Part shown: piece by piece, positions 1 through 64,000 of the stretch
Layout of the letters: each line of letters opens with the position of its first letter
Numbering within the stretch: position 1 is the stretch's first letter
NCBI RefSeq assembly: GCF_000006405.1
Contig: NW_003216689.1
Span: 304,439-368,438, forward strand
Source of the DNA: Perkinsus marinus ATCC 50983
Lineage: Eukaryota > Perkinsozoa > Perkinsida > Perkinsidae
Reading direction: 5' to 3'
Length of the DNA stretch: 64,000 nucleotides
The notes under the pieces: model-generated
Databases searched by the model: none
Told to the model about the DNA's origin: nothing
The model's input: only the letters and a program-made list of their open reading frames with translations
Made by a program: the position numbers and the translations under genes

Positions 1-17
1 CAAAGTCTTCATTTCGA

Positions 18-1352
18 ATGCCCGCCGCTTCCGCCGACTTGTCCGTCCCCACTGTTCCTGTTACTGTCATTTCGGGTTTCCTGGGCTCGGGCAAGACGAC
101 GCTTATCCAGAACTTACTCAAGAGTGGTAGGAAGATAGCAGTAGTGCAGAACGAGATGGGCTATGAGTCCATGGGAATCGAATCCCCTGTATTGACTGAT
201 AGCGAGGGCAACGTCATCGGGGACGTCCTTTTAGAACTCCCTGGTGGTTGCCTTTGCTGCACTATTCGGGACGATTTAGTGACAGGTCTGGAAGCGATGC
301 TAAAAAAGAGAAACTTCGACCAAATTGTCATTGAGACATCCGGTGTGGCCGACCCGGTGAAAATGATAGAAATACTGTGGCTGGATTCAGAGTTAGAAAC
401 TCCGTTGCGTTTAGACTCCACCGTCACCGTTGTCGACTCGAAAAACATCGTCAGTGTGTTGCATGGGGAGGGGCGGACCTTGGCTGAGGGCGGCTCTTCT
501 AGGGAGGCAATACGACAGATTTGTTGTGCGGACTTGGTTTTGTTGAATAAGTGTGATATTTGTGATGAAGAGGAGATAGGAGTTGCGAAAGGAGTGGTAT
601 CAGCGACAAACCCCGACGCGGCTATCGAGTTGACCGAGTACAGCCGCCATGGTGATCTAGAAAGGATCACCACGATGGTCTTGGACAGGCAAGCGTATAG
701 CGGCAACACGACAGCGCGGTCATTCGAGTTGAATGCCGCGGACCTTCCCCCGGCCGATACGCACGTCCACGTCGATCACGTAGTTCTGTATTGCAATAAC
801 GAGCCGGAGAAAGCCTCATTGGAGCGGTGGCTCGGGACTGTTCTGTGGGGGAGGGAAGAAGGCAACGAGGTGATGGAGGGGAAAACTTCAACAACAACAT
901 TAACGGAATGCTCGGTTGCATTTGATAGCAGACTAGCTCCATAGTTGGAATATATGTTCGCTTTTCTCAGCTGAGCTCCCTAAAGAAATTCACATATGAA
1001 GTTTGGTAGACGTGTGTATAGAAACCAACAAGAATTTCTCGAGATTTCCTCGAAATTCACATATTATGACCAACACGTGTGTATTGCCTAGAAGCGTCGT
1101 CAACTTCAGGTATACCGTTTGAAGGGTTTGGTAAAGACGTCTGACGCTGGCTGGTGTGCCTTGCAAGGCGTCGGGGAGATCTTTGAGGTTGTCGAAGTGT
1201 CCATACCAGTAGACCCCGACACCGCTTCTAAGGTGATCTATTCCTATTAGTATTAATAACATTACTGTCATCAGATCCTCTTTGTTGGCACCGGCCCTCT
1301 AGACCGTGACGCTTTGCAACGAGGCCTCGACAGTTGTGTTGACGATGAGTAG
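18..1352 (+). CDS. ZNG1: ZNG1/CobW-type GTP-binding metallochaperone, complete, three exons
   Basis: Member of the CobW/COG0523 G3E GTPase family. ZNG1 proteins pass zinc to methionine aminopeptidase in other eukaryotes; that role is inferred here. Exons are 18-869, 1110-1232 and 1275-1352, all joined in phase 0. Visible motifs are the P-loop GFLGSGKTT near residue 20, the metal-binding GGCLCC near residue 76 (CxCC) and the G4 motif NKCD near residue 177. The C-terminal domain begins at LERWLGTVLW and continues in exon 2 with VYRLKG. Exon 3 encodes ILFVGTGPLDRDALQRGL, the usual end of the family, then TAG. Reading straight through exon 1 reaches a stop at 944, but this would lose the conserved C-terminal half-domain, so the donor GTGATG at 870 is preferred. 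Intron 1 (240 nt) holds a family A repeat; intron 2 is 42 nt. Confidence 0.9.
945..1090 (+). repeat. Family A MITE-like repeat, copy 1, in ZNG1 intron 1
   Basis: Begins GTTGGAATATATGTTCGC, followed by CTCAGCTGAGCTC, then AGAAACCAACAAGAATTTCTC and a GACCAACACGTGTG tail. The same ordered blocks recur about 15 times in the window on both strands. This copy lies wholly between the donor at 870 and the acceptor at 1109. Confidence 0.8.
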
Positions 1353-1418
1353 TGTTTCATAGATGTAGTCTATAGACTCCTTGTGTTGGCCTCAGTAGTG
1401 ATAGTATGCGCATCGTGT

Positions 1419-1550
1419 TGGAATATATATATCCGCTTCCCTCAGCTGAGCTCAGGAGTTTACATACGAACTCGGGTAGAAGTGTACAGAAACCAATGAG
1501 AATTTCTCAAAATTTCCTCAGAATTTTCACCTTGTCAGTAACAATGTGAT
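1419..1550 (+). repeat. Family A repeat, copy 2
   Basis: GTGTTGGAATATATATATCCGC at the left end, then CAGCTGAGCTCAGGAG and AGAAACCAATGAGAATTTCTC. The right part is disrupted; a matching GTTGACCATGTACATAT tail appears about 150 bp later. Confidence 0.75.
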
Positions 1551-2045
1551 CTTGCATGATTAAACGAATTTCCCAGTGAGAGATAGCTCAAAACGGAATG
1601 ATCTTGGCGAGCGCTTTTTCATTGGTGTCTTTCGCTTCTGAATTCGATGAAGTCTGCAAGTTCCAGACAATATCACATTTTATTCGGAGTCTCCTGAAGT
1701 TGACCATGTACATATATTCTCTCACTGTCGATGGGAAACAGTTTTGATCATCCTATCTCCCCACTTCCCAACCAATCTATGCGTCACGGAGATCTACTTA
1801 CTGATAAACGCAAGTGATGAACTCTCTAATTTCGACTGTCATTAGTCGATAATAATACTAAAATGAATCATTGAATTCGTTTTCCACTATACATCATTTC
1901 TCGGCATTATCAAGCAAGCTGCCGAAAGTACCACCGTCGGCCTTCTCCTCCTCCTCATATCTAACATTAACAACCCGGCATATACCCAGGTTTAGTTCAA
2001 TTTCGAGAAATGGCGCTACATACAGTCTGACAACAGTGACAAAAA

Positions 2046-2150
2046 GGTTCCTAATGTGATGACGTTTACATGGGAAACTGATTGAAGACTGTGTTCCTAA
2101 CCATACGTGGAAATTTCAAAATGAATTCCCCCTCCCGGGAACATTATAGA
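2046..2150 (-). repeat. Family C repeat, copy 1
   Basis: The plus strand reads TTCCTAATGTGATGACG, TTTACATGGGAAACTGATTGA, CCATACGTGGAAATTTC and ends near CGGGAACATTA. The same blocks occur at about 11430, 15075, 40508 and 63593. Confidence 0.7.
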
Positions 2151-2687
2151 CTTCTGGATGACCACAACGCCTTACCCGTCCCTCCTCAGCCTCTTCTGTG
2201 AAGACGGAGTCCCCCCAAAACAGCTTCGTGTCCTCTTTCCCAACGGGGGTGGCGCTGAAATCGACCATAAAGATTCTCGCGCCTCCCCCCGCACAGCGAA
2301 GATTTCTCACTTTCTGTCCCATCCTGGCCACTGGTGTCCGAATCGGAGTCACTCTGCTTCACACGAATCCGATCAATCGGTCGTGGCGTAACCTCGCCGT
2401 TTTCCTCCAGCGTTGCTGCATTTGTTATAGAGTTCACTACAGCAGTGGCTCATGGTGGTGTCCAGCGCGAGTGGTAGCCTACTTCATCATCAGTATCAGT
2501 CTGGTCTTCTCCTCCTCTACATATGTCTGCTGATCTGTAGAGGCTATCCCCACTGGCAAGCCGTGTGGTGGTGACGACACTGGCCGGAGGAGGCTCGCTA
2601 TCTGATCACATGCCCTACACATTCGTCCGACAATGACTCAACTGCTATAATAGCATTCTTTATTCATACCACACCACGAGCACTTCC

Positions 2688-4636
2688 TCACTTGGCCGTC
2701 TCCTGTCCATCATGTTCCCGTGACACATCGAATAGATGTTGGATAGCATTCTGGAGAGCTCCCACCGACGAGCTACTCGTCACCAAGGCCGCCTAAAAAC
2801 GTTTCATTCTAAGACTCCTCTGAGTGCTATACCACGCTGATCGACCAGGACTATACAACCCAAGACCCGAACGAATCGGATCGAAGCCCTGCACCAAAAA
2901 TGGAGTCATTTTGTCGATGCAACAATAACTCCATTGAGACGAGTAGTTATTCAACAACTCCTACCTGAAGTCCATCAACCCTCTCCTTCAACTCAGTCGA
3001 GTATTCCATCAATTTCCTATTAGCCTCCACCGTAGTGTCATAACTCCTCTTGACATCCCTCAACCGTCGAGTAACGTCCCTCGCCCGTGCAGCCGCCTCG
3101 TAGGCCTCAGCACGCAGACTCTCCATCTCCTGACGGCAATCTCATCGATTCAAAATACATTTCCGCTCCCCCTCAGCTCAGCTCAGGAGTATATATACGA
3201 ATTTGTGAAAAAATTTCCTCGGCATTTTCGTATTGTCGCCGACATATGTAGTTGATTTTGTGCACATTTTTCCACAACAGAAGATTGCCCATCACTTCGT
3301 TTCTCATCCCAGCCTCCCGTTGCGAATCCTGCCAAGCACGCTCCTTCGACTCAGCTGCCGCTTCCAACTGCTTCCCTCTAATAGTGAGTTCAGCGATCTG
3401 GTTTTGCAAACTAAAATGCATTTCTTGACGTACCGCGACCCGACTTGCATACTCAGCATTTTCCGCCTGAAATCGATCCTTCCCTTTCCGTGCCTCCTCC
3501 AGCTGCTCCGTCAGAGCCCTCAGCCTCTCCTCGTTCACTCTCACCCTAATTTCCTATACAAAACACACCGGCCTGGCCAACAGGTCAACACGATGAGTAA
3601 ATTACCAATTCTGTGGCGCGTGACTCTTCCTTCCGGCGAGCCTCCTCCACAGAGGCCAGCTGAGCCCTGAGCTGCTCCTCTCGATGGGCCGCTGCCATCG
3701 CCGCTGCTGAGGAGGTCTGTCGAGTAGTAGTGTGTCGCCTTGAAATTTGAGGGCAGCCTCACCTTGCCCTCCCTTCTACGAGCTCCCGTCGGAGGCTCCC
3801 GCGCTCTTTTGCCATTAACAGGAAAATTTCTAAGGGAAAAACAGCGGATAATTTCCATCGTAAATTTCCGTCACTTCTCACCGCAGCCGCGGCACCGACC
3901 CCAACGCCTCTCGAGTGGTAATCGCTTCAGAATGGACCGCCGACCTGGGGCTCCCAACAGGGGCATCAGTGCTGCTCCCTTCACTGTTGGCATTCTTAAT
4001 ATTCTCCTACCACACAACCCTCAAAAGACCAACACCAGATGTCTCCTTACCTTCTCCTGCCACCGTCCCATGCTGTCCAGCATGACCATTCGCAACTTAT
4101 AACTAGCCGCATAGCAATGCTCACCTACAACGCAGAGCACCATACACGAGGCTCTATGGGACGACCCACTGTAAGGCCGCCGTCACCTTGCGATGTTATC
4201 TTCGGCTTGCCTAGACTGATAACATCCCCGACCTGGGCGTACCGGATCTTCCCTTTACCCACTTTCTCACCGTTGATAAGGGTACCATTCGTCGACTTGT
4301 CCTCAACCTACGACCCGTAGAGGAATAGGAAACCACACATAGTCGTATACACTCACACTGATAACAATGCCGTCCCCTTGCCGCTCCTGAGTGGACAGTA
4401 TAGATAACCCAACTGTGCAATGCTGACCCGACACTATAGTGTCTAACAGCACTTCAGCTATCACCATAGCCAGAGGACCCGATGGGCTTACCGTTAACAA
4501 CAATATCGCATTCAGCCTTCCGTCCGATGGTCTTCTTCTCCCCATTGTGGACCACCCAAGACTTCTCCCCGACCAAGTCTGGGGTTGGCTCGAGCAGCAA
4601 CGCCTGCTGCTGCTGGGAAAGTGCTGTATCAACCAT
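2688..4636 (-). CDS. FHA-domain coiled-coil protein
   Basis: Multi-exon minus-strand gene. The first recognised exon (M at 4636) leads into an FHA domain, a phosphothreonine-peptide binding fold: TIGRKAECDIVVN, then after a short intron VSGQHCTV (the conserved S-x-x-H turn), and after a second intron DKSTNGTLINGEKVGKG and YAQVGDVISLG. An ordinary FHA domain is about 90-100 residues, which fits. Downstream exons encode an acidic linker near 4010-3880 and a long coiled coil (RVNEERLRALTEQLEEARKG, AELTIRGKQLEAA, MESLRAEAYEAAARARDV) ending ..SREHDGQETAK at the stop codon 2688-2690. One intron (about 3500-3130) carries a family A repeat. The stop overlaps a good donor (AAGTGAGG), so the protein may extend towards 2.1 kb. 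The start may also be an internal exon of a longer gene coming from 8.6 kb. Function unknown; scaffold or kinase-signalling adaptor is only inference. Confidence 0.7.
3150..3282 (+). repeat. Family A repeat, copy 3, in an FHA-gene intron
   Basis: AAATACATTTCCGC, CTCAGCTCAGCTCAGGAG, AATTTCCTCGGCATTTTC, TGTAGTTGATTTTGTGCAC, TTTTTCCACAACAG. It is antisense to the host gene. The splice sites I infer lie outside the element. Confidence 0.75.
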
Positions 4637-4707
4637 TACAAGTAACTACCAGGGCGAAACCCTTCCTAAACTGATCGCTTCTTCGGAGGGAAAATGATCC
4701 TATCAGT

Positions 4708-4880
4708 TTGGGAATATATGTTTGCTTTCCTCAACCGAGCTCGTAAGTTTCCTCGCCATATTACGAAAATCCACATGAATTCGGGTAGAAGTGGTATACA
4801 AAAATCAATGATAATTCCTCAAAGTTTCCATATTCCTAACAACACATGTAGTTGACCACGTGCATATATCCCTTCCCCCC
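4708..4880 (+). repeat. Family A repeat, copy 4
   Basis: GGGAATATATGTTTGC at the left, GAATTCGGGTAGAAGTGG in the middle, ACACATGTAGTTGACCACG at the right. It lies just upstream of the FHA gene start. Confidence 0.75.
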
Positions 4881-4899
4881 ACACTAGGTCCTATACTTA

Positions 4900-7800
4900 T
4901 CGATTTCTGATGCTCCTACATGTTATACCTAGTCTGACTAAGCTTCTGCCGTCGAACTTGAAACTCATAACAACACCAACGACAACACCCAATAGAGAAC
5001 TCAAGCCCTCATCACGACTGCTAACAATAACGCATATCAGTTTCACATGCTGTGGTTCGACCCAACAGTCTTGAGCTTCATTCAATACAAACACTTCACC
5101 AGCTCTTCGGCTCGACTAGCATAAACTCCCTTGAGAGGACCGCGGACAGGAGACTATATAATTTTCGGATTTCTGCCGAAGTCTCTCGGCTAGGGCCTAA
5201 GACCATCGTGACCAGTGCGGACCTAGGGTGGACTCTCACCCTCCATTCGTCATTCCCTAGACGCTCCCGACGGTCCTCCACAAGGCGACCAGTTCTGAGG
5301 CAACAGTGTTGGAATACATATGTTCGCTTCCCTCAGCATCACCGTTTCCTCTAATACGTTTACACACAAACTCGGAAAGGAAAGCAACAAGCATCTCCCA
5401 AAATTTCCTCAGAGTCTTCACATTATCACCAACACATGTAGTTGACCATGTACATATTTCCAACAAAGAGCAGTAAGTCTACCTCAATATAGTCCTAGCA
5501 TAGCTGCCGTGAGGGCTCAGAGGAGAGGAGTCTCCAAAGACCGTTCGCTGGAGGGAAACAACAACCTCACCAACCGTTATTGTTGCCATCAACTCACGTG
5601 ACGATCCCCATGCCAGCTGGACCGGCGCCTTTTAGCTGAGGACCTAGGCAAGCCCTCAGCCACATACACCCCGCCGGCCGGCGGCCCACGGTCTTCTATT
5701 GTCGGAGGAGCTGTGATACCATCACCACTCATAAAAGGCCCTACTGCCCTACATTGATGATGCTGCCTCTTGACGGCCTCCACTCGAGCCCTTGCCCCAC
5801 GACTTTCCCTACGGTCCTTCACGTTGGAGTGGTCTCGACTGAAACAGTAGGGCAGCAGCTGAGGGACCGCAGCCAAAGACCGCTCACTTCTCGCATCCAT
5901 ATTGCCTCTCATTCGACTGATGCATGCTCCGGGGCGCCGCTGAGTACACAGCACTTCACCCTATAGCGCTACAACTACCTACACATAGACCGCTGGTAGT
6001 TCGGCAAGGCAGTGTATGACGTTTGAGGGGGCGACCTGAACGACTACCATAAGCCGGCCCATACTGCCACGTCATCGTACTGCGTAGTGGGTCCGACAGC
6101 AGGCTGGTATGTGTACGCAGATGCAGTGCGGATGTGGCTCGTCGATGAGGAGCTGCTGGGAAAAGGAAAAAGACAACAAGAATACTACCATCAGGACCCT
6201 ACTTCTCCACACTACGTTGAGCCCAGCCACCACCACCAAAACTGTCAAGGCAACAACACTTTAGCAGCAGCCTCGCTCCCCAGGGCCTACTCCAGCTCCC
6301 TCGCCGCCGTAGCCCCTCGGTGGTGTGCCGTAGCATGGCGTCTCTTAATAGAGTCCATGAGGACCTCACGACGCCTTGCCGACTCCGCCAGATACATTTC
6401 CAACCTAACACCATTGCTCCCCTTCCCCAACACAGGCCCATGGGCCAACCTAGCCTCCTTTTCCCGTAGCTCCTGTGTCCTCTCGTCCCACCCTGGAGTA
6501 GCGTAGTGCGGCGTACGTCTAGCACCACTAGCAGCAGCAGCAGCAGCAGCCCGTGCCGACTCAGCCGTGCCTCCACCGACCCTATAGCCATGCCGACCTA
6601 AAGAGACCATCTCCCCATGGAGCACTCTACACCAACTCACCGGGGGTATAGGCGGGCGGCCCCGCGTCGGGCCCTACCTTCGACTGGGGACTCTGGACCG
6701 GAGCCTCCCCCTGCCCAATAACCCCATCACCAGCATCACTCTTCCCCACGTACCCGATAGCCCTCCAGCTCGTCCGTCTGTGTTTCCGTGGTCTTAACTG
6801 GGAGCGCCTCACTGATGCAGACAAGAATACGAGACGCCCCATACCACGGCGAGTCAGCCCACCGGTCCACCATAGAGAGTATCGATCCTTCCGAGGAAGA
6901 CAACGATCCCAGCGTATTGCTAACCAGCGACTCCGCTGCTGGGACCTGACCACAAGCATTCATCCAAAGGGGCCCCTCGCAGCCCTACCCGCCTCTTGGC
7001 CTCACGTGGTGACACCTGTCGGGTTGAGGGCAGCTCCTAAACCACCATAGTCTACTACAGCCACAACAGAGATGGAGGGTACCACCTCCAGGATCTCCGG
7101 CTCGTCCTCCTGCAGGGCCTCGACAACCTCCTCTACAGAGTTCCTATCGCCGTCCTATGCCGACACATCCCTCCAGGGGCCGACACCTCCTACAGTTACC
7201 TCCTCTTCCGACCACGGCTTTCCCTCACCATCACCACGATGACGACGTGCCCCTACCTGCGCCCTCGGGGGCCTCCCTACCCCAAACCCCTCTGAATGGG
7301 CACTGTCCTCTGAAGGTTGGGGCCTCCCCAATGGCCCACCTGTGCCCTCCACATGCTCCTCCGCTATAGCACGACGATACCTGAGGAAACTCCCTAGGGT
7401 AAAACCCCTTGCTATGGGCATACGGATTGGCATAGCTAGGGGGGCCCGTACTAGAGGCAGTATTGACCACATCAAACCTCTCCCCATCACCCCTCTCGAC
7501 CGCATCTGCCATCGTAGGGAAGCTCCTCACTGGCGGGGACCTCTGCACACAGTCGGCGTATGCAGGTACAGCCTCTGCACCCCACTGCTCCAGAGTGCGG
7601 CAACTAGCAGTCCCCGGCTCAGGACTGCGCCCCCTCACCCCTGCCCCTTCCCGTACGGTTACCACCCGTCCTAGCGGTGACCTAGCCCTAGCCACACTCC
7701 CCTGCTGACCGTACGAGACACCTCCCTCCCCCTCTAGAGGCACTGACCCAAGACCTCTGTAAACGTACTGCTCGCCGCCCCCCCGCTGCCGGTACCACCG

Positions 7801-8647
7801 ACCGACACCGGAGTGCCCACGCTGGACCCTCTGACCACGCTCACCGGACTTACTTGACGTATGACTCTCCTGAAGCACCACAGAGGTCCCCTCCTACCTT
7901 CCCTAGTAGCCCTACTACCTCACCACTACTCGTCCTGGTGACTGGTGACGCGACACAGCCGACATCGGCGTGCCCCCAATAGATGACTGACGCCCCTACG
8001 ACGATGACAATGAGACCCACACTCACACGCGCCTCTATGGAGTACCGGCAGAGGTGATATCGATCTGTGGGGTAGATAAGGCGACAGCCCAGTGGGAGCA
8101 TTCAATGCAGCCCTCATAGCCTTCTCACAGTACGCCTCCCCATCCTGCTGCACACGGCATCAACTACACACTTACCCTACGTACCCACCCTCCAACTGTC
8201 CCCTCCTGCCGAGCTCTCGACCTAACTAGGACCCCACTGGACCACCGTACCCATGACCGACCTACCCCTGATGAGACCAGCCTTTCCTCCAAGGGCTGCG
8301 ACGGGGCTCCTTCCAAACACCAAGAGGGCGCATCCCCCAAATTCAACGACGACAGGTCACCATGCGAAGTCGGATACTGTAACCTCACCCTGACACCAAG
8401 ACTATACAATCAACAGAGGGGCAACCCCAGACCATACATTTCCTCGTCCTCGGGCTCCCCAGTCCTCGACCCCCTCCTAGCGTAGCCTCCCATAGTATGC
8501 ACTGGGCCCTCCTCAGCCACCGACCCTATCGATGTGCGAGGCCAATAGATCCTCTAAAGGCGATGACGTCACTACCCTCCTGGCAGTAGCGACGACCCCT
8601 ACCTCCCTAAACCATCTCCCCATTCTAGCACCTGAGTCTTTCGACAT
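4900..8647 (-). CDS. Possible large low-complexity/coiled-coil gene, exon structure unresolved
   Basis: I do not recognise this gene. Several minus-strand stretches read like protein: a possible start at 8647 (MSKDSGARMGRWFRE), an exon near 8400-8270, an exon near 8150-8030 (YCEKAMRAALNAPTG), a glycine/arginine/serine-rich stretch 7880-7340, and helical charged segments near 6500-6300 (WDERTQELREKEARL) and 5330-5260. Frames change often, so many short introns are needed. The DNA is GC-rich and the predicted protein mostly disordered. It could be an upstream part of the FHA gene, a separate gene, or partly non-coding. A family A repeat sits at 5309-5466. Confidence 0.3.
5309..5466 (+). repeat. 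Family A repeat, copy 5
   Basis: A well-preserved copy: GTGTTGGAATACATATGTTCGC at the left and GTAGTTGACCATGTACATAT then TTCCAACA at the right. It shows best that the two ends are inverted versions of TGTTGGAAATAT. Confidence 0.85.
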
Positions 8648-8755
8648 AAAATAGTGACAACACTGTAACGATTTCTTTAAACTCCCCCCTGGGCGAGCTA
8701 ATTAATGGTATATCATATTCATATAATTCTATATAAATCCTTTATAAATTATAAT

Positions 8756-8886
8756 CACCCGTTTTACGTGAAGTGGCGTCATAAAACTCGGTGAAAAACG
8801 CGATATTCGCGATAATATGAAGTAGTCGTGGAATATGTTTTTCACTAGTGCTTTTCGTATCACTAGGGCCGCCCTTGAAACTCCAT
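8756..8886 (+). repeat. Family D MITE-like repeat, copy 1
   Basis: CACCCGTTTTACGTGAAGTGGCG, GTGAAAAACGCGATATTCGC, TTTTTCACTAGTG, and end GAAACTCCAT. Copies at 8948, 10049 and 46422 show inverted ends of the form TGGAGTTTCAC. Confidence 0.75.
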
Positions 8887-8947
8887 TGCTACCTACGTGA
8901 TAGCGATATTATAATACTATTTCCGTTAGTGTAAAACTTTATCACAT

Positions 8948-9079
8948 ATTGGAGTCTCATCCGTGTCATGTAGAACACTAGTGAAAAACATATTTCAAAA
9001 ACTACTGCATAGCACCAGTCTCGCGTTTTTCACAGAGTTTTACGCCACTTCACGTAAAAAAAGCGGTGAACCTCCAATA
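8948..9079 (-). repeat. Family D repeat, copy 2
   Basis: Opposite orientation to copy 1, 60 bp away: ATTGGAGTCTCATCCG, CACTAGTGAAAAACATATTTC, CGCGTTTTTCACAGAG, GCCACTTCACGTAAAA, ending CCTCCAAT. The two copies make a large imperfect inverted repeat in an AT-rich gap. Confidence 0.7.
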
Positions 9080-9252
9080 TTATATCTATAATCATAATCT
9101 AATACGCAATAGTGATAAAGACAATAATATTCACAAGTGATCGATTTCTCCTACCGTAAATTGACAAACTTCCAACACCACACCAACATTACTAGATGAT
9201 ACACTCAGCAATGTTGTTTTCTATAATGTGGTCCTCGAGTACGTACAAAATT

Positions 9253-11905
9253 TCAGCCGATCAAGTTCCTGGCAAGCGGACCAAGGGCTTTTTCAACTGC
9301 AAAGCGAAGACCCCCGTATCGCAACTCTGCGCCACCACCCTCGTCCGTGGACAATACGAGACGTAATAAGGGAAGCCCAAGGCAAAGTCGCATGCTTTCG
9401 GCAAACGCCCCCGAGCTAATACCATACCTAACACAACAACGCTGACGAGTGACAGTGTAAATATTCCGAGGAAATTTCGGGAAATTTCTGTTGTTTTTAC
9501 ATACTTCTACCGCAAGCCGTATGTGAATTTTCATAAAAGATTGCTGAGGGAATCCACACTATCCAGAAGCCCCTACCTTCCGTGGCATTCCACAAGCGGA
9601 CTTCTCCACGTGTATCGACCGAGATGAACTCCTCGTCACTAAAAGTAGTGTCCAGCGATACTATATCTTTCTTATGCTCCTTTAACACATGCTGACAGAC
9701 CGACCATAAGGCGCCTTCCGGGTGATCAAACTTACCAAAGTTTTTTTAGCAACGTAGTCGTACACACACAGCTTACAGGCGTCAGAAACGAAAACCAAAT
9801 ACCGTGGACCGAGCATCCGTACAAAATAACAAAGTCGGCCTCGGCCAGGCAACTGAGCGTAGTCGAGAACCTGATGAACTTTGATAGCGACACTTCTCTA
9901 CAAGCGGAGGAGGAGGCTGAAGACACAGTAACACAACTGAAATACTCAAATTTGGGCACTTACCTTAGTACTACCTATATACTACTATTAAATCTGATAT
10001 TGACATATTATGGTATGAATATATGCTGTATGGCTTGCTTACAATGTTGTTTCACGGGCGGCCGTGATATGCAAAAAACTCACTAGTGAAAAATATATTT
10101 CACGACTACTACATCGCACACATATCGCGTTTTTCTCGAAGAATTACAAGCCACTTCACGTAAAACGGGTGAAACTCCAATAGATATATGAAGGCCATTG
10201 ATATTAGTTTGTATATTATACTAACAGCAGTAGCCACCACCAGTGCTGATCGATATCAGAAGACGGCTCGCTGCCCTACCGCTGCTCACCTGCTGGTCGT
10301 GTTCAAGATCCACTACTTTATAACACGGTGGCTTCACATCGTAATGCTCCACTAACCTGAAAACGATAATACTCCCTTAGCACGCAAGCGCAAAATCTTC
10401 CCTGTGCGGACAAAAATTCACTGCCGCCCTCGAATACTCACAAGAGGATAAGATTCCGCATGTCCGTTGGACACGCCATAGTAACATCATCGTCCGTCCC
10501 CTGCAGCCGGAACGGAGTCATGTTCTGACTCTCCGTGACCAGATCTATAAAAGTAGACATACCTGCTTAGCGGAGCGAAGCGACACTTTTCCACCACAAC
10601 CACAGAGTCTGCTGCTACCTGGGAAAACGATGGCCACCTGATTTTGCCGCTGCACCACGTACTTCACCGATGCCGAGCTCCGTCGCTCGAACTTGAACAC
10701 AGTCTAATAACACCAAACACTCTCGCACACCCCAGGCCCCTCCTCCTCACCTGCTGATGAGGATCTGCTGTATCAAAGATCTTAGCGCAGCTATCGCCGA
10801 CAGTAGCATACACTATTGGGGCAGTCGGCTCATCTGGGTGTAGTAGATCAGCCATCTGATGCCTGCAAGAACCCTTCTAGTTCAGCAAGTACCCCTACCC
10901 CTTGGTACACGACTTCTACTATAAGGGAATTAATAACATTTCTATAGGCATGGTTATGTACTAGGTATTACTCATTATAAATTTTCAATTTCTGGTAGTA
11001 CCAGTCACAGTATATTCAGCGATACCTTGCCCTTCACCCTATACCGTCCCCTGCGCACTACCCGAAACCATTCTCGAGATCCACCTTGTCATCATCTGGG
11101 CTCCGCGCTGTACAAAAAGCGTCTTCGCCCTGGTCTCGCCTTACACTTTCTGAAAAGGCCCCGATGGAATCACCAAGCAAGCCTGAGAGGCACTCACCCG
11201 TATAAGGATCCCTCACGAAGATAGCTTTAACAGCATCATCAGAAAAGCCCGCCAGGGGTACTCTCTCGTCCAGTTCCAAGGAGTAATACCACACCTTACC
11301 TAACCACGACCACACAGGTGAGAAGCGAACCTCCCAGGTTCGATTCCCGGTACCGGCATTTCCAACATACTACTAATAAATTCTTCTAATTGTCATACCA
11401 TAACTTATCCACGAAGCCATAGTCTTCCCGAGGGGGGAACTCATTTTTCAATTTTCCACGTGTGGCTAGGAACACATTCTTCGATCAGTAGTTTCCCATG
11501 CAAATGTCATCATCACATTATCAACATTTTCACCACTGTTAGCAAACTTCAAGGTATTATACTCCAAGGTGGACGGGCCCCCGAGCTCACCCAACATAGT
11601 GCCAGCCCCTATACCCCACTCCCCAGCGTGGACAGATGTAACGGGGTCTCCCAGATCCGTATACACCACTTGTCGGGCTATTCCACTACACAAAGCCTGG
11701 AAGCCCGCGTACTGACCGAAAGTGCCTAAAACACCAACGACATCACCTTCGCTCCGCTAAACTTTTATGAAATACCAGAAACAGCGCTAGGTGGATGGCC
11801 ATTCGGAGGGGTCGTCGAAGAGGAGGATGAGGAGGAGCCTCTACCCCCACCATCTAGTCGTGCTGGGGGCCGCCCATCCCCAGGCTTGGAAGCTGCTGCC
11901 ATCAT
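9253..11905 (-). CDS. WD40-repeat-like protein
   Basis: Multi-exon minus-strand gene. The start is taken at 11905 (MMAAASKPGDGRPPARL, then a serine run). Recognisable exons follow: RQVVYTDLGDPVTSVHAGEW near 11680, VPLAGFSDDAVKAIFVRDPY near 11270, DEPTAPIVYATVGDSCAKIFD near 10840, LVTESQNMTPFRLQG near 10540, RYLVFVSDACKLCVYDY near 9790 and HKKDIVSLDTTFSDEEFISV..RLWNATEG near 9680-9600. The last is a clear WD40 blade ending in the x-L-W signature. A 47-nt intron (GTAAGT..TGTCAG) separates the last two. The stop at 9253-9255 follows an exon after a degenerate family A repeat. WD40 proteins are protein-interaction scaffolds; the specific orthologue is not recognised. Exon borders between 10.4 and 11.5 kb are uncertain. 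Confidence 0.55.
9443..9535 (-). repeat. Degenerate family A repeat, copy 6
   Basis: Plus strand GAGGAAATTTCGGGAAATTTC, TTTTTACATACTTCTACCGC, CCGTATGTGAATTTTCAT. The ends are eroded. It lies in the last intron of the WD40-like gene. Confidence 0.55.
10049..10180 (-). repeat. Family D repeat, copy 3, in the WD40-like gene
   Basis: GTTTCACGGGCGGCCGTGATATG, ACTCACTAGTGAAAAATATAT, ATCGCGTTTTTCTCGAAG, CCACTTCACGTAAAACGGG, ending GAAACTCCAA. Confidence 0.75.
11430..11525 (+). repeat. Family C repeat, copy 2
   Basis: CCGAGGGGGGAACTC, TTTTTCAATTTTCCACGTGTG, GCTAGGAACACATTC, TTTCCCATGCAAATGTCAT, CATCACATTA. Opposite orientation to copy 1. Confidence 0.7.
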
Positions 11906-12120
11906 AAAACTACCTCCCTACTCCTCCCTAGTTGTACTAACACCAGCCGTCACCACAGTGTGAATGGGGTCAGTCCGAAATACTTTAGTAGATCGGAATA
12001 TTGTGCTGTGAAAAAGGCTGCCCTGCATCCTCACAGGAAGCCTCGCTGGGTACAAAACGGCAGAGGAGATCAAAAACAACCAAAATGATTCGACAAAATT
12101 ACAGCGGAGCGAAGCAAAAT

Positions 12121-15100
12121 TCACTGATGGAATAGTTGTCTGTTCAGCTCGTCCCGTTCCCGTTGGTCTCTACGATGGATCGCCGTAGTGGACGTAGGCG
12201 GCCTCAGGAGGCTGCTCCCGGGCGGACCGAGGAGGCCACTGGTATCAACTTCGTGGCGCGGTGACGGTGTCTTCAATGAGAACTTCGTGAGGTCCATCGA
12301 GGTGGCAGGTGACAGACTAAAAGGGAAAGGAGGCATACAAGCATCAGAGAGACCCTCATACTGCCTACCTCCTGTCACCCCAGGGGGAGTACACGGTGTG
12401 AGACAGCGATGGTGTGGTACGAGGTGTTATGCTACGAGATGACGACAGGTCCACACGACCTAAGGCAAACATCAATAACCTCTCCTGTTCTTTCCGGAGT
12501 TTCACGTTGTCACACATTTCATGAGAAAAATCGTGTCACTTTTCCAACGATCAACCCCAGGCCGCCTACCCCTCTTGAGCGGTGTAGTCGCAAAGCCTCT
12601 GATCTTCGGAACAGTAGTATGAAAATAGTCAGCCTTCCGATCCTCCTCTGGCCACACCCTTGGTGACACCTCCGTCCTCAACGACCATCGACTCTCCTCT
12701 TCCTCCCACTTCTTCTGGAATCGTTGAAACTGAGAGAAAACCAAAAAGTCCGCCAAAGCGACTACAACGTCGCCTCTCCCTTGAAACAGTTAAGATCCTC
12801 TGCAGAAATCTCGCTCGCCCAGAAAATACTACAACTACCAAACGCATGTCATTACAACACAGTTTTTCTCTTCCTCCTAACCAGTGTTGGAGGAATATTT
12901 ATTCGCTTCTCTCGACGCTCAGGATTTCCTCGCTAATTATAGGAGTTTATACACGGTATATAAACCAATAAAAACTTACCAAAATTTCCTCAAAATTCAC
13001 CTCCCCTCGCCCTCACCCGTTGCCTCTTAGCCTCCTCCTGCTGCCTAGCCCACTCGAGCATCTCCAGTCGATCCTTCGCCCCCGTAGACAGAACAAGGTC
13101 TCCATGAGCATGACCCGGCACCGATAACTCCTCCACCAACTTAGACAACTCCTCTACGTCCGTGCCTGACCATCTCCCTCACACCACCCTCCTGACCGCC
13201 GCTCCTACTTTTCAGTAGCTTCCGTCGGAGGCACACTCGCTCAACCGCAAACTCTTTCCAGATGCTAAAAATGAAATTAAAAATGCCGTCACCAGGGATC
13301 GAACCCGACACCACCTCAATGCATCTCTAGCTTCTCTCCTCTTCACCTTATCCCCAACACTGTTCGCCCGAATAGTATCTATCGAGTTCCTATGCCCACC
13401 CAACCACAAACTCCCGCCACCTACTAGCCTCCTCTACCATTTTCCGCACTGTCGCATCGTTCCTGTCCAGCCACGAGTTCCTCAGCAGCTGTCCGAGTGC
13501 TCCGGGGGACGGCATCGGTCGGGACAACTCCGTCGACAAGTCAATTCTGATACAAAAACAGTAAAAAGGCCTCCAAGCCAGCGGGAAATGGCAACAAGCT
13601 CACTCTGCCAATCTTCGCTCCGCCGCCATTATCACGCCATTTTCCTTCACATCGCGCTCCCTAGCCAAATCCAGAGTAGCCCTCAAACGGAAGAGGGAGG
13701 GATCCTCCGCCTCCCCCTTCAAACAACGCTCCACCTACCAAATTGACAGAAAGCTTCCACTTGGCACATGCCCATCTACTCCCTCACCCTATGTGTCACC
13801 GCCCTCCTCTCCATCACCTCCTCAGCCCAACTCCGCAACGCCCGACGTCTAACACTCTGCGACAGCACCAACATAACAAAGGCCTCCTCCCCCACGCCGA
13901 CTCACCAACTGCCAAGCCCTATCTCCCACAACATCGGTCTCCGGCCAGCCTGCCTCTCGCCACAGATCTCGGAGCTCAGCCGGACTACTCCCTCCCTTCT
14001 GAACTGCTTTCCTCAACCTACACCGATCCGACTGCTACCCGACCCCCCTAGTCTCCTCTCCCACCTTATAGCCGCCAAACGGGACTTAGCCGCCTCGATA
14101 GCCTCCGGGCCCGCCCTCCTGGACAGATCCTCATCATAACAACATGCACTCAGCGCTGATGTCAATGAACTCTCATCATTTGCCGATTTCAAGGCCTGAC
14201 ATTCCAAAACTGACAACGACGCCAACCTGACCAACAACAGTCCTACTACCTCCACAATCTCACGGACTCCCTCCGAGCGCTCCCTCCAACTCTCCAGTGC
14301 GAGCCGGCCCACCTCCCTACTACCAGCCGCCGCCATCTCAGCCGCCTAACAACCACAACACTACTTGGGACCAGTGTTCGCTTCCCTCTGGAGTATACAG
14401 CGCAGGAACAACAACATTTTTCCGTACGTAAAATCCAGTCGGGCGGTCGAGAATTCATCCGTTTCAAGAAAATACATTCAGGGCGGGCCAGCCTCAGAAG
14501 AAAAAAACCACAGACCAAGTCGACTCTTCGTACGATGAATTTCTTCCTTTTTTTCTATTCAACCGCGGTCTAGCGATAGCTAGTAGTTCACCTCTGGTCT
14601 GCGTTCGGAGACCACCCAGGAGGGATCAACCACCTTGCAGTTGCCGGAAGCCACTAATCACCGACCCAGTGGGCTGATTCCGAGTTGTGGTTTATGGCCA
14701 CTGCTCTCTCTCCCAAACTCAGAATTTCTCAGAAGTAAACTTTTCTCAAAATTCCTATATTGTCACCGACACATGCAGTTGACCATATGCATATTCTCCT
14801 CCTCTTCCTCCTACCTTCCTCTCCTTCTCCTTCCAGTTCTTCCTATACGTCTTCCACGCCTCCCAAGCACCCCTCACCCGATCCTCCTCACACGACCTTA
14901 TCATTCCAGCTGCTTTTTCGTTCACATCCTTCCACCTAGCCGCCCAGGCAGCCCACACTATGAAGGATTCCTTCTCCAACCTCTCCTCGTGCTCCACGCA
15001 AATACGACCTTCTATCGAGTCCAATCTAGCCGAGTACCTGAAGTGGCATCCCGACAAGACTACCGGGCCTATAGTGTTCCCGAGGGGAAAACATTTTGAA

Positions 15101-18100
15101 TTTTCCACATAGCCAAAAACATATTTTTCAATCAGTTTCCATGTGAATTTCACTTCAGCATCATTTTCCCCATTTCGAGGGTGCGCTATCTCTCAGAACT
15201 AAATGGGTCCCTGCTACACAGACAGGCTCAGCCTCCTACCTCGCATGCTCCTTCCACTCCACAACCACCCTCGTCAACAACTCCTTCTCCTTCCCTTCCC
15301 GGAAGACTGCCACACTAGCATTCCACCTCCGACTCTTCACAACCTCCTCAGAATAGGTAGTTGGCACTCCTGCATACTTCGCAGCAGCTATCAGCCTCTC
15401 AAGCTCCTCCAACTCCAGGGCTTTCGGGATCAGCGACATTCCCAACGCGTCCCCCAGAGCTTCACGCGCCATAAAATTATCCTCCAACACAATGCCAGCA
15501 TCCCGACACCTCTCCGTCGCCTCCACCAAGGCCTTCACATTCTTCGCAGAGTAGATCGCCTCGAGCAACTTCTTCCTTCTCATCGCCTCGGCCAACTCCT
15601 CATCCCCCTCAACCCCCTCAATGTCCAGCCGTTCACACTCCTTCATCGCCTCCGCCAGCTCAGCCGAGCCCACCGCATCGTCCGCTGCTAGCCTCGCCAC
15701 CTCCTTCCTCAGCCACAACCGATGCCTCCACAACTCAAAGAAGAACTTCCCCACAGTCGTTCGAGTCGCCTCCTCATGCACTGCCTCCTGCCACCTTCTA
15801 AACGCTATCGAAATCAGCGCGGCCTCAGATAGCCGCTCCAGTGGACGAGCCGGGAGATCCTTCACACCCAACTTCGCACAGTACGACACAGAGGCCATGA
15901 GATCTGACTTCCGTCGCGCGCCATAAAATTCCACAAGAGCTCTAGCCGGCGTGATATACACCATAGCAGCACCGCTCCGCTCAGCCTGAATGCAAAAGCC
16001 TCCGACCAGCATCGTATGTTCACACTCCCTCTACCTCTGTTATCAGCCTTTCCAGCTCGGCCGGCTCCGCCTTCCTCCTCACCGCATCACGAAGCCTCTC
16101 CTCAGACAGAACTCGATAGGCCTCAGGTCCCGCCTTGTCTCGAGGTATCGCAGGTAGCACCTGGTAAGATACGAAATAGGCCCAATTGAGTACCACAATT
16201 CCACCTCTTGCAACGTGGCCAGATCCCGAGCCTTCATAGCAGCCTTCAGTTCAGACTGCAGCACTGCCTGTCGATCCGACTCCTCCAACTTCCGCCGACA
16301 GCTCTCTATCAACTTCAAATCCGAGGGCTTGTCCAAAGATATCTGCCAACAGAACACGTGCCACCACTACCGCGCGCCACGAAATTACTACTGAAGTAGC
16401 ATAGTCGACAGCAGCAGCCCTTTCCTCATCACTGGCTGCCTCATACAGCCTCCTCCTAGCATGCTGACAACCTCTAACGTACATACTCCACATCCTCAAA
16501 CACGACTGCTGATAAGCCTTCCCACCGTGCTCCTGACCAACAATATTACTACTACCACAACTCTCCCTCTTTCCAACTACCTTATGGAACCCTATGGCCA
16601 GCCCCAACAATCCATCACTCTCAGCGAGTGCCGCCTCCTGTCGCCTCTGATGGGCCTTCTTCGCCGCCTCCTCCCTCATCTGCCACAGTATCCTACTATT
16701 CCTAACTTCTATCTCCTTCCTCTCTGCGTTAGACCTTGGCGGCGGCCTCCTTCTACCTACAGCCCTCCCAGCAACAACAACAACACCAGCCTCAACAGGT
16801 GTCCCCAACTCCCCCCTCTCCCCTGCACCAAATGCTGCCTCCCCAATGGCCACACGTGTGTTGCTGCCGTTCTCAGCAGATTGCATACGAGGAGCCTCGA
16901 CTCGCTTTGCTTCCTGTTCAGCTGACTTCCTCGACAACTCTTCAGCAGCCTTAGCACTCTCTACTCTCCTCTTCTCAGCCTCTTCAGCAACAGCCCTAGC
17001 CGCCGCCTCCTTCTCCTTCCTGTCGGCCTCTTCAGCAGCCCTAGCCGCTTCCTCCTTCTCCTTCCTGTCGGCCTCTTCAGCAGCAGCCCTAGCCGCCTCC
17101 TCCTTCTCCTTCCTGTCGGCCTCTTCAGCAGCCCTAGCCGCTTCCTCCTTCTCCTTCCTGTCGGCCTCTTCAGCAGCAGCCCTAGCCGCTGCCTCCTCCT
17201 TCTCCTTCCTGTCGGCCTCTTCAGCAGCCCTAGCCGCTGCCTCCTCCTTCTCCTTCCTGTCGGCCTCTTCAGCAGCAGCCCTAGCCGCCTCCTCCTTCTC
17301 CTTCCTGTCGGCCTCTTCAGCAGCAGCCCTAGCCGCTGCCTCCTCCTTCTCCTTCCTGTCGGCCTCTTCAGCAGCAGCCCTAGCCGCTGCCTCCTCCTTC
17401 TCCTTCCTGTCGGCCTCTTCAGCAGCAGCCCTAGCCGCTGCCTCCTCCTTCTCCTTCCTGTCGGCCTCTTCAGCAGCAGCCCTAGCCGCCGCCGCCTCCT
17501 CCTTCTCCTTCCTCTCGGCCTCTTCAGCAGCAGCCCTAGCCGCTGCCGCCTCCTCCTTCTCCTTCCTCTCGGCCTCTTCAGCAGCCCTAGCCGCCGCCTC
17601 CTCCTCCTTCTCCTTCCTCTCGGCCTCTTCAGCAGCAGCCCTAGCCGCTGCCTCCTCCTTCTCCTTCCTCGCGGCCTCTTCAGCAGCAGCCCTAGCCGCC
17701 TCTTCCTCTTGCCTTATCCTCTTGGCCTCCTGCTGTGCCTTCTGTATAGCCTCTCGCTCTTCCTTAGCTTTCCGTTCAGCCTCTTCCTTCAGTCGCTCTT
17801 CCTCCTCTCTCTGAGACTTCAAAGCCTCTCTCTCATCCCTCCCCACCTCCTCCTCCTCCTGCCTGCCGTCCACCACACTAGTCCTAAATACACACAAGTG
17901 CCCCATGACCAGACAGCACCCTACCCTTGAGGGCCTCTCTGCATCCTCAGAACCTTCCACTCCTCCTCGATATCCCCCAACTCGTCGTTACACTGCATCA
18001 ACTTCTCCACTTTCGCCGACTCCTTCCTAAAACAACAGTAAAGGTATCAGCCTATCAAGCCTATTCTATTCTGCTCTCTATAAACCGCCATAGCAGGTCA

Positions 18101-19102
18101 ATTCTCGTTGGTTTGATCGCCACTAGGAGCGCTAGGATGAGCCCGCTTGATTGGAGTACTACTGACAGCATACTTGGAAGGGCGGAACATACCTCCCTTC
18201 CAAGCGGTCGAGCTGTATACCGTACATATACACGTTACATGGGAGAGCACACCGTGTACAGATTTGATATAGGAGCGCCTCTTCCCATCACTACTACTAC
18301 TTGTTAAGCCAGGCATTGATACGGCCGGCTAATGCCTCACTACACGACTTCGCCTCGGCTATTGCCAAGTCACATCTATCCACCGGTTTAGAGTCGTCCC
18401 ACACCATCGTCCTCAACTCTGATATTTGCCGAGCAAAGGCACTGAGTGCTGAGGAGGAGCCTATAAACATCCAGCATAGCCTCTCCCTGTTGTTACCCCT
18501 ATCGTCCCCAACGGGCTGAGAGGCTGTCACTGGTAGGCCAGCAGGAGCCTCATTGACCGCTACCGAATGGGCAACAGCAGTCCTCGTCGCTGCATTGTAC
18601 CACCCGTCGAACCTAGTAAACACAGTGTCACCCCCAGTGTCACCCCACAACTACTACTTTTGGCTGATCTTCCGGAGCTCCTCAGAGGTCTCAAAGACAC
18701 CCTGGACGAGGTCGAAATTCTCCTGATCAGCGAAAGTGTCCGTCTGGGACTCCAACACCGCCGACAGATTCCTGCAATCGTTCAGCAACTGCTGGGCGGC
18801 CTGAAGACAACAACAACGTAGACCCCACACACTCAATGAGGAAGGACCTGGGCCGCAGCTGGCGACTGAGCTGGCCTCGATACGGTGGCCTTGAGGTTGG
18901 CTAACTTCTGCTGCAGCTCCGAAAGCGATCCCTGAGTGCGATTACGACCTCCTCATAGCACTACTCCTACTACCTCCGGGGTTCGTTCGAGTGGACTGCG
19001 AGGCGGCGGCGATGGCTGCTCAGAAGAGACCGGGGACTGTTGCTGTTGTGGTTGACTAACTTTGGGCTTACGTAATGACTTGAGACGATCTGTAAAACCC
19101 AT
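12121..19102 (-). CDS. Very large coiled-coil protein with EAK-rich tandem repeats and Sfi1-like segments
   Basis: Many-exon minus-strand gene. The start at 19102 gives MGFTDRLKSLRKPKVSQ and a Gln/Pro/Ser-rich stretch. The following exons join in frame: SLSELQQKLANLKATV, QQLLNDCRNLSAVLESQ, KFDGWYNAATRTAV, SAKVEKLMQCNDELGDIEEEW. Exon 17880-16400 is almost pure alpha-helix with a 16-19-residue tandem repeat (EEADRKEKEEAAARAA) repeated about 15-18 times. Downstream (16350-14000) are helical hairpin repeats (KLLEAIYSAKNVKALVEATE) and short segments with spaced A-x-x-x-W residues (FIVWAAWAARWKDV, ALISIAFRRWQEAV), which resemble Sfi1-type centrin-binding repeats. The stop is taken at 12121 after RDQRERDELNRQLFHQ. 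The cytoskeletal role is inferred from repeat type only. The unit may really be two genes, and exon borders between 14.3 and 12.1 kb are weak. Confidence 0.55.
12893..13000 (+). repeat. Family A repeat, copy 7, in an intron
   Basis: CCAGTGTTGGAGGAATATTTATTCGC, AGGAGTTTATACACGG, ACCAATAAAAACTTACC, AATTTCCTCAAAATTCACC. It is antisense to the large coiled-coil gene. The flanking exon ends ..QRVRARG and a GTGAAT donor follows. Confidence 0.75.
14718..14795 (+). repeat. Partial family A repeat, copy 8
   Basis: Only the right part is present: AACTTTTCTCAAAATTCC, ATTGTCACCGACACATGCAG, TTGACCATATGCATATTC. A possible left remnant (CCAGTGTTCGCTTCCC) is at 14371. Confidence 0.55.
15075..15175 (+). repeat. 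Family C repeat, copy 3
   Basis: TTCCCGAGGGGAAAACATTTTG, AATTTTCCACATAGCC, ATCAGTTTCCATGTGAATTTC. It lies between exons of the large coiled-coil gene. Confidence 0.65.
16950..17720 (-). repeat. In-frame coding tandem repeat, about 51-57 bp unit
   Basis: On the plus strand the unit reads CTCCTTCTCCTTCCTGTCGG / CCTCTTCAGCAGCAGCCCTAG with GCCGC, GCTGCC or CGCC length variants. All copies keep the minus-strand frame and encode EEADRKEKEEAAARAA and close variants. Copy length varies by single codons (one, two or three alanines), as expected from slippage or unequal exchange. Confidence 0.9.
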
Positions 19103-19475
19103 TTATGAATAAAAATACAACTGAGTAGATGTGATGGTCACTGAAGGCTCTCGAGAGGAGCCTCTTGCTGGTGTTGAGTGACTACTGATGATAACATCAA
19201 CCCGCCGGCATACCGTTAGCCATCATCAGCAACCGTGGCAATAGACTCCACAATGAAACAGCAAACTTTATCGTATTTTTTGTTGAGCGGTGACGATAAG
19301 CCTACCGATCCAACAACGTGCATTGTCTAGCTAGGCTAGCACTAGGACCCGTTGTATAGTCTCTGCGGCAGCGTCGCAGTTCTTCTTGCGCGCACTTGCT
19401 CTCATACCGTCGCGCGCCACAAAACTACGCGCGCGCCCCAGACTGAGTAATAATTTTCTCTGGGACTATGCAACT

Positions 19476-21642
<2,167 letters not shown>

Positions 21643-22286
21643 TCGTTTCCTCTCCTCTCTACACTTGAGTATTGATGAATCCCTTCATAACACACGCAAG
21701 TCGGAAAGCCGCTGCTGTGGGGCGTCGAACGCAATGCAGACGTTAAAGTGTTTTCTAACTTTCTCGATTTTCTTGCGAGACTGCGGAGCAGGAGAGTCTT
21801 AGCAGATCGTCGGCAGTGCCTTTCGAACCATCGCAATCTGATCGCACCATATCACCAACGATGCCACGCCTTGACGGAATCGCCAGTTAAAAAATTGTTG
21901 GTCATGTTTGATGATTGTCTTTTGAGGATCCCTAGTTTCTAGCCTGAGCACACCGACTCGCCTGATACGGGCGGTGAGCGACATTACTCTGGGCTCAACG
22001 ATGCTCCTACATTTTAATAGTAAGTGGACCCGTTAGTCCTGAGTAAGACAACGAATTCGCACTCCTCGGAGATATACATCCAAGAAAGGTATTCTTTCAA
22101 ATGGTGGTAGTTAAGGATGGTGTTGTGATGGTGAAATGAAGTGAGAGGCGGAAAATTTTTTCATTTTCAAAAAGATTAAAATGGTGAAGATGGAGAACAG
22201 CCATAACACTTCGAGTATATTCGCGTCTCGGAAGTCGGTCGCATTGCTTCACGGGTTCTCACTTTCTCTATTTTGAATCGAATGAA

Positions 22287-25150
22287 ATGCCATCATCTGC
22301 TCTGATTGAAACCGTCCTGTCTGCCGTGAAAGCATGCACTCCTTCTCCACAAGACTTGACTACTGAGGAACTTAACATTCCTGATGATATCATAACGAGT
22401 TTCGGAAGGAAAAGCGCTGATGAACGGAAAGCGGCATACACGTGGCTGGGTGCGAACCTCAGCCCGATAGACCCAGACCACAACCATGCTCTATTAGCTC
22501 GCCTCTCCGTGAGATGCAAGAGCTTCCTGGTGGATGCAGCGCTCCAGGTGAAGCAGTGTATCGTGACTACAATGCTAACGCTATTTGAAAGCGAGGCTTG
22601 GCTGGAGGCAACAGCATTCGAGATAGTCCTACCTCGCATGGTCCGTGCCTATCTGTCTGATACCAAATGCGGCTTGACACTTACCAGCATCCTTCACACT
22701 GTTGCTATGAAGAAGGGCCTGGATGGTCCTGTAGCGGTTCTCACTCTAGTTATGGTAGAGATTGAGAACCCTACCTCATCTTGGGGTCGACTTTTCATCG
22801 AACGGGGAGTTGACGCATTGGTGTCTCTGCTGGTAAACTTCAGCCCGTGCACTTTGAAACATCCGGGAATAATTCTCGGACCCATCACTCAGTGGTGTCG
22901 GGAAGATCTGCTTAGTTGCAGACAGCTGCATCGAACTGGAGAGAAACTTGCAAGATGCCTTTGTGGTTATGGAGGCGAGTCGATGAGAGATCTCCTCCTA
23001 TACAACGGTAGCTATGAACCTGCTATCCCTCCAATTATCCGAGTTGATGGTATACAAGGGGCGCTGCTAGGCGGGGGTATCCGATTAGACGTATCAGTGC
23101 TAGCAATAGCAGCTCCAAAGGGCAGCAGCCCTACTGTCCAACGCCAGTCGGTTGAGAAGAGACCAATGAAGGCATCGAATGTCGCCTCTCCAGCTCGGCC
23201 GGAGCTGCACACGAGGAAGCCTATCGGCGCTGTGTTGGGTGAGGCTGACTACTACTTGATTGATGGTCATTGCTCCACTAGATATCCCACCGTATATAGT
23301 GGCTGAGCAGCTCCTTAATCCTCAATGGGGCGTTCGGATGGAAGCTCTCACCAGCATCAAGTCTGCCCTCACAGACGGCGGTGTCTCCGGATCGAGCATC
23401 GTTGAGGAGCTGGGCAGTAGCCTTAGTGCAGTTGTCGAGAAGGAAACTCATAAGGCGTGCCTTTCCTTGGCGCTGAATGTTGTTTGTCTAGCCGTCAAGG
23501 CAGACCCTCTGTCCAAGTACTAACATGAGCTCGACGGCTAGACGGTAGCAGTCAGCTCAGACCTCTTCTGAGGAGTCTTGGGATGGTCACGGCCAACCGT
23601 CTGGCTGATCGCAATGCACAAGTAAACTCTGCAGCCCGAAGCTGTCATGAAGTTTGGGTGAATGGCATGGCCGAGGAGTGGTGGAAGGTGCGCTGGCAGT
23701 CGAAGTGGTCGTAGTGGATGCTGCAGGTCGTTTGTGAGGGAATCCTCAGCGGTAGCGGGCGGCGCACAGCAGCAAGCAGTGAGTTGAAAGCCCGCCTACT
23801 GCAGCTGTTGGGAGAACGAGCAAACAGTGGGAAGGTAGACGACTTGGCCGCATCGATGAGTCTATCTAGTCGGATTGAACCTTCAGACGATCCCATGTGA
23901 CGTCTTGCCAGCATTGTTGACCAAGGGCTGCCTAACTGATCGTCACGCTGGTCTACGATCATCTAGTGAGCGGCTATTGAGGTACCTCCTCCCCACAGCG
24001 AATAACAAAGCCATTACTGTGATGCTGGAGTCACTGACCGCGTCAGAAAGGCAGGCCCTGCGCCCTGTGCTCTCCCGGGTGGCGTCAGTCGACTCGACAT
24101 CACCGCTTCAACGACAAGAAAAGACTTATCGATCGGTTGGGTGCTCGAACGGTTCTAGGGTGCCAGCATCTTCTGAGATGATAGCTTTGCAGACGCCCAT
24201 TAAGGATATCGAGGTTGAGTCGGCGGATGTTGCTGCTGATGACGTTTTGCTCGAGTACATCGGCCAGGCTCCACGGATCCCCACCAAGGCGACCTCAGCT
24301 GCGGAAGGCTCAGTAGAGGTGTTAAGAATTCAGCTCAGGCCAGCCGGGGAGCTGCAGGCCCTGCGTGTTTTGCGAGACAAGGAAGCCTGTACGTTGGACC
24401 ACGGCAGGCGGCCGAGGGCAACTGAGGAACGCCAGAAAGAAGTCAAACGGCAGTTCGAAACTCAAGTGTTGAAGAAGAGAGTAGGCTGGTGAATAGTTTC
24501 TATTTGATCATGGGTTTCAGGGCAATGAAACTCTCCTGGATCGCATGTTCAGTGCTGCTGTGGATGCAGAAGACCGTTGTGCTGTAGTGCAGCTGTGGAA
24601 CGAATACGTCGAGGCGAACCCTCACCAATGCGAGTCTTTCGTAGACCTGCTAGTCCAGTGGATGGTCGTTACAGCAGTGAGAATAGATTATGTTCTTATT
24701 GCCATAACCACTTTGTAGAGTGATGCCGCCGAGAGTTCACAACTTCGGCGCTGTTGGGATGGTCTAGCCGATAGAGTAGCGGATTGCGAACTACCAAAAC
24801 CAGTGGCAGCCGAGTTGCTTGCTTGGCTGTTGACGAAAAGTCGAGGCCTTGTTAACGACAGAGGCCGGAAAGTAGCTCTCATCTTGCGTACGGTCTCATT
24901 ATCTTTGTTCTTGTAAATTCTCTCGAGGTTTCTAAAAAGGCAGGTAACGCGACGACAATCAAGTTGGTTACATACATGTTGCGGACTCCCCTGTGTAGTC
25001 AGGGAGTGACAGACCTCATCCAACTTGCTGCCGATTGTGTATTCCTCGGTTAGTGATCGGCTACGTAGAGCAGCTGCCTCGCAGGTAGACGATGAACCGT
25101 TGAAGCATGCAACACGTATCGGATTATGCAGAGCAATAATTGCAAGGTGA
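22287..25150 (+). CDS. TOG-array microtubule-associated protein, XMAP215/MOR1-like
   Basis: A long helical HEAT-type protein. Exon 1 (22287-23238) is almost all-alpha with TOG-like blocks (DERKAAYTWLGANL, GLDGPVAVLTLVMVEI). After a 43-nt intron comes a typical TOG opening (QLLNPQWGVRMEALTSIKSAL), then LRPLLRSLGMVTANRLADRN. A later block at about 23900 reads VLPALLTKGCLTDRHAGLR and VMLESLTASERQALRPVLSR, like the end of an XMAP215 TOG domain. Exons at 24719-24900 and 24950-25150 finish the protein (AAASQVDDEPLKHATRIGL, RAIIAR, TGA at 25148). XMAP215 proteins add tubulin at microtubule plus ends and centrosomes. Assignment rests on the TOG pattern, not on a full alignment; CLASP is the alternative. 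Introns are 30-50 nt. The stop lies 11 bp from the 3' end of a convergent tRNA gene. Confidence 0.65.
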
Positions 25151-25160
25151 CGACATGTTA

Positions 25161-25242
25161 CGACAGCGGCAGGATTCGAACCTGCGCGGGCAGAGCCCAG
25201 TGGATTTCTAGTCCACCTCCTTAACCACTCGGACACGCTGTC
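25161..25242 (-). tRNA. tRNA-Ser(AGA)
   Basis: An 82-nt cloverleaf on the minus strand. Acceptor GACAGCG pairs with CGCTGTC, discriminator G. The D-arm has TCCGAGTGGTTAAGGA, the anticodon stem GTGGA/TCCAC, the loop CTAGAAA (anticodon AGA). A long variable arm (TGGGCTCTGCCCGC) marks a class II tRNA. The T-arm is GCAGG TTCGAAT CCTGC. It is convergent with the TOG gene. Confidence 0.97.
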
Positions 25243-25321
25243 AGATGAGGTTTTTATTCCTGTTGCTGGTTGATCACAGTAACACCGAGAAATCCTCACG
25301 ACGTATAGTACCCATGCACGG

Positions 25322-26460
25322 ATGAAACTATACGAACTTCGTGGAAATTGACCACGGTATGCTCATGCTTCTACCAGCATCTCTCTCTGTCACAGGTTCA
25401 GTCCTGCGACGCGGGCTGCGTGTGATACTGCGGCAAAGGCAATTCTGGAGCGTGGAGGAGAGCGTTGGTGGAGCACTATGCAGCAGGCTTTGCGAGATAC
25501 ACATGCAGACTCAGATGTACTCTTCCCGTACTCAGAGTGGTCGCGATCATATCACAATGACTTTGAACGTCATCATCACCCTTGATCCCATCTCTTTACG
25601 TATTTCTTCCGTAGGTCGTCAAGGCACTTCTTTTACCGCCATCCTTTGCGACCAAGGCTGGCCAACTTGAAAACGAGCAAACCAAAACTAGCAACTCCCC
25701 CGAGATGCTTCCGACCTCCCTTGAGGAGTCGCTTGCCTATTTGAAAACTCTTGAATCTGATATGATATCCGAAGGTCAAATACAGGGCTCTCGACGGCTG
25801 CTGAAGCAATTGACAAGAGTGTCCACGTTCGTTTTCAATGCTTGTGGTCCATCGACCGACCCGCGGATCTACCTTGCTTTTCTGAAGCCAGTTGAGCAAG
25901 TCGTGCGGTCTCCTGAGTTCTGGCGGAACGACGATATCCTCAAGCAGGACTTGGCCGAATTCATAACTTACATGCTTTCCCCATTGGTCAACAGATCACT
26001 TCGGCATGTTCTGACTCATGGGCTCGATCCCCCATGCAAAGAGGTCTTTGAAAAGCTCAACCACATCGTGATTCATTCTGTGGCGTATTATCTCGACCGT
26101 CCAGAAGCATTCGAAGCTCTACTTGAAGTGGGCCTTAGAGACCGCAAGTTCGTCCCACCTGTTGTTCGATGTATCGACAAGCTGACGAGAAAGGGCATGC
26201 TTCCTCAACGAGATGCACAGTATGCAACACGGGTATGTCAAGTTCTCCTCCAGCACACCAGAGATCTCTTGAGACGAGCCGAACATGCTGGCGAGGCTGA
26301 GGTTACCGCTTCTGACTTAGTAATGGCTAGTATGCTGGCTCGAGGTCACTCCTTCGACTTGGAGGCGGTTCTGGAGCTACTATGCGAGCAAATGAAGGAT
26401 GATATTACCCCTAGCGAGCTTACCGTACTACGTGCGGTATGTGACTACCAGCTCCAGTAA
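25322..26460 (+). CDS. Unrecognised alpha-helical protein
   Basis: I do not recognise this protein. The well-supported part is one long exon from about 25615 to the TAA at 26458, starting VVKALLLPPSFATKAGQLE. It is rich in helical pairs (LAYLKTLESDMISEGQIQG, DILKQDLAEFITYMLSPLV, PVVRCIDKLTRKGMLPQ) with no signal peptide or membrane segment. Upstream, an exon near 25396-25536 (CDTAAKAILERGGERWW) probably belongs to it. The start at 25322 (MKLYELR) is a guess. The helical character resembles HEAT or PPR-like solenoids. It follows the TOG gene on the same strand, but the tRNA gene and an in-frame stop separate them. Confidence 0.5.
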
Positions 26461-26670
26461 GCGTACAGTACACGTACTGGCACACTGTGTACCATGTTTG
26501 CCATTGGCTCACATTTCCACTGTCCACCGAATCCACCCTTGAGTGTGCATTCGACAATACTTGTCAATTAGTCGAGTTATCTGGTGATAGTGCGATCGAC
26601 AGCACGATCGAGTGTTGGTGATGAGGTGACAGGCGACACCGAATGATGGATTTCTCGTTGTTAGAGTGAC

Positions 26671-26961
26671 TCAGGCGGCCTGAGTCAGGCCCCGAGTCTT
26701 GGCGCTCCCATCGTCGGGAATATATTCGTATCTCATCAAGCCCCGCCGATAGACCGTTACACGTCTGTGCCGTTGCTTCCCTAGTATACGACGGATTCTC
26801 GATTCAAGTTGACTGGCGCCGTCGAAAAGATGAAAATATTCACTCAAGACGTTCCTAAACGATGACGTACTCAGTTCGGTTGTAATGCATTGTCGTGTAC
26901 TCGTCAGCTTCCCATCTACGACGTGGTTTGGACCATAGCCTCCTATGACTTCTTCAACCAT
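26671..26961 (-). CDS. Small hypothetical protein or exon, 96 aa
   Basis: An uninterrupted reading frame with protein-like composition (SSFRNVLSEYFHLFDGASQL, RIRRILGKQRHRRVTVYRRG), basic in the second half and ending GLTQAA. I do not recognise a family. Its ATG (26959-26961) overlaps the second in-frame ATG (26960-26962) of the IFT139 gene on the other strand, so the true start may lie elsewhere or the pair may share a compact bidirectional start region. It could also be a chance frame. Confidence 0.4.
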   Translation of the reverse strand: MVEEVIGGYGPNHVVDGKLTSTRQCITTELSTSSFRNVLSEYFHLFDGASQLESRIRRILGKQRHRRVTVYRRGLMRYEYIPDDGSAKTRGLTQAA

Positions 26962-29900
26962 GTCCGAACAGCTGACCTCTGAGCAAGTGTGCTCACTCGC
27001 CTTCTACTACTGGCGCAAAGGCTATCACAATGCCATCGGGCCTCTCCTTGAGAGACTGTTGCCTTCTGATGCTAACGATAGGAGTGTTAGAGAACTTCTA
27101 ACAGCTGCTCACATGTAAGCGCCGTCGACCATAGCTGAGCATTCTAGTCAAGTCGTAGCTCAGTTATCTCGCCGGTGGCCAGACCGTGACGGCACTCCGG
27201 GGTGCGTTGAAGCAGCTAACCTCACTGATAAACTCAAACACGCGTATTTCTCCCTCCTGTGAATTAGCTGTGTATGCAGCTGCCATATGGATGCACCGGG
27301 AAGCAAGTCTCGAAGGCAGCAACTCGCATCAGACCGATCACCATTCAGTTGCCTGGGAAGGACCAGAGTGCCATCAGCACCCTTCAACAGAAGGCCTCAA
27401 CTGCGACTGTTGAGAATAGAGGCATCGGGTGAGGACACTGTCGAAGCGTTGGTCCCAGTTCATAGTCAGCAAGATACACCGGTTCAAGTCAGAATATGGC
27501 AAGCCTCTTCTTCTCCCTCGTGGGAGAGGTCGATCGAGCTGTACAGTGAGTGGTGCTGGCAATCGTAGTCGTACTGTATCGGAACGCCATAGGTATCTGG
27601 ACGCTAACCCAGCCTACCAGAAATGGGACGATCCGAGTGAGCAGGTTAGACAATAAGGTGGCCGACTGGTCGCCTCTTAGTTTCCGTCAACACCCCTGAA
27701 GACTCTGCGTCATCATTGTTGAACCCTACTGGCATGGCGTTGAAGGGCTGGTCTATAATCGATCAAGGCTTCCAACGCATGGCTAAAGGACAAGTACGTC
27801 AAAGGGTCATGTATCTCGAAGAATACCACCCAGGTCAAGAACTTCAATACGGCGGTCCTTGATGCAGCGATGCTGTGGTTCGAAGCGTCACTGCAAAGGA
27901 GTTCTGACGTGCTCGAGGCCGCCATGGGCAAGGCCGAGGTCAGCACTCTTGGCTTAACCCTGTCCTATCGCCTACTAGGTCCTCATTGCCAAAAGACAAG
28001 TCCCACCAGCATTGCACGTTCTAGCCGAATGCATGGCGACTCATGGGATTTGGTCGGCTTCCCTCGATGCCATGACTTGTCTCTTCTCTTCAACTCCCCA
28101 GGTACTCTCCTATCGGCCATACCCAGGCTTGGGCCAGCTTATTGGCCTCTGAGTTCGACCAAGTAACACTATAGTAGCATTCTGACGTCACGTTCTGTGG
28201 CAGGCTTACGACATAGTAGATCGTGCAAGAGCCAACAGTACACTGATGACAGCTGATGATATTGAGCTCGAAAAACTCTCTGTGAGAGAATACACCATCA
28301 CGACGAGGATGCAGCAGCCGAGTCTTAGTTGGTTCATCTGGTCGCCACTGAAGGCCCATCGACGAAGGTTGTCCAGAGTGTCCAGAAGGTGCAGGACTTG
28401 TGCCTGCAGAAGGAGCCCCACAACGTTAAAGTAGCCATGATACTCCCATATGCGTTAGGGCATCATCGCGTGTACAGATCCTCCTCGATCTCGCGTCCCT
28501 TATAACTCGACTATGTGCGACACCAACCGCCAGTCGAGGTGACGGTCAACACGTCAACCACGATCGGGAACTGTCCTGTCGCAGCTTGTGAATATGTCTC
28601 TGATCCCTCCAGAGGTCGGAAAGTGGTGGAAGCCTGTATTTTAATGTCTGTTGCTGCGCTCAAGCGTGCTGAGGACCAGTGAGAAACCCCCGTTGACGAC
28701 ACTTCGCACAGGCAGTCCGCCGTACAGGTCTCCATCTTCTAGCGGCGAGTCTTATGTCGGAGCTTGCCTCACTGAAATTGGCTACCAAAAGCTCATGATG
28801 GGTTTGCCTAACGAGGTGAACGCGACCATTGTGTGATCGCTATGAACGTTTTCGGAACGATGAATCAATCGACATCGACATTGCCTCTGCATCGATCGGT
28901 TGTGTGTATGTCTAGCAGGCTACTGAATACTTCAACAGGGCGATGAGTGCCTCTAATGAAGGGTCCGAGATAGATGCTCTCTATGGAACTATATGGTCGG
29001 TTCTTCCCATTCAGTCCATCACAACGACGATCTCCTTTCAAGGTGCTGTGTAGCAACAGGCGATTTCCAAGAGGCCTCAGATCAATTCGATCTCCTTAGT
29101 GAAATCACAACTTCGGCAAAAAGTAGATCTTTCGGACGTTTACTGGGAGTACCTTATCTCGCTTACAGGCGGCAAGTCAGCCGAGGTTGCGTATCTGAAA
29201 TCGATCATTACTAGCCATGAAGGCCAAAGCGCACAGGTTCTCCTTCCCGCTTCTGTCCATTGGGGAACTCTCGTGTAATCTAGGCAGTAGCGGCCCTCAA
29301 CGAGTGTCTCACCTTGCATCTTACACGCTTCAAGCACTCAACAGGTCAAGACTTCTACCACCACTTGAACCCTTATTTCATGATGAAGATCGCTTACGAG
29401 TGAGGGTGTTGACAGCTCCACCAAGGGGATAGGCTTTTGTAGGTATATAGGCCTCAGTGAGCCTACACAAGAAGGGGCATCCAGTGGTGGTAGCAGCAAT
29501 CTGGCTAGAGGCGTCAAGGTAGGCGGCCGGCGATTCGGAAATACAATTGACTGTTAGCAGGTCCTCGAGACCGTCAGCAGATTCATGCCGGGTCTCCTGT
29601 CGATAAAGATGGCCCTCGCCCAAGCTAGCATCAACATGGGCAGCCCCGACAAGGCAATGCGGTAGACCAACTTGACTGCGGCAGATGAGCGCATAGCCGT
29701 CCTCAGACTCCTAGGGCAGTCCCTGAAGGCCGACCCACCCTATATAGAGACCTACATCCGTCTCGCTCGCCTCCATAGTGCTCTCGGCCAGAAAGATACA
29801 GCGGCTAAGTAGATGCCTATAACGAGAAGCGAGGATCTCAGCTGTTGCCCTCAGGTATCTGGAGCAAGGCTTCGCCCAAGACTTCGGCATCCGATCTCAT

Positions 29901-32900
29901 CCACTGTATGCAGCGGTGCGAGCTGAGGGGCTTATGATGGACAATCGAGTCCAAGAGGCGATAAAGCTCTTGCGAGAGGCCATCGAAGTTGACGGCGTAG
30001 GTCCCCTGATCGTAAAGAGGCAATTTATATCGGATCTAAATGACGACGTTGGATGATTCATCTGATAATAGATACGACAGAAGACTGGCAAGAACCCCTC
30101 TCAAAAGGCGTCAAAAGGTTTGAGTTTCACACTTGGCGACAGGAGCATGCTCTTCCGTACTTTCATCGAAGCGCTCACCATGGGCGATTTGTGAGCACCC
30201 TGGTGGGCGGCAGGCTGACGGTTGTTTCAGGACAGTCGAGGCCAAGCGACTTCAAGAGGATGCGATGGTGGAGTTCTCAGGAACAAACGAGGAGTCGACT
30301 ATAATCGTGGCTGGTAGATGGAGTCTTTAGTTGCTGCTATCCTTCCTCTAACAGGTGCCGAGATAGCTGTGAGGCGAGGCGACATCGGGGAGGCCTTGAC
30401 CGCTCTAAGCCGTGTTCCGCCGAGTAGTGCTAGTTATGGTAAGGCACGCCTTGCCATGGGAGATATCTTTAAGAATCATAAAAAGGATAAGAAAGCGTAA
30501 GTCACGGAAGCAGATCTCCAAGTGCAACTCCTCGCTAGATACGCTCAATGCTACATGGATGTCTGCAATCACGAGCCAAGTGCCGTCAACTTGACTCGTC
30601 TTGGAGATGCTTACATCACCATTCTGGTAGGTCGCCGTCATCTGAGGGTTCCCCTTGTGAGGCTGATGGCAGGAACCAACTCTAGCCATAGAGGCATTCG
30701 AGAAAGCTAGGCGTCTTGATAAGAGTAGCAACCACACTAGTGACCACAACCTTGTGAAGAAGATAGCTCGAGCATGGACACAGGTCAGCTGCTGTCCTCA
30801 TATCTCAACGCCTCTCTATTTCTCTTCCTCCCAGAAGGAACCATTCACTGGTGACATTTGTCTGTGGGTAGCGCTTAGACGAGTTTTTTTGGAAACTGGG
30901 AGGCGTATCGTATTTCCTGTGTGGTGTTCAGATGCATGACTATGAGAAGGCCATTGAATGCTACAAGGCGGCACTCAAACGTGCCGACTCGATGCCAATT
31001 TCAACGTAGGTTACTCTCGCAGGGGGCACTACTGTAATCTGTCGAGTCGGTCTTAGATGCTCAGACCTCCGCAGAGATCTGGCCAAGCTCTATCTCGACC
31101 TCGGACGCTATCAGGAATGCATTCAGGAAATGGAAAGACATCTGTCAGTGCCGCACGACGAGGCTTCCACGGACCAAGTCGCTGACAGGTACACCCACGT
31201 TATCGGTTATGAATTATTTCATGCTCAGGGTTGAGAGCTTCCTTCTTCTATCTAGGGCCTATCAGAAAGAGCATGCATCTACAGTATGTTGTTGGTTTAG
31301 CGTGGACTTGATTTCTTTCTTATCAGGCCCTGCACCATGGCGACGCGAGGGGGATGAATCTGTCCGTTCCTCAGTGAGGAGTGCCATTCTCACTTACTCT
31401 ATAACTGTGTTGAAGGTCCTTGGAAGCTTTGAAGGCAGCCAAGGAGACTTCCCTGAAGAGCCTTGCCGCTCTGGGCTTTGTTTTGGGCAAGAGTTCCGTC
31501 ACTGATGATGATGAAGAAGACGGAGATCTTCACATGCTCAGGAAGCTGGCTGCAGACGTTCATTACCAGCTAGGTATGCGAATCCTTCTTCACTACTCGA
31601 CGGAGGGCTGAGTTCTGAGCTCATTCGGCTTGATGAACGTTTGTCTCGTCACGTTTCACCAGTTGCTTCCTTCATTAGGACAGTACTTGGAGCATCTCGA
31701 GAATAATTCCGATGCAGCCATCGGGCAATACACCGTGGCTGTGGAGTTAGACAATCATCACGGTAGGCTGGGCATCATCGAAGGTCCTCAGTTTGGTGTC
31801 TCATGCAGAGTCTGCACTCATGAGCCTTGCTCGCCTCAACTTTGCTAGGGGCGACGCCGATTCTTGTGAGAAGACGCTAAGAGCCTTGTTGCGAATCAAC
31901 AGGGATCATAAGGATGCGGGTGAGCCGATTCATGATAGGTCGTGGCGACAGCTTTCTCCCTCAGATATGCTGTTGGCGTCGGTGATGGCCTTGAGGGCTC
32001 AGAAGGCTCTGACGGCCTTTTCGGCAGACGAGGAGGGCGTCTTGATCGAATCTACGGATGAGTAAGATGTATTGATCAGTCTGTACAGCTAGTTACGATG
32101 GCAGGTTCAAGGCGGTCATTGGGCATTATAAGGATATGCTCGACAATGATCCCACCAACTTCAAAGCTCTTGCACAGTTGCTCCTCCTGTTCAGAAAGAC
32201 GGGAAGGTGGGTTTCGTTAGATGATCGATTTGAACATCGTCGCTCTATTGTCTCAGGTTGGCCCGTCTCGGCCCCAAGTACCTCGAGCAAGCCCAAAGGG
32301 GTGTCCCTAAAGGAGCGCATACTCCTCCGGGGCTGAGGTGCCGATCACTGCCGTGGCGTACCACAGAGGCCTGTCCTCAGGTTCTCTCAGGGCATGCTCT
32401 CCCGATGGTTGAACCAACCTCAGGTGAGATGTCCCCACCCCTAGGGGTTCTTCCGAGTGCAATGATCGGATCATGTCCAGCACGGTCGCCCTCAACTTTT
32501 TTCAGTCTATCTTGGGTGCAATATCAGCCATCGTAGCTATTCACTGCATTTTCAATAATTACAATTCCATCGATTAGACTTTTGAGACTGGGAAACGGAG
32601 CTCGGATTGTTCATACCTCCCATTTTTTGGCAGGATGCTTGAATAACACCTTTCAATGGTATGTATCTCTAGAATTCGACTGGTGTAGTCGTAGAAACAT
32701 GATAATGAGCGAACGATCGCACAGAAAACGCGCCAAGTGACTGTACATGTTCTGATCGCTCCGGTATTCACATCATTTGTATGCCCTCTTTCCCACTTAC
32801 TAACGTGATTCAGTTGCTACCGCCGGTAGTTATCATATTGAGAGACACACTACTATTGCAATCTTGTCATTAGGAAGCTATCGCGGAGTTCAATGATGCG

Positions 32901-33956
32901 AGGAAAGATCAAGAGTATCGCTACGAAGCTATCATGCATATGATAGAGATGTATCTCTTTCCTGACCCCAGTGATGGCTGCAGCCTCGAAGTCAGCTGCA
33001 GACTTCTTGTAGTCTAACGATTCCGAGTTCAGGGTCTGGCCCCTACTACTCGTCCGCCCATGACTAACATCACAGAGGCCAAAGACCTTTGCATTGAACT
33101 TGCCGAGCGAGAGAAGCTGGGTTGGATCCCTAGACTGAGGGTTCTGAGATACCAGGCTGACCTCTTGACACGAAACAAGACATTAGTAGAAGCCGCTCTC
33201 AGCGACTTGATGGCGCTGTACGGCTCACTGTGTTTATCTGGTATCTTTCTGGTTATTTCCTCTTCTAAGATTCAATGAGTCGAGGACCTACGTCCCGGCC
33301 CTGTTAGCAGTTTCACAAGGTCTGATTCTGTCCAAGCAAAATTCGAAGGCTCGGAATCAACTAAAGAGGATATGCGAGTTCGCTGCCAATTCGTGAGCAC
33401 TTCTTCGGACCATGTCTCGTCTGAAGCATTCATAAGATACAATCCTGATTACGCTGATGATTTTGAAAAGGCCTGGCTACTCCTGGCAGATCTTTACATA
33501 GCAAACGGCAAGTAAATGTCATCTACAGTGCTCGTGTGTCACCAATGTGTGTGAGGTATGATTTGGCAACGAAGTTGTGTCTGCAAGCGAGAGACCAGAA
33601 CCAGTCTTGTGGTCGGGCATGGGAACTCCTTGGTTTGATATATGAGAAGGAGCAGGCATATAAGGACGCCGCTATGTGAGATATGATGAAAGCGTGTACG
33701 TACCGAGTCTGCGTTCATCAGGCACTATCAGCGAGCATCGGAGTTGTTCTGTGAGCGCCGGGCGGCAGTTGGCTACCGACTGGCCTTCAACTTCCTTAAA
33801 GCTAAGCGGTATGTGGATTCTATCCGTGTCTGCCACAAGGTGGGTTAGTACCCTGAGCTAGGTTGAAATACTGTACAGGTATTGGCACTTGATGAACAGT
33901 ATCCTCGAATTCGTCGAGACATATTAGACAAGGCACGTAGCTGCCTTAGAGTGTGA
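26945..33956 (+). CDS. TTC21B: IFT139/TTC21B, TPR subunit of intraflagellar transport complex A
   Basis: A TPR-repeat protein of the IFT-A complex, which drives retrograde transport in flagella; perkinsid zoospores are biflagellate. About 7 kb with many short introns. Recognised blocks in the family order: [16 protein letters not shown] at the N-terminus, [69 protein letters not shown] near 30450, [23 protein letters not shown] near 33355, [46 protein letters not shown] and the C-terminus [14 protein letters not shown] with TGA at 33954. These match the animal TTC21B C-terminus closely. The start is the first of two in-frame ATGs (26945, 26960). Two parts of this gene are duplicated at 45.9-46.4 kb. 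Individual exon borders are not all resolved. Confidence 0.85.
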
Positions 33957-35584
33957 CTCGATCAATGCCCGGCATGAACATGAGCCACCGATATTTTCTA
34001 GTCGAGCTGGCGTTGTTGTTTAGGAGTGGGGCTCTATCCTGAAATCCAATATTAAACTCCAACCTCCTGTGTTGACACGCATCGGAAGACTAGTAAAAAC
34101 CTCTGCTCACTAACATCCACCTTATCCGGAGCCTATACAGAATCATACGTATACATTCATTCTCGGAACTAAAGCCAGAATCTATGCTGCTTGAGCTACT
34201 CACACTTATGGGGACAGGCATTGGTTAAAAGCTAGGGTGAGGGTCCCTCACTGAGGAAATTCATCTCGGACATGACTAAACTGAAGCATCAACCGGAAAG
34301 TTGGAAAAATAAGCAACTACGATGGAGCCGAAAGCTTTACATTTCAAACCGTCAATCATCATTGTACGCTCTATGCTCACATTTCAATCTAGATTGGGAC
34401 CTTTACATATGGTGTCAGTGAAGTTTCAGACAAAAGCGTTCGTTGAATATATCGGGCCAAGCTCCGTTGTGAGTTTGCTTCAACAGTCGACTAAAGGACC
34501 CGCCACCTGGACGGACGTATAGGTTAACACAACAGGGACAGCCCCAACTAACGTCCCAATAACAAGGACTTTGATGTCAATTGAACATGAAAGACTTCAG
34601 ACGCGCTTCACTTGGACAAGACACGGAAGGTGGAGACACGAGAGCGAGTACACTCGATGCGGATGTCAGTCCGCTGAGCCTCGTTGTATGGGATCTGCCA
34701 TGGTCGCCACCAAGAAAAGGATAATACCGACGCCGTATGATTTCTCGACGAATCCTCTAGGGCTTCCCTACGTCAATGTGGTAGTTGTCTGCATCGAAGG
34801 CCCCAAAATCTGACAAGAGTTCACAGGACGATCGCCTGAGCGACGATGATTTCACCGTGTCTTGGCAGCATATTCGGGTGTTTCTCTTCGTAAGGTGACC
34901 AGGTCAGTGTCAAGGGATCCTGATGAGGAACAAGCTCATCAGCTAGGCGCGGTATGGTCAAAATGTCCACTGAACTCCGTGGTTTGTATGCGATGAACCT
35001 AATAGGTCATAACACTACGATAGAGTAGTCTCAGACGTGTACTCGTGGGCGGCTCCATCAAACTGAGTCAGAGGCGTTCGTTGTGATGAGTCGCTGTGGA
35101 GCGACTGAGTGGGTAAACGCGAGTAACTACGTAGACCAAGCTGCTGCTTCTGCGATTTAGTGAGATGAGATACTCTATGTGAATGCAAACGGAACAAAGA
35201 GTTCAAGATCTTGTTACTCAATTTTATGCCCACCAATCTCAGTCGGAAGTAGCCTGGTCATCTCTTGCAGCATATGATCAACGTAGCGAGTTACAAGGAG
35301 GGCGTTATGGGCCGCCACCTGTGTTAGAAGCAAACGGGACTTTATTCGCATGTAGTTCTCACTGAGCTCTCCATAGCCGAGCCCATGGCCTGGTCTAGTG
35401 CGTGTCGTAAACTACACGGGGATGTCGTCAACAGTGGAGGCCCAGCTTGGAGAAGATCCATTGGCATGAAAACTCAGTCTCATGAGTGCTCTCAATGGAG
35501 ATGTGAGAAGAATGTTCTACTTTTGTTGTTGTGCTAGTGGCTGATATCCAAAGGAGCTAAGCAGCGAGATTCATTGGAGATGCA

Positions 35585-35830
35585 CTTGCATTACACGTAA
35601 AACAGTTTTACGCCAGTGTAATTACGCGAAGCACGTGAAGTGAAGTGTAGGAAATGCGCCATTACGCGTGATCACGCAGAGCTATTACGCGTATTAAAGC
35701 GCAGTACGCGTTATGACATGTGTAAAACGTGTTTTACACTTCGCGCGGAAATATCGCGTATTATATGCGTAAAACCATGTGAAATTACGCGTAAATACAT
35801 GTTATCACGCGTACTCAGACAGCAGTCGAT
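35585..35830. repeat. ACGCG-rich degenerate repeat block
   Basis: In about 245 bp the core TTACGCG or a close variant (ATTACGCGTGATCACGC, TATTACGCGTATTAAAGC, GAAATTACGCGTAAATAC, ATCACGCGTACTC) occurs eight or more times, with TAAAACGTGTTTTACAC palindromes between. The surrounding DNA has few CG-rich motifs of this kind. Confidence 0.7.
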
Positions 35831-36008
35831 TATGGACTCACTTGGCACTTCTTAAATTCAAAGCTCTGCTGGATCACAGAAACTCAGACAAAACACTTTT
35901 CAAATGACACATGCGAGTCTGTCAATCACTATGTGGAAATTGGTACTATATATCCGAAAATGAGGTAATTCTGACCTACTTCCATCTTGCAAAGACTTCA
36001 ACGGTGAT

Positions 36009-36060
36009 CTGCCATATTAATAACATGGCAGAACCCGATTACATGGTGTTATCGGGTTCT
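36009..36060. other. Two adjacent hairpins
   Basis: First stem CTGCCAT (36009-36015) pairs with ATGGCAG (36025-36031). Second stem AGAACCCGAT (36030-36039) pairs perfectly with ATCGGGTTCT (36051-36060) across an 11-nt loop. No T-run follows, so this is not a simple RNA polymerase III end. Confidence 0.7.
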
Positions 36061-36684
36061 TGAAGTTGTTCCAGGACCTGGCGGGACTCCTCCGTGTCCT
36101 TGGATATTTCTCAAGCGGAAAGTCTCTGTTTTCAGTGCAGCGATCCCGAGGTGAAAGTTCACTGGTGCCCTATGGTGATCTCAGATTGCATCAAGTAGCC
36201 CTATGAAGGCACAGACATATTAAGCTAGGTAAGTAGCGATCGCCTGTAAGTTATAGGCTGTAACCCATGCGGGGATAGGACTATCCTGCTTTCACCGACG
36301 AGAGCTGAATCTCATGTTATATTGTTGATGTATTGAATGTAATTCTCCCCCGCGTTTACCGGGAAAATCAAAACGCCAGGAACGTGCTACTCCTTTGGTG
36401 AAACCTCGACAAACATGCAAGTGGAAAGTATCGACAGTACAACTCGTGCAATCATTTCCTTGGGTTGTCACCTGCGAGTCTATTGCAAGGAGTAGGGTAT
36501 TGCACCTCTCTGCACGGTAGCTATATTGCTCGACTTTAACCTTTCACATGTGTCGTTCACGAAAGAACAATCAAGCCTTCTTTCAAGGGATTGTTGTGGC
36601 CCGGGTTACAGTTCGGTCACACCCTTCTGGTGTTCGATGTTGCCCGATATTGTCATACAAGTTTCCCTCAGTGCGTTCTAGTGA

Positions 36685-37761
36685 ATGGCTCCATCAAATT
36701 CCGATTCGCCTGCCACCTCTGAAGATCGTGTATTTCGCGCAATTGAGAATTACTGCAAGGCAGGAGGCCTGTACAACTCGACAATTGATGGCGAAACTTC
36801 CTCCAGAAGTGATGATGTAGACCTCGAAGCTCTGGACATGCAAGATATTCCGATAATTGATGAGGGAGAGAAGCCGCGAGGCGCGACGTCGGCGGATATC
36901 GTCGCGCTCTCAACGAACAACGCGCAGCTGAATGACTTACGTCAGCGAGTGATTCCGACACTGCTGAGAATGCAGGAGAGTATCATTCGAGATCTCGAAA
37001 AGCGCAAGCGGATGAGTGGGGGACTAAAGTGGAGGTTGCGTGCACTAGAAGCTCGACTGAAAGAAAAGGATACACTCATAAGAGAACTTAGTGATAATGT
37101 CAAAGAACTCAGTGATGGGAAGGATTTGGTTGTTATGCAAATGAGAAAGGAAGTAGTTCAGCTGCAACAGGAACTTCGGAACAGGCGAAGCCCGCAAAGG
37201 GTGAGTCGATTCTCGGATGAGTCACCTAATGGCCAGTTCTATTGGTTGCAGCAACTGACTGTTATCAGGGGTCAGCGATCCACGAGAGTGACTTTCGACT
37301 ATGCTTCAACGATATATGGAAGTGAGTTCGCCATGCATGACATTGTGCTTCTCGTGTGATCTCCATCCTAATTCCTGGCCGCCAGAAGTTTACATTTTAG
37401 TTTACAGAAACTAGCAGCAACTCCCGCGGAGAAGTTTACTGATGCTCGTCTGGCAGACATCCAGAGTGGCTTGCGGTCTCTAGACCGCCACCTGCGGTAG
37501 GCCATATCTATAAGAGCACTACTGAACACCTGTATCGCAACAGTATACACTATCATTACTGCAGTGCTATTTTGATACATATGAAGTATATTCTTCAGTA
37601 CACTCTTCAGAGTGAACGGTTTGTGTCAACTGCCTCCTCTATATGTCCGTTCTCTTGCGCGTTCCGCTGACAAGATCGTATTTGTCCGATATCGAGTATA
37701 TCATTGGTTTTCCTACAGGGCTTGTCTCTCACCGGCGTTGCTGCCTATGGACTCCTGTTGA
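36685..37761 (+). CDS. Small coiled-coil protein, unrecognised
   Basis: The first exon (36685-37200) starts MAPSNSDSPATSEDRVF, has an acidic linker (SRSDDVDLEALDMQDIPIID) and then a coiled coil (RMQESIIRDLEKRKRM, LEARLKEKDTLIRELSDN, RKEVVQLQQELRNRR). It ends at AGG before the donor GTGAGT at about 37201. The second exon (after TTTACAG, near 37408) reads KLAATPAEKFTDARLADIQS..LDRHLR and continues in phase 0. The third exon, after ..CCTACAG near 37718, adds a short tail and a stop near 37759 (another frame would stop at 37782). Function unknown. Confidence 0.55.
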
Positions 37762-38989
37762 ACCCTCCATGGCATGCTCCGTGATAAAGTATCCTCATCA
37801 AATTACGGATTGAGTTCCACTTGTCAAGATCGACAGTTACACTAAAACGTGACCACTGATCGCCAACGAGCATTGGTAACTCAACTTGGGTACCAGCTAG
37901 TTACTGGGTCCTACAGCTAGTTCCTACTGTGGAGGAAAAGCGAGAGGTGGTGTCCTGAGAAAAAATAGATATTTTCATGGTTCTATAATAGAGCAGTGAA
38001 CTCTGTAGACTGCAAGTCCAGCGACTCGACTTCGAATCTCGATATAAACTTGAGGCGTGCCCTTGGCCAGTGTGTTATGGGTCGACACCTCCAGATGGGT
38101 GCATTTCGTCGTTTGCTGTCACCTCATTATGATGAATTCGGGGGAGCCGTGGAGGTCGTTGAGAAATGGGCATTCTACAGGATCACTAGTCAGACCGATA
38201 GAAGCCTCAACTTCCGCGTTCTGTCCAGCGCGACGACTCTGTCCCAAATTGGGACTTCCAAGAGTGTACTAAGTGTTCCTGTGATACAAGAATTGCAACA
38301 ATCTGGGTGGGTGGCGACCATGCAAAGCTCGGTAGATTTGACCGTGCTCCTCGATATTTTGAAAGAGTCCTCGTTTTGAGAGTACCGATCCTGACTTGGC
38401 AGGCGGCGCCTGCCAGGCGCTGCTCCGCGGTTCTATCTCTGAATGAGACATTTGCCCTCAAGTTCCTTTTCACGTACCACTCCCTCTTCAACTATCAGTA
38501 AATTCCACCTAATAGCCCTATGAAGGCAAATGTAATTCGTGCTGGGTGAGCAGCGATCGTCTCCAAATTGGGGACCGCAGCCCGTGTGAGGGTGAGATCA
38601 GTGTGGATGATGTGTAGTGCTCGGAGCCGGTCAGAGAGCGTTTGCCCGTTCAAAGGACCACTAAGACTGGGTAGGGCAACGAAAGTTATCACACCCGGGC
38701 ATCTGGAGTTGCGAGCACTGGTTAAGACTGGAAACATAGCAGGCAATAGCGCACGGTGGAACCGTTGGAGGTGGAATCGTGTTTTGAGAGACGTCGATTG
38801 ACTTCGGTAAGTTTTCGAATCTGGTGTAGGACTTTTGTAATCTTACGCTGGGGTTCGAAATACCTAACCAAGCGTTCCACCAGTGATTTGCAAGTCCTCC
38901 AAGAGAGCGGGTAGTTTTTTTAGGAGAAGCGAAGGTGTTCAGAAGGAATACGATATTACCTCGCTTCTATACTGCATATATTCGCACTG

Positions 38990-39028
38990 CGAAGCGCCTC
39001 GCTGCGAATTTCGCAGCGAGGGCGCTTC
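38990..39028. other. Strong GC-rich hairpin
   Basis: GAAGCGCCTCGCTGCGA pairs with TCGCAGCGAGGGCGCTTC around a tiny AT-only loop, leaving one bulged base in a 17-bp stem. It is flanked by further TTCGCA / TGCGAA pairs and lies downstream of the TMBIM gene's 3' end. Confidence 0.8.
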
Positions 39029-39277
39029 CATTCGCAGAGCATTCCCAGACATTCAGTTCATCAACAGCAGTTCGAAGCTCGAGTTGCTATATTTTATCTT
39101 GGTAGATATAGCATGATCACTCGACCACCTTAGTGCCTTGTATCGTCCATAATGAGCCCATCTCAATAACTCGATAACACAAAACGCACTGATTCTTAAG
39201 GCAACACACACAAGCATGCACGACATGCCACTACTAGCGACAGAGCAACGGCTTTCTAACCTGTCGTCACCTTACTA

Positions 39278-40414
39278 TCAACGTTCACTGCCAAGCAGCG
39301 ATAGTATGTAACTGAGCAGATGTGAGTGAGACAGTATATATGCATGCTAATGGCCTCACATGAAGAGCTGAATGATGTCAATGTAAAGGGACATGGCCGC
39401 GAAGCAATAGTCATCCAACGAGAAGCTGTACTTAGAGTGCTTACCCCCAGCGATCAATTGCGTATCATATACCAAATACATGGAGAAGACGAGAGCACCG
39501 ATGCCTGCACATATCATTCAGTGTGGTCATTACGGAGAAGGAGCGAGACTAGACTCACCAGCGTAGACTTTGTGTAACACTGGTGTGCTCCCAAAGAAGA
39601 GAAATAGAAGTCCGAACAACACCAGAACAAGGGTCGCTACAAAGAGGTAGGGCCCCATGCCTGAGAGCATAGAGGGACAGGGGGAAGTACACAATTCATA
39701 CCCGTGAAGTCGTGCTTGGTCTGGAAGGCATATGCAGTAAGTCCTATCACCACAATAGCGACAATACCAACGGCGAGCAACACCTAATGATAACCATGAA
39801 TACGTCGTACCCGTGCAATGGATGAGTACTGAGTTGACATCATAGCGGGAAGTGATGATACCAACCATGAAGCCCTCGGCAAGGGTGAAAATGGTCAGGA
39901 CCAGGTAGTTGACTGGATACCTGATATGAATGAGATCTGCCAGGATTTCGGGGGATCATAGGCCACTTCCGCATGATAGAGGGTGCGCATATGATAGCAA
40001 TCATAATGCCGAGAGTAAGGAAGACGCTGAGGTAGACCAATGCCGCAGTCTTCGGACCAACGAAGTTTTCGGGGTAACTGCAACAACGCAATTGGTTGTC
40101 AACGAGATTAAAGGGTGGCTACAGCGCGAAGGGGGTTGCAATAGCGGCTGTGACGATCAACTGGACCGCAAGAATGCTGTATACCTGTGGGGATAGATTT
40201 ATGGTATCGAAAGCGAGAACACAGACCTTTATGATGAAATTGTGGCGTACATAGGTGGGGATACCCTCAACAATTTGATCACTTGGGTAGAACTGAGTAT
40301 CGTCATAACCTGAAAAAATCTTTGCAGTGCGCTAAGATACGTTCGATCGACCTCGAGCCGCTTCTAAATCCGCACTTCCTCTCCCTAGTGTGGTTGAATC
40401 ATTACGAGACATGT
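39278..40414 (-). CDS. TMBIM/BAX inhibitor-1 family membrane protein (Lifeguard-like)
   Basis: A seven-helix membrane protein of the TMBIM family, which acts as a calcium leak channel and stress modulator in ER, Golgi or plasma membrane in animals and plants. The start at 40414 gives MSRNDSTTLGRGSADLEAAR, then RGYDDTQFYPSDQ, a soluble N-terminus. Membrane exons in family order: VYSILAVQLIVTAAIAT, GPKTAALVYLSVFLTLGIM, LVLTIFTLAEGFMVG, LTAYAFQTKHDFTG, YLFVATLVLVLFGLLFLF, SMYLVYDTQLIAGG and YCFAAMSLYIDIIQLF. The last exon adds IYILSLLGSER and the stop at 39278-39280. Without the last intron the frame would end at 39356, losing the usual YIL..L tail. At least seven introns of about 40-80 nt. The QLIAGG loop contains the conserved aspartate (YDTQ). 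Confidence 0.88.
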
Positions 40415-40507
40415 GTCCAACTAACTGTGGGTTGACTCGAAGAACTGTTCTGTTGATGAAAACCTCTCCTCCTTCTCTGCCACTCGGAGAATCATCCGGA
40501 AGCCTGT

Positions 40508-40622
40508 GATGTTCTCGAGGGAAACTTATTTTCAATTTTCCACGTATGGCTAGGAACACATTATTAATCAGTTTCCCATGTAAATGTCATCATCACATTA
40601 GGAACATCATTTCCCCCATTGT
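40508..40622 (+). repeat. Family C repeat, copy 4
   Basis: TTCTCGAGGGAAACTTATTTTC, AATTTTCCACGTATGGC, AGGAACACATTATTAATCAG, TTTCCCATGTAAATGTCAT, CATCACATTAGGAAC. A well-preserved copy upstream of the TMBIM gene. Confidence 0.75.
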
Positions 40623-41080
40623 GATCAAACTTACGCCGATTATGAGGGCCGCCGCCGGCAAGATGGTTCAAGACCAGCATCTTGCACTCTTGCATCTCCT
40701 CTAAATTCAGATACCGATGAATTCTCACTCGATCGTCCTATCTTCGGGAGCAGAATCGAGCCGTTCTGAACGAAGGCCAGAAGGAGTGAAGCATTCAAGA
40801 GACGAAGTCAATGGCCGCAGCCTTGGAGTAGATTAAGAACGTGATTGATGTATCGTGTATTGCCCATTGTGAGGGCCGTTTCAATTGAGTCCTACCTTCG
40901 GGGGGGCTGTCAACTGTTGGCAGAAAGTTATCCAACAGAGTTAGAAGTCACAACCGGACACATTTTTGTCGAAGCTCTACAGAGGCAAGTCTCCCTATGA
41001 TTCTACACAGTCGTGGTTCACGGAGGATTTGAATTGAAGCTGAGTTTGTATGAGTTCAGTATATTAGCATTGTGGATAAT

Positions 41081-43030
41081 ATGAGCGAGGCCACCGTGTC
41101 ACCATCACCACCAGCTAGGGACTGGTCTTGGACAATGCCAAAGGATCCTGTCCGTTCACAAGGTGACTTGAGCCAAGGATGAAACGTTCTCGAGGGGTCC
41201 TCCTCAACGAGTTCGGATTAGGAAGTTTCGCATCCTTAGAAAGTGGTGAAATATGTACATGGTCAACTACATGTGTTGGTGATAATATGAAAATTCTGAG
41301 GAAATTTTCGGAAATTTTCGTTGGTTTCTGTACACGTCCACCCGAATTCGTGTGTAAAAGTCTATAATTAGTGAGGAAACTCCCCCAAGCTCAGCTGCGG
41401 AAAGCGAAAATATTTTCCAACACTGGAGAATTAGGTTGGTAATTTTTTGCAACAGTCAGCATGCTAAAAGATAGATATCAAGAACATCGTACGCGAAGAC
41501 CTTTTCTTAGGTCTGGGTTCTGCTAAAGAGGTGCCCTTCCGGGACAGTCTCGAGGGCCCAATAAGAGGGACTCAGCCAGTGGATGAGGGTAGTCGCCTCG
41601 GACCATGACAGAGGCTAACGAGTATTATGTCGATCTCTCTTCAAGGGACCACTCCTAGCGTTGACGATATTGAGAACGGTCTTCTCTGTGTGGACAGTCC
41701 ACGGATGGTTGAGGTCGATTACAGCGTCCCGCCGGGCTACTATCGGATGATGGAGAAAATAGAAGCTCTCATAGCAAAATTGGAATTGGATACTATGTGA
41801 TAGCAACAGCTAAGCATGGTCGGTCTTGTGTCAGGATTTTCCCTTCGTATTTCTGAGGCGTCTTGCGTTTACTGTAATATGACTTTGGCAGTTCTTGTTT
41901 ACAATGTGTGCTACCAAAACTGGACGATATTCGGAATCGACGTATCGAGGATATGTTATTGGAGATACTACTGTGGATGGGGACGACGTGGTAGTGGCAT
42001 TACGACAACCCCTAGGGGAGGAGGCCTTTGAAGGTAGTTAGAGAGAATATGCATATGGTCAACTACGTATAAAAAATCCTGGGAAATTGTTTTTGGGGTT
42101 TTTGTACATTTCTACTAGAGTTGGTGAGTGAGGAAACCACTATAGATGGGCAGAACTACGTTACGGACCGTTACGGTTCACTTTCACGATTACGCTTCAA
42201 GCCTCGTACCGCAAAATTACAGCGCCGTAACGTGTCTTACGGAGATACAGAGGACAAAACGAGGATTGATCATTCATGTCGCCTAAATCTATTTCATGTG
42301 AATGCGAATCCGTGGATGAGGCCAGCTTGGCGGTTCCGGGCCAGCCTGGGAGTAAGACGGACGCAATTTGCAAATTAGACGAGTGGCAAATGCGAAACCA
42401 AATGTTACTCTCTCATCGGTTCGGTTGAATCCGAGCCACAAACAACGAGTTTAACAACTATTTGAGCTATCGTGGAGTGCATTACAGTGAATCTCTCTAT
42501 CACAATTCTGAAAAAGCAGTTCAGCACCAACCGTAAAGTCGTACGGCCTTCCCGTAACCGTAAACTGCTTACGTTACGCACGCCGTAACGTAAACCGTAA
42601 AAAAAACGTTACGCTGCCCATCTATAGAAACCACTGAGCTCAACTGAGGAAAGCGAACATATATTCCTCCAACACTGAGTAATGAGGTCGGTCATTGGAT
42701 GTCTTGTCACAATGTCAGGTATAGAGGAGTGGTCCCAAGTCTGGTTATACTACCTCTTGCAGGGATCGGAAAAGGCCACTACGATAGACTATCAGGTGAG
42801 TAAGGGAATCAGTATGGGAAATATGCACATGGTCAACTACATGTGTTGGTGACAGTATGAAAATTTCGAGGATTTTTTTCGGAAATTCTTGTTGGTTTCT
42901 GTACTCCTATAGTTAGTGAGGAAACTCCTGAGCTCAGCTGTGGAGAGCGAACATATATTCTTCTAACACTGGAGAGATTATTGTAGAAATCCATCTCAAT
43001 CGCCTGTCTGATACTAACCCAAGTCAATAG
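41081..43030 (+). CDS. Unrecognised gene with repeat-filled introns
   Basis: Protein-like exons are MSEATVSPSPPARDWSWTM (start 41081), an exon near 41505-41590 (AKEVPFRDSLEGPIRG), one near 41627-41800 (MVEVDYSVPPGYYRMMEKIE), one near 41900-42030 (YRGYVIGDTTVDGDDVVVAL), one near 42690-42795 (IEEWSQVWLYYLLQGSEKA) and a last one ending LSDTNPSQ with TAG at 43028. I know no family with this pattern. Three family A repeats lie between exons, one of them split by a hAT-like MITE. The frame from 41505 to 41800 is continuous except for one TGA at about 41604, which may sit in a very short intron. Confidence 0.45.
41250..41429 (-). repeat. Family A repeat, copy 10
   Basis: The plus strand reads TGGTGAAATATGTACATGGTC, AACTACATGTGTTGGTGATA, GAGGAAATTTTCGG, GTTGGTTTCTGTACACG, CCACCCGAATTCGTGTG, AGCTCAGCTGCGGAAAGCG and ends ATTTTCCAACACTG. 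Confidence 0.85.
42042..42670 (-). repeat. Family A repeat, copy 11, interrupted by a hAT-like MITE
   Basis: Left part: GAGAATATGCATATGGTC, AACTACGTATAAAAAATCC, GTGAGTGAGGAAACCAC. Right part, after the insert: GAAACCACTGAGCTCAACTG, AGGAAAGCGAACATATATTCC, TCCAACACTG. Removing the insert and one copy of the 8-bp duplication gives one ordinary family A element. Confidence 0.8.
42141..42626. mobile_element. hAT-like MITE, 486 bp, nested in family A copy 11
   Basis: Perfect terminal inverted repeats TATAGATGGGCAG at 42141-42153 and its complement at 42614-42626. The element is flanked by an exact 8-bp duplication GAAACCAC (42133-42140 and 42627-42634). An 8-bp duplication and a TAnAGATGGGCA-type end are typical of hAT transposons. 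Near both ends CGTTACGG motifs recur in opposite orientations (subterminal repeats). No transposase is encoded. Confidence 0.9.
42816..42972 (-). repeat. Family A repeat, copy 12
   Basis: CAGTATGGGAAATATGCACATG, AACTACATGTGTTGGTGACAG, TTCGGAAATTCTTGTTGG, CTGAGCTCAGCTGTGGAGAGCG, ending TTCTAACACTG. It sits before the last exon of the 41-43 kb gene. Confidence 0.8.
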
Positions 43031-44124
43031 CATTTTCAAGTCAAATTTATTTTTTTACCGAAAAATTTATTTTTTTACCCATTTGGTTGATTTTCTACCT
43101 TTCTCGTTAACATTTTACCCACGCCTTTAATAAAATACCAAAGAAAATTAATATTATACCCGGTTTGAAAGTTTAGGATTTTTGATCTGGCAACGCTGTA
43201 GCATTGCACATCTGTATGATGATGGTGATAACTCTGTCGTGAGTATTGGTGAACCCATTTGGTGAGGAATGAATGAAATCTAATCTCATAACATCTCTTG
43301 TATCATCAACGACTAGCGCAGCTTGTGCTACGTCTCAGCGAAAGATATTGATGGAAGCGCAATGACATAGAATGAGGAGCAAAACTTAGAAGATCTTAGT
43401 TCAGCAGTTGCGATCATCACAAACTCTTCCCGCAGGTGATGGACATAGTCTCATTAGAAGGTAGGAAGTTACGGTTACGTCCCATAGCAGGAACTACCAG
43501 TGCAGTAGAGGGAGCTCGAGTCATTGATATTAAGCCTTACCACACTCTTGATGCTGTTCTCTAGTCTCGACTGATGCTGTTTGTGGTTCTTGTTTGAAAA
43601 GTAAATCAACTGCGGGTAAATCGAATGCTTGTGCTCATTCGGAATCACTAATGCGAATTCCAAACTAGAGAAAAAACTGTGTCGGTGATTTCGAAAGCCG
43701 ATGAAGTTTGTATGCCTCTTTTTGAGGCACTCCGACGTGTGAAGGGAATAAAAAGAACAATGGTCGAGTATTAAAGTAAGTGGGAAGAAGGACCCAACAG
43801 GGAACTCAAAGAGCCCTCGCACAGAGCCCGCGCAGTTTTTGTGCCGCCATCGGTGATGTGCCGTATTTACACTGCCGCCCACAACCTATTCGATTATGCT
43901 ACTCCAGTTGATCTCTTCGTTGCTCATTTCATCCACAGGTTTAACCTCTCGTACACTTGTCTATCTTACGTTGTCAATTTAATAGAGCTAGAGCTGAGAT
44001 CCCTTAGTTGAGCAATCTACACAATGGCGAGTCAAAACATGTCACGTAAAAAACCGTGAACGTATGACGTGACGTGATGAAACTGTGTTCGTGGAACGAT
44101 AACACAGACTATATTACAGCGTCG
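43031..44124. other. Intergenic, AT-rich start, one family E repeat
   Basis: 43030-43165 is AT-rich with recurring TTTTTTTACC motifs (AAATTTATTTTTTTACCC twice). A 64-bp family E copy is at 43737-43800. No coding region is supported. Confidence 0.5.
43737..43800 (+). repeat. Family E repeat, copy 1 (starts GT, ends AG)
   Basis: GTGTGAAGGGAATAAAAAGAAC, AATGGTCGAGTATTAAAG, TAAGTGGGAAGAAGGACCCAACAG. It is about 92% identical over its length to 46900-46964. Both copies are preceded by CTCYGAC and followed by GNAACTC, so the conserved part is slightly longer than the GT-AG core. Confidence 0.8.
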
Positions 44125-45373
44125 ATGGCACTCCTCACCCTTTGCTTCGCCGTGGTGCACGCTATCTTCACTGGTGTGGAGGGATTGCCTAACGGCACCT
44201 ATTCGTCCGATACTGCAGTAGTCCTCTTCTTTGAGGTTTCTGTCTATCTTGAAAGCTTTACTCAAGGCACTTTCGACTTGTCTGGTATTCCGGATCCCGA
44301 ATATGGTCATTTGCTTGATGTTAGAGAGGTGAAATTCAAGTTCAACGGCACCCACCTAATCCCCAATCCTCATGATACGGATATGAACGAGTTCTTCCGA
44401 AAGTATAAACTACCCTCTCAGCAATGGTCTGCCCTTCAATATGATGAGTCAGCTGATGCGATACATGTCAACTGGAATGGTACAATCTTTGTTTGTGAGA
44501 AAGACTCATCCAAAGATGAAAAAAGAGAGCTGGCCCAAGACGATACAGCCAATGGTGAACGGAGGCTCGGAGAGAGGTATGGTGTGGATGCTATGTTTAA
44601 CATCTCTCGCCCAGAAGGCAATAGATCTTACTGGATCTATTACCCCGTCAACATCACGGCTCGCTTCATCCTTCTGAATCTTCATTGTATGGGCTGCACA
44701 TGCGAGTCCTGGAAGTATGGAAGCCGTCTGATCGACTATGCTCTCGAGTACAGGTTCATAATGTTCACTCCTTGTGGAGTGGAAAATGCATTGTATATGA
44801 AGAGCTGGAACGCAGGTTCTTGCTGTCATGCCACTTCAGCTGTCAACGACACGGAGTTCATTCAAGCTATGCTCAAGGATCCTCGCTGGAACTTGCCCGA
44901 CTGGGCCCCAGTCTACGCTGTCGGGTACAGTAATGGTGCTATGCTGGCCGAAACTCTAATGTGTCACAACATTGTCTCAAGAGTTGTCTCAATCGCTGGG
45001 GTTCTTGTTCTAGAGAGAAAAACAGCTGCTTTCGGTGCCTGTGATGCAATCTTCAATTCTACTGATGATAAGAGAATAGCCCACATCCATGGCACTGAGG
45101 ATGATTATGTCCTCGTGGGGCGGCGCCTGGGTTTATCCTTTTCCTCCTGTCAGAGCCAGTATGGCAAGATGGGCAAATAGGATGGGTTGTGACAAAACTT
45201 TCAATCGTACGAACCGTTTCGAAGGACGTTTTAAGTATCTAGATTGGCACTGCCCTTGGTCGAGGAATGTATCACTGGTTCGTGTTGAAGGCGGTCAGCA
45301 TAAGTACTACCAAAGAAGAAACTTAGATGTGGCGAGCTATGCTATGCGCTTCCTCACAGCTGAGAATCCTTAG
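44125..45373 (+). pseudogene. Secreted PHB-depolymerase/feruloyl-esterase-like protein with one-base frameshift
   Basis: An alpha/beta-hydrolase of the LpqC/PHB-depolymerase esterase type. The start chosen is 44125 (MALLTLCFAVVHAIF), a clean signal peptide; an upstream ATG at 44074 would add 17 polar residues. The first 140 residues (QGTFDLSGIPDPEYGHLLDV, several N-glycosylation sites) form an N-terminal domain I do not recognise. The esterase part shows LHCMGCTCESW, SWNAGSCCHATSAVNDTEF and the nucleophile elbow GYSNGAML. After HGTEDDYVLV the frame must shift by one base within the GGGG run at about 45117-45120 to reach GGAWVYPFPPVRASM and the rest (WANRMGC.., VEGGQHKYY, stop near 45371). No intron with suitable phase explains it. 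A disabled copy, an assembly or sequencing indel, or +1 frameshifting are all possible. Confidence 0.75.
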
Positions 45374-45901
45374 GCTTGAGCCCAAGGGAGCCTCAAGACT
45401 CTTTCTGGCTCAGTCTAGTCTCAAAGTGCTCTTTTCAAAACGCTTCCCACTTTTTCTTCTCATTCGATTTTTTCAACGTTGATAAGTTTATGATTACGAT
45501 GAACATTAGCGCTGCGAGCGCTCATCTCATTCGTCTCTCAGCGCTTCCTAGTATTTGGGGCGCTGCTACCGACAACATGTTCATCTGGGACCATCTTAAT
45601 ATAATATAGCGTCTTTGCGTTGTTAATAGGGTAACTTCGATGGCCTTAATCATTCAAGAATTACTTTGAAAGAGTCTGCTCAAATTAATCAAACTCGAAC
45701 TCGATGCATTCATCAACCTATCGGGAGAAAGTCTCTGGAGAACTATCGAAGTGTAACCCTCACAAGACCCAACCTCAACTAGATAATAGCTAGTACTACT
45801 AGCGAAGCCTTTGTGGTGGCTGAGAAGTTCTTTGTGACACTTATCGCTATTGTGCCGAGAGCGCCAAAATTATTTGCCCTGCATCACCCTGCATCATGCA
45901 A
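45374..45901. other. Intergenic, nothing recognised
   Basis: After the esterase stop I see no repeat family, RNA gene or convincing reading frame in this stretch. Confidence 0.5.
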
Positions 45902-46379
45902 GTCAAGACTTCTACCACCACTTGAACCCTTACTTCATGATGAAGATCGCTTACGAGTGAGGGTGTTGACAGCTCCACCAAAGGGATAGTCCATTGTAGG
46001 TATATAGGCCTCAGTGAGACTACACAAGAAGGAGCATCCAGTGGTGGTAGCAGCAATCTGGCTAGAGGCGTCAAGGTAGGCGGCCGGCGACTCGGAAATC
46101 ACTACCGTATGGATCCAGCGCGGATCCCGAGGCTAAGGGTTCTGAGATGCCAGGCTGACCTTTTGACACGAAACAAGACATTAGTGGAAGCCGCTCTCAG
46201 CGAATTGATGGCGCTGTACGGCTCACTGTGTTTATCTGGTATCTTTCTGGTTCTTCCTTCTACTAAGATTCAATGAGTCGAGGACCTACGTCCCGGCCCT
46301 GTTAGCAGTTTCACAAGGTCTAATTCTGTCCAAGCAAAATTCGAAGGCTCGGAATAAACTGAAGAGGATATGCAAGTTT
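45902..46379 (+). pseudogene. Scrambled fragments of IFT139/TTC21B
   Basis: 45902-46099 matches 29345-29542 of the IFT139 gene and 46121-46379 matches 33123-33381, both nearly base for base with scattered substitutions. In the source gene the two pieces lie 3.6 kb apart; here about 20 unrelated bases separate them. The second piece keeps the intron sequence between TTGATGGCGCTGTAC and AGTCGAGGACC, so it derives from DNA and not from mRNA. It cannot encode a working protein. Confidence 0.9.
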
Positions 46380-46421
46380 CACAACGTTGAGAGCTATGCC
46401 CTCGCGGAAGTCTACTGCGCA

Positions 46422-46555
46422 TTGGAGTTTCACCCGCTATATGTGAAGTGGCGTATTAGTCTGCGAAAAACGCGATATTCGCCGTGATATGCAGTAGTCG
46501 TGAAGAACGTAGTTTTTCACTAGTGTTTCCCATATCGCGGCCCGTGAAACTCCAT
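46422..46555 (+). repeat. Family D repeat, copy 4
   Basis: The best-preserved copy: TTGGAGTTTCACCCG at the left and CGGCCCGTGAAACTCCA at the right form inverted ends of about 11 bp. Inside are GTGAAGTGGCG, GAAAAACGCGATATTCGCC and TTTTTCACTAGTG. It directly follows the IFT139 fragments. Confidence 0.8.
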
Positions 46556-46596
46556 TAAATCGCTAGGATGATATTCATTGTGGATGGCAGTTGAAG

Positions 46597-49500
46597 ATGA
46601 ATGGCCGAGTTCCTCCTACGAAACGGTCGAGGTGTGGTATGAGTCAGGAGGGGATGCGGACTCTCGACTCGTTCTTCACCAAGAAACCGGAGGTAGGCTT
46701 GGTTGTTATCGCAGCATACGAACTATCGCTGTTCTGTGACGATGATAAGTGGAAATTAATCCTTCTCTCAGGGGGTAGTGTCGGATCGTCATGTCCCCCC
46801 TGAGAGTAAAGACACTGTTCATACCATTGACATTGAAGAGAGTCAACCTAGTACTGTTTCTGAGGAGTATAGAGAGAGTAACTTGAGGAGAGCTCTGACG
46901 TGCGAAGGGAATAAAAACAACAATGATCGAGTATTAAAGTAAGTGGGAAAAAAGGACCCAACAGGCAACTCGCCAGATGTGGGAGAATTGAAAAAGATGA
47001 GGAATGACGGTTTCGAGATTTCCTACCTGAAATGAGTCACATCCTGCATAAAACCCTCACAGGAAATAATCAACACCAACAATAAGGAAAAAAATCGTTC
47101 AGGAAACGTACGTGTGAGAAACAATTTTTTCATACCATTTTCAGGCCAAAGATTCCCCTCCGGCCCAAGTCCTCAGCGGGCCGACCTCCTTCTCACAGCA
47201 GCTTGGGAGGGCCTTTAGCCCAACGAGCAAGACCGACATCTTCGGCGGACTTGGTCTATGAAACTGACTCGAATATCTCGGAGGGACCAGGAAATGCCAT
47301 TGGAGGTGTCTCCACTGTTATGAGAATAGTAGGCGACTACTATCCCCAGTGAGGGAAAACATGCACATGGTCAATATCATTTTTCTGAGGAAATTCTGGG
47401 AAAATTCTCATTGAGTGCTGTATATTTTCACTTCGGTTCGTATGAGAACTCCCATAGTGAGTGAGGAAACTCCTAAGCCAGTTGAGGAAAGCGAGCATAA
47501 AGTCCACTACTGACTATCACCGAACAGTACGCATGATGGCTTGGTGTAGATTAAATACTATGAAGCCCTTTCCCAGTCAGCGGCCACCATTTCCCATCAC
47601 CCAACGGTTCCGAGTACGTTCCCATCGCTTGACATTTCTTGTGATTATTTCCTAGGTATGATTTTTTGGGGACCTCCTGGATGCGGCAAGACGACTTTAG
47701 CACAGCTTTTATGTCGATCGTTGACTCAGTCTGGCCTCCCATGGCGCCATACGAAGCTCAGCGCTGTCAATGCTGGAGTCAACGATGTAGGTCTGGAGAT
47801 TCCCAAGGCTGAGTCGATGGAAGGTTGACAGGTTAAGAAGGTCGTTGAAGAAGCTGTGAATGCTAGGAGGCTCTCTGGTGCACGTACGTTCTCTTTTATC
47901 GCTCAACAGAGTGGGGAAAATTGCACATGGTCAACCACATATGTTGGTGACAATATGAAAATCCTGTTGCTGGTTTCAATGTATCTTTAACTCGATTCGT
48001 GTATAAACTCTTATAGGGAACTCATGGGCCCAGCTGAGGAGAGCGAACAACTATTGCAACACTGTCGCTAAGGGAAGGTTACAATATCAGGCACACTACT
48101 ATTCCTCGACGAGATCCACCGCTTCAATAAAGCTCAGCAAGACGCCCTGCTTCCTCACGTAGAGAGCGGCACTCTGACGTTGATTGGTGCCACCACGGAG
48201 AATCCTAGCTTTCAGTGCAACAGGTTGGCTTGCCTCTTACTTCAATACCAGTGTGATTTATCGTGATTTCTCTCAGAGCTCTCGTCTCTCGCTGTCAAGT
48301 AATTAAATTTTCATCACTGACCAGTGACTCTATTGGAAGAATAGTAAACACTGTTGATGACGGAGGGAGGCCGCGATGGTTTCTATAGTTACGCAGAGCA
48401 CTGACAAGCTACTACCCGCAAGTAGCAGTGGACGAGTCGACCGGAGATCTGCTGAGAATTCTGGCGGAATTTGGTATGGGCGACGTCAGAGCCTCGCTGA
48501 ATGCGCTAGAGCTGGCCTGTGATCTGGCCATGATGGGTCCTCGCTGTGGGGAGGCAGCCTCCTCTGGTCTTCGACGAGAACACATTGAAGAGGTTAGGAC
48601 TATATTAATACAGCGAGATGGATGGCTTTTTGCAGGCTATGGCGACCTCTTCTTCCGGAAGGCACAGACTGCTGGGCTATGACAAGAACGGCGACATCCA
48701 TTACGATCTCGCCAGTGCATTGCAGAAGTCCATAAGAGGCTCTGATAAAGATGCCGCAGCGTGAGAGAAGTTCTTCCCACTTCTATTTATTCGATTTTCG
48801 CTCTTGACAAGGTATTGGACGACCAGAATGTTGCTGGGTGGGGAGCCTCCTGAGTACGTTTCACGGCGGTTGATGAGAATAGCCAGTGAAGACGTTGGTC
48901 TAGCCGATCCACAGGCGTTGCAGCTAGCGGCTGCAGCTCACACTGTGACCATGTCCACTGGGATGCCCGAGTGTAGGGAGTCGACATTGTTATTAGTTTG
49001 TTGTTGATATGCACTGTGATGAATAAAGTATACCTTCGTGCATGCGTGCACTGTATGGCACAGAATGTATACGTACTCTATTATATGTTACTTGTATAGC
49101 AGGATAGTGGCAAAAAGTGATAACGGTATTCTTAGTATTGCCGGTTCAAGATAAACTGTCTCTAATGCGTTCTACACAGTTGCACGCATATACCAAGGTC
49201 CTTTGAGTTTGATTGCCTCTGTGATGGAGCGACTGAGGCACACGAGCTTATATCGATTGAGATATAACACGCTCACATATGAATGGCTACTACACGAGTG
49301 ACTTACATAACAGGCATTGCCCTTCAGGCTCTACAGCTCTGCTGGAGGTAGCCCTTTACCTGTGCGATGCTCCTAAGAGCAATGCTGTGTATGTGGCGTA
49401 CAAGAACGCATCGAAGGCCATTGAAAAGGCTACGACTGATTCAGAAGTGGATGCCCAACACAGTCGACCTTCCTACGTCTTTGGATGGTGTCAGGTGCCA

Positions 49501-49754
49501 CTGCATTTACGGAACGCTCCGACAGGGCTGATGAAGGAGCTGGGGTATGGCCGCGATTATATCTACACTAACGAGCCACGACCGACGCAACCAGGGGAAC
49601 TCGCACCCGAGCAGACGTGGGTGGATGCTAGTATCTTCCCTTTCCAAAGGCTCCTGTCAGATATCTTCCAGCAGGCTTGCAGAGAGGCGATATATTTCCA
49701 GAAGAATTCTATGACCGGCGTGGTGACCGGACAAATGTGTCTATTGAGAAGTGA
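46597..49754 (+). CDS. WRNIP1: WRNIP1/Mgs1/RarA-family AAA+ ATPase
   Basis: A clamp-loader-like ATPase that guards stalled replication forks. The N-terminal exon (ATG 46597) contains [12 protein letters not shown], close to a PCNA-binding PIP box. [15 protein letters not shown] near 47210 matches the family's PLAERMRPKTLDDVV. Catalytic parts: [15 protein letters not shown] (Walker A, 47658), NAGVNDV, a 48-nt intron, [18 protein letters not shown], a 163-nt intron holding a family A repeat, [19 protein letters not shown] (Walker B), [10 protein letters not shown] (sensor 1), [42 protein letters not shown], then after an intron [37 protein letters not shown] and FPEELYDRR-like [15 protein letters not shown] ending at TGA 49752-49754. 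Exons between 46.97 and 47.65 kb are incompletely resolved. No N-terminal UBZ zinc finger is visible. Confidence 0.88.
46900..46964 (+). repeat. Family E repeat, copy 2, in the WRNIP1 5' region
   Basis: GTGCGAAGGGAATAAAAACAAC, AATGATCGAGTATTAAAG, TAAGTGGGAAAAAAGGACCC, AACAG. It follows the exon ending SNLRRALT, so it may itself be an intron. Confidence 0.8.
47352..47500 (-). repeat. Family A repeat, copy 13
   Basis: CCAGTGAGGGAAAACATGCAC, ATGGTCAATATCATTTTTC, GAGGAAATTCTGGG, AGTGAGTGAGGAAACTCC, GTTGAGGAAAGCGAGC. It lies in an intron before the Walker A exon of WRNIP1. Confidence 0.7.
47926..48068 (-). repeat. Family A repeat, copy 14, in a WRNIP1 intron
   Basis: TGGGGAAAATTGCACATGG, AACCACATATGTTGGTGACA, ACTCGATTCGTGTATAAAC, CAGCTGAGGAGAGCG, ending GCAACACTG. 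TCGCT stands on both sides and may be a target duplication. The host intron runs from GTACGTTC to ATATCAG, so the splice sites lie outside the element. Confidence 0.8.
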
Positions 49755-50029
49755 CTATGATATCGATGTATTGTGTTTTCTAGTGATGACGGTGTCCGTC
49801 CCGTTGAAAATATATGCCTTTGATTATGAGGGCATGAACGCTTCGGCCTCACGTTAATAACATTAACTTCATATTGGCATATTTCCAGTCATGAACAATA
49901 ACAACAACGTCAGCTTGACAGCGGATGACTTGAACCCTCCACGGGATCAAGACGCACCTCAGAGGGGTTCCACCCAAAGTTTTAGAGATCGGCCCCCAAA
50001 TTTTAGAGCTCGCCCCAAAATTACCGCTA

Positions 50030-50047
50030 CACATGTGATCACATGTG
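50030..50047. repeat. 18-bp perfect palindrome
   Basis: CACATGTGATCACATGTG is its own reverse complement. It lies 25 bp before the first full 154-bp tandem unit. Confidence 0.8.
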
Positions 50048-50072
50048 GACAGGTGCACCCTTACTCTGTGAT

Positions 50073-50385
50073 CTGAGCGAGTTCGAGCAAGGGCAGCTCA
50101 TCACAGGGAAGGTCGCGTCTTATACAGCTTCGAATAGCCAGCACGACAAGTTGAACAGGCCCACAGGGCACTTCAGTCTGGATCTACTAGCACTGGCGTG
50201 GGACAGGTGCACCCTTACTCTGTGATCTGAGCGAGTTCGAGCAAGCGGAGCTCATCACAGGGAAGGTCGCGTCTTATACAGCTTCGAATAGCCAGCACGA
50301 TAAGTTGAACAGGCCCACAGGGCACTTCAGTCTGGATCTACTAGCACTGGCGTGGTACAGGTGCACCCTTACTCTGTGATCTGAG
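50073..50385 (+). repeat. 154-bp tandem repeat, left block (two units)
   Basis: Units start CTGAGCGAGTTCGAGCAAG at 50073 and 50227; the next CTGAG at 50381-50385 abuts the retrotransposon. A partial unit end (ACAGGTGCACCCTTACTCTG) precedes 50073. The units are nearly identical. Confidence 0.95.
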
Positions 50386-50801
50386 TGTACCGTTGCTTCC
50401 AGAAGACTCAGAGGAACCAACACCGAGACAAGGAGAGGTGGGGTTGCGAGGAGACTGTGCATCGTCGGGGGACTGGGAAGAACTCAAGGCATCGCCGGGC
50501 ATTATGGATGACAATTAATAACTTGAGCCAAGATGGCTACGGTACCAATCTCAACATCATTGATCGTTCAACAGTGAATCTGATACCACAACGGTTGTGG
50601 CACAACCGTATACACGTGCAGACTGGCACGCAGACGCAACCTGGCACGCAGACGCACAAGAAAGGTAGCAGGCCTTGGCAGGAAACTATAAACTTGAAGG
50701 ACTAAAAAGTTGGAGTTGTCTAACACATCCCAATAAAGATGCTCCGTAGAAGGGCACAATACCATCGACACGAGGGCCAGTTAGGCACTGACCATGGTAC
50801 A
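50386..50801 (-). repeat. 3' LTR, 416 bp
   Basis: Begins TGTACCGTTGC and ends CCATGGTACA on the plus strand. It differs from the other LTR by 14 extra bases near 50592-50605 that create a CCACAA/TTGTGG inverted repeat. It contains the spliced-leader sequence at 50522-50543. Confidence 0.97.
50522..50543 (-). other. Spliced-leader sequence in the 3' LTR
   Basis: The minus strand reads 22 nt that begin ACCGTAGCCATC and end TTGGCTCAAG. This equals the alveolate (dinoflagellate/perkinsid) spliced leader, in the form with C where dinoflagellates have T. It is identical to 56245-56266. Confidence 0.9.
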
Positions 50802-50815
50802 ATCGCCCCTGCCGT
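50802..50815 (-). other. Candidate polypurine tract
   Basis: The minus strand ends ..ACGGCAGGGGCGAT directly before the 3' LTR. The purine-rich GGCAGGGGCG is in the right place to prime plus-strand synthesis, though it is not a perfect purine run. Confidence 0.45.
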
Positions 50816-50870
50816 TCGACGGGAGATCATTTAGCAGGGAATAATCGACAGGTGATTAATTTATGACGAG

Positions 50871-52706
50871 TCAGGCGTCCAAGTCGTATCCAAAGGCACT
50901 GAGCCTTGACAGAGACTCATCACTGAGCGGAACCTTCAGCCATGATCCGCTAAAAATGACGTCGTCCACCTTGATCACCACGGGATCAGCATGATGCATC
51001 GTGAAATCACCACTGGCCAACCGTCTTGCACGGTAAACTCTGAAGGTTTTATCCTCAACAGAACCCTCGACACGATGGATCCGTCCAATATCCAGACTAA
51101 CCACCTGGCCGTCAAGTTCACTAGTTTCCCACGCAACCCAATCATCAGCTTCGAGTTGATCGAGGGGAACCACCAGGGCAGGAGGTGTGGCGTCGACAGC
51201 ATCGAGCTCGTTACCAGCATACTTGACTAGTTGACCGAGCGCCACTGGACCGCTGAGACCTTCCACCCAAGCCCTATTTCCCTGAATTTTAGTAACACGG
51301 TAAGGGCCGATAGCGCCAGACCGACGTGAACCACGCCTCACTACAAAGGCTAAATCGTTCTCTCGTACGACACCAAATGAGTTTGGTCGATATCTCCCGG
51401 CCACATCATCAGCCGCCTTTCTCTTTTTCTCACGCAATAAAGCTTTCTTGGAGAGGTAGTTCTCGACAGTAGCGGCATATTGATCAGGAGGCAGTCGCTT
51501 GAAGGGATCCTCGCCGTCGTTGAAGTCGCATAGGGACCCAGCAGCAGTACGTGGCTGGTATCCTAAGGCCACCTCCATCGGTGAGCTTGGTAACCCATCG
51601 CTTCTGGACATATTATGAGCACATCGCGCCCCAGCACAAGAAAGTTCCAACTCTGCCTCAGTCGTTGGCGTCGTCTTGCTCATCACTGTCTTCAGTTCCT
51701 TGACTATAGCCTCACTCACACCGTTAGCTCTTGGCCAAAATGGGGGACTGAATGTCACTTTGGCACCATATCTCTCCCACACGGCGATAGTAGCAGCCGA
51801 CCGAAAACATGGAGCATTATCGCAGTGAGTACGCTTTGGCCAACCATACCGAGACGCCCAACTTTCATAAAAGGCATCTGTAGTAGCCGTAGAAGTAACG
51901 CTGTGCACCTTCTTCATCTCACAAAACCCACTCCTCATGTCCACCATTATGAGAACGTAGACTCGCCCTGATTTCTCCAAACTGGTCTCAACAACGAATG
52001 GACCGGCGTGGTCGAGACTTACTGCCTCCCATAATCGGGCGGAGTCCTTATCATAATCAATAACCTCCGTCAAAGCAGCCCGCGGATGAGCACATGCCTG
52101 GACAGCAGCACTGCGAGCGCAGCGAACACATTTTTGGACATAGTCTGTCGCATCCTGGCGCATTCCAGGCCACCACAGAGATCGAGTCAAGTCGTCGATC
52201 ATTCTCGCAGTTGACGCGTGGAAGTCACCGTGCGCAATGCTGAGTACTTTGTGCCGAGACATAATAGGGACATAATATCGCTTACGACCCTTCTTGTCGG
52301 TATAGAGTATGCTCTGTTCACGCACTTCTATTCTGCCTCGACCATATAGGCGCTGAAGCTCCTCAGGAACTGGGGCATCATCAGGCAGTTCACAGAGTAG
52401 CAGAGAACCAGAACCAATGTCTATCTCAGCCTCACCAAGTAGAACCACCGGGGGGCATACCTCGATCTCACCCTTGATACTAGTTTCATCGTCGTCTCCA
52501 ATGTCCACAAGGACCCGCGAGAAGATGTCTGCCAGGTTGTTGCTGTCGCCCCGTATATGCTCCATCCTGACGAAGGGGACCAGGTCGCCGATGGCTTCCA
52601 GCCAACGGCACCATCTCTTGTAACGAACACCATTTTTGAGGAAATCCTTATAAGAAGGTACCTCTCGACAATGGTGAATGGCAACGACGCTATCTGATTG
52701 GACCAC
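50871..52706 (-). CDS. Retrotransposon Pol, C-terminal part: end of RNase H and integrase
   Basis: The open frame starts in the last part of RNase H (VVVQSDSVVAIHHC.., RGDSNNLADIFSR). Integrase follows. The zinc-binding HHCC is HGDFH..CVRC. The catalytic core has the first Asp in SLDHAGPF, the second in HCDNAPCF and the Glu in GVSEAIVKE, with 35 residues between the last two (DD35E). After the core comes a basic C-terminal domain (LREKKRKAADDVAGRY). No chromodomain is recognised. It is separated from the upstream frame only by a 33-bp palindrome carrying two stops. Confidence 0.92.
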   Translation of the reverse strand: MVQSDSVVAIHHCREVPSYKDFLKNGVRYKRWCRWLEAIGDLVPFVRMEHIRGDSNNLADIFSRVLVDIGDDDETSIKGEIEVCPPVVLLGEAEIDIGSGSLLLCELPDDAPVPEELQRLYGRGRIEVREQSILYTDKKGRKRYYVPIMSRHKVLSIAHGDFHASTARMIDDLTRSLWWPGMRQDATDYVQKCVRCARSAAVQACAHPRAALTEVIDYDKDSARLWEAVSLDHAGPFVVETSLEKSGRVYVLIMVDMRSGFCEMKKVHSVTSTATTDAFYESWASRYGWPKRTHCDNAPCFRSAATIAVWERYGAKVTFSPPFWPRANGVSEAIVKELKTVMSKTTPTTEAELELSCAGARCAHNMSRSDGLPSSPMEVALGYQPRTAAGSLCDFNDGEDPFKRLPPDQYAATVENYLSKKALLREKKRKAADDVAGRYRPNSFGVVRENDLAFVVRRGSRRSGAIGPYRVTKIQGNRAWVEGLSGPVALGQLVKYAGNELDAVDATPPALVVPLDQLEADDWVAWETSELDGQVVSLDIGRIHRVEGSVEDKTFRVYRARRLASGDFTMHHADPVVIKVDDVIFSGSWLKVPLSDESLSRLSAFGYDLDA

Positions 52707-52733
52707 GACTTTAGCTCTTCCTCCGCTAGCGTC

Positions 52734-52766
52734 AGGTATTAGGAGATATCATATCTCCTAATACCT
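52734..52766. repeat. 33-bp perfect palindrome with in-frame stops between the two pol frames
   Basis: Arms AGGTATTAGGAGATAT and its exact complement with one base between. In the minus-strand pol frame it spans exactly 11 codons, two of which are stops (TAG and TGA). Sequence on both sides is in the same frame. Confidence 0.9.
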
Positions 52767-55700
52767 CAGATATGCCCGAAGCCTGCGGAGGCCTTCAACC
52801 AGGGCCAGACCTTCCAGGTCAAACATGGCCCATCTTTTCTCGGAACCACGAAGCTTGCGACTCCAAGTACTCACAACATCACCAAATTGCCCCAGAATCT
52901 CGGGAGTTACCTGCGTACCATCTTCCACCTTATCAAAGTGGAAACGCCACAGTACACAGGCTATTCCCAGGTCGGAAGCATCCGTCTGAAGAACCCATCC
53001 TTCACCTTGCTGTAGCTGCGTTCCAAACGAAACAGGCTGGTGAGCATAAAGCTGGTTCTTGATAGAGGTTTGTAGCCATTCGAAAGCTAGATCATGAGCC
53101 TCCGACCACTGGAAACGTCGACCTTTCACCAATAGGTCTTGAAGAGGAGCTAGGTGTTTCTGGAGTTCTGATGGGTCGTACACGCCCCTTAGATAGTTCA
53201 CCACACCCAGAAAGGAGTGAAGTTCACCACGGTTTCTCGGCTTTGGCAATCTTCTCAACTGGTCTAGAGGTTCCTCTTGAGGCTTCCAACCGTGCTCGTC
53301 AATAACCAATCCCAAGAAGTTCACGGAGCGAGCAGGCCCACAACATTTCTCCTCGGCGACCATCACGTTCTCACTAACCAGTGCACTGATGATGGCCTTC
53401 TTAGCCGCTAAGGCGGATACATCATCGGGCGCACAAATTATAATATCATCAACATACCATAACACGGTCACCTGTGGGGGAAACTCGATACCACTCAACA
53501 TAGACGAGAGATATAACTCCCAGAAATACGGGCTGATACTCAGACCTTGGGGGCACACAAGCCACTTGAAGCGGATGCCACCAAGTACCCCTCCCAAAAA
53601 GCGCTGTGACTCAACGTCAACTGGAACGCTATGATAGGCATTGCTGATATCGAGTGTGATGAAGGATTTAGCATGTCGGGGTATCCCACCTAGGACTGCA
53701 CCGAAGGAGCTCTGCGACGCAAAAGACCGTATTCGGGCATTAACCTCCCGGAGATCATTGAGGACACGAACCTTACCATTACCTTTAAGCTTCAAGAAGG
53801 TAGGACAGAACCATTGAGAGGTATCCTTGTCGTCAATGATTTTGATCCATCCCTTGTCTTCCATCTCTCTTACCAGCTTGTGGGCTACCTCCAACTTCTC
53901 AGGAGCCAGCGGGTATCCCCTATGTCTGGGAATAGGGTGCTCCCTTATCACATCAAGATGAGCTGTGATGTTGATAGAGGACGACTCGATAGCCATGGGG
54001 AGCTTATCGTTGTTTGCTAGGGCAGAAGCGCATAGACTCATCTCGCCAATACCAAGGTCAAGCCGAGCTTTGAGCGCCCTGAGCCCCGGCATGCCCAAGA
54101 GCACCTTACTTCCAACAGGCAGCTCGGGGACTGAGTACCCCTTCAACCGTAGAACCCTCTTAGATGCCGGACCGTAGATTTTCAGTGTGACAGGTTTACC
54201 ACAGACCTTGCCGCCGATGCCCGAGATAGACATGTCCTTCCTGGAGGTATCAGAACGGGCTAAGGCATCAGCACCGTTGACAACACTCTCTTCAACAAGA
54301 TTAAGTTGACTTCCTGGGTCAACCAGCGCCTTAAAGCTACGACCGTCGAAGCTCGTCAAGTAGACATACACAAGATCGTCAACTCTAGAGGAGCTGATAT
54401 CATACTTGTGTTGCGATGGACTAGCCACAGCACAAGCACACAAGCGAGCAGGCTCCGAGGTTTCGGACTCATCATCAGTGAAGGGTTCTCCGCCTCCGAC
54501 ATACGCAGTCTCCACCCTCCTTGGACTCAGTGCAGTGACATTCACAGCAGGCGCCTTCTTCGTGACCGTCTTTGACCCACCAGTCTTCTCAACCTCACCC
54601 TCTTTAGGGCAGTCTCGAGCCAAGTGGCCTTTTACGTGACACTTGAAGCATCGACCTTCCGACCGGTCTTTCGCCTTCTGCTTGTTGACGGGTCGCTGAG
54701 GGTGTCGAGATGTCGATTGGGCGTTCTTAGTCTCAACCTTCGGAACTGCAGAATCGCATCCTCTGGGCCCACGCCCTTGGGTACTATCAGCCTTGGGCCC
54801 CGATCGGCAAGCTCCTGACACTACTCCGGAGTCTGGCGCCTTTGTGCTCATTGGCTCTGGCAGATGAGGGTCTACCGATCGCTTCCAGGTCGGGCCTCGG
54901 AAGACCGTACTTGGTAGTGGACCAAAGTGCATAGGATTGTCAGACGTCAACGTAGCTTCAGACTTGGGTAGAGCCTTAAGCGTCAAGATGGTCTTCTTAG
55001 CTTCCTTGATCAGCTCACGGAAGGTTGAGTAATTGTCAGCGGTTTTCAACGCCGATATCCAGGGACCGATAGAGCTTCTCCATGACGGAACAACGAGTAT
55101 TGCGGATAGTATCCTCTCTCTTCTTTCTTTCCAATTGAAGGGAGACTGATCTGCAGCAGCAGAGTGGCTGGCTAGCAAGAGCCACAACTCGCTCTCGCGT
55201 TGGAGGAAACTCTCGATACTCTCGCCTTCTTGGAGCGATAAGGTCGCCCATGACGACATTGTACGAGCCAGAGATATCTTGGGACGAACCCTATCATTGA
55301 TGACCTCCAACACGTCCTTTAGCCAGCGCGCGACAACAGCATTGTAAGAGTTATATTCTGTTTTGAACGCCTGACGTACATCAACTGCGGCTTCAGACAT
55401 ATCCTTCCCAACCCAGTAGCTCCATCTGCTGACAGCTTGTCTATCACCACCACTATCTTGACAGACCTTCACCAAGCTAGAGCGAAGAGATGATATCAGA
55501 GCAGGTGGACAGAGGTAGGCTAACGCGAGAAGTCGAACGGAGGCAGCTGATCTGGAGACACTGAAAGCCCTGTCCAGGCGTTCCAACCAGTTCCATACAG
55601 CAGGCGAGCCCTCGACAACATCTAAAACACTTAGGGACCTTGAGGCAACCGAATTCGAAGACATTTTAGATGCAAGGGAACCTCGCAAGCATTCCAGGCG

Positions 55701-56225
55701 CCAACTCTGACAGAATTTTGTCACATTGACACCTAATGGTTCCCCTCCTTGACCGATAAGGGCGAAAGAAGGAGAAATCCATGGGTTGAAGCCAATACCC
55801 AAGATGGATTCCAACAAATGGAAGGTGTCCACCTGAAGAGCCTGCACAACCGAGGGAAGTGGTTGTATGTTGGCCCCTGTCACACCTTCCACCTCAAAAA
55901 GGAGTTCGTCAATTGCAGCCCTTCGTCGAGAGGGGACGTGGGGGCTGGGAACCCCAAGCGGTACGGTAACTTGGTGAATGACTTGATTGTCATTGTCATT
56001 GTCATTGTCATCGTCTGGAGACTGACGTTGCTGACTTCTGGTATGGATAACCGCCGTCACTCGTTCTTCACCTGATGCACCCCCTCGAGCCCCACGGTGG
56101 GTGCCAGTTGTACCGTTGCTTCCAGAAGACTCAGAGGAACCAACACCGAGACAAGGAGAGGTGGGGTTGCGAGGAGACTGTGCATCGTCGGGGGACTGGG
56201 AAGAACTCAAGGCATCGCCGGGCAT
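52758..56225 (-). CDS. Retrotransposon Gag-Pol: zinc knuckle, protease, reverse transcriptase, RNase H start
   Basis: First ATG at 56225 (MPGDALSSSQSPDDA), inside the 5' LTR. The Gag-like region is about 500 residues. The zinc knuckle is CFKCHVKGHLARDC. The aspartic protease shows ALVDPGSQLNLVEE, with DPGS in place of the usual DTGA/DSGA. Reverse transcriptase shows LDISNAYHSVPVD, QGLSISPYFWELYL and the catalytic YVDDIII. The start of RNase H is LQTDASDLGIACVLW. The frame ends LRRLRAYLRY at a TAG lying in the 33-bp palindrome. Codons also run across the LTR boundary and the primer-binding site, so the Gag N-terminus is partly LTR-encoded. Confidence 0.93.
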   Translation of the reverse strand: MPGDALSSSQSPDDAQSPRNPTSPCLGVGSSESSGSNGTTGTHRGARGGASGEERVTAVIHTRSQQRQSPDDDNDNDNDNQVIHQVTVPLGVPSPHVPSRRRAAIDELLFEVEGVTGANIQPLPSVVQALQVDTFHLLESILGIGFNPWISPSFALIGQGGEPLGVNVTKFCQSWRLECLRGSLASKMSSNSVASRSLSVLDVVEGSPAVWNWLERLDRAFSVSRSAASVRLLALAYLCPPALISSLRSSLVKVCQDSGGDRQAVSRWSYWVGKDMSEAAVDVRQAFKTEYNSYNAVVARWLKDVLEVINDRVRPKISLARTMSSWATLSLQEGESIESFLQRESELWLLLASHSAAADQSPFNWKERRERILSAILVVPSWRSSIGPWISALKTADNYSTFRELIKEAKKTILTLKALPKSEATLTSDNPMHFGPLPSTVFRGPTWKRSVDPHLPEPMSTKAPDSGVVSGACRSGPKADSTQGRGPRGCDSAVPKVETKNAQSTSRHPQRPVNKQKAKDRSEGRCFKCHVKGHLARDCPKEGEVEKTGGSKTVTKKAPAVNVTALSPRRVETAYVGGGEPFTDDESETSEPARLCACAVASPSQHKYDISSSRVDDLVYVYLTSFDGRSFKALVDPGSQLNLVEESVVNGADALARSDTSRKDMSISGIGGKVCGKPVTLKIYGPASKRVLRLKGYSVPELPVGSKVLLGMPGLRALKARLDLGIGEMSLCASALANNDKLPMAIESSSINITAHLDVIREHPIPRHRGYPLAPEKLEVAHKLVREMEDKGWIKIIDDKDTSQWFCPTFLKLKGNGKVRVLNDLREVNARIRSFASQSSFGAVLGGIPRHAKSFITLDISNAYHSVPVDVESQRFLGGVLGGIRFKWLVCPQGLSISPYFWELYLSSMLSGIEFPPQVTVLWYVDDIIICAPDDVSALAAKKAIISALVSENVMVAEEKCCGPARSVNFLGLVIDEHGWKPQEEPLDQLRRLPKPRNRGELHSFLGVVNYLRGVYDPSELQKHLAPLQDLLVKGRRFQWSEAHDLAFEWLQTSIKNQLYAHQPVSFGTQLQQGEGWVLQTDASDLGIACVLWRFHFDKVEDGTQVTPEILGQFGDVVSTWSRKLRGSEKRWAMFDLEGLALVEGLRRLRAYLRY
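56086..56106 (-). other. Primer-binding site, tRNA-Lys-like
   Basis: The minus strand reads TGGCACCCACCGTGGGGCTC 2 nt from the LTR end. The complement TCGAGCCCCAC..GGTGGGTGCCA has the shape of a tRNA T-arm plus acceptor plus CCA, close to known tRNA-Lys 3' ends. The matching tRNA gene is not in the window. Confidence 0.7.
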
Positions 56226-56510
56226 TATGGATGACAATTAATAACTTGAGCCAAGATGGCTACGGTACCAATCTCAACATCATTGATCGTTCAACAGTGA
56301 ATCTGATACCACAACCGTATACACGTGCAGACTGGCACGCAGACGCAACCTGGCACGCAGACGCACAAGAAAGGTAGCAGGCCTTGGCAGGAAACTATAA
56401 ACTTGAAGGACTAAAAAGTTGGAGTTGTCTAACACATCCCAATAAAGATGCTCCGTAGAAGGGCACAATACCATCGACACGAGGGCCAGTTAGGCACTGA
56501 CCATGGTACA
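56109..56510 (-). repeat. 5' LTR, 402 bp
   Basis: Relative to transcription it contains an about 244-bp U3-like region with an 18-bp direct repeat (TTGCGTCTGCGTGCCAG), the spliced-leader sequence at 56266-56245, a 19-nt leader and the Gag ATG at 56225, then Gag codons to the LTR end. Confidence 0.97.
56245..56266 (-). other. Spliced-leader sequence in the 5' LTR
   Basis: Exact copy of 50522-50543. Its final AG is followed by TTATTAATTG and the Gag ATG 19 nt after the leader. Confidence 0.9.
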
Positions 56511-56823
56511 CTGAGCGAGTTCGAGCAAGGGCAGCTCATCACAGGGAAGGTCGCGTCTTATACAGCTTCGAATAGCCAGCACGATAAGTTGAACAGGCAC
56601 ACAGGGCACTTCAGTCTGGATCTACTAGCACTGGCGTGGGACAGGTGCACCCTTACTCTGTGATCTGAGCGAGTTCGAGCAAGGGCAGCTCATCACAGGG
56701 AAGGTCGCGTCTTATACAGCTTCGAGTAGCCAGCACGACAAGTTGAACAGGCCCACAGGGCACTTCAGTCTGGATCTACTAGCACTGGCGTGGGACAGGT
56801 GCACCCTTACTCTGTGATCTGAG
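56511..56823 (+). repeat. 154-bp tandem repeat, right block (two units)
   Basis: Units start at 56511 and 56665, with a terminal CTGAGCGA at 56819. Spacing is exactly 154 bp, as in the left block. The retrotransposon has split an array of at least four units. Confidence 0.95.
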
Positions 56824-58429
56824 CGAATCCATCCGGCACGACTGAGAAAAGCCACGGTGTTTTGCGTGTCAATAACGCGCAGTACTCTGAATGAGTAAAA
56901 TTGACAATTGTCTATTTGTAGCTATGCAAGAGAAGTCTTACACGAATGCTACTCTTTCTTTCGCGTCATTCTAGCCCTTTCCCTGTCTCGAACGCGTTGT
57001 TCGCATTCTCGATTCTGCGTGGATACCTTACTACGTCATATGATGCTGCTGATCACAATGCATAAAGAACTAGTACAGTTCTGGATCTCTTTTCGTCGAA
57101 AGCGAGAGAGACTTTCTCGCCTGAGAGAGACTTTCTCGCCTGGCAATCGAATACGTTAGGAACTGATGGGAGCATCCACCACTGTGAGAGTAAGAATCAG
57201 CATGATGTTCACCTGGTGATTCATCAGCCTGTCAATTGCCAAGCTTCATGAAACCTCCATCTACCGGGAATTGGAGTCGCGGCACTGTCTGCGACTAACC
57301 TTCAGATTAGCCACTGTGATCGCCTTCAGCGGAAACAATGCTTGCTGGCTCGTGAATGCTCATGTCTGACGGTTCTGCGTTTGACTGCGAAGCAGATAAC
57401 CTAGCGAGGGTCTTGGTCTACACCTTTTCAATCTCGAATTCAACAATTGAAAGAACACATTAGGTGAATGAAATTTGGTTTTCGACAAGTGAAAGGTGTT
57501 TTTCGCGAAATGAAAATTCAAATTCGAAATGAAAGTTCGATTTTCGTAGACCGGTCGAAAATGAAAGTTCAAATTCGTGAATGAAATTTATGAATTCGGA
57601 AACGCAAGTTCAAATTCGTCGAACACAAGACCAATTTCGACCAATGAAAGCTCACTTTCACCACATCTCGATATGCGCTATCCACACTCCACGAGTTGAC
57701 AACTCGCACAATGTGCGAGGACTGCTCGAGGTACTTCTCAAATGCGAAAGCCTTCTCAAAGCCCTTTATTTGTGGGTTGAATGGGACTGTAAGACGCATG
57801 AATGCAAACTGGCAGATGGAAGGTGGTTAGGATTCACGCAGGTCGCACAACCGTCTTCCTCGTGTCGATGAAGGATTAGATGATGCCAACACAACAGGAT
57901 CAATGTTGTGGGACACTTCGCTAACTCTAGCACGCATGTCTTGTCCAAGACGTCACGTTTTCATCATCAACCAGGAAAACACGATCGAGCCATGACACTG
58001 AACGAATCGCATTATTTCATGCGTCAATTTAAACCAGAAACTATCAGGAGGCGTGACTCACAATGAAATGGTGAGGATCACCAGCTCTCATCCGGGGGAC
58101 AGCTGCCGTTGTTTGAGTACGTCATACCTGAAGGCAGTGACATGGACTTGCATATACGAATTTTCCTTTCTTTAGTCGTCGAATTCGTTGTCTACGAATC
58201 CCAGGATGAGAAAGCCAGTCCTGAGCTTCTGGGGTGGGGCTCGTCGGTTCAACTGTTTCTCCAATTAGTTTTATACCGTGGTGTGCAATCATCTACAGTG
58301 ACGTATTCATATAGTTTTGGTCTCGGTTGACTCGCGTGCGAGACGCCTACTATTGACAAGCTATTCGTTCAGTCATTTCTTCTGGCTTCACTCTCGCGTC
58401 TCGACAATCTTGAGTCCCGCAGCACATAA
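56824..58429. other. Intergenic with ATGAAAGTTCAAATTCG-like repeats
   Basis: A 21-bp duplication (GAGAGAGACTTTCTCGCCTG) lies at about 57105-57142. The degenerate tandem block at 57455-57660 is described separately. No gene is supported. Confidence 0.5.
57455..57660 (+). repeat. Degenerate tandem block of ATGAAAnTTCAAATTCG motifs
   Basis: ATGAAATTTGGTTTTCGAC, AAATGAAAATTCAAATTCG, AAATGAAAGTTCGATTTTCG, AAATGAAAGTTCAAATTCGTG, CGCAAGTTCAAATTCGTCG and similar blocks follow each other every 20-35 bp with poor phase. Confidence 0.7.
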
Positions 58430-58810
58430 ATGCACTTTTTTGCCAACGTCTTGGTTATCTCCCTTGTGGCCGCCGATAACGACTGTACCGGTCATGACAA
58501 GAAGACGATTCAGGGACCTAACTTCCCGGGTTTCATGTGGCACTGTAGCATCACTGCAGTCGTGATTCCTACAGAAGATATCCCTACGTGTCTGAAATAT
58601 GGTTGTGGCCTCACCCCGCAGTGCGCTCAATGCTTCGGTCAATTTGGACGGTGTGGACTGCATTGTGCTGTCCAGTGCTTGAGGAGACCCTCTGATCCAG
58701 CCTGCCGAAACTGTCTCGATGAAAATGGTTGCACCAAGGCGTACTTGGCTTGCACGGGGATGAGCGCTGCCATGCCTGGTCCAACTCAGATTTCTTTAAC
58801 CTGTGAGTAG
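58430..58810 (+). CDS. Small secreted cysteine-rich protein
   Basis: A single-exon 126-aa protein. The signal peptide is MHFFANVLVISLVAADN. The mature part has about 16 cysteines with paired spacing (YGCGLTPQCAQCFGQFGRCG, CAVQCLRRPSDPACRNCLDE, GCTKAYLACTGM), consistent with a disulfide-rich extracellular domain. I know no named family. Lineage-specific secreted proteins of this size are common in parasitic protists, so a host-facing role is conceivable but is inference. The start is the first ATG giving a signal peptide. Confidence 0.7.
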   Translation: MHFFANVLVISLVAADNDCTGHDKKTIQGPNFPGFMWHCSITAVVIPTEDIPTCLKYGCGLTPQCAQCFGQFGRCGLHCAVQCLRRPSDPACRNCLDENGCTKAYLACTGMSAAMPGPTQISLTCE

Positions 58811-60073
58811 GCACGGTCGTGCCTCTCTTCTCGGTGGTTGATTATACCACCCCGACTCAACAGACTTTTCCTGTGTGCTTCCGCCACTGAATCGGCCAAA
58901 CTTTTTCCGTTGCTTCGAATGTCTTCGCGCAGATAGATGTCCTATTGTATCACCGTCGTACCATTGAAGCCTGCCGTTCGTGAGGGGCACGATTCTGGTA
59001 GATAGTCCTGCATACCGGAGCACAAAGTCTTGACTCTTCCAACAAACTTCTCTAGTTCTTAGTGTTGTCTTGTTAATTTGAGATCCAACTACTGTCTGCT
59101 CCAAATCCTAAGAAATTTTATCACCGAGGGGCGACTTTTTATTACACAGCATTGGGAAGGAGCTCGAGGGCAAGGCTTCGACAAATGACGTAGAACCGTC
59201 CCCGAAAAGCGATTCAAGCGATCATCGGTTTGTTCTGAGTGCCATCGGTATTAAATCGATACTAAATATTATCGAATACTTTCTATCGGCTTGTCATATC
59301 TGCTAGGCAATTTGGATATTTGCCTTCCAGAGAAGATCAGTGTCCCTGGGACTTAGGGCGATTTTTGGCACAGGTTCCATGGAGTGTGGACCAACTAGCC
59401 GGGCAAGTACAAGTTGCACTGTGCAGCCGTAGACAGGAGCGTATGACAATTGGAACCGCACGGCGTTTAGGCCGGGATTGCTCGGACGTTGCCCGTTTCG
59501 AGTTTAGCTAAAATCCACTGCTGGTAACACAACCAACGTACAAAATGTACGAGAAAACTAATAAGTTATTAGTAATAACAAAAGATGGGGCATGCTATAC
59601 ATTTCGGTAGTCAATACATGTCGGACACCTGCAATGGGCCTCGGTGGAACCGCACCATCCACCTGGGGGTGCTAATTGAAAACTGCAGACAACGAAACTA
59701 CTCTACCTGAGCTGCAGCAAGGAGCTGATCCACTCGGGTCGCATTCCGCAGGCCTGAGGTCCCACAGTCATGTCCGGCGGCAACAACTCAATACTCACCT
59801 CCCTCCAGCCGAGTCTGTCTGCTGTGGACCACAACGAAGGTCATTTCGCCAATGTGGCTTGGGTGCGTCTGTAGAATCCCTCGATCCAGAGCTTGGCAAC
59901 GCTGCCGGTCTCGATGGCTTCCTGTCCAATTTATTTGTTAGAGATACGCTTTCAACCCTTTTCCCACAATCTGATGCCGTTATTGTAAGCCCAAGCAAGC
60001 GCCCTGTCAAACTGGAGTCTGTTGGTCTGCTGCTGTCGCCGAATGTAATCACAGGCCTGCGATGGCAACACGT
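58811..60073. other. Intergenic, nothing recognised
   Basis: Short frames on both strands, none with family motifs. A small AT-rich inverted stretch (AATAAGTTATTAGTAATAAC) is near 59560. Open frames at 59676-60080 read on the plus strand look like chance or shadow frames. Confidence 0.4.
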
Positions 60074-61930
60074 TCAATGACGACACACGTTGTTTCTCAC
60101 AGCTAATCTCTCCCGCGATGGGAACATGTAAGGATAGCGCTGTCGGTTGGCATCCGCAAACCTGACCATATCGAGGATTGTCTTCTCATCGCCTCATCGG
60201 CTTACCAAGGGATCCAAGTGTTCAAGTCAATCCTTTCGGTACGAGATTTTGAAGCATCATCCCAGCAACAGACGCGTATCTGAACATCAACCAATGCCGC
60301 CTCCGGACGAAGGCCATCTCACCCCGCAAACTCTCCACGCATCAGCCATCGATGGGTTCTTCGCCAGAGCAACGGCTATACCTGATCGGCAAGGCAGTAT
60401 GTGACACAGCCAGCGACCCCCCACCTCCCCGTGCTTTGGTCATCTTCGCTCCTCTCGATGATACCGCCGTCCGAGAATGACAACTGCTTCAATAAGTCGC
60501 CTTCTGGTGGCATCTGAATGCAGTTGAGTGCACTCCTGTTAGGCGCGTGGTGAAGTTACGAAGAAGCTCATGTGGGCCCCTCTCGTTGGGAAGTCCATCG
60601 CCCAGTGCCCCTTGGTCCTGACAGAGCACCAGATTCCATCATTCCTGAACTCCTCGATTTCTCACCGCGCCGGCAAAGGAGCGCCCGTCAGCGGATGCTT
60701 CTGCATTGAGTTTCTGTCGAAGATATTGGGAAAGGTCAAGTCGGGCATGTCCGCTCCTGAGGGCCGCAGCTGCCTGATGTGAAACATGGTCGATGATGGA
60801 CCCACTCCTCCAAGCGAAGTTCATCGCTAGAAATCTAGTCGGCAGGGCCACGGGATATCGCGGATCCTTGGGAGAGCAGTATTTGAAGGCCGCTACTTGT
60901 TCGGCAGCTGGCATCTGGGAATACGAAGAGGCGCTCCTTAATACACAGACTGGGCACCCTATGGACTAAGATGATGGGAGAAGACTCGAATTCCTCGTTT
61001 CAATCTGCGGACATAGGGTGCAAGTTCGAACTACAAACATCGCCCGATTAGTTCAGCTGGATAGAATGTCTGCCTACGGAGCAGATGGTCGTAGGTTCGA
61101 ATCCTGCATCGGGTATTTAATATTATCGCAAGCTTCACCTCGTCCATATCGCCGTGTATGAATAATGTTCTGTCATCAGGCTCTCCGAGGGCTTCTATAT
61201 ATTTCTCCATCAGGAAGCCTCTGGTATATGTCTCTAGGGCGTACCTAAACCAACCACCGCCTCCCACAAGCAGAGCATCGAATGAAGACCACACACCTGT
61301 CCTCTTTCCGGCCATTTACTTTCCTGAACTTAGCTTCGACGGCGTCGTCCAGAACGGCGTACACTATCTTATCCCGGAAGGATTCAAACCTTGCCAAGCA
61401 GTACTTGTGAGGATACGAGTGACGACGCGAGAGGCACCTTCTGGACTCGAGAGCGGCACCCAACAGCAGAGCTTTCGACCACTTTTTGAAGGCCCTTGTA
61501 GATTCGACGATAACGAAGACCTGGGGCGGACTGTACGGGAGATCTTCAGCGACTGAGTCACATCGACAACAGCGTGGAGTTCGTGCAGACGGATTTCCAA
61601 GATGTCCAGTTCGTATGCGAATGGAACAAGATCCACGATCCGCACTGGGGAGGCACGCGGGGTGTCGGCCATGTACCTGTGGCCTCAACAAGGGAAATGA
61701 CCGGAGGCACGTACCACTACGGATTCTGTTGGCAGTCCCATTTGAGCTTGCGGGATTGAGGTCTCTCAAAAACTGTTGCTTCAGCTGGAGGCTCTCGGGC
61801 CAGCAGACGTTGTAGAAACGTAACGTATCGTCGCACCCACACCTTCAAAGTGGTACCGCACAGGAGCTCTCGACGTTACAGCATACTTCGTTATCATGAT
61901 GATGCCGATTGACAAGGGCCAGCCAGTCGA
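60074..61930 (-). CDS. GT17-family N-acetylglucosaminyltransferase-like protein (MGAT3-related)
   Basis: Multi-exon minus-strand gene. MGAT3 adds a bisecting GlcNAc to N-glycans in the Golgi. Seen in family order: RIVDLVPFAYELDILEIRL, HELHAVVD, VFVIVESTRAFKKWS, RFESFRDKIVYAV, WFRYALETYTRGFLMEKYIE, the metal-binding stretch LFIHGDMDE, then after an intron MPAAEQVAAFKYC, PTRFLAMNFAWRSG, ADMPDLTFPNIFDRNS, CSVRTKGHWAMDFP, GAHMSFF, LKQLSFSDGG and the end ANRQRYPYMFPSRE with TGA at 60074. The upstream exon (FLQRLLAREPPAEATVFERP) and start are uncertain (61.8-61.95 kb), so a membrane anchor is not established. The intron at about 60910-61130 contains a tRNA-Arg gene on the opposite strand. Two joins need introns of only about 28 and 21 nt; otherwise a frameshift and an in-frame TGA would break the gene. 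Confidence 0.75.
61042..61115 (+). tRNA. tRNA-Arg(ACG)
   Basis: A 74-nt cloverleaf. Acceptor GCCCGAT pairs with ATCGGGT (one G-T pair), discriminator A. D-arm GTTCAGCTGGATAGAAT, anticodon stem TCTGC/GCAGA with loop CTACGGA (anticodon ACG), T-arm GTAGG TTCGAAT CCTGC. Followed by TTT. It lies inside an intron of the GT17 gene, on the other strand. Confidence 0.96.
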
Positions 61931-61949
61931 AGTCAACACCAGCTATGTC

Positions 61950-62400
61950 GTCCATCTGGCCATGCTCTGGGTTTATCTCCCACTCCCCTGTCACCAACAG
62001 CGTCACTCCCTATCCCCCGTAAGTCGCCCCCACCGAGCTCATTGAGGTCGACCTGTGCGGCATCTATCCACATGAGGTCCCCCTTGTCGAGTATGCTTTC
62101 CGCTGTCACCAGAGCGGCCCGAGTCCCCCCTACAGAGCGGATTTTTTCCATTCCAGTCGACTTCGCCGCTCACCCGCACAATCCACATTCTTCCGCTGCA
62201 GACTGTCAATCATCTCCCTGGCCTCCTTCAACTCCTCGTCTCGCGCCTCCAGATCCCTTCTCCACGGGTCGCTCTGATTCCACAAGAGCCAGTCGCCCAC
62301 AGCAGAGACCAACCTCAAAGACTCCCGTTGGAACTGTCCGTGACGGCGCCGAACGGAGCTTCCTCAGGAGCAGCTCTAGTCTGGATAATACCTGCTCATC
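61950..62400 (-). CDS. Coiled-coil exon(s), unrecognised gene
   Basis: The minus strand after an AG near 62330 reads RESLRLVSAVGDWLLWNQSD, WRRDLEARDEELKEAREMID, a clear heptad pattern. A second block (ALVTAESILDKGDLMWIDAA) follows in another frame, so a short intron near 62160 is likely. It may be the 5' part of the GT17 gene or a separate gene; proline/serine-rich DNA upstream to 62.8 kb could hold more exons. Confidence 0.35.
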
Positions 62401-62917
62401 AGACTAGAGTGAAAGTCACTAGGCCGAATTGGCAGTACCCACATCATCACTTTGCACTGTGGCTATCCCTTTCAAGAAGACTCCTCCTCCATCATCAACC
62501 CTCCCCCCTCTACTCGGTACCAATATAAGGTACAGGGAAGCCATTAATACGATGCATACCACCGCCACCACCGTAACCGTCGACCGTCTCCTCATCCACT
62601 TACAAGGAACCTGCTATCAGCAGTGCCCCACCCTTCCCTCCCAGACCCACTACGGCCATCCCTGGTCCAGTAGCCGACCGGCCCTCATCCCCGCTGAGCT
62701 CGGCAGTAGCAGCGTCACTGTTCGAAAGCCGACCCCTAGCCCTAGTACGGGAGTATGATGACGATCTCATCCCCGGTGGATCCGCTGCTGTTGGCAACGA
62801 TCAGCATTGACGACTACAACACAACAGAGTGTTCCCATCTAGATACGATATAAGGAACCGGGAGAGACGTTTTTGGGTAGTGTTACAAGAATAAAACAAC
62901 GACAACGACAACCATCA

Positions 62918-64000
<1,083 letters not shown>

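What the first reader, a model, noticed from the sequence alone, without database searches (positions are those of the whole stretch)
56225..56510. LTR retrotransposon with the spliced leader built into its LTRs
Seen: both LTRs contain, at the same place, 22 nt equal to the alveolate trans-spliced leader (begins ACCGTAGCCATC, ends TTGGCTCAAG), on the transcribed strand, 19 nt before the Gag ATG. Known: in dinoflagellates and Perkinsus nuclear mRNAs receive this leader by trans-splicing, and retroposed mRNAs leave leader relics in the genome. Inference: trans-splicing at the encoded AG would reproduce exactly the encoded sequence. The genomic RNA could then start with the leader, and the leader would be the start of the R region, so first-strand transfer still works on a trans-spliced template. 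The element may have captured the leader by reverse transcription of its own trans-spliced RNA and kept it. A host leader used as the 5' end of a retrotransposon genome would be a new replication arrangement.
Basis: partly seen in the sequence, partly recalled or inferred. Interest (0 to 1): 0.92.

Follow-up and report, generated by a model that had tools for sequence, protein, structure and literature searches.

The report
Retrotransposons carrying the host's spliced leader
In what is very probably the oyster parasite Perkinsus marinus, several different LTR retrotransposons carry the short RNA leader that the cell splices onto its own messages at the place where their RNA genome should begin, and the copies show traces of replacement by the cell's two leader versions, which suggests that the host supplies the 5' end of the element's RNA.

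Summary
Both LTRs of the window element (56109-56510, 50386-50801, minus strand) hold the exact 22-nt leader, 19 nt before the Gag ATG. The assembly is very probably Perkinsus marinus. It holds 68 exact copies of nt 4-22 of the 22-nt leader and 36 of the 21-nt leader core, some of them SL RNA genes. Of 18 leader pairs compared, 17 are LTR pairs with the leader inside both LTRs. Exact sites fall into 21 contexts with unrelated flanks.
Three DNA signatures favour a trans-spliced RNA as template of reverse transcription: (1) the one-base loss that separates the host's two leaders recurs in 7 copies of 4 of 5 families, though single-base losses are rare in the flanks; (2) leader nt 3 is a change hotspot (13 changes, 2.9 expected; G4 has 1) and both LTRs of an element agree there, as at a U3/R junction; (3) single relic and acceptor-shift copies.
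Against: within families the leader is not more conserved than its flanks (57 changes, 54 expected), most RT and integrase hits have no leader in reach, and a 2011 RNA test of such loci found no clear product. No RNA was examined here.

The parts
56109..56510 (-). 5' LTR, 402 nt (TGTACC...GGTACA): U3 56267-56510, leader 56245-56266, R/U5 56109-56244
   Evidence: LTR comparison
56245..56266 (-). spliced leader in the 5' LTR, ACCGTAGCCATCTTGGCTCAAG, proposed start of R; ends in AG
   Evidence: equal to host SL RNA genes L062, L038 and PmaSL1
56223..56225 (-). Gag start codon, first ATG after the leader, 19 nt behind it, inside the LTR
56085..56106 (-). primer binding site candidate TGGCACCCACC..., two bases behind the 5' LTR; matches neither of the two tRNA genes in the window
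52758..56225 (-). gag-pol reading frame, first part: CCHC knuckle, reverse transcriptase, RNase H; ends at an in-frame stop
50871..52706 (-). pol reading frame, second part, same frame: integrase zinc-binding domain and catalytic core
50802..50813 (-). polypurine-rich tract candidate (GGCAGGGGCGAT) next to the 3' LTR
50386..50801 (-). 3' LTR, 416 nt, identical to the 5' LTR except for a 14-nt insertion
50522..50543 (-). spliced leader in the 3' LTR, identical to that of the 5' LTR
56511..56515 (.). target-site duplication CTCAG, copy next to the 5' LTR (other copy 50381-50385), inside a 154-bp tandem repeat
61042..61115 (+). tRNA-Arg(ACG) gene whose 3' end with CCA is complementary over 18 nt to the PBS of related family I (C50)
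25161..25242 (-). tRNA-Ser(AGA) gene whose 3' end with CCA (Rfam ends) is complementary over 18 nt to the PBS of family C, and over 14 nt to that of family D

Best explanation
These are LTR retrotransposons (the window element is of Ty3/gypsy type by its domains) whose genomic RNA is a substrate of the host's spliced-leader trans-splicing. Proposed cycle: a transcript entering from U3, or by read-through from outside, carries the encoded leader; the spliceosome joins a host leader at the AG that ends it (leader nt 21-22), usually restoring the same sequence. The RNA that is packaged and reverse transcribed then begins with the leader, so the leader is the start of R. Minus-strand strong-stop DNA ends with a leader copy, which pairs with the leader in the 3' LTR, so first-strand transfer works, and leader nt 4-22 of the new LTRs come from the host leader and not from the parent LTR. 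The U3/R junction falls at nt 3. Shown in DNA: leader inside both LTRs of 17 pairs, exchange of the L- for the S-type leader core, hotspot at nt 3, one relic and one acceptor shift. Inferred: the RNA 5' end, the trans-splicing reaction, the strand transfer, and the reason why nt 1-3 are not refreshed (for example a modified cap that stops reverse transcriptase).
For: (a) Eighteen pairs, chosen because both members carry a leader, were compared; 17 are LTR pairs with the leader inside both LTRs, in most with TG..CA ends, with purine-rich stretches before the 3' LTR and PBS-like starts behind the 5' LTR; the PBS of family I matches tRNA-Arg over 18 nt and that of family C tRNA-Ser over 18 nt. 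(b) The 79 distinct exact sites held (53 L, 26 S) form 22 flank clusters (BLAST E 1e-4), one of them the SL RNA genes; 9 of the other 21 hold at least one of the 17 pairs. (c) Leader exchange: 7 copies in 4 of 5 families (C L131, L169, L172; B L179, L181; A L014; G L109) lack the T that separates the 22-nt from the 21-nt host leader (L169 and L172 are probably one lineage; L014 is aligned one place off but reads as an S-type core with one mismatch). Flanks hold 5 such deletions in 13,595 cells; 0.05 expected at that site, P(>=6) about 2e-11. L109 has 99.3% flank identity to its L-type relative. One more family C hit, not fetched (C105:11218), overlaps an S-type core with one mismatch. (d) Leader nt 3: 13 changes against 2.86 expected, G4: 1; flank CpG sites are not hypermutable (0.90 and 0.76 relative), so CpG decay does not explain it. 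Nt 1-3 agree between both LTRs in 15 of 15 L-type pairs while related elements differ there, even L090 and L079 with identical flanks, so the change arises before integration. (e) L036 has a full leader followed by leader nt 8-22, the relic form described for dinoflagellate retrogenes (PMC12014239 and PMC3229502, passages). (f) Family H: C39 and C96 read leader+TGCGAG+TTTCG, C281 reads leader+TTTCG, as from use of the next AG. (g) The first ATG after the leader is 19-36 nt away in 16 of 17 5' LTRs (85 nt in family G).
Against: No RNA data. Within the 5 families the leader core changes as fast as its flanks (57 against about 54 expected; family C alone 1.89 against 1.36 per column; informative columns in C 13 of 19 against 78 of 235). 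The nt 3 hotspot is clear in A and B (0 of 143 and 0 of 167 flank columns reach it), weaker in G and F (1 of 353, 5 of 164) and absent in C (165 of 218). Two further copies have a one-base loss at the leader's last G (L144, L145). Two family F copies (L185, L186), 98% identical to the query, share an 8-bp loss that removes the leader's AG. The relic in L036 is in one LTR of its pair only, and that LTR is aberrant. Only 11 of 142 RT hits and 17 of 118 integrase hits have a same-strand leader within the tested distances. Zhang et al. 2011 tested leader-like loci by 3' RACE and RNA blot with no clear product (PMC3101222, section 16); their primers LongSL1 and LongSL2 match families F and C exactly, and shortSL2 matches S-type loci. 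In C. elegans Cer1 the full-length RNA is not trans-spliced (PMC3315495, passages). The hotspot and the deletion site were singled out after looking; the 17 pairs, family G and L109 came from leader-based searches.
Confidence: 0.74

Rival explanations
1. An ancestor captured the leader once from a trans-spliced RNA, and it has since been kept as a DNA element by selection, for instance as transcription start or promoter box (a promoter role of leader relics has been proposed for dinoflagellates), as translation leader, or simply as R. Element RNA starts there by ordinary initiation and is not trans-spliced.
For: The leader is well placed as a 5' UTR start; the promoter idea is in print for dinoflagellate leader relics (PMC6050394, passages); the junction hotspot at nt 3 would also fit ordinary initiation at nt 3/4; published RNA tests of these loci were negative.
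Against: Does not predict repeated exchange between the host's two leader types in 4 of 5 families, the relic cut at the internal AG (L036), or the acceptor shift in family H. SL RNA genes share no flank similarity with the LTRs at the threshold used (separate cluster). The lack of conservation inside families does not favour selection on the DNA either.
Confidence: 0.17
2. Element RNAs are trans-spliced only now and then, as many host mRNAs are; the main genomic RNA starts elsewhere, and the leader in the LTR is an occasional by-product of reverse transcription of such RNAs.
For: Cer1 of C. elegans behaves so (spliced mRNA with and without SL1, genomic RNA without); most RT and integrase hits have no leader in reach.
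Against: In the 17 pairs, which belong to 9 clusters, the leader has the same structural place, and the change hotspot lies at the leader's 5' end in 4 of 5 families.
Confidence: 0.07
3. The leader-like sites are retroposed host mRNAs or SL RNA genes that happen to lie near or inside repeats.
For: Leader relics in retroposed genes are known in these organisms; three L-type and at least three S-type sites here are SL RNA genes with a GT donor; 12 of the 21 clusters hold none of the LTR pairs.
Against: The leader is inside both LTRs of 17 pairs, with PBS-like sequence and a gag-like frame behind and, in the window, a target duplication outside the LTRs; in the window the leader is followed by TTATTAATT, not by a donor and SL RNA intron.
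Confidence: 0.02

Closest known systems
Ty3/gypsy LTR retrotransposons (Metaviridae)
   Same: LTRs, target duplication, CCHC gag, RT, RNase H, H2C2 and core integrase in that order; PBS-like sequence and purine-rich tract.
   Different: The host's spliced leader lies inside both LTRs at the place of the proposed U3/R junction; Gag starts inside the LTR before the PBS (a Gag start inside the LTR is recalled for yeast Ty1, not looked up).
Dinoflagellate and Perkinsus leader relics in retroposed genes (DinoRL)
   Same: A trans-spliced leader copied into the genome by reverse transcription; one copy here (L036) has the relic form lacking the first seven leader bases.
   Different: Here the leader is part of an LTR, in most copies a single leader, and appears to be renewed instead of accumulating as relics.
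Cer1 of C. elegans
   Same: An LTR retrotransposon in an organism with leader trans-splicing, with one spliced mRNA that receives SL1 (PMC3315495, passages).
   Different: Its full-length RNA is not trans-spliced; the passages read mention no leader copy in its LTR.
Unexplained SL-like genomic sequences of P. marinus (Zhang et al. 2011)
   Same: Over 100 leader copies without SL RNA intron, 'most started with T', in tandem, with variable downstream sequence; LongSL1, LongSL2 and shortSL2 primers match families F, C and S-type loci exactly.
   Different: [quoted passage not shown] the sections and passages read do not connect them with retrotransposons.

Membership tests
Ty3/gypsy LTR retrotransposon | Two LTRs with TG..CA ends and a short target duplication | tested here: met
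   window element: TGTACC..GGTACA, CTCAG duplication
Ty3/gypsy LTR retrotransposon | Domain order RT, RNase H, integrase behind a CCHC gag | tested here: met
   Pfam RVT_1, RT_RNaseH, RT_RNaseH_2, Integrase_H2C2, rve; zf-CCHC just under its cut-off (20.4 against 20.8); no protease family listed
Ty3/gypsy LTR retrotransposon | PBS complementary to a host tRNA 3' end | tested here: inconclusive
   18 of 18 nt for families I (Arg) and C (Ser); the window family A matches neither of the two tRNAs in the window, and no other tRNAs were searched
Ty3/gypsy LTR retrotransposon | RT places it in the Ty3/gypsy clade | not tested
   no RT tree was made; weak protein hits include plant polyproteins with the same Pfam set and also a retroviral pol
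Substrate of spliced-leader trans-splicing | RNA carries a leader that the element's own DNA does not encode | not testable with these tools
   the DNA encodes the leader; no RNA data. Leader-type exchange is indirect evidence
Substrate of spliced-leader trans-splicing | AG acceptor at the leader junction | tested here: met
   the leader ends in AG; no other AG lies between leader and ATG in the window element
Leader relic of a retroposed gene (DinoRL) | Leader lacking its first seven bases behind a full leader | tested here: not met
   window LTRs carry one full leader; of the 13 family A copies aligned only L012/L036 (one site) shows the relic form
SL RNA gene | Leader followed by a GT donor and the SL RNA intron | tested here: not met
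   followed by TTATTAATT in the window; true SL RNA genes are L062, L063, L038, L107, L108, L129

The most novel reading that the evidence does not exclude
A whole guild of LTR retrotransposons has given up control of its RNA 5' end: the host's spliced leader, added by trans-splicing, is the start of R, is re-supplied by the host in every replication round (either of two leader types), and makes a promoter in U3 dispensable, because any read-through transcript receives a correct, capped, transfer-competent 5' end.
Probability: 0.45. Interest if true: 0.93.

Novelty: new variant of a known kind. Interest (0 to 1): 0.85.

Why it matters
LTR elements must have the same sequence at both RNA ends to transfer the first DNA strand, and their 5' end is normally set by their own promoter (established knowledge). 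Here the end appears to be set by the host's splicing machinery. That would be a new way to replicate, would account for at least part of the >100 leader-like loci left unexplained in Perkinsus in 2011, and would make the genome a record of leader use and of where reverse transcriptase stops at a spliced-leader cap. It also gives a clear prediction for other leader-splicing eukaryotes (dinoflagellates, kinetoplastids, flatworms, nematodes, tunicates). In the PMC library held here, no listed paper was seen to describe it: searches; only passages or sections of 11 papers were read.

Tried and rejected
Leader conservation inside families: tried with copies of families A, B, C and F found by flank similarity plus family G; it does not show excess conservation and is reported as negative. 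CpG decay as cause of the nt 3 hotspot: rejected, flank CpG sites are not faster and G4 shows 1 change against 13. Seed bias as cause of the boundary at nt 4: tested with the 15-mer of nt 8-22; 68 of 73 exact matches extend to G4. Copia-type elements: RVT_2 gave 0 hits, but no control rang, so this says nothing. Relatives elsewhere: the only viral contigs match (L101) is a virus-like contig with dinoflagellate-type leaders, not an LTR element. Protein relatives: one close hit, a P. marinus polyprotein (91% over 67% of the query) on a contig of 65,250 bases, the length of contig C176 here, which with the SL RNA intron primer match is the basis for the species name; the other five are weak. Partial-leader tandems in L100, L110, L122 and L103 are cut at points not behind an AG and are not explained by trans-splicing (L100). 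A leader-free control family (C9) could not be fetched.

Rows dropped before counts. Searches used 68 of 80 aligned copies; the 12 dropped second LTRs or duplicates are C L078, L087; B L080, L039, L089; F L070, L082; A L010, L012, L017, L042; G L094. Of the flank-search hits, 13 of 18 (A), 21 of 24 (B), 10 of 15 (F) and 30 of 41 (C) were aligned; the rest do not span the leader, except four in C (C48, C80:259487, C105:11218, C106) that touch it and were not fetched. One search used 142 of the 149 RT hits (7 secondary fragments left out), all 118 integrase hits and 150 leader sites (100 of the 129 were listed; 50). The C286 pair is a longer duplication and was not counted. One search used exact sites of the loci held, not of the whole genome.

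Full report
WHAT IS THERE. The window element lies on the minus strand between 56510 and 50386. Its 5' LTR (56109-56510, 402 nt) and 3' LTR (50386-50801, 416 nt) show no substitution and one 14-nt insertion. They start TGTACC, end GGTACA, and sit between copies of CTCAG inside a 154-bp tandem repeat. The leader ACCGTAGCCATCTTGGCTCAAG is at 56245-56266 and 50522-50543; 100 shuffles gave no match with up to 3 mismatches. U3 before it is 244 nt; 136 nt of LTR follow. The first ATG after the leader, 19 nt on, starts Gag and lies inside the LTR, before the PBS candidate. Pfam finds a CCHC knuckle (just under cut-off), RT and RNase H, then, in the same frame behind an in-frame stop, the integrase domains.

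THE HOST. The genome is an assembly of 54.46 Mb in 347 contigs. Its SL RNA genes (L062, L063, L038) carry the same 22 nt followed by the intron start of P. marinus: primer PmaSL-LNF3 matches exactly, and the S-type primer PmaSL-S2F3 matches L108. A close protein relative of the window polyprotein is recorded from P. marinus ATCC 50983 on a contig of 65,250 bases, the length of contig C176 here. P. marinus has two leaders: 22 nt (L-type) and 21 nt (S-type, one T less) (PMC3101222, passages).

CENSUS. Leader nt 4-22 occur exactly 68 times, 129 times with up to 3 mismatches, against 5 for the reversed control. The 22-mer with up to 3 mismatches occurs 99 times against 0 for the control. The S-type core occurs exactly 36 times, 50 times with up to one mismatch, control 0. 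Of the 68 exact sites, 24 lie in 12 same-strand pairs 5.1-6.3 kb apart; three are SL RNA genes. Eighteen pairs with a leader in both members, so chosen for it, were compared: 17 are LTR pairs with the leader inside both LTRs, 82-309 nt behind the start of the aligned repeat and 21-138 nt before its end; the C281 value of 309 is cut by the ends of the stretches held, and the C176 copy has an aberrant 3' LTR. The PBS of family I matches the tRNA-Arg at window 61042 over 18 nt, that of family C the tRNA-Ser at 25161 over 18 nt. The first ATG after the leader is 19-36 nt away in 16 of 17 5' LTRs and 85 nt in family G. The exact sites among the loci held have 79 distinct contexts (53 L, 26 S). With the leader masked they form 22 clusters at E 1e-4: one is the SL RNA genes; of the 21 others, 9 hold at least one of the 17 pairs and 12 hold none. 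So at this threshold the leader is the only sequence these contexts share. Not all elements have it: 11 of 142 RT hits and 17 of 118 integrase hits have a same-strand leader within the tested distances, against 1 and 1 on the opposite strand; many of these hits are fragments, and RT hits may include other kinds of element.

TEST 1, CONSERVATION: NEGATIVE. LTR copies of families A, B, C and F were collected by flank similarity, family G by leader searches. After dropping 12 second LTRs or duplicates, 68 of 80 copies remained. Changes counted on trees built without the leader: leader nt 4-22 have 57 changes in 19 columns (3.0 each), flanks 2.86 per column. In F and G the core has no substitution (two F copies have a deletion there), in A 0.26 against 0.41 per column, in B 0.84 against 0.74, in C 1.89 against 1.36.

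TEST 2, LEADER EXCHANGE: POSITIVE. Seven copies lack one T of the TT at nt 13-14, the single difference between the host's leaders: L131, L169, L172 (family C), L179, L181 (B), L014 (A) and L109 (G). L169 and L172 share another deletion and are probably one lineage. L014 is placed by the alignment at nt 11 but reads as an S-type core with one mismatch. L109 is an exact S-type core in an LTR 99.3% identical to its L-type relative; the others carry 1 to 5 further changes. Single-base deletions elsewhere: 5 in 13,595 flank cells, and 2 copies (L144, L145) at the last G of the leader. At the TT site 0.05 are expected; P for 6 or more about 2e-11. L109 was found by an S-type search; the six others come from flank searches. 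A further family C hit that was not fetched (C105:11218) overlaps an S-type core with one mismatch.

TEST 3, JUNCTION: POSITIVE IN FOUR OF FIVE FAMILIES. Leader nt 3 changed 13 times (C 1, B 5, F 2, A 3, G 2) against 2.86 expected, nt 4 once. CpG sites in the flanks are not faster than others (0.90 and 0.76), so methylation decay is not the cause. Flank columns that reach the value of nt 3: 0 of 167 in B, 0 of 143 in A, 1 of 353 in G, 5 of 164 in F, but 165 of 218 in C. Both LTRs agree at nt 1-3 in 15 of 15 L-type pairs, while near-identical elements differ (family B: L079 C, L090 T with identical flanks; family G: T, C, G). So the change is made before integration. An error-prone site at the U3/R border is what strand transfer at an RNA 5' end would leave (inference). 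The boundary is not made by the search word: of 73 exact matches of nt 8-22, 68 extend to nt 4, while 38 of those 68 have C at nt 3.

TEST 4, RARE FORMS. L036 (the C176 copy of the window's family) has a full leader followed by nt 8-22, as when a new leader is joined at the internal AG; this relic form is described for dinoflagellate retrogenes (PMC12014239, PMC3229502, passages). It is in one LTR of the pair only. In family H the C281 element lacks the TGCGAG that follows the leader in C39 and C96, as from use of that AG as acceptor. Each is a single case.

MECHANISM. The simplest reading that joins tests 2-4 is a cycle in which the element's RNA receives a host leader by trans-splicing and is then reverse transcribed, with the leader as start of R. 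Exchange of leader type with both flanks unchanged speaks against recombination between element families for L109. A promoter or translation role of a leader inherited once explains its place, but not the exchanges. Shown: the DNA facts. Inferred: every RNA step.

PRIOR WORK. Zhang et al. 2011 (PMC3101222: sections 14 and 16 and passages) saw over 100 leader-like loci in P. marinus, tested some by 3' RACE and RNA blot without clear products, and concluded that they are not SL RNA genes. Their primers LongSL1 and LongSL2 match families F and C exactly and shortSL2 matches S-type loci; shortSL1 matches two loci with 2 mismatches. This says what at least some of those loci are, and is also evidence that these RNAs were not abundant there. 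Cer1 of C. elegans has a leader only on a spliced mRNA (PMC3315495, passages). In Echinococcus a transcript started by a solo LTR is cis-spliced to the acceptor that a related species uses for its leader (PMC4558846, passages). No paper describing a leader in LTRs was seen in the listings.

Noticed in passing
L101:2746-2764 and 2893-2911 (viral contigs record): An AT-rich, virus-like contig holds two dinoflagellate-type leaders 147 bp apart in front of a GC-richer 254-aa reading frame, as if a host mRNA had been retroposed into a large DNA virus of a dinoflagellate.
   Followed up: partly
L036 (G000:C176:50419): The 3' LTR of this copy ends 27 nt behind the leader in a fold-back palindrome of its own R/U5 sequence, like an aberrant snap-back cDNA end.
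   Followed up: no
L100, L110, L122, L103: Full leader followed by a partial leader of 7, 6, 20 (+7) and 17 nt; the cut points are not behind an AG, so trans-splicing alone does not explain them.
   Followed up: no
L096 (G000:C164:155382): A second, decayed leader remnant (ATCTTGGCTCAA) lies directly upstream of the intact leader.
   Followed up: no
L185, L186 (G000:C234:72474 and 93201): Two family F LTRs 20.7 kb apart share an 8-bp loss that removes the leader's 3' part with the AG.
   Followed up: no
window 52707-52760: The gag-pol frame of the window element is interrupted by an in-frame stop between RNase H and integrase; integrase hits of seven other leader-bearing pairs lie in open frames of 1414-1968 aa.
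   Followed up: no
window 49919-50372 and 56511-56964: The element is inserted in an array of 154-bp tandem repeats.
   Followed up: no
G000:C228:8479-13326 and C247:32235-37082: The same inverted pair of family C LTRs about 4.6 kb apart occurs on two contigs.
   Followed up: no
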